From Propionivibrio sp. (GTDB lineage Bacteria; Pseudomonadota; Gammaproteobacteria; Burkholderiales; Rhodocyclaceae), in NCBI GenBank assembly GCA_003249625.1, contig QKII01000440.1, positions 1 to 22,941 of the forward strand: a stretch of DNA of 22,941 nucleotides, given 5' to 3'. Position 1 is the stretch's first letter; each line of letters opens with the position of its first letter. The position numbers were made by a program, and so were the translations under genes. The notes beneath the pieces are model-generated. The model made no database searches. It was not told the DNA's origin and worked only from the letters and a program-made list of their open reading frames with translations. Shown in pieces: positions 1-22,941 of the stretch.

Positions 1-54
1 CAAACAAATAGCCCTTACAGAAAGCAAGGTCGTATCACCCCTGCCGCGTTCATC

Positions 55-60
55 TACAAT
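55..60 (+). promoter_or_regulatory. Candidate -10 element for the pyruvate dehydrogenase operon
   Basis: TACAAT matches five of six bases of the sigma-70 -10 consensus and lies about 44 bases before the chosen aceE start. No good -35 is visible at 16-18 bases upstream. If this is the -10, the in-frame ATG at 59 lies inside the promoter and cannot be the start codon, which fits the choice of the ATG at 104. Bases 1-54 show nothing else I can support. Confidence 0.35.
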
Positions 61-103
61 GAATGATCCGCAGGCCAATCATCCGCAGACCAGGAGGCAA
101 GTC

Positions 104-2797
104 ATGGCATTAAATCCAGAACAACACTACCCTCTCGCCCAAGAAGATGCCGATCCGCAGGAAACTCTCGAATGGCTGTCGGCGCTAGCCGGAGTCCTCG
201 ACAATGAAGGCCCCGAACGCGCCCATTACCTGATCGAAAAGATGATCGCTCAGGCCCGCGAGGAAGGCATCGACATCCCGTACAGCGCGACGAGTGAATA
301 CGTAAACACCATCCCGGTCGAACGCCAGCCGAACTACCCGGGCGACGCCACCCTGGAAATCCGCATCCGCAACTTCATTCGCTGGAACGCCATGGCCATG
401 GTTGTGCGTGCCAACAAGCACACCAACGTCGGCGGACACATCGCCTCCTTCGCCTCGTCGGCCGCGCTCTATGAAGTGGGCTTCAACTGGTTCTGGCGGG
501 CGGCGTCGGAGAAACACGGCGGCGACCTGGTGTTCTTCCAGGGCCACTCGATCCCCGGCGTCTATTCGCGCGCCTTCCAGCTCGGCCAACTCGACGAAGA
601 ACATCTGAACCACTTCCGCCAGGAAGTCGGCGGAAAGGGCCTGTCGTCGTACCCGCACCCCTGGCTGATGCCGGATTTCTGGCAATTTCCGACCGTTTCG
701 ATGGGTCTCGGCCCGATCCAGGCGATCTATCAGGCGCGCTTCATGCGCTACCTCGAAAGCCGCAACCTTGTCGAAGCGCAGGACCGCAAGGTCTGGGCCT
801 TCCTCGGCGACGGCGAGACCGACGAGGTCGAGGCGCTCGGCGCAATCGGCATGGCCGCGCGCGAGAAACTCGACAACCTGATCTTCGTCATCAACTGCAA
901 CCTGCAACGTCTTGACGGCCCGGTCCGCGGCAACGGCAAGATCATTCAGGATCTGGAAGGCGAATTCCGCGGCGCCGGCTGGAACGTCATCAAGCTGATC
1001 TGGGGTCGCCACTGGGATGTACTGTTCGAGCGCGACAAGAAGGGCCTGCTGAAGAAGCGCATGATGGAAATCGTCGACGGCGAATACCAGACCTTCAAGT
1101 CCAAGAATGGCGCTTATGTGCGCGAGAAGTTCTTCAACACGCCGGAACTTCAGGAACTGATCGCCGACTGGACCGACGCCGACGTGTGGAATCTCAACCG
1201 CGGCGGCCACGACATTTTCAAGATCTTCAGCGCCTTCAAGGCCGCCGTCGAACACAAGGGCAAGCCGACGCTGATCCTGGCCAAGACGGTCAAGGGCTAC
1301 GGCATGGGCGAAGCCGGCGAGGCGATGAACATCTCGCACCAGCAGAAAAAGCTCGACCGCACCGCGCTGCTGGGCTTCCGCGACCGCTTCAAGCTGCCGA
1401 TCGCTGACGACGAAATCGAATCGCTGCCCTATATCAAGTTCGAGGAAGGCTCCGACGAACTCACCTACATGCGCGAGCGCCGCGCTGCACTCGGCGGCAA
1501 CCTGCCGCAACGCCGCCGCGCTGCCGAAGCGCTTGATGTTCCCCCGCTGTCGGCCTTCGAACCCCTCCTGAAGGCCTCCGGCGAAGGCCGGGAAATATCG
1601 ACCACGATGTCAATCGTGCGTGCGCTGAACATCATGCTCAAGGACAAGAACATCGGCCGCCACGTGGTGCCGATCGTTCCCGACGAATCACGCACTTTCG
1701 GCATGGAAGGCCTGTTCCGCCAGGTCGGCATCTGGAACCAGCAGGGCCAGCAATACCTGCCGGAAGACCATGACCAGTTGATGTTCTACAAGGAATCGAA
1801 GACCGGCCAGGTGTTGCAGGAAGGCATCAACGAGGCAGGCGCGATGAGTGACTGGATCGCCGCCGCCACTGCCTACTCGGTTCACGGCGTACAGATGGTG
1901 CCGTTCTACATCTGCTACTCGATGTTCGGTTTCCAGCGCACCATGGACCTCTGCTGGGCAGCCGCCGACCAACGCGCCCGCGGCTTCCTCGTAGGTGGTA
2001 CGGCCGGGCGCACCACGCTGAACGGCGAAGGCCTGCAGCATGAGGACGGCCATTCGCTGATCCTCTCCGGATTGATCCCGAACTGCATCAGCTACGACCC
2101 GACCTTTGCGTTCGAGGTCGCTGTCATCATGCAGGAAGGCATGCGCCGGATGTTCAAGGAACAGGAAGATGTCTATTACTACCTGACCGTGATGAACGAG
2201 AACTACGAGCACCCCGAAATGCCGCAGGGCGCCGAGAAAGACATCATCAAGGGCATGTACCAGCTGCGAAAGGGCGCGAAGGCCAAGGCCAAGAACCCGG
2301 CACCGCGCGTCCAGTTGCTCGGTTCCGGCACGATCTTCCGCGAAGTCATCGCCGCAGCCGACCTGCTCAAGAACGACTGGGGCGTCGACGCCGACCTGTG
2401 GGGTTGCCCGAGCTTCAACGAACTGGCCCGTGACGGTCAGGACGCACAGCGCTGGAACATGCTGCATCCGTCCGAGAAGCCGAAGCTGAGCCATGTCGAG
2501 CAATGCCTCGCCAAAGCCGTGGGACCAGTCATCGCCGCCAGCGACTACGTCCGTCTCTACGCGGAGCAGATCCGTCCGTTCATCGACCGCCGCTACGTCA
2601 CCTTGGGCACCGATGGCTTCGGCCGTTCCGACACGCGCCAGGCGCTGCGCCACTTCTTCGAGGTGGACCGCTACTGGGTCACGCTGGCCGCGCTCAAGGC
2701 ACTTGCGGACGATGGAAGCATCGACCGCAGCAAGGTTGCCGAAGCCATCGTCAAATATGGCATCGACATCAACAAACCGAACCCGATGACGGTCTAA
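104..2797 (+). CDS. aceE: Pyruvate dehydrogenase E1 component, homodimeric type (AceE)
   Basis: This thiamine-diphosphate enzyme decarboxylates pyruvate and reductively acetylates the lipoyl groups of E2, the entry step of the cytoplasmic pyruvate dehydrogenase complex. The product is 897 residues, close to the roughly 890 usual for the single-chain (alpha2) E1 of proteobacteria. The cofactor motif GDGETDE is at about residue 235, followed by the family's NCNLQRLDGPVRGN stretch. The ATG at 104 is chosen because AGGAGG at 92-97 sits six bases ahead of it and the protein from there begins like known AceE. An in-frame ATG at 59 would add 15 residues and has no such site. aceF follows after 12 bases, so E1, E2 and E3 are cotranscribed. 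No pdhR-like regulator is visible in the window. Confidence 0.97.
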   Translation: MALNPEQHYPLAQEDADPQETLEWLSALAGVLDNEGPERAHYLIEKMIAQAREEGIDIPYSATSEYVNTIPVERQPNYPGDATLEIRIRNFIRWNAMAMVVRANKHTNVGGHIASFASSAALYEVGFNWFWRAASEKHGGDLVFFQGHSIPGVYSRAFQLGQLDEEHLNHFRQEVGGKGLSSYPHPWLMPDFWQFPTVSMGLGPIQAIYQARFMRYLESRNLVEAQDRKVWAFLGDGETDEVEALGAIGMAAREKLDNLIFVINCNLQRLDGPVRGNGKIIQDLEGEFRGAGWNVIKLIWGRHWDVLFERDKKGLLKKRMMEIVDGEYQTFKSKNGAYVREKFFNTPELQELIADWTDADVWNLNRGGHDIFKIFSAFKAAVEHKGKPTLILAKTVKGYGMGEAGEAMNISHQQKKLDRTALLGFRDRFKLPIADDEIESLPYIKFEEGSDELTYMRERRAALGGNLPQRRRAAEALDVPPLSAFEPLLKASGEGREISTTMSIVRALNIMLKDKNIGRHVVPIVPDESRTFGMEGLFRQVGIWNQQGQQYLPEDHDQLMFYKESKTGQVLQEGINEAGAMSDWIAAATAYSVHGVQMVPFYICYSMFGFQRTMDLCWAAADQRARGFLVGGTAGRTTLNGEGLQHEDGHSLILSGLIPNCISYDPTFAFEVAVIMQEGMRRMFKEQEDVYYYLTVMNENYEHPEMPQGAEKDIIKGMYQLRKGAKAKAKNPAPRVQLLGSGTIFREVIAAADLLKNDWGVDADLWGCPSFNELARDGQDAQRWNMLHPSEKPKLSHVEQCLAKAVGPVIAASDYVRLYAEQIRPFIDRRYVTLGTDGFGRSDTRQALRHFFEVDRYWVTLAALKALADDGSIDRSKVAEAIVKYGIDINKPNPMTV

Positions 2798-2809
2798 AGG
2801 AGCGATTTC

Positions 2810-4099
2810 ATGAGTCAAGCAATCGAAGTCAAAGTCCCGGACATCGGCGATTTTTCCCTCATTCCCGTCATTGAGCTGTGCGTCAAGGTGGGCGACACGG
2901 TGGAAGCCGACGCCCCCCTGATCACGCTCGAGTCTGACAAGGCAACAATGGATGTTCCCGCGCCGCAAGCCGGCGTGGTCAAGGAACTGCGCGTCGGTCT
3001 GGGCGACCGGGTTTCCGAGGGGACGGTCATCGCCATGATCGAACCGCTCGCGGCCGAAGCACCTGTGGCGGAAACGCCAGCCGTCGCCGCACCGGCGCCA
3101 AAACCTGTCGCACCGCCAACACCGCAAGCGCCACGCGCACCGGTCCCGGCACCACGCGTATCCAACGCAGAAGAAAAACCAGTCCTCGGCAGGACGCACG
3201 CCAGCCCGTCGGTGCGCCTGTTCGCCCGAGAACTCGGGGTCGACCTGACAAAGGTTCCGGCCACCGGTCCGAAAGGCCGCATCCTCAAGGAAGACATCAC
3301 CGCCTTCGTAAAGGGCGTAATGCAGTCCGGCCCAACGCCAGGTGCGACTCCCGGTCTCGGAGGCGGCCTCGACTTGCTGCCCTGGCCAAAGGTCGATTTC
3401 GAGAAATTCGGCCCGATCGAGACGCAGCCGCTATCGCGCATCAAGAAGATTTCCGGCCAGAACCTTGCTCGAAATTGGGTGATGATCCCGGCCGTCACCT
3501 ACCACGAGGACGCCGACATCACCGACCTGGAAGCCTTCCGCATCGCACTGAACAAGGAAAATGAGAAGTCGGGCGTAAAAATCACCATGCTCGCTTTCCT
3601 GATCAAGGCCTGCGAACTGGCGCTGAAGAAATTCCCCGAGTTCAACAGCTCGCTCGACGGCGAAAATCTCGTTTTGAAGAAATACTTCAACATCGCCTTC
3701 GCCGCCGACACGCCGAACGGCCTCGTCGTCCCGGTGGTGAAGAACGTCGACCAGAAGTCGGTCAGCCAGATCGCCACTGAATGCGGTGAGTTGGCAAAGA
3801 AGGCTCGCGATGGCAAGCTCGGCCCGGCCGACATGACAGGCGCCTGCTTCACCATTTCCAGCGTCGGTGGCATCGGCGGCACGGCGTTCTCGCCGATCGT
3901 CAATGCGCCGGAAGTGGCCATCCTCGGCGTCTCCAAGTCGGTAATGAAGCCGGTGTGGAACGGCAAGGAATTCATCCCGCGCCTGACCCTGCCGCTTTCG
4001 CTCTCCGCCGACCACCGCGTCATCGACGGCGCGCTGGCCACCCGCTTCAACGTTTACCTCGCGCAGTTGCTCGCCGACATGCGCCGGGCGCTGGTCTGA
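2810..4099 (+). CDS. aceF: Dihydrolipoamide acetyltransferase, pyruvate dehydrogenase E2 (AceF)
   Basis: E2 forms the core of the pyruvate dehydrogenase complex and transfers acetyl groups from lipoyl-lysine to coenzyme A. The 429-residue chain has one N-terminal lipoyl domain (about 1-80, lipoylated Lys44 in ESDKAT), an Ala/Pro-rich linker (about 81-127), a peripheral subunit-binding domain (about 129-168), a second flexible linker, and the catalytic domain (about 200-429) ending in DHRVIDG with catalytic His402 and Asp406. A single lipoyl domain is fewer than the three of E. coli AceF; the E3 downstream carries another. The start at 2810 follows an AAGGAG site at 2797-2802 that overlaps the aceE stop codon. 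Assignment as E2p rather than the 2-oxoglutarate E2 rests on the flanking aceE. Confidence 0.96.
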   Translation: MSQAIEVKVPDIGDFSLIPVIELCVKVGDTVEADAPLITLESDKATMDVPAPQAGVVKELRVGLGDRVSEGTVIAMIEPLAAEAPVAETPAVAAPAPKPVAPPTPQAPRAPVPAPRVSNAEEKPVLGRTHASPSVRLFARELGVDLTKVPATGPKGRILKEDITAFVKGVMQSGPTPGATPGLGGGLDLLPWPKVDFEKFGPIETQPLSRIKKISGQNLARNWVMIPAVTYHEDADITDLEAFRIALNKENEKSGVKITMLAFLIKACELALKKFPEFNSSLDGENLVLKKYFNIAFAADTPNGLVVPVVKNVDQKSVSQIATECGELAKKARDGKLGPADMTGACFTISSVGGIGGTAFSPIVNAPEVAILGVSKSVMKPVWNGKEFIPRLTLPLSLSADHRVIDGALATRFNVYLAQLLADMRRALV

Positions 4100-4112
4100 T
4101 CGGGAGGAACGC

Positions 4113-5921
4113 ATGAGCCAGATCATTGAAGTAAAGGTCCCAGACATCGGCGATTTCAAAGACGTCCCGATCATCGACATCGTGGTGAAGGTTGGTGACA
4201 GCGTCAGCGCCGAAGATGCCCTGCTGACCCTCGAATCGGACAAGGCGACGATCGATGTCCCCTGCCCGGTCGATGGGGTCGTCAAGAAGATCACGGTAAA
4301 GGTCGGTGACAAGGTCTCCGAGGGCAGCGTCATCGCCCAGCTGGAAACGGCCGAGGCCGGCGTCGCCGAGGCTGCTCCCCCAGCAACGGGCGAAACAGCC
4401 GCACCGGAAGCACCTGCGGCTAAAGCGGTGGCTCCGGCCGCTGCTCCGGCCCCGGCTGCTGCGGTAGGCCAGTTCACGGGCAAGGTGGATGTCGAGTGCG
4501 ACATGCTCGTCCTCGGCGCCGGACCGGCGGGCTATTCGGCTGCCTTCCGTTCCGCCGACCTCGGCATGAAAACTGTAATCGTCGAGCGCTATTCAACGCT
4601 TGGCGGCGTCTGCCTGAACGTCGGCTGCATTCCCTCGAAGGCACTGCTGCACGTCGCTACGGTGATGGAAGAAGCGGCGCACATGGCCGAAACCGGCGTC
4701 ACCTTCGCGCCGCCGCAGATCGATCTCGACAAGCTGCGCGCCCACAAGGGCAAGGTCGTCGGCAAGCTGACCACAGGGCTCGCCGGCATGGCCAAGGCGC
4801 GCAAGGTCGACATCGTGCGCGGATTCGGCAGCTTCATCGACGCCAACCATGTCGAGGTCGAGGTAACCGACGGCAAGGGCCAGGAGAAGACCGGACAGCG
4901 CAAGGTGATCCGCTTCCAGAAGTGCATCATCGCCGCAGGCAGCGCACCAGTGCATCTACCCTTCCTGCCACAAGACCCGCGCATCGTCGATTCGACCGGT
5001 GCGTTGGAACTACGCTTTGTGCCAGAGAAGCTGCTGGTCATTGGCGGCGGCATCATCGGCCTGGAAATGGCCACGGTGTATTCGCTGCTCGGCTCCCGCG
5101 TCGATGTCGTGGAGATGCTCGACGGCCTGATGCAGGGTCCCGACCGCGACGCCGTCAAGGTCTGGGAAAAGCAGAACCTGCACCGTTTCGACAATGTGAT
5201 GTTGAAGACCAAGACCGTCGGCGTGGAGGTTCGCGACAGTGGCCTGCACGTCAAGTTCGAGGGCGAAAACGCGCCAGCCGATGCCGTCAGGTACGACATG
5301 ATCCTGCAATCCGCCGGACGTTCGCCTAACGGCAAAAAGATCGCCGCCGAAAAGGCCGGCATCAACGTCACCGACCGCGGTTTCATCCCGGTCGACAAAC
5401 AGATGCGCACCAACGTGCCGCACATCTTCGCTATCGGCGACATCGTCGGCAACCCGATGTTGGCGCACAAAGGGGTGCATGAAGGCCACGTCGCCGCCGA
5501 GGCCGCCGCCGGACAGAAGGTGGGCTTCGACGCGACCGTAATTCCGAGTGTGGCCTACACGCATCCGGAAGTGGCTTGGGTCGGCTACACCGAAGCCCAG
5601 GCTCAGAAGGAAGGGCGCACGGTGGAGACCGCCAAGTTCCCGTGGGCGGCCTCAGGCCGCGCCATCGCCAACGGTTGCGACTACGGCTTCACCAAGCTGA
5701 TCTTCGACAAGGAAACGCACCGCGTCATCGGTGGCGCAATCGTCGGCCCCGCCGCCGGCGACATGATCGGCGAGATTGCGCTGGCGATCGAGATGGGCTG
5801 CGACTCTGTGGATATCGCCAAGACCATCCACCCACACCCGACACTTGGCGAGAGCATCGGCATGGCCGCCGAGGTAGCGCACGGCACCTGCACCGACTTG
5901 CCACCAGCGCGAAAGAGATAG
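4113..5921 (+). CDS. lpdA: Dihydrolipoyl dehydrogenase with N-terminal lipoyl domain (E3)
   Basis: This FAD flavoprotein reoxidises the dihydrolipoyl groups of E2 with NAD+. At 602 residues it is about 130 longer than a plain E3 because it begins with a lipoyl domain (about 1-80, Lys44 in ESDKAT) and an Ala/Pro-rich linker (about 84-120). The FAD-binding GAGPAG is at 135-140, the redox-active disulfide CLNVGC at Cys167 and Cys172, the NAD-binding GGGIIGLE in the middle, and the C-terminal catalytic HPHPTLGE at about 573-580. Its lipoyl domain closely resembles that of the preceding E2, pointing to an internal duplication. Such lipoyl-E3 fusions are known from several betaproteobacteria and Neisseria. 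The gene starts 13 bases after aceF with a GGGAGG site and ends the operon. Confidence 0.96.
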   Translation: MSQIIEVKVPDIGDFKDVPIIDIVVKVGDSVSAEDALLTLESDKATIDVPCPVDGVVKKITVKVGDKVSEGSVIAQLETAEAGVAEAAPPATGETAAPEAPAAKAVAPAAAPAPAAAVGQFTGKVDVECDMLVLGAGPAGYSAAFRSADLGMKTVIVERYSTLGGVCLNVGCIPSKALLHVATVMEEAAHMAETGVTFAPPQIDLDKLRAHKGKVVGKLTTGLAGMAKARKVDIVRGFGSFIDANHVEVEVTDGKGQEKTGQRKVIRFQKCIIAAGSAPVHLPFLPQDPRIVDSTGALELRFVPEKLLVIGGGIIGLEMATVYSLLGSRVDVVEMLDGLMQGPDRDAVKVWEKQNLHRFDNVMLKTKTVGVEVRDSGLHVKFEGENAPADAVRYDMILQSAGRSPNGKKIAAEKAGINVTDRGFIPVDKQMRTNVPHIFAIGDIVGNPMLAHKGVHEGHVAAEAAAGQKVGFDATVIPSVAYTHPEVAWVGYTEAQAQKEGRTVETAKFPWAASGRAIANGCDYGFTKLIFDKETHRVIGGAIVGPAAGDMIGEIALAIEMGCDSVDIAKTIHPHPTLGESIGMAAEVAHGTCTDLPPARKR

Positions 5922-5942
5922 CGATTTCTCTTTGGCAACTGG

Positions 5943-5987
5943 AACGCCATTCGCGAAGTCACCTGGACCCGCGAATGGCGTTTTTTT
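5943..5987 (+). terminator. Rho-independent terminator of aceE-aceF-lpdA
   Basis: A perfect 13-base-pair stem pairs AACGCCATTCGCG (5943-5955) with CGCGAATGGCGTT (5970-5982) around a 14-base loop. A run of seven T residues spans 5981-5987. It begins 21 bases after the lpdA stop codon. Stem, loop and T-run are all directly visible. Confidence 0.93.
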
Positions 5988-6106
5988 ACGTTCTTCCCGC
6001 CTGTACGCGAGCCACCGATACAGCCCGAAGTCCGAGAAGAAAAGACGTTACCGAGTGATGGTGGGACGAGAAACATTCAAGAGAAAACATTCCAGGCCCG
6101 TCCCGA

Positions 6107-6135
6107 TTGTTTCCCCGATGCCTTTTCGTCATAAT
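6107..6135 (+). promoter_or_regulatory. Candidate sigma-70 promoter for the diguanylate cyclase gene
   Basis: TTGTTT (6107-6112) and CATAAT (6130-6135) are 17 bases apart and match three and five of six consensus bases. Transcription would begin near 6142, about 20 bases before the start codon. The gene needs its own promoter because a strong terminator closes the operon upstream. The rest of 5988-6106 holds nothing I can identify. Confidence 0.4.
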
Positions 6136-6161
6136 GACCGGTCTCCCGAGGAATCATCGTC

Positions 6162-7820
6162 ATGGCATCTTCCAACACCAGCGTCATCGATGAGCGCGTA
6201 CATATCCTGCATACGCGTTGGAGCAAGTATCTCAACGGTGGATCATTCGACCAGTTCATCGAGTTCGCTGTAACCGTCAACAGCCTCGCCGAGCATTTCA
6301 GCCGGATGCGCCTGCCTGGATTGGTCCGACTGTGCGAAGGGCTGGAAAACCTCGCATTGGCTCGGCTGGGAAGCCAGGAATCGCACCCTCTTCCCGCCCA
6401 GGACATCGCACTGCTGCAACGCCAGGTCAGCACGCTGCTCGGCACAGTCGAAAATTCACGCGGCGCCCCCCGTGAACGACGTCTTGAGGAGCAACGCGAA
6501 GCAACCCGCAACATCGAGTGGATCAAGCCCCGTCTAGTCTGGCTGGTCGTTTCCGATGACATGCTCGAGGCCGCCGACGCATTGCGTCAGCAGATCGATT
6601 TCTTCGGCTTCAAGACCGAGGAAATCGGCTGGAACGACCCGCTACCGGTCAGCGATGCGCCGCTGGCCGTGCTGTTCTTTTCCGGCTCCGATTCCAAGGA
6701 GATCGAGCACAACAAGATTGCCGTCATCCGCGCTCGTTGCGCCACCAGCCAGTTGATCTACGTAGGCGCACAACCGGCCATCGACAACATCGTGGCTCTG
6801 ATGCGTTCGGGGATCGACCAGACGATACCGATCGAGGAAGGGGCAACCATGGTCCTCAATTGCGTCCTCGACCTGGTACAGAACTTCGAGCCGGAAAAAT
6901 ACCGTGTACTCGTAGTGGAAGATTCCCTCGTGGCACTGACGCTGATCCAGCGCACGCTTTCCGAGCACGGCATCGACAGCCGCGCGATGCGCGATCCCGG
7001 ACATCTCATCGAGGAGATGCGCGCCTATCAGCCTGACCTGATCCTGATGGACATGCACATGCCCCGCTTTAACGGCGTCGAGGCCACCCGCGTGTTGCGC
7101 CAGATATCGACCTACCGCTCGCTGCCGATTGTCTATCTGTCCAGCGAATCGGACGTCAGCATGCAGGTCGAGGCGCTGCGCCTCGGCGGCGATCAGTTCC
7201 TCAACAAGCCATTCAACCCGGTCCTGCTTGCCGCCGTCGTCAAGACAAAAATAGAACGCTTCCGTGAGACGCTGCGCTCTACCCGGCACGACGGACTGAC
7301 CGGGCTGCTGAACCACACGGCGGCGAAATCGCAACTGAAGGCGATGGTGGAAAAAACGACGCCCGCCTCTCAACTGACCGTCGTAATGATCGATATCGAC
7401 CATTTCAAATCGATCAACGACACATACGGGCACCCGGTCGGCGACCAGGTCATCAGAGGACTCGCCTGGCTCCTCAAGGGCCGCCTACGCTCGTCAGATC
7501 TGATTGGTCGCTACGGTGGCGAGGAATTTCTGGTTGCGCTGCCGGACATCTCGACGGAACAGGCAAAGGCGGTCATCGAACGCATCCGCGAGGATTTTTC
7601 GTCGCTACCGCATGCTCATGCCAAAGGTGCGCTATTTTCCACATTCAGCGCGGGCATCGCGTCGATCAGCGAATTTACAACGGCCCAACTGCTCACCGAA
7701 GCCGCGGACTTCGCCCTGCTCGAAGCAAAACAACGGGGCCGCAATTGCGTGTCGCAGGCACAACCTGACGACGAGAATTTCCGCTTCCTGCAGCCCCACC
7801 TGTTCATGGACAACCCCTGA
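6162..7820 (+). CDS. Diguanylate cyclase response regulator (degenerate Hpt - pseudo-receiver - receiver - GGDEF)
   Basis: The C-terminal GGDEF domain should make cyclic di-GMP from two GTP under control of an upstream phosphoreceiver. In 552 residues I see a helical N-terminal segment (about 1-100) resembling an Hpt domain but with Asn40 where the phosphorylated His would be, and a receiver-like fold (about 124-240) with no Asp at the acceptor position. A complete receiver follows (about 247-360; Glu253/Asp254, acceptor Asp297, Ser327, Lys349), then GGDEF (about 372-530) with Asp411, the active-site GGEEF at 452-456 and the product-inhibition motif RSSD at 443-446. The active site and I-site look intact, so I expect an active, feedback-inhibited enzyme. 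GAGGAA at 6148-6153 supports the start. The gene is single; no cognate kinase is in the window. Confidence 0.9.
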   Translation: MASSNTSVIDERVHILHTRWSKYLNGGSFDQFIEFAVTVNSLAEHFSRMRLPGLVRLCEGLENLALARLGSQESHPLPAQDIALLQRQVSTLLGTVENSRGAPRERRLEEQREATRNIEWIKPRLVWLVVSDDMLEAADALRQQIDFFGFKTEEIGWNDPLPVSDAPLAVLFFSGSDSKEIEHNKIAVIRARCATSQLIYVGAQPAIDNIVALMRSGIDQTIPIEEGATMVLNCVLDLVQNFEPEKYRVLVVEDSLVALTLIQRTLSEHGIDSRAMRDPGHLIEEMRAYQPDLILMDMHMPRFNGVEATRVLRQISTYRSLPIVYLSSESDVSMQVEALRLGGDQFLNKPFNPVLLAAVVKTKIERFRETLRSTRHDGLTGLLNHTAAKSQLKAMVEKTTPASQLTVVMIDIDHFKSINDTYGHPVGDQVIRGLAWLLKGRLRSSDLIGRYGGEEFLVALPDISTEQAKAVIERIREDFSSLPHAHAKGALFSTFSAGIASISEFTTAQLLTEAADFALLEAKQRGRNCVSQAQPDDENFRFLQPHLFMDNP

Positions 7821-7823
7821 CAC

Positions 7824-8198
7824 TCAGGCGAACAGAACGCATCCCCAGACGAACGCCACGTTCACCAGAGCGAGCAGGACAGCCGCGCTGCCGACGTCCT
7901 TGGCCCGCTTCGATAAATGATGCCGATCGAGTGAGACACGGTCCACTACGGCCTCGATCGCCGAATTTATCAACTCCACGATCAACACCAACAACACGCT
8001 GGCGATCATCAGCGCCCGCCCGGTCCAGGTCACCGGCAGAAAAAACGAAGCGGGAATCAGAAGCAAGGCCAGAAAGACTTCCTGGCGAAAAGCATCCTCG
8101 CAGGTATAGGCAGCGCGAAAGCCGGCCAGTGAGTAGTGCAGCGCGTTCCACACGCGTCGCAAGCCGGTTTTTCCCTTGAACGGGCTCTCTTCGGACAC
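7824..8198 (-). CDS. dgkA: Diacylglycerol kinase (DgkA)
   Basis: This small integral inner-membrane enzyme phosphorylates diacylglycerol with ATP to phosphatidic acid, returning it to phospholipid synthesis. From the GTG at 8198 the product is 124 residues, matching the family (about 120). Three hydrophobic membrane segments are visible, and the signature VELINSAIEAVVDR (about 74-87) includes the conserved Glu75 and Glu82. The GTG is preceded by GAGGAA. An upstream in-frame ATG at 8279 would add 27 non-conserved residues and has no ribosome-binding site. The gene lies 90 bases behind the glycosyltransferase on the same strand and ends three bases from the convergent diguanylate cyclase gene. 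Beside a predicted phospholipase C and a lipid glycosyltransferase, it probably competes for the same diacylglycerol pool. Confidence 0.93.
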   Translation of the reverse strand: MSEESPFKGKTGLRRVWNALHYSLAGFRAAYTCEDAFRQEVFLALLLIPASFFLPVTWTGRALMIASVLLVLIVELINSAIEAVVDRVSLDRHHLSKRAKDVGSAAVLLALVNVAFVWGCVLFA

Positions 8199-8231
8199 TT
8201 TGTTTCCTCGCAGGATCAACGGAAGCGGGCG

Positions 8232-8237
8232 AGTATA
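8232..8237 (-). promoter_or_regulatory. Possible internal -10 element ahead of dgkA
   Basis: On the minus strand TATACT matches five of six bases of the -10 consensus in the 90-base gap between the glycosyltransferase gene and dgkA, with the GTG start about 34 bases downstream. I see no convincing -35, so this is only a hint that dgkA can be expressed apart from the genes before it. Confidence 0.25.
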
Positions 8238-8288
8238 CCTGTGGCCGAACTGTTCCGGGTCAGTCGCCATGAACAACATTGCACACGA

Positions 8289-9479
8289 TCATCGTGAGAG
8301 CAGACTGCATGCCGCAGTGACCTCTCCGGCATGTTCCGCGACGATTTGCCGATAAAGCGCCGCCATGCGTCCGGCCAGTACATCGCACGACCATTCCGCC
8401 GCGTATCTGAGCGCCTCGGCGGAGAGTTGCCGCCGCAGCCCCTCGTCATTGAGCAGTCGCGTCAGTGACAAAGCGAAGGCATAAGGATTTCCATCCGGCA
8501 CCAGAGCCCCGCGCTCCGACCGGAGAATATCCGCCGTTCCCATTTCCGCCAGTGCCACCACCGGGAGGCCCGTCGCCATGGCCTCGAGCAGGACCAGCCC
8601 CTGCGTCTCGGTGCGCGAGGCAAAGACGAAGGCATCGGCAGCGGCATAGCACGCCGGCAGTTCGCTTGCCCGGTCGAGATAGCCGATGAAACGGACCCGG
8701 TCGCCAAGCCCGCGCTTGTCAACCGCCTGCCGCAATGCCGGCAAGGCCGGACCGTCGCCCGCGATGACCAGCAGCAGGTCGGGAACCCACTCGCTGGCCT
8801 GTTCCGCGACATCGAGCAGGAAATCGATGTTCTTTTCATGCGCCACGCGCCCCACGTAAAGCGCCACTCGCTTCGCTTCGTCAATGTCATGGCGAATGCG
8901 GAACCAGCTGCGTGCGCCCTCGGTGGGCGTATTCAGCGACACGCCGGTCGGCAGTACGTGCTGCCGTGCCGTAACCCCGTACTCCGTAAGACGGTGGCGC
9001 ATCGCGGTTGATGGCACTATCACTGCATCCAGCGCATTGCACTGACGCTGCGAAAGCCGGCGAGCCAGCACCTTGAGCCAGCTTGACGGCACCAGCGGCA
9101 CGTAGTGCGCCAGATACTCCTCGAACAGGGTGTGATAGGTGGCGACGACAGGAACGCGGAAGCGGCGCGCCATCCGCGAGCCCGCGTAGTGGGCAAGGAA
9201 CGGCGTCTGCACATGAACAAGATCGCCGCCCTCGGAAAGCGCGGCTTCGACTGCCCGGTTCATCGCTCCCCAATGCGCGAGCCGATCCTCGGGGTCACCC
9301 GGAACCTGCCGGGCCGGAACACGTCGGATCCATTCCTCTTCTTTCTCGCCACCATACGCCGGCGCCACCAACACAACGTCCACCCCGTGCGCCCGTAACG
9401 ACTCCCGGTACGTCTGAATCGCTGTCGACACCCCGTTGATGCGGGGAAAGAACACATCGGATACCATCACTACACGCAT
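8289..9479 (-). CDS. GT4-family glycosyltransferase, Agt/MgtA-like; probable glycolipid synthase
   Basis: The 396-residue protein has the GT-B fold of family 4 retaining glycosyltransferases. It begins MRVVMVSDVFFPRINGVST, has the nucleotide-sugar site GRVAHEKN at about 210-217, and the E-x7-E motif (Glu291, Glu299). It has no signal peptide or clear membrane span, as expected of a peripheral enzyme on the cytoplasmic membrane face. The start at 9479 follows AGGGAG by eight bases and overlaps the upstream metallophosphoesterase gene by 10 bases, so the two are probably translationally coupled. In known phosphate-starvation modules, a GT4 enzyme next to plcP (Agt) glycosylates diacylglycerol to mono- or diglycosyl-diacylglycerol. 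The same role is inferred here from family and neighbour. The sugar cannot be read from sequence, and another acceptor such as an envelope mannoside is possible. Confidence 0.85.
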   Translation of the reverse strand: MRVVMVSDVFFPRINGVSTAIQTYRESLRAHGVDVVLVAPAYGGEKEEEWIRRVPARQVPGDPEDRLAHWGAMNRAVEAALSEGGDLVHVQTPFLAHYAGSRMARRFRVPVVATYHTLFEEYLAHYVPLVPSSWLKVLARRLSQRQCNALDAVIVPSTAMRHRLTEYGVTARQHVLPTGVSLNTPTEGARSWFRIRHDIDEAKRVALYVGRVAHEKNIDFLLDVAEQASEWVPDLLLVIAGDGPALPALRQAVDKRGLGDRVRFIGYLDRASELPACYAAADAFVFASRTETQGLVLLEAMATGLPVVALAEMGTADILRSERGALVPDGNPYAFALSLTRLLNDEGLRRQLSAEALRYAAEWSCDVLAGRMAALYRQIVAEHAGEVTAACSLLSR

Positions 9480-10273
9480 GCAACCAACTCCCTGGATAAC
9501 CGCGGCGTTTCCTCGCCGACCTTGACCGGCGGTTCCATACCGCCCCATTGAACGAGTTCCAGCGCTCCGTCCAGATGCTCGACGATAGCGGTACAGCTAT
9601 CGACCCAGTCGCCACAATTGACGTACGCTGTTCCGTCGTCGGATTCACGGATCACCGCACTGTGGATGTGCCCGCAGATGATGCCGTCCAGCCCACGCTG
9701 GCGGGCGGCATGCAGCGCCGACTCCTCGAAATCGAAGATGAACTGCAGTGCCTTCTTGACCCGGCGCTTGGCGTAGCCGGCCAACGACCAGTAGCAGCGC
9801 ATACCGAAGCGTCGGCGAATCAGTGACAACAGCATGTTCGCGCGAACCAGCAGGTCGTAGGCCACGTCGCCGAGGACGGCAATCCAGCGATGATGGCGGG
9901 TGATCTGGTCGAACTCGTCGCCGTGCAGCAACAAAAAGCGCCGGCCGTCGGCCATCGTATGCACGTGCTCGCCGAAAATCTCGATATCGCCGAACGAGAT
10001 ATCGAGATAATCACGCAGCGCTTCGTCATGATTGCCGGGAATAAACACCACTCGCTCGCCTCGGCGCGCGCGGCGCAGGATTTTCTGCACCACGGTATTC
10101 TGTTCCGGCGTCCACACGATGCTGCGACGCATCGCCCAGAAATCGACGATGTCGCCAAGAAGAAACAGGTTCTCGGCGCTATAGGTGCGCAGAAAGTCGA
10201 GAAGCCGGTCGGCCTGGCACGCCCGCGTGCCCAGATGAATGTCGGAGAGGAAAACGGATCGTACTCTGGTCAT
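9470..10273 (-). CDS. PlcP-like metallophosphoesterase (UDP-2,3-diacylglucosamine diphosphatase family)
   Basis: The 267-residue protein is a two-metal calcineurin-like phosphoesterase with all ligand motifs in order: DIH (Asp11, His13), GDIVD (Asp41, Asp44), GNHDE (80-84), HGDE (117-120) and GHIH (201-204). Automatic annotation would call it LpxH-like. However, the RRSIVW stretch, the region HHRWIAVLGDVAYD (127-140) and the C-terminal NCGDWV-CTAIVEH block resemble, from memory, the PlcP phospholipase C of Sinorhizobium and marine bacteria. PlcP cleaves phosphatidylcholine or phosphatidylethanolamine to diacylglycerol. It overlaps a GT4 gene downstream, the arrangement used to recognise plcP-agt modules. 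No Shine-Dalgarno sequence precedes the ATG. The alternative, a second lipid-A pathway hydrolase, cannot be excluded without alignment. Confidence 0.82.
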   Translation of the reverse strand: MTRVRSVFLSDIHLGTRACQADRLLDFLRTYSAENLFLLGDIVDFWAMRRSIVWTPEQNTVVQKILRRARRGERVVFIPGNHDEALRDYLDISFGDIEIFGEHVHTMADGRRFLLLHGDEFDQITRHHRWIAVLGDVAYDLLVRANMLLSLIRRRFGMRCYWSLAGYAKRRVKKALQFIFDFEESALHAARQRGLDGIICGHIHSAVIRESDDGTAYVNCGDWVDSCTAIVEHLDGALELVQWGGMEPPVKVGEETPRLSRELVACV

Positions 10274-10295
10274 GCAGACATGGTGCGATCCAATC

Positions 10296-10324
10296 GTTAC
10301 GCGCCGGTGTCATTGCCATTACGT
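10296..10324 (-). promoter_or_regulatory. 11-base-period repeats upstream of the plcP-like gene, possible Pho-box-like operator
   Basis: Read on the minus strand, three 7-base units lie 11 bases apart: ACGTAAT (10324-10318), ATGACAC (10313-10307) and GCGTAAC (10302-10296). Eleven-base periodicity is the spacing of PhoB half-sites. Units one and three share GTAA(T/C) with the second half of the candidate Pho box before phoU. The middle unit fits better on the other strand (GTGTCAT). Agreement with the E. coli Pho box is only partial and no good -10 follows, so this is tentative. A similar triplet precedes the olsB-like gene. Confidence 0.3.
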
Positions 10325-10331
10325 TTTTGTT

Positions 10332-10360
10332 TTTAGCCCGTCGCGACGATTCGATAGAAT
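10332..10360 (+). promoter_or_regulatory. Candidate promoter of rpiA
   Basis: TAGAAT (10355-10360) matches five of six -10 bases. The hexamer 17 bases upstream, TTTAGC at 10332-10337, is a poor -35 (three of six). Transcription would start near 10367, about 36 bases before the rpiA ATG. It lies in the 129-base divergent region shared with the minus-strand lipid genes. Confidence 0.35.
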
Positions 10361-10402
10361 AGCCGCTCCCCTCAGACCATCAATCCCAAGAAGAAGCAAA
10401 CC

Positions 10403-11077
10403 ATGACTCAGACCATGACCCAGGACGAAATGAAGCAGGCAGTTGCCCGCGCCGCTCTTGAATACGTTGTCGAAGGACGCATTGTCGGCGTCGGTACCGG
10501 ATCCACCGCGCGGATGTTCATCGAAGCTCTCGCCGGCTTGAAAGACCGGATTGCCGGCGCCGTTGCCAGCTCCGAGGACACCCGCCAGCGTCTCGAGGGC
10601 CACGGCATCAAGGTTTTCGATCTCAACGAAATCACCGACATGCCGGTATACATCGACGGCGCGGATGAAATCACGCCGGAAATGCACATGATCAAGGGCG
10701 GCGGCGGTGCGCTCACGCGCGAGAAGATCGTCGCAGCGGTTGCCGGCAAGTTCATCTGCATCGTCGATGGCACCAAGGTCGTCGACTACCTTGGCCGCTT
10801 CCCCCTGCCCGTCGAAGTCATCCCGATGGCCAGCGCCCACGTCGCGCGCGAACTAGCAAAACTCGGCGGCACACCGGTGGTTCGCGAAGGCTTCGTCACT
10901 GACAACGGCAACCTCATTCTGGACGTCCAGGGCCTGAAGATCCTCGACCCGGTCGACCTGGAAACACGCATCAACCAGATTGCAGGCGTGGTAACCAACG
11001 GCTTGTTCGCGCTCCGTCCTGCCGATGTCTGCCTCATTGGCACACCTGACGGCGTAAAAACGATGACTGCGGACTGA
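10403..11077 (+). CDS. rpiA: Ribose-5-phosphate isomerase A
   Basis: RpiA interconverts ribose-5-phosphate and ribulose-5-phosphate in the pentose phosphate pathway. The 224-residue protein matches the family length (about 219 in E. coli). It shows the phosphate-binding GTGSTA (31-36), the active-site DGADEI (85-90), [11 protein letters not shown] (98-108, with Lys98 and general base Glu107) and a conserved C-terminal half. The first ATG is used; an ATG four codons later is equally possible, since only a weak AAGAAG purine stretch precedes the pair. It is transcribed away from the plcP-like gene, and its stop codon overlaps the candidate Pho box of phoU. Nothing suggests a functional link to its lipid and phosphate neighbours. 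Confidence 0.97.
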
Positions 11078-11107
11078 AACAAAACTGTAATCTCGTCCCG
11101 CTAGAAT
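11074..11107 (+). promoter_or_regulatory. Candidate PhoB-dependent promoter of phoU (Pho box plus -10)
   Basis: The 18 bases at 11074-11091, CTGAAACAAAACTGTAAT, form two 7-base units 11 bases apart. They match the E. coli Pho-box consensus (CTGTCAT, four A/T-rich bases, CTGT(C/A)A(C/T)) at 15 of 18 positions. Exactly 10 bases later is TAGAAT (11102-11107), five of six to the -10 consensus. A Pho box replacing the -35 about 10 bases ahead of the -10 is the known layout of PhoB-activated promoters. Transcription would start near 11114, 40 bases before the phoU ATG. The box overlaps the rpiA stop codon. No experiment supports it; the match is by eye. Confidence 0.6.
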
Positions 11108-11117
11108 TGGCGGGACG
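11094..11117 (+). repeat. Perfect inverted repeat around the phoU -10 element
   Basis: CGTCCCGC (11094-11101) and GCGGGACG (11110-11117) are exact reverse complements separated by TAGAATTG, which contains the proposed -10. No T-run follows, so it is not an ordinary terminator for rpiA. It could be an operator over the promoter, or an RNA hairpin if rpiA transcripts read through. The related sequence CGGGACGCC also occurs at 11911-11919 before the olsB-like gene. Confidence 0.5.
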
Positions 11118-11153
11118 CCCCCCCTTACACGCTAGAGCGCCGGAGACAAAGGC

Positions 11154-11858
11154 ATGAACGAGCTGCATACGTCGAAGAATTTCGATCTTGAACTGGAAAG
11201 TCTGCGCACCCGAGTGCTGCAGATGGGCGGACTCGCCGAAGAGCAGGTCCGCAAGGCCGTCGACGGGCTGTACAGTAGCGACATTCCTTTGTTGGAGCGC
11301 GTCATTAGCGACGACGCGAAGATCAATGAGTTAGAGGTGGAAATCGACGCGCTCTGCAACCAAGTGCTCGTCAAACGCCAGCCCACCGCCATCGACCTGC
11401 GCATGGTCGTTTCCGTCATGAAAACCATTGCCGACATCGAACGTGTCGGCGACAAGGCCCGCAAGATCGCCCGTCTCGGCATCTCGATCAACAATCAGAA
11501 CGGCGGCACACCGGTCAACGTCGAACTGAACCACATGACTGAAACGGCGCTAAAGATGCTCCGACTGTCACTGGACGGATTCGCCCGCCTCGATCTTGCC
11601 CTGGTCACCGAAGCCGTTCGCCTCGACGAGCAGGTCAACACCGAGTACCGCGGCATTGCACGCCAACTGATCACCTACATGATGGAAGATCCGCGCACAA
11701 TCACCCGCTCGCTGGACATCCTGACCATCGCCAAGGCCATCGAGCGCATCGGCGATCACGCGACGAACATCGCAGAATACGTGGTTTACATGATCAAGGG
11801 ACTCAACGTGCGGCACGCCAGTATCGAGGAAGTCGAAGCGCATTTGAAGGGCGACTGA
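11154..11858 (+). CDS. phoU: Phosphate-signalling regulator PhoU
   Basis: PhoU is a cytoplasmic helical protein that links the phosphate transporter Pst to the sensor kinase PhoR and keeps the Pho regulon off when phosphate is plentiful. The 234-residue protein has two PhoU repeats, with metal-binding signatures DIERVGDKA (94-102) and AIERIGDHATNIAE (195-208), and normal family length. CGGAGA at 11141-11146 supports the start. Unlike the usual pstSCAB-phoU arrangement, no transporter or phoBR gene is adjacent. Its neighbours are rpiA and an OlsB-type acyltransferase, with lipid-remodelling genes just beyond. The upstream Pho-box-like promoter suggests induction by phosphate shortage. Function rests on family membership and is secure; the regulation is inferred. 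Confidence 0.96.
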   Translation: MNELHTSKNFDLELESLRTRVLQMGGLAEEQVRKAVDGLYSSDIPLLERVISDDAKINELEVEIDALCNQVLVKRQPTAIDLRMVVSVMKTIADIERVGDKARKIARLGISINNQNGGTPVNVELNHMTETALKMLRLSLDGFARLDLALVTEAVRLDEQVNTEYRGIARQLITYMMEDPRTITRSLDILTIAKAIERIGDHATNIAEYVVYMIKGLNVRHASIEEVEAHLKGD

Positions 11859-11873
11859 CGCGTCGCCAAAAAT

Positions 11874-11922
11874 AGCGTCGTCTCGTAACATGCAGGACAT
11901 ACGCCTGTAACGGGACGCCGCT
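11874..11922 (+). repeat. Imperfect inverted repeat upstream of the olsB-like gene
   Basis: The 16-base arm at 11874-11889 (AGCGTCGTCTCGTAAC) matches the reverse complement of 11907-11922 at 13 positions, plus one that could form a wobble pair in RNA. A 17-base spacer separates the arms. No T-run follows, so it is not a standard terminator for phoU. The arms include the CGTC(T/C)CG / CGGGACG sequence also forming the hairpin before phoU. Confidence 0.45.
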
Positions 11923-11927
11923 ATCGT
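11883..11927 (+). promoter_or_regulatory. Candidate Pho-type promoter of the olsB-like gene
   Basis: Three 7-base units lie 11 bases apart: TCGTAAC (11883-11889), AGGACAT (11894-11900) and CTGTAAC (11905-11911). The last fits the Pho half-site consensus at all seven positions, the others at five and four. Exactly 10 bases after the last unit is TATCGT (11922-11927), four of six to the -10 consensus. The layout equals that of the stronger site before phoU. The linkers are GC-rich, unlike classical Pho boxes, so confidence is modest. Confidence 0.4.
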
Positions 11928-11953
11928 TCCTCCAAGACAACAAAGGAGGAACC

Positions 11954-12736
11954 ATGAACATCCAGGACACACTTACCCCCGGCAGGTTATTGTCGCCACC
12001 CAAGACAGGTTCGCGCGACACAACTTTCTCGGTCGGACTAGCCATCAGAGCGTCAGAAATCGAGTCTGCGCAACGGCTCCGTTACCAGGTCTTTGCCGAA
12101 GAACTCGGTGCCAGACTGACTTGCCCAGTACCGCGCGTCGACGAGGACATCTACGACCCGTTCTGCCACCATCTCCTCGTCTGCGACAACCGCACTGGCA
12201 CCGTAGTCGGCACCTACCGCATCCTCTCGCCCAAGAACGCTGGAGCGGTCGGCCAGTATTACACCGAGGGCGAATTCGACATCAGCCGCCTCTCGCACCT
12301 TCGGCAAAACATGGTTGAAGTCGGACGTGCCTGCGTGCATCCCGATTACCGGACCGGCGCCACGATTGCCCTGCTCTGGTCCGGTCTCATGCGCTATATG
12401 CGCCAGAACGGTTATAGCCACCTGCTCGGCAGCTGCTCCATCAGCATGGCCGACGGCGGACATGCTGCCACCAGCCTCTACGCCCGACTGCAGGAATACA
12501 TGATTTCGCCGGAATACCGTGTTTTTCCACGCTGCCCGTTACCGATCGAGTCGCTGCGCCACAACGTACCGGCCGCCGTTCCGCCACTGCTCAAAGGCTA
12601 TCTGCGCGCCGGCGCCTCAATCTGCGGCGCCCCGGCCTGGGATCCCGACTTCAACACCGCCGACCTGCCGCTACTGCTCCCTCTGGCCAACATCGCCGCA
12701 CGCTACGCACGCCACTTCGTCAAGCGCAACGCCTGA
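11954..12736 (+). CDS. olsB: OlsB-type GNAT N-acyltransferase; probable L-ornithine N(alpha)-acyltransferase
   Basis: Proteins of this family transfer a 3-hydroxyacyl chain from acyl carrier protein to the alpha-amino group of ornithine, giving lyso-ornithine lipid, precursor of a phosphorus-free membrane lipid. The 260-residue protein shows family marks: RLRYQVFAEELGA (41-53), the acidic DEDIYDPFCHHLLV (63-76), GTYRIL (86-91) and VEVGRACVHPDYRTG (121-135), then a long C-terminal half with SCSISMADGG (160-169). Old annotations call such proteins putative hemolysins. A strong AAGGAGG site (11943-11949) precedes the ATG. It lies 95 bases after phoU. The O-acyltransferase OlsA needed to finish ornithine lipid is not in the window. 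A different amino acid or amine as acceptor remains possible. Confidence 0.75.
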   Translation: MNIQDTLTPGRLLSPPKTGSRDTTFSVGLAIRASEIESAQRLRYQVFAEELGARLTCPVPRVDEDIYDPFCHHLLVCDNRTGTVVGTYRILSPKNAGAVGQYYTEGEFDISRLSHLRQNMVEVGRACVHPDYRTGATIALLWSGLMRYMRQNGYSHLLGSCSISMADGGHAATSLYARLQEYMISPEYRVFPRCPLPIESLRHNVPAAVPPLLKGYLRAGASICGAPAWDPDFNTADLPLLLPLANIAARYARHFVKRNA

Positions 12737-12766
12737 GGCAGTTTGCACAGGAGAGCAACCGGGAGA

Positions 12767-13603
12767 TCAATACACCACTTGCTGCAGTATCTCGCCTGTC
12801 TGCTGGACGTAATAGACGATCCGGCTGACCTGGAACGGCACATCGTATTCGACTGTCGTCGTATGCCGGGTCGTCTTCACGACCGGCAACAGCTTTTCGC
12901 CGCGGTCATTGACGAAACGATCCTCGGCGACTTTGCCGACGAACAGCACCGAGACGGTTGCACCACGCAACTCCTGTACCTTCTCCTCGGTCACCGGAAG
13001 TTCCTGATTGAAGTAGAACTTGTTCCGGTCGAGTTGAAAGCCATCCTGAACGAAAAGGCTGTCGATGGGAATGGCTATGCCATGGATCTCGTGCGTCGTC
13101 GCCATTTCGACATCGGGCTCCGCGTTCGCTGAAACGGCACGCTCAGCAGGCAGCACGTGATCGCTGATTGGACACGTCACGTACCCTTCGCGAAAGCCTG
13201 ACGCCGGACAGCCGTAACCGTTCTTGCCGCCAAAGTGGTAAACCTGCCGCGCTGCGTTGTAACTGGCCGAAAGTCCTACCACCCGGAAGGCGTAGTTGAC
13301 CTTCGTGCCGATCGGCTTTAGAACCGTTTCCGTATCCGCCGCACGCTCCACGAACTGCGCCAGAGATTCATCCTTCCTCTTCTCAAGCGCGCCTAACTGC
13401 TTTTTGAAAATCTCGAAGAAGCGTTTCTCGTCAACTCCCGCGTAGTGTTCCGGCAATCGCCCCTTCCCTTCCACGAAGGGTTGCAGGAGCGGCGCCGTGT
13501 CCTTCGGCGGCATTTTCTTCTTTTTCTTGGCCGCCAGTGCCGACGTACTGACAGACACGCCGACAGCCAGCGCCAGAATCGTCACGAAGGCATTTTTTAT
13601 CAT
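12767..13603 (-). CDS. Unrecognised exported protein (278 residues)
   Basis: I do not recognise this family. The chain begins with a clear signal peptide: a short positive start, a hydrophobic stretch (about 5-20) and SALAA, suggesting cleavage near residues 24-25. A KKKKK run follows at once. The mature part has no further membrane span. It contains a charged helical segment (about 55-95), two cysteines 12 residues apart (Cys132 in YGCPASG, Cys144 in VTCP) that could form a disulfide in the periplasm, and a probably beta-rich C-terminal half. No lipobox is present. It is the last gene of the rsmE-pap-argA-yggX group, 18 bases after yggX, and converges on the olsB-like gene with 30 bases between. 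Coding is supported by uninterrupted frame, signal peptide and tight spacing. Confidence 0.85.
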   Translation of the reverse strand: MIKNAFVTILALAVGVSVSTSALAAKKKKKMPPKDTAPLLQPFVEGKGRLPEHYAGVDEKRFFEIFKKQLGALEKRKDESLAQFVERAADTETVLKPIGTKVNYAFRVVGLSASYNAARQVYHFGGKNGYGCPASGFREGYVTCPISDHVLPAERAVSANAEPDVEMATTHEIHGIAIPIDSLFVQDGFQLDRNKFYFNQELPVTEEKVQELRGATVSVLFVGKVAEDRFVNDRGEKLLPVVKTTRHTTTVEYDVPFQVSRIVYYVQQTGEILQQVVY

Positions 13604-13621
13604 CGTCCCCCCGGGAAAGAC

Positions 13622-13894
13622 TCAGGCTCCGGGCGGAACGTAGCCCTGCACCTGATCGGCGCCCTCACCGAAGAAATGCTTCTCGACCTGTTCCGCAAGA
13701 TACTTCCGGTGCCCGGCATCGGCCAGATTCAGCCGATTTTCGTTGATGATCATCGTCTGCATGCGAATCCACTGCTGCCAGGCTTCCTTCGAAACGTTCT
13801 CGAAAATCCGTTTGCCGAGTTCACCGGGATAGGGAGGGAAATCCAGCCCTTCCGCTTCGCGTCCCAACTTGATGCAATTAACCGTGCGTGCCAT
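13622..13894 (-). CDS. yggX: Oxidative damage protection protein / probable Fe(II)-trafficking protein YggX
   Basis: YggX is a small cytoplasmic protein that protects iron-sulfur clusters from oxidative damage and is thought to handle ferrous iron. The 90-residue product matches the family size and shows its typical pattern: [11 protein letters not shown] with the conserved Cys7, [23 protein letters not shown], and [11 protein letters not shown]. The ATG at 13894 is chosen over one 33 bases upstream because the family begins MARTV and a GGAG site lies eight bases ahead. It sits between argA (53 bases upstream) and the exported protein gene (18 bases downstream). Confidence 0.95.
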
Positions 13895-13947
13895 AAAAAT
13901 AACTCCGTCAATAAATGGGTGAATCAAACCGCTCTGCAGGAAATCAA

Positions 13948-15267
13948 CTAGAGCGTCTTGGTAAAAATCTTCGAACGCCGCTGCAGGTTATAAACCAGGC
14001 GCTTTTCCTCCGGCAGCTCGGCCAGTGTCTTTTCGACGAAGCCGCGCTCGCGGAACCAGTGCGCCGTGACCGTGGTAAGCACGAACAACTCCTTGATGCC
14101 GACCGCCCGCGCACGGGTTTCGATGCGCCGCATCAGCTTCTCGCCGTAGCCCCAGCGCCGGTAATTCGGATGCACTGCCACACAGGCGAGCTCGGCCTGA
14201 TCGTCCGTATAGGGGTACAGCGCCGCGCACCCGACAATCATCCCGTCGTGCTCGACGACCGAGAACCGCGTGATTTCACGTTCAAGCAGTTCGCGCGAGC
14301 GACGCACCAAGGTGCCGTTCTCTTCCAGCGGCTCGATCAACGCAACCAGCCCGGCAATATCGTCGGGACGGGCATCGCGCAGGATCTCCAGTGACTCGCG
14401 CGTAACGATCGTTCCGACGCCATCGCGGGAAAAAAGTTCGAGCAGCAGTGTGCCATCCTCGTTGAACCCGATAAGATGCACACGCCCGACGCCGGCCCGG
14501 CTCGCCCGCACGGCGCACGGCAGGTAGCGGCGGATGTCTGGCGAAAGACCAGTTCCCTTGGCAATCAGGCGTTCAGCCGCATCGGCCGTGAGTTCGTCGA
14601 GCAATTGCCCTTGATCGTCGGTCACACCCTGGCTGTCGGTGAGGAAGATCAGCTTGTCGGCGCCGATGGCATTCGCCGTCGCCTCGGCGACTTCTTCCAT
14701 CGCCAGGTTGAATATTTCCCCGGTCGGGCTGGCACCGAGACACGACAGGATCACGATGTTGCCGAGTCGCAACTGCGAGCGGATGCCCTCCGCATCGATC
14801 TTGCGCACTACGCCGGCATACTGCATGTCGACACCGTCGATCACGCCAACCGGCTTGGCGGTGATGAAGTTGCCGGCAACCACGCGAATCGTGCTGTTGG
14901 CCATCGGCGTGTCGGGCAAGCCCTGCGACAACAGGGCGTCGATCTCGATATACACGCTGCCCACCGCATCGATGACGCAATCGAGCGTCGCCGCATCGGT
15001 CACCCGGTAGCCGGCATGCGTCTTCGATTCCAATCCCTTCTCGCGCAACTCCTCCTCGATCTGCGGCCTTGCACCATGCACCAGCACCAGGCGCACCCCC
15101 AGCGCGGCCAACAGATTCGCGTCGTATGCCAGCGTTCGTGCAAACGGACCGGAAATGGCCTTGCCGCCGAAGGCGATGACAAAGGTCTTGCCGCGGAAGA
15201 GGTTGATGTACGGGGCAACCGACCGGAACAGCGAAACGAATTGCGAAGCGCTCAGGGCATCGAACAT
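13948..15267 (-). CDS. argA: Amino-acid N-acetyltransferase (N-acetylglutamate synthase, ArgA)
   Basis: ArgA makes N-acetylglutamate from glutamate and acetyl-CoA, the first step of arginine synthesis, and is usually inhibited by arginine. The 439 residues match the classical bacterial enzyme (443 in E. coli). The N-terminal amino-acid-kinase-like domain (about 20-280) includes [20 protein letters not shown] (61-70) and LTDSQGV (209-215). The C-terminal GNAT acetyltransferase domain (about 288-439) has the acetyl-CoA loop RRWGYGEKL (370-378) and the HWFRERGF segment (403-410). The gene begins seven bases after the pap stop codon; a GGAAGGA stretch lies rather far (about 11 bases) from the ATG, so coupling to pap translation is likely. 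Confidence 0.96.
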
Positions 15268-15274
15268 GGTGACA

Positions 15275-16780
15275 TCAATCCTTCCCGTTTTTCGGTTTCT
15301 CGTCAGTCAGCGCCAGCTCCAGGCGCTCGCAGATGGTCTGCAAAATTTTCACGCGCGCGAACGATTTGTCATCGGCCTCGACCAGCGTCCAGGGCGCCGT
15401 GCCGGTACTGGTGCGATCAACCATGTCGCACACGGCGGCGTGGTAGGCAGGACGCTTCTCGCGGTTGCGCCAGTCCTCATCGGTAATCTTGAAACGCTTG
15501 AACGGAATCTTCTCACGCTCCTTGAAGCGCCTCAATTGTTCCTTGTCACTGATCTGCAGCCAGAATTTGATGACGATCGCACCATCCTCATGCAACTCGT
15601 GTTCGAAGTCGTTGATCTCGGTGTACGCACGCAGCCAGTCAGCCTCTGTGCAGAAGCCCTCGACGCGCTCCACGAGCACCCGCCCATACCAGGTCCGGTC
15701 GAAGATGGTTACCCGGCCATGCCGCGGTATGTGCCGCCAGAAGCGCCAGAGATAAGGCTGCGCACGCTCTTCCTCCGTTGGCGCGGCCACCGGCACGATC
15801 TGGTAACGCCGGGCGTCGAGTGCTGCCGTCACCCGCCGGACGCTGCCGCCCTTGCCCGCGGCATCCGCGCCCTCGAAAGCCAGGATCAGCGAACGGTGGG
15901 AAAACGCCGGGTGGCGGACGAGGTCGGCGAGCCGCCCCTGCCACTTGGCCAGTCGCGTCTCGTAGGCTTTCTTTTCCAGCTTTTGGGTCAAATCAAGTAC
16001 AGTAAGCACATCCAGGCTGTCGGTCTTCTGGACGATCGGCGGCGCCACCGGAAAGCCCTGATCGCGTTTATCCGCCAGCCTCTTCTGCAAGGCATCGAGA
16101 ATGACCTTGCCGACCGTCAGCGAACGGTAACGATCGTCGGTGCCTTCGATTACGATCCACGGAGCCCAAGGCGTATTGGTCATGCGCAGTATATGCCCGG
16201 CGGCTTCCTGCAGCTTGCCGTAGGTCTTCACCCGCGCCCAGCTCTCCTTTGTTACGCGCCAGGCGGTGCGAGGGTCGCTCTCCAGCGCCTTCAGCCGTTG
16301 CCGCTGGCCGTCTTTCGAAAGGTGGAACCAGAATTTCAGAACCAGCGCGCCCTCATTGACCAGCATCGCCTCGAAGCGATTGATCTGATCCATCCGCTGG
16401 TCGAGGTCACCGCGCGACAACTTGCCGGCAATGCGCTCGGCGATTGGCGAGGAATACCACGAGCCGGCGAAGATGCCGATCCGTCCCTTGGGCGGCAAGG
16501 CGCGCCAGAAGCGCCACATGAACGGTCGCTCGCATTCCTCATCGGACGGCGCAGCGAAGGCCAGCGTCGACAGAAAGCGCGGGTCCATCCACTCGTAGAG
16601 GACATTGATCGTCTCGCTCTTTCCCGCCCCATCGACCCCGCTGATCAGGATCACAACCGGAAAGCCGCCGTTCTCGCGCAGATCGAACTGAGCATCGAGA
16701 AGCGCCTCGCGCAACTTGGGAACTTCGGCTCGAAACGTCTTCTTGTCGATCGCGTGTCCCAGCTCCGCCGACTCAAACAT
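15275..16780 (-). CDS. pap: Polyphosphate:AMP phosphotransferase (two-domain PPK2 family)
   Basis: This enzyme uses inorganic polyphosphate to phosphorylate AMP to ADP, drawing on stored phosphate and energy. The 501 residues hold two PPK2 domains in tandem, as in the class II (PAP) subgroup. The first (about 15-235) has Walker A GVDGAGKS (48-55) and FAGSWY (104-109). The second (about 270-495) has Walker A GADAAGKG (304-311) and FDRTWYGRVLVE (360-371). The DR-x-WY signature is intact only in the second domain, which is therefore the likely catalytic one. The ATG at 16780 is chosen over an in-frame start 63 bases upstream because GGAGG lies eight bases ahead. Its start overlaps the end of rsmE by eight bases. 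A phosphate-storage role fits the phosphate theme of the neighbouring locus, but shared control is not shown. Confidence 0.94.
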   Translation of the reverse strand: MFESAELGHAIDKKTFRAEVPKLREALLDAQFDLRENGGFPVVILISGVDGAGKSETINVLYEWMDPRFLSTLAFAAPSDEECERPFMWRFWRALPPKGRIGIFAGSWYSSPIAERIAGKLSRGDLDQRMDQINRFEAMLVNEGALVLKFWFHLSKDGQRQRLKALESDPRTAWRVTKESWARVKTYGKLQEAAGHILRMTNTPWAPWIVIEGTDDRYRSLTVGKVILDALQKRLADKRDQGFPVAPPIVQKTDSLDVLTVLDLTQKLEKKAYETRLAKWQGRLADLVRHPAFSHRSLILAFEGADAAGKGGSVRRVTAALDARRYQIVPVAAPTEEERAQPYLWRFWRHIPRHGRVTIFDRTWYGRVLVERVEGFCTEADWLRAYTEINDFEHELHEDGAIVIKFWLQISDKEQLRRFKEREKIPFKRFKITDEDWRNREKRPAYHAAVCDMVDRTSTGTAPWTLVEADDKSFARVKILQTICERLELALTDEKPKNGKD

Positions 16781-17540
16781 CGCGCGCTCCTCCGAAGTCA
16801 CCCAAGTCGCCCCACAAACACTGAATCGCCGCCAGCGCGGCAAGTCCCGCCGTTTCCGTGCGCAATACCCGCGGCCCCAGGCGGATACCGGCGAATCCCG
16901 CCTTGACGGCCATCGCTTCTTCCTCCGGCGCGAACCCGCCTTCGGGCCCGATCAGCAGTTCGACACGCAGCCCTCCTGTGGGCCGCACCAAGGTCTGCAA
17001 TGTATTGTCCGATCGCGGATCAAGCATCAAACGCAGAGCGCTGTGGTCGAACGGTCGCCCCAGCCACTGCCGCAGACTTTCCAACTCGCTGATTTCCGGG
17101 ACGCGATTGCGCCCGCACTGTTCGCAGGCCGATGCTGCCACGGCACGCCAGTGTTCTACACGGCGCCGAGCCCGATCGCCTTCCAGGCGCACCACACTCC
17201 GTTGAGAAGCCACTGGAACGATCCGCTGCGCGCCCAACTCGACGGCTTTCTGCACAGTCAAATCCATTTTCTCGCCCGCCTGCAGTGCCTGGACAAGAGT
17301 GATCTCGAGCGGTGATTCGCATTCTCTGTCACGCCACGTCTGCATTTCGGCAACCACCTCGTCGCGCCCGCAACGGGCGATCCGCGCCAGGAACTCGCCA
17401 CCCCGCCCATCGAACAGGATCAGTGCATCGCCTTCACGCAACCGGAGCACCCGGGCGGCATGTCGCGCGGCGCTTTCGGAAAGTGCGACGCACGCCCCCA
17501 CGGACAGGGTTTCGGGGCTGTAAAATCGGGGCGCATTCAT
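16773..17540 (-). CDS. rsmE: 16S rRNA m3U1498 methyltransferase (RsmE)
   Basis: RsmE methylates N3 of U1498 in 16S rRNA using S-adenosylmethionine. The 255-residue protein has the N-terminal PUA-like RNA-binding part (about 1-70, with RFY and HAARVLRLREGD) and a C-terminal SPOUT knot domain. The knot motifs LLIGPEGGFAPEEE and LGPRVLRTETAGLAAL bind the cofactor. Length is near the usual 240-250. The start is fixed by the typical MNAPRFY beginning. No Shine-Dalgarno site precedes it; instead a perfect TATAAT lies seven bases ahead, suggesting a leaderless transcript. It heads the minus-strand group leading through pap, argA, yggX and the exported protein gene. Confidence 0.96.
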   Translation of the reverse strand: MNAPRFYSPETLSVGACVALSESAARHAARVLRLREGDALILFDGRGGEFLARIARCGRDEVVAEMQTWRDRECESPLEITLVQALQAGEKMDLTVQKAVELGAQRIVPVASQRSVVRLEGDRARRRVEHWRAVAASACEQCGRNRVPEISELESLRQWLGRPFDHSALRLMLDPRSDNTLQTLVRPTGGLRVELLIGPEGGFAPEEEAMAVKAGFAGIRLGPRVLRTETAGLAALAAIQCLWGDLGDFGGARDV

Positions 17541-17546
17541 GGCGGC

Positions 17547-17553
17547 TATTATA
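17547..17553. promoter_or_regulatory. Back-to-back -10 elements between rsmE and the thioredoxin-fold gene
   Basis: On the minus strand TATAAT (17553-17548) is a perfect -10 ending seven bases before the rsmE ATG, so transcription would begin at or next to the start codon. On the plus strand the same AT-rich core reads TATTAT (17547-17552), five of six, about 42 bases before the thioredoxin-fold gene. Neither direction has a recognisable -35. The two promoters would exclude each other. Confidence 0.45.
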
Positions 17554-17593
17554 GAAGTAACCGCTCATCCACGCTGAGAAAGGAGACCCCCAC

Positions 17594-18151
17594 ATGGCTG
17601 CCATCAGTCCCCCCGTCTGCGACTTTGGCTGGAAAGCCGCCAACTTTGAATTGAGCGATACAGAGGGAAAACGCTGGACGCTCGAATCGCTGCGCGGCCC
17701 CAGCGGCCTGGTCATCATGTTCATCTGCAACCACTGCCCGTATGTCATGTCGGTCATCAACCGCCTGTGTCGCGACATGAAGGAGATACAAGCACTCGGT
17801 TTCGGCGTCGCTGCGATCATGAGCAACGACACGGAAACCTATCCCGACGACGCACCGGACAAGATGAAGGTATTGGCCCAGGAATACGGTTTCACCTTCC
17901 CCTACCTGTTCGACGCAACCCAGACCGTCGCTCGCACATACGGCGCCGCATGCACCCCGGACTTCTTCGGCTTCAACCGAAACCTCGAACTGCAGTATCG
18001 CGGCCGCCTTGATTCCAGCGGCCGAGCACCCGCGACCCCGGAAACCCGCCGCGAACTGGTTGACGCCATGCACCACATCGCCGCGACCGGCAAGGGGCCG
18101 ACCGAGCAGATAGCGAGCATCGGCTGCTCGATCAAGTGGAAAACACCCTGA
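17594..18151 (+). CDS. Thioredoxin-fold protein, AhpC/TSA-like (CNHC motif)
   Basis: The 185-residue protein has a peroxiredoxin/thioredoxin-like fold: FELSDTEGKRWTLESL near the start, the redox pair Cys45-Cys48 in ICNHCPYV, and a TPDFFGF segment corresponding to the cis-proline region of thioredoxins. It lacks a signal peptide, so it should be cytoplasmic. Members are usually annotated as thioredoxin family or alkyl hydroperoxide reductase-like proteins, with no fixed substrate. CNHC is unlike the CGPC of thioredoxin. AAAGGAG at 17579-17585 supports the start. It appears to be a single gene: the next one, ribF, begins 166 bases later with its own -10 sequence. The exact reaction cannot be told from sequence. 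Confidence 0.88.
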   Translation: MAAISPPVCDFGWKAANFELSDTEGKRWTLESLRGPSGLVIMFICNHCPYVMSVINRLCRDMKEIQALGFGVAAIMSNDTETYPDDAPDKMKVLAQEYGFTFPYLFDATQTVARTYGAACTPDFFGFNRNLELQYRGRLDSSGRAPATPETRRELVDAMHHIAATGKGPTEQIASIGCSIKWKTP

Positions 18152-18273
18152 AGCGGAACTTGCCAACAACGACGCGGGGCACCTCGGCATCACCGAGATG
18201 ACTGCAAGCGACTTCTTGCGCGTCGGCCTTCAGCTCAGGTTCCTCGCACCGGCCCAAGGCCTTGAAACGCCGG

Positions 18274-18279
18274 TATAAT
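18274..18279 (+). promoter_or_regulatory. Candidate -10 element of the ribF-ileS-lspA-ispH operon
   Basis: A perfect TATAAT lies 38 bases before the ribF start. No good -35 is seen at the usual distance. The 166-base gap before ribF also contains a short hairpin (CTCGG 18183-18187, CCGAG 18193-18197) with no T-run, and nothing else recognisable. Confidence 0.5.
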
Positions 18280-18317
18280 TCTCCCCTTTTCGTCCCCCCG
18301 GCGACACGTCGCTCCTG

Positions 18318-19241
18318 ATGCTCGTTTTACGCGGATACTCTCGACCTGCACCGCAAGCCACGGCGCTGACCATCGGCAACTTCGATGGCGTCCACCTTGG
18401 CCATCGAGCCTTGCTGGCAAGGCTCGAAGCTGTCGCGCACGAAGAACAAGTACTCCCGGCGGCATTGACCTTCGAGCCGCACCCGCGCGAATTTTTCGCT
18501 CCGGAATCAGCGCCGGCGCGGTTATCGACCCTGCGTGAAAAGCTCGAAATGCTCGCTGAGGAGGGTGTCGGCCTGGCCTGCGTCTGCCGCTTCAATACCG
18601 ACTTCGCCCATCTGGAGGCCGAGGAATTCATCGAGAAACTGCTGGTCGACTGCCTGCGGGTAAAACACCTCATTGTCGGCGATGACTTCCGCTTCGGGCA
18701 AAAGCGGCGCGGCAACTACGCGATGCTTCAGGAGGCCGGGCGCCGCCACGGTTTCACGCTCGAAGCTGTATCCAGCGTCATGGTCGATGGCGTACGTGTC
18801 TCCAGTTCTGCCGTTCGTGCGGCTCTTGCCGATGGGCGCATGGAAGATGCTGCGCGCTTCCTCGGGCGACCCTACGTGATCGACGGCCGTGTGGTACGTG
18901 GGCGGCAACTGGGACGACAGCTGGGCGTACCGACCGCCAATATTCGCATCAAACACGCCAATCCCCCGCTGATCGGCGTCTATGCCGTTGAGGTACGCGG
19001 ACTGACGGACGCACCGCATCAAGGCATCGCCAATATCGGCTTTCGCCCAAGCATCGACCAGGGGAGTAATCCGTTGCTGGAAATTCATCTCTTCGATTTC
19101 GACGGAGACATTTACGGCGCCCACCTTTCCGTACGCTTCCTGCACAAGATCAGAGACGAGCTCAAGTTTCCGAGCATCGACGCATTGAAGCAGCAAATTT
19201 CCCAGGACCTCGAATCCGCGAGGCAGTATTTCAAGCACTGA
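18318..19241 (+). CDS. ribF: Bifunctional riboflavin kinase / FAD synthetase (RibF)
   Basis: RibF phosphorylates riboflavin to FMN and adenylylates FMN to FAD. The 307-residue protein has the usual two parts: an N-terminal nucleotidyltransferase-like FAD synthetase (about 1-180) with GNFDGVHLGH at 20-29, and a C-terminal riboflavin kinase (about 183-307) with GRQLGRQLGVPTANI near 197-211 and the downstream GVYAV and NIGFRPS segments. Length matches E. coli (313). No strong ribosome-binding site precedes the ATG. ileS begins nine bases beyond its stop codon, the conserved ribF-ileS pairing of proteobacteria. Confidence 0.96.
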   Translation: MLVLRGYSRPAPQATALTIGNFDGVHLGHRALLARLEAVAHEEQVLPAALTFEPHPREFFAPESAPARLSTLREKLEMLAEEGVGLACVCRFNTDFAHLEAEEFIEKLLVDCLRVKHLIVGDDFRFGQKRRGNYAMLQEAGRRHGFTLEAVSSVMVDGVRVSSSAVRAALADGRMEDAARFLGRPYVIDGRVVRGRQLGRQLGVPTANIRIKHANPPLIGVYAVEVRGLTDAPHQGIANIGFRPSIDQGSNPLLEIHLFDFDGDIYGAHLSVRFLHKIRDELKFPSIDALKQQISQDLESARQYFKH

Positions 19242-19250
19242 GTGACCGCC

Positions 19251-22049
19251 ATGGCTGACTACAAAAGCACCCTGAACCTGACCGATACCTCCTTCCCGAT
19301 GCGGGGCGATCTCGCCAAGCGCGAGCCGCAGTGGGTCGCAGACTGGCAGAAGAAAAAGCTCTACGAGAAGATCCGCAAGGTCGCCAAGGGCCGCCCGCGC
19401 TTCGTCCTGCACGATGGCCCACCCTACGCCAACGGCGACATTCACATCGGACACGCAGTCAACAAGATCCTCAAGGACATCATCATTCGTTCGAAGACGC
19501 TGGCCGGATTCGACGCCCCTTACGTGCCCGGCTGGGACTGCCACGGCCTGCCGATCGAGCACCAGATCGAGAAGCTGCACGGCAAGCATATCCCGGGCGA
19601 CAAGGTGCGCGAACTCTGCCGCGCCTTCGCGAACGAGCAGGTCGAACGGCAGAAGAAGGATTTCATCCGCCTCGGGGTCCTCGGCGAATGGGACAACCCT
19701 TACCTGACACTCGCCTTCAAGACCGAGGCCGACGAGATCCGCGCGCTCGGCAAGATTCTGGAGAAAGGCTACCTGTACCAAGGCCTGAAGCCGGTCAATT
19801 GGTGTCTTGATTGTGGCTCGGCGCTGGCTGAAGCCGAAGTCGAATACGAAGACAAGACCTCGCACGCCATCGACGTTCCGTTCCAAGTACATCCCAACCA
19901 CGCCGAAAAAGTTGCGAAGGTGTTCGGCCTCACCCACCTGCGCGGGCCGGCCTTCGCCGTCATCTGGACGACGACGCCCTGGACGCTGCCGGCCAACGAG
20001 GCGGTCAGTGCCCATCCCGAATTCACTTATGACCTGATCGAAACGCAAAAAGGGGCGCTGATTCTGGTCCGCGAACTGGCCGAAGACTGTCTCAAGCGCT
20101 ACGGCCTCGAAGGCACCGTGATCGGCTCGGCAACGGGCCGGGACCTTGAGCACGTTCTGCTCAAGCACCCGTTCTACGAGCGCGACGTCGCCATCATCTG
20201 CGGCACGCACGTCACCGTCGAAGCCGGTACCGGCCTCGTCCATACCGCCCCGGCGCACGGCGCCGACGACTACCAGATCGGCCGCGTTTATGGCCTCCCG
20301 GTCAACAACCCGGTGGGCGACGACGGCCGTTTCCTGCCAAACACACCGGCACTCTCCGTCTCGCCGCTGGCCGGCAAGACCGTCTGGGAAGCCAACCCGT
20401 TGGTATTGCAGGAACTCGAAGCCCGCGACCGCCTGCTCAAGGTCGAAAAAATCCAGCACAGCTACCCGCACTGCTGGCGGCACAAGACACCGATCATCTT
20501 CCGCGCCACGACGCAGTGGTTCATCGGCATGGACCACAAGGACAAGGAAGACGCCGCGACACTGCGCTGGATCGCCGAGCGCGCCGTCGACGAAACGCAG
20601 TTCTTCCCGGCCTGGGGCCGCGCCCGACTCGAAGCCATGATGAAAACCCGCCCCGACTGGTGCGTCTCGCGCCAACGCAATTGGGGCGTGCCGATCCCCT
20701 TCTTCCTGCACAAGGAAACCGGCGCGCTGCACCCGCGCACCGCGGAGCTCATCGAGGAAGTCGCGCTGCGCGTGGAGAAATCCGGCATCGAAGCCTGGTT
20801 CTCGCTTGACGCCAAGGAGCTTCTGGGCGATGAAGCCGACCAGTACCGCAAGATGAAGGACACGCTCGACGTGTGGTTCGACTCCGGCGTCACCCACCTT
20901 TCGGTGATGCGCGGCTCGCACAAGGAACAAAGCAACTTCCCGGCCGACCTCTACCTCGAGGGCTCCGATCAGCACCGCGGCTGGTTCCAGAGCTCGCTTC
21001 TCACGGGCTGCGCCATCGACGGCCGCGCACCGTACAAGTCGCTGCTGACCCACGGTTTCGTCGTCGACGGCAAGGGCCGCAAGATGTCCAAGTCGATGGG
21101 CAACGTCATCGCCCCGCAGAAGGTTTCCGACACCCTCGGCGCCGACATCTTGCGTCTATGGGCAGCCGCCACCGACTACTCCGGCGAACTGTCGATCTCC
21201 GACGAAATTCTCAAGCGCGTCGTCGAAGCCTACCGCCGTATCCGTAACACGCTGCGCTTCCTGCTGTCCAACACCTCGGACTTCGACGCCACGAAGGACA
21301 TGCTGCCATTCGAGCAATGGCTCGAGATCGACCGCTACGCGCTGGCCATGACGCGCCAACTGCAGGCGCAGTGCGAGGAAGACTACGGCAAGTACGAATT
21401 CCACCGCGTTGTCCAAGCGCTGCAGACGTTCTGCTCGGAAGACCTCGGCGGCTTCTACCTCGACATCCTCAAGGACCGCCTGTACACCACTGCCACCACG
21501 TCGAAGGCCCGCCGCTCGGCGCAAAGCGCCCTGTGGCACATCACGCAGACCTTCGTGAAGCTGATGGCACCGATCCTTTCCTTCACCGCGGAAGAAGTCT
21601 GGCTGGCGATCAACAACGACACCGACGATTCGATCATGCTGCACACCTGGCAGCCGCTCCCGGTGCTCGCCGACGAAGCGGCGCTGCTCGACAAGTGGAG
21701 CAAAATCCGCACGTATCGCGCCGATGTCACCCGCGCACTGGAGGAACTGCGCATAGAAGGCAAGATCGGTTCGTCGCTCCAAGCGGAAGTGACCTTGCAC
21801 ACTGACGGCGAGAAGTTCGACATTCTGAACTCGCTGGCCGACGACCTGCGCTTCGTCTTCATCTGTTCGAAGACAACACTCATCCGCGCCGTCGAAGAGA
21901 AAGTCGAGTGCGCTCCGTTGTCGCATGCCAAGTGCGAGCGCTGCTGGCACGTCCGCGAGGACGTTGGCACAGACCCGGCACATCCAGAGATCTGCGGCCG
22001 CTGCGCGAGCAACCTGTACGGAGAGGGCGAACCGCGTGCCTGCGCGTAA
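19251..22049 (+). CDS. ileS: Isoleucyl-tRNA synthetase
   Basis: IleS charges tRNA-Ile with isoleucine and edits valine. The 932 residues match the bacterial class with a C-terminal zinc domain (938 in E. coli). The class I signature HIGH is at 65-68 and KMSKS at 611-615. The editing insert lies between, with [12 protein letters not shown] near 250 and the THAPAHG-like TAPAHGADD segment. A zinc finger of four cysteines (895, 898, 915, 918) closes the protein. The ATG at 19251 is chosen because the product then starts [10 protein letters not shown], like E. coli [10 protein letters not shown]. An in-frame GTG at 19242, overlapping nothing conserved, would add three residues. The GAGTGA stretch at the ribF stop codon may serve as its weak ribosome site, implying coupling. 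Confidence 0.97.
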
Positions 22050-22515
22050 CATCAAGCCTTGGCTGTGGCTGGCCGTGATCATCATCCTGCTCGACCAGCT
22101 CAGCAAATGGATCGTCCTCGGCAACCTGCGGCCGGGTGACTCGCACTACGTCGCACCGTTCTGGAACTGGGTGCTCACGTTCAACACGGGCGCGGCATTC
22201 AGTTTCCTCTCCGACGCAGGCGGCTGGCAGCGCTGGTTCTTCACCGTGCTGGCGCTCGGTGTCTCGGGCTGGATCGTCTCGCTGCTGCGCAAGCACAGCG
22301 GCGCATTCCGTCTCTCGCTCGCGCTCACCCTGGTGCTTGGCGGAGCGCTCGGCAACGTCATCGACCGCATCCGTTTCGGCGCCGTCGTCGATTTCATTCA
22401 GTGGCACGCCGCCGGCTACTACTGGCCGGCGTTCAACGTCGCCGATTCGGCGATTACCCTCGGTGCCGTCCTGTTGCTCTGGGACCAATTGTTCGGGAAA
22501 CCCGACCACGATTAA
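22036..22515 (+). CDS. lspA: Lipoprotein signal peptidase (signal peptidase II)
   Basis: LspA is an inner-membrane aspartyl protease that removes the signal peptide from diacylglyceryl-modified prolipoproteins. From the GTG at 22036 the product is 159 residues, as usual, with four hydrophobic membrane segments. The family motifs are LDQLSKW (19-25), [10 protein letters not shown] (49-58), [10 protein letters not shown] (102-111), VVDFI with catalytic Asp119, and FNVAD with catalytic Asp137. The GTG lies 14 bases inside the end of ileS and follows GAGAGG by about nine bases, so translation is probably coupled. A longer in-frame start at 21925 would place a non-conserved polar tail ahead of the first membrane segment. 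Confidence 0.96.
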
Positions 22516-22555
22516 GTGGTCGAACCTCGACCGAAACATTCAGGCCAGTCATTTC

Positions 22556-22941
22556 ATGGAAATCATCCTCGCCAACCCGCGTGGTTTTTGCGCCGGCGTC
22601 GAACGCGCCATCGCCATCGTCGAACGCGCCATTGAGAAATTCGGCGCACCGATCTATGTCCGGCACGAAGTCGTGCACAACAAATTCGTCTGCGACAACC
22701 TGCGAGACAAGGGCGCCATTTTCGTCGACGAACTGGAAGATGTTCCGTCGGGCGCGACGGTCATTTTCAGCGCCCACGGTGTCTCAAAATCCGTCCGCGC
22801 AGAAGCCGAGCAACGCGGCCTGCGCATTTTTGACGCCACCTGCCCGCTGGTAACCAAGGTGCACAACCAGGTCGCCCGGATGCGTAATGAAGGACGCGAG
22901 ATCATCATGATCGGTCACAAGGGCCACCCTGAAGTCGAGGG
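22556..22941 (+). CDS. ispH: 4-hydroxy-3-methylbut-2-enyl diphosphate reductase (IspH), 5' part
   Basis: IspH is the iron-sulfur enzyme that makes isopentenyl and dimethylallyl diphosphate in the last step of the MEP isoprenoid pathway. The first 128 residues are present; the window ends before the stop codon. [12 protein letters not shown] carries cluster ligand Cys12, and His41 (VVHN), His74 (SAHG) and Cys96 (TCPLVTKVH) are at the same numbers as in E. coli IspH. The gene lies 40 bases after lspA with only a weak ribosome-binding site. The fkpB (slpA) gene found between lspA and ispH in E. coli is absent. Confidence 0.96.

Follow-up and report, generated by a model that had tools for sequence, protein, structure and literature searches.

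The stretch of DNA analysed here (the window, 22,941 nt) comes from a relative of Propionivibrio and Accumulibacter and contains a compact group of six genes, three on each strand (Table 1). Profile searches placed all six where a preceding sequence-only reading had put them, and its observation as a whole was borne out. The genes were called by codon scoring; longest-ORF calling is poor in this G+C-rich DNA. Codon scoring and the overlap with plcP moved the most likely start of the glycosyltransferase gene from 9548 to ATG 9479. Consequently, the two genes do overlap as had been claimed, yet by 10 nt rather than by 79. For dgkA the most likely start is the GTG at 8198, downstream of CGAGGAAACAAA, and the resulting product of 124 aa is the portion that aligns with solved DgkA. 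The rpiA product matched the RpiA model of NCBIfam with 305 bits, over the cut-off; this gene is a housekeeping neighbour and stands outside the lipid system.

Table 1. Genes and predicted regulatory sites of the locus (positions in the window)
Feature	Position	Strand	Remarks
dgkA, prokaryotic diacylglycerol kinase	7824..8198	-	124 aa if start is GTG 8198; ORF open to 8279
agt-like GT4 glycosyltransferase	8289..9479	-	396 aa; GT4 domains, codon scoring
plcP, phospholipase C-type metallophosphoesterase	9470..10273	-	267 aa; first gene of plcP-agt-dgkA unit
Predicted Pho boxes before plcP	10296..10324	-	ACGTAAT-GGCA-ATGACAC-CGGC-GCGTAAC; three 7-bp half-sites, 11-bp spacing
rpiA, ribose-5-phosphate isomerase	10403..11077	+	NCBIfam above cut-off
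Predicted Pho box before phoU	11074..11091	+	CTGAAAC-AAAA-CTGTAAT
phoU, phosphate signalling protein	11154..11858	+	TIGR02135 above cut-off
Predicted Pho boxes before olsB-like gene	11883..11911	+	TCGTAAC-ATGC-AGGACAT-ACGC-CTGTAAC
olsB-like N-acyltransferase, extra ("island") copy	11954..12736	+	OlsB models best, sub-cut-off

PlcP is a calcineurin-like metallophosphoesterase with the motifs D-x-H, GDxxD, GNHD, HGD, and GHxH. The 9470-10273 product contains this whole set, matches Metallophos (48 bits), and shows 50% identity with the PA3219-equivalent of P. aeruginosa along 240 aa. The gene of this reference lies on a plasmid, ahead of a glycosyltransferase gene and cyaB, which we take to be the order PA3219-PA3218-PA3217, PA3217 being cyaB. 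Public sequence databases name proteins of this type LpxH, and LpxH models match the product weakly (46-53 bits); the phosphoesterase could then belong to lipid A synthesis, as LpxH itself or something like it. However, the LpxH model TIGR01854 gave 46 bits with a cut-off of 190 bits, and a separate LpxH above that cut-off was present in all 10 relatives' genomes tested. The phylogeny that had been proposed as a check was run (30 rows), and the product grouped with characterised PlcP and outside LpxH with a support of 100/100, in agreement with the earlier assignment to PlcP. The product reads GNHDE, whereas GNRDF or GNRD was found in the solved LpxH and in five of five readable LpxH rows of a separate alignment. 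The LpxH rows of the 30-row tree had been collected by this motif and are no test of it. The S. meliloti match sits on pSymB and was therefore not equated with the characterised SMc00171; it served as an uncharacterised row of the tree. By score, separate LpxH copies, motif, and tree the LpxH identity was ruled out, and we attach practically no probability to it.

The survey of the neighbourhood covered a sample of 121 genomes of the family. Matches to plcP occurred in 106 genomes, of which 82 were kept (>260 bits) and 24 were at LpxH level only; 15 more had no match. OlsB was kept in 98 of 100 genomes (fragments in G026 and a 32% match in G114 were left out), DgkA in 109 of 110 (without a 40-aa fragment in G043 and weaker second matches), and PhoU in 118 of 120 (without fragments in G040 and G055 and weak second matches). 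At a distance of at most 10 kb, plcP was linked to agt in 54 of the 70 genomes having both genes, to dgkA in 43 of 80, to olsB in 25 of 78, and to phoU in 16 of 81. Of the ten possible pairs among these five genes, olsB-phoU was linked least often, in 6 of 97 genomes; each of the other nine was linked in 16 to 54. Random placement would give 0.4 to 0.6 genomes per gene pair, and by these counts a chance neighbourhood was ruled out. The gene orders vary, so the linkage has to be regarded as recurrent; in the culturable Rhodocyclus tenuis (L009), rpiA-phoU adjoins plcP-AGT-dgkA-GT2. The arrangement thus exists in many relatives and is not peculiar to one genome, the point which the sequence-only reading had wanted surveyed.

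The genes also occur together. The agt gene was present in 70 of the 82 plcP genomes versus 6 of the 39 others (Fisher 8e-14), and olsB in 78 of 82 versus 20 of 39 (Fisher 4e-8). Within 6 kb of plcP, at 83 loci (the 82 genomes and the window), we counted AGT 53 times, a second glycosyltransferase 52 times, dgkA 40 times, olsB 23 times, and phoU 15 times, together with PstS (7), PhoR (7), and PhoB-type regulators (6). In more distant members of the class plcP and dgkA were linked in at least 11 of 52 genomes, and an Agt1-type enzyme lies at most 2 kb away in 5 of the 11 such loci listed; the dgkA count in the wider class survey was at least 15 of 56.

The glycosyltransferase was classed as Agt-like by its GT4 domains (up to 133 bits) and its position next to plcP. 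The best NCBIfam model was alpha-monoglucosyl-DAG synthase (129 bits, cut-off 400), the model for GlcNAc-phosphatidylglycerol synthase scored about equally and likewise far under its cut-off, and the identity to the P. aeruginosa Agt1-equivalent is just 31% over 327 aligned positions. Such a near tie and such a distance would also suit an enzyme acting on another lipid or glycan, e.g., phosphatidylglycerol or a surface polysaccharide, instead of diacylglycerol, with PlcP serving phosphate salvage. We consider this quite improbable in view of the overlap with plcP, the strong co-occurrence of both genes, and the Agt1-type enzymes close to plcP in the distant plcP-dgkA loci. Overlap, linkage, and co-occurrence support the coupling of plcP and agt that had been suggested.

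DgkA was recognised by Pfam (DAGK_prokar, 118 bits) and aligned to solved DgkA chains with an E value of 1.7e-27 through the ELxNSAIEAVVDR segment. It belongs to the same family as E. coli DgkA, and the alignment spans the whole membrane domain; the E. coli gene is not known to lie within a lipid remodelling cluster. The chemistry of the lipid exchange is known; what is new is that the kinase gene recurs within the cluster, and in this respect the earlier proposal of dgkA as a member of a lipid-remodelling island held. It is reasonable to assume that DgkA returns diacylglycerol. The shared substrate alone could nevertheless explain the location of dgkA, if the enzyme were a housekeeping kinase recycling diacylglycerol from other envelope reactions and not returning that made by PlcP. 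G001, the closest relative, has no DgkA match at E <= 1e-5 other than that of the cluster; moreover, dgkA is kept in 29 of the 39 plcP-less genomes and adjoins rpiA in G060, G084, and G112, where plcP was not found (G060 and G084) or is decayed at that place (G112). Against this stand the proximity to plcP in the family and in the more distant genomes, in several orientations, and the P. putida enzyme DagK, likened to DgkA here by function, which goes up upon phosphate depletion (PMC5082522). We regard a pure housekeeping role as unlikely.

The phoU product reached 221 bits with TIGR02135 (cut-off 130) and is a PhoU by this model; a second model, NF008332, gave 257 bits, under its cut-off of 342. 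G001 has a single PhoU match at E <= 1e-10. Among 19 genomes whose phoU stands away from plcP, these places being chosen by hand and not drawn at random, rpiA and phoU were adjacent without plcP in 14, and the usual order in the family is often argA-yggX-phoU-rpiA. The rpiA-phoU pair is old synteny and ordinary for the family. Consequently, the presence of phoU is not by itself evidence of a circuit, and its use as a sign of one circuit is weakened.

The olsB-like product matched Acetyltransf_5 with 122 bits. OlsB models were the best NCBIfam models, but with 161 and 158 bits they remained under the curated cut-offs of 320 and 350, and hence we name the protein OlsB-like. In a tree of 76 sequences (after merging 16 identical rows and leaving out two that were short or contained a stop) the island copies formed a clade of 7 with a support of 97/94, and the product fell among sequences adjoining OlsA; these OlsA neighbours gave 138 bits with the OlsA model (cut-off 300). 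No olsA was found in the window, and in G001 the OlsA matches lie on contigs other than that of the olsB-like gene. A canonical olsB-olsA pair is present elsewhere in G001, G002, and G003. Searching solved structures with the OlsB-like protein gave no match. With the OlsBA pathway of ornithine lipid synthesis the window thus shares an OlsB-type acyltransferase, but unlike in that pathway the gene is an extra copy without adjoining olsA. Of the original OlsB claim the recurrence of olsB near plcP stands; the window gene itself is a small-clade copy.

The model for predicting Pho sites was strand-specific and had pstS promoters as its sole training set; 538 upstream regions served as background. 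The plcP triple was matched in quality by 1.1% of the background, and the triple at -51 or -52 is also found in the loci L001-L004, L006-L008, and L035 (0 to 2.2% of background). For phoU the pair was equalled by 1.5% of the background and the best triple by 3.9%; for the olsB-like gene the triple was equalled by 1.1% and the pair alone by 10.6%. The same cut that 27 of the 538 background upstreams passed was exceeded by promoters of plcP (36/54), the second glycosyltransferase (13/21), phoU (6/9), olsA (4/5), and AGT (6/13). With this model none of 13 rpiA promoters exceeded the cut and no site was predicted before the window rpiA. Only 7 of 22 olsB promoters passed the pair cut; 17 of 22 passed on triples. 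Some of the 8 scored pstS promoters were also in the training set, and their 7/8 is therefore no test of the model. A first model, built from plcP and pstS promoters together and scanned on both strands, was dropped; it was partly circular, passed 6 of 13 rpiA promoters, and had the window sites equalled by 8-11% of the background. The canonical E. coli-type Pho box with at most 3 mismatches occurred 0 times in the window versus 1.13 expected. The predicted boxes agree with the link to phosphate that had been put forward, and so do the pst, phoB, and phoR genes that some relatives carry close to plcP. As a side observation, rpiA promoters can share the intergenic stretch of plcP.

We considered two alternatives for the locus as a whole. 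First, plcP-agt alone, with or without dgkA, could be the functional unit, and rpiA, phoU, and olsB would be there by ancestral synteny and chance, with no circuit at the level of the locus. The rpiA-phoU pairs without plcP, the rarity of the olsB-phoU linkage, and the restriction of the island olsB to 7 sequences speak for this. In contrast, olsB recurs near plcP in many orders, and phoU and olsB have Pho-box-like sites before them in the window and in L001. We regard this first alternative as somewhat unlikely. Second, the locus could serve membrane-lipid remodelling as a Pho-regulated island, with DgkA turning diacylglycerol back, and this we hold to be likely; the family identities, the recurrent linkage, and the predicted Pho sites are established here. 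From the earlier view of one circuit, PlcP, the plcP-agt pair, the recurrence of dgkA and olsB, and the phosphate link remain; phoU is weakened as evidence, and the olsB-like gene is an extra copy.

The course that we infer for the remodelling island in this organism is as follows. When phosphate is short, PhoB would act on the tandem half-sites predicted in front of the plcP, phoU, and olsB-like genes. Membrane phospholipids would be cleaved by PlcP, with diacylglycerol and a phospho-alcohol as products, the GT4 enzyme would turn diacylglycerol into a phosphorus-free glycolipid, and the extra OlsB-like enzyme, with an OlsA presumably encoded elsewhere, would make ornithine lipid. DgkA, probably from the same transcript as plcP-agt, would convert unglycosylated diacylglycerol via phosphatidic acid to phospholipid, so that diacylglycerol would not build up and the flow could be reversed. 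PhoU would serve ordinary phosphate signalling, already beside rpiA, with the lipid genes having settled alongside. A bolder and rather improbable extension would make DgkA, in many Gammaproteobacteria (as GTDB defines the class), a built-in component of the PlcP-Agt pathway, transcribed together with it. Diacylglycerol would then pass through a valve open in both directions, and phospholipid would act as a phosphorus reserve that can be drawn on and refilled quickly; among these kin of polyphosphate accumulators, the system would be wired to PhoU and lie near a polyphosphate kinase gene.

The PlcP-Agt pathway (Sinorhizobium, Phaeobacter MED193, Pelagibacter, P. aeruginosa PA3219-PA3218, Methylosinus), demonstrated in P. 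aeruginosa and Methylosinus (PMC8528852, PMC9239053), shares with the window plcP directly before a GT4 gene, a Pho-box promoter (predicted in the window), and the phosphate link. Unlike these systems, the window has a distant GT4 enzyme, a co-directional dgkA after agt, and phoU and the extra olsB-like gene alongside. The survey of Sebastian et al. gives six plcP contexts, and the words dgkA and phoU are absent from its main text (PMC4796936). Within the open-licence literature covered, including that on lipid remodelling in Rhodocyclaceae and Accumulibacter and on dgkA with ornithine lipid, no description of a plcP-dgkA cluster was found. The same four functions are known from P. putida BIRD-1, where PlcP, DagK, OlsA, and OlsB are up in phosphate starvation and are termed PHO-dependent lipid-remodelling proteins (PMC5082522). 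There the set comes from proteomics and is not reported as a gene cluster in the parts covered; the proteins given in the results as missing in the phoBR mutant include PlcP and OlsAB and not DagK, which figures only in the discussion (PMC5082522).

If the remodelling island is correct, phosphate-driven lipid remodelling in the betaproteobacterial family of Rhodocyclus, Propionivibrio, and Accumulibacter would include an enzyme of its own for returning diacylglycerol, a component absent from the PlcP-Agt scheme of the open-licence literature covered. It then becomes testable whether lipid remodelling depends on DgkA for its balance or its reversal. The analysis also shows that LpxH is, in public records, the name given to many PlcP-like proteins.

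The genes named in the sequence-only reading were all found in the window by profile searches. Codon scoring and the sequence itself moved the start of the glycosyltransferase gene from 9548 to 9479, and its overlap with plcP is therefore 10 nt. For dgkA the GTG codon at 8198, which is preceded by CGAGGAAACAAA, is the likelier start. The nearest genome contig is L001: its PlcP shares 91% identity with that of the window, and it keeps the gene order from aceE to tlpA. Next come the contigs L002 (labelled Propionivibrio) and L003 (labelled Candidatus Accumulibacter), and two Rhodocyclus genomes (G006 and G008) were among those drawn from the family of G001, the genome of L001. The window most likely derives from a Rhodocyclaceae bacterium close to Propionivibrio and Candidatus Accumulibacter. 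A 278-aa protein with a signal-peptide-like start is encoded beside olsB (12767-13603, minus strand) and is also present in L001-L003; searches of Pfam and NCBIfam gave nothing for it at E <= 0.001.

Judged from its sequence, the phosphoesterase of the window is a PlcP. This identity, which had been proposed earlier, was borne out by an alignment with PlcP and LpxH and by a tree of 30 rows, in which 8 LpxH proteins stood apart (support 100/100) and the window protein was placed among the PlcP-like proteins. This side of the tree includes the P. aeruginosa PlcP whose gene precedes a glycosyltransferase gene and cyaB; the two proteins share 50% identity over 240 residues. The window protein carries the motif GNHDE, and GNRD is found in the 5 readable LpxH rows of an earlier tree and in the solved LpxH. 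An LpxH identity was rejected with a score of 46 bits for the LpxH model versus a cut-off of 190, and a separate LpxH above the cut-off was present in 10/10 relatives' genomes. Public records often give PlcP-like proteins the name UDP-2,3-diacylglucosamine diphosphatase or LpxH. Jones and co-workers showed that PA3219 and PA3218 contribute to the making of glycolipids during phosphorus stress (PMC8528852).

We searched 121 genomes from the family of G001, taking matches above 260 bits as plcP orthologues. These were present in 82 genomes; of the other 39, 24 had a match at LpxH level only and 15 had none. OlsB, PhoU, DgkA and the glycosyltransferase were placed on the same genomes and pairwise distances were counted. 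Within 10 kb of plcP we found agt in 54 of the 70 genomes having both, dgkA in 43/80, olsB in 25/78 and phoU in 16/81. The agt gene lay equally close to dgkA in 47/74 genomes (46 of these within 3 kb), to olsB in 24/73 and to phoU in 18/75; the corresponding counts were 34/93 for olsB-dgkA, 17/106 for dgkA-phoU and 6/97 for olsB-phoU. With genes placed at random, some 0.4 to 0.6 genomes per pair would be expected; the counts, coming from related genomes, are not independent events. The linkage is real and recurrent: the neighbourhood is not unique to one genome, and plcP-agt-dgkA recurs across the family. Gene orders vary widely (plcP-agt-dgkA-GT2, olsB-agt-dgkA-GT2-plcP, GT2-plcP-olsB, divergent olsB/plcP and others, GT2 being a second GT4 glycosyltransferase). 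Further plcP-olsB neighbourhoods, with olsB about 8 kb or less from plcP, were seen in the loci L010/L107 (genome G009), L020 and L005, in which rpiA and phoU gave no match.

All gene clusters within 6 kb of plcP were counted in 83 loci (82 drawn plus the window) and named by profile from one representative each, so single members may differ. The commonest neighbours were the window-type GT4 (53), the second GT4 (52), dgkA (40), olsB (23) and phoU (15), followed by pstC/pstA-type genes (14), pstB-type genes with other ABC ATPases (13), rpiA (11), an EAL-GGDEF protein (11), OlsA (9), PstS (7), PhoR (7) and PhoB-type regulators (6). Clusters c10 and c24 are this EAL-GGDEF c-di-GMP protein and a CYTH-CHAD protein, the latter in 7 of the loci. 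The second GT4 is absent from the window and had no match at E <= 1e-30 in 6/10 genomes searched, including G001-G004. Co-occurrence points the same way as linkage: agt was present in 70/82 genomes with plcP versus 6/39 without (Fisher 8e-14), olsB in 78/82 versus 20/39 (4e-8) and dgkA in 80/82 versus 29/39 (2e-4); phoU is near-universal in the 121 genomes and uninformative. Another cluster recurs in the loci L230-L239, whose genomes carry plcP elsewhere: it consists of olsA-olsB, in most cases accompanied by the second GT4, a gene some 300 codons long and dgkA. The 300-codon gene encodes a PfkB-family kinase in 3/3 scanned loci (L230, L236, L245) and may be part of the lipid pathway.

A class-wide search of 274 genomes found PlcP at E <= 1e-40 in 79. 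Among the 56 class genomes with a listed DgkA, dgkA lay within 10 kb of plcP in at least 15; without the four genomes whose PlcP is at least 70% identical, this lower bound is 11/52. An Agt1-type enzyme (45-53% identical to that of P. aeruginosa) was also encoded within 2 kb in 5 of these 11 more distant plcP-dgkA loci. The adjacency of dgkA and plcP, often with a glycosyltransferase, is therefore no quirk of the window genome.

The reactions of OlsB/OlsA and DgkA are established for their families. So are those of PlcP and Agt (PMC8528852, PMC9239053, PMC4796936). In the proposed circuit DgkA would act as a return or overflow branch. Because dgkA lies behind plcP-agt in the same direction, its product may be synthesised along with PlcP and Agt, the exit enzymes, which would fit a simultaneous valve rather than a separate later switch. 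The cluster dgkA may also be a housekeeping gene; it is the sole DgkA match in G001. We found no description of dgkA as a recurrent plcP-cluster gene in the open-licence papers searched. In P. putida BIRD-1, phosphate depletion raises PlcP, DagK, OlsA and OlsB. All four are called PHO-dependent in the discussion of that paper; where its results list proteins missing from the phoBR mutant, PlcP and OlsAB are included and DagK is not (PMC5082522). The set was therefore already known, which lowers the novelty of the window set.

For phosphate control we trained a PhoB-site model solely on family pstS promoters (28 of 30 used). Its consensus, TGTAAC repeating every 11 bp, is Pho-box-like. With a cut at the 95% level of a background that itself includes genes near phosphate genes, the promoters of unit-head genes above the cut were 36/54 for plcP, 13/21 for the second GT, 6/9 for phoU, 6/13 for agt, 4/5 for olsA, 4/10 for EAL-GGDEF, 2/8 for dgkA and 7/22 for olsB (17/22 when three half-sites were scored), versus 0/13 for rpiA and 27/538 for other promoters. 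The window sites are predictions of this model. Several results count against them: scored as a pair alone, the plcP site is equalled by 4.6% and the olsB site by 10.6% of background; a first Pho model ranked the window sites in the top 8-11% only, and the textbook Pho consensus with 3 mismatches had no match in the window.

Predicted Pho sites in the window
Site	Position	Background scoring as well
Three half-sites before plcP	10296-10324	1.1%
Three half-sites before the olsB-like gene	11883-11911	1.1%
Two half-sites before phoU	11074-11091	1.5%

With the PlcP identity and the recurrent linkage, the sequence-only reading is sound in its core, a real and conserved grouping of lipid-remodelling genes, and goes too far for phoU and olsB. 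Of 19 family genomes hand-picked for a phoU away from plcP, 14 still have phoU adjoining rpiA (11 of these also with a yggX-type gene, 9 with both argA and ppk2); the remaining 5 have it in a pst-phoU cluster. The rpiA-phoU pair is therefore independent of plcP, and phoU beside the lipid genes is not by itself evidence of one circuit. Most likely the lipid unit moved in next to an existing rpiA-phoU. In L110 (genome G112) decayed plcP pieces lie between dgkA and rpiA, in a position like that in the window; another contig of this genome carries an intact plcP-agt. For olsB the recurrent linkage to plcP stood. The window copy is one member of a 7-sequence clade (support 97/94 in a tree of 76) seen solely at the window-type place, and no olsA was found in the window. 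G001, G002 and G003 have this island copy plus an ordinary olsB paired with olsA; in the genomes G004, G128 and G112 it is the sole OlsB match.

A two-domain polyphosphate kinase 2 gene (15275-16801, minus strand) adjoins argA, a pairing also found in relatives. It thereby places a polyphosphate gene within a few kb of phoU in an organism related to polyphosphate-accumulating bacteria. Polyphosphate metabolism is met again in L229, a plasmid of Mitsuaria sp. 7, where plcP immediately precedes ppk1 and a Ppx/GppA phosphatase gene is nearby.
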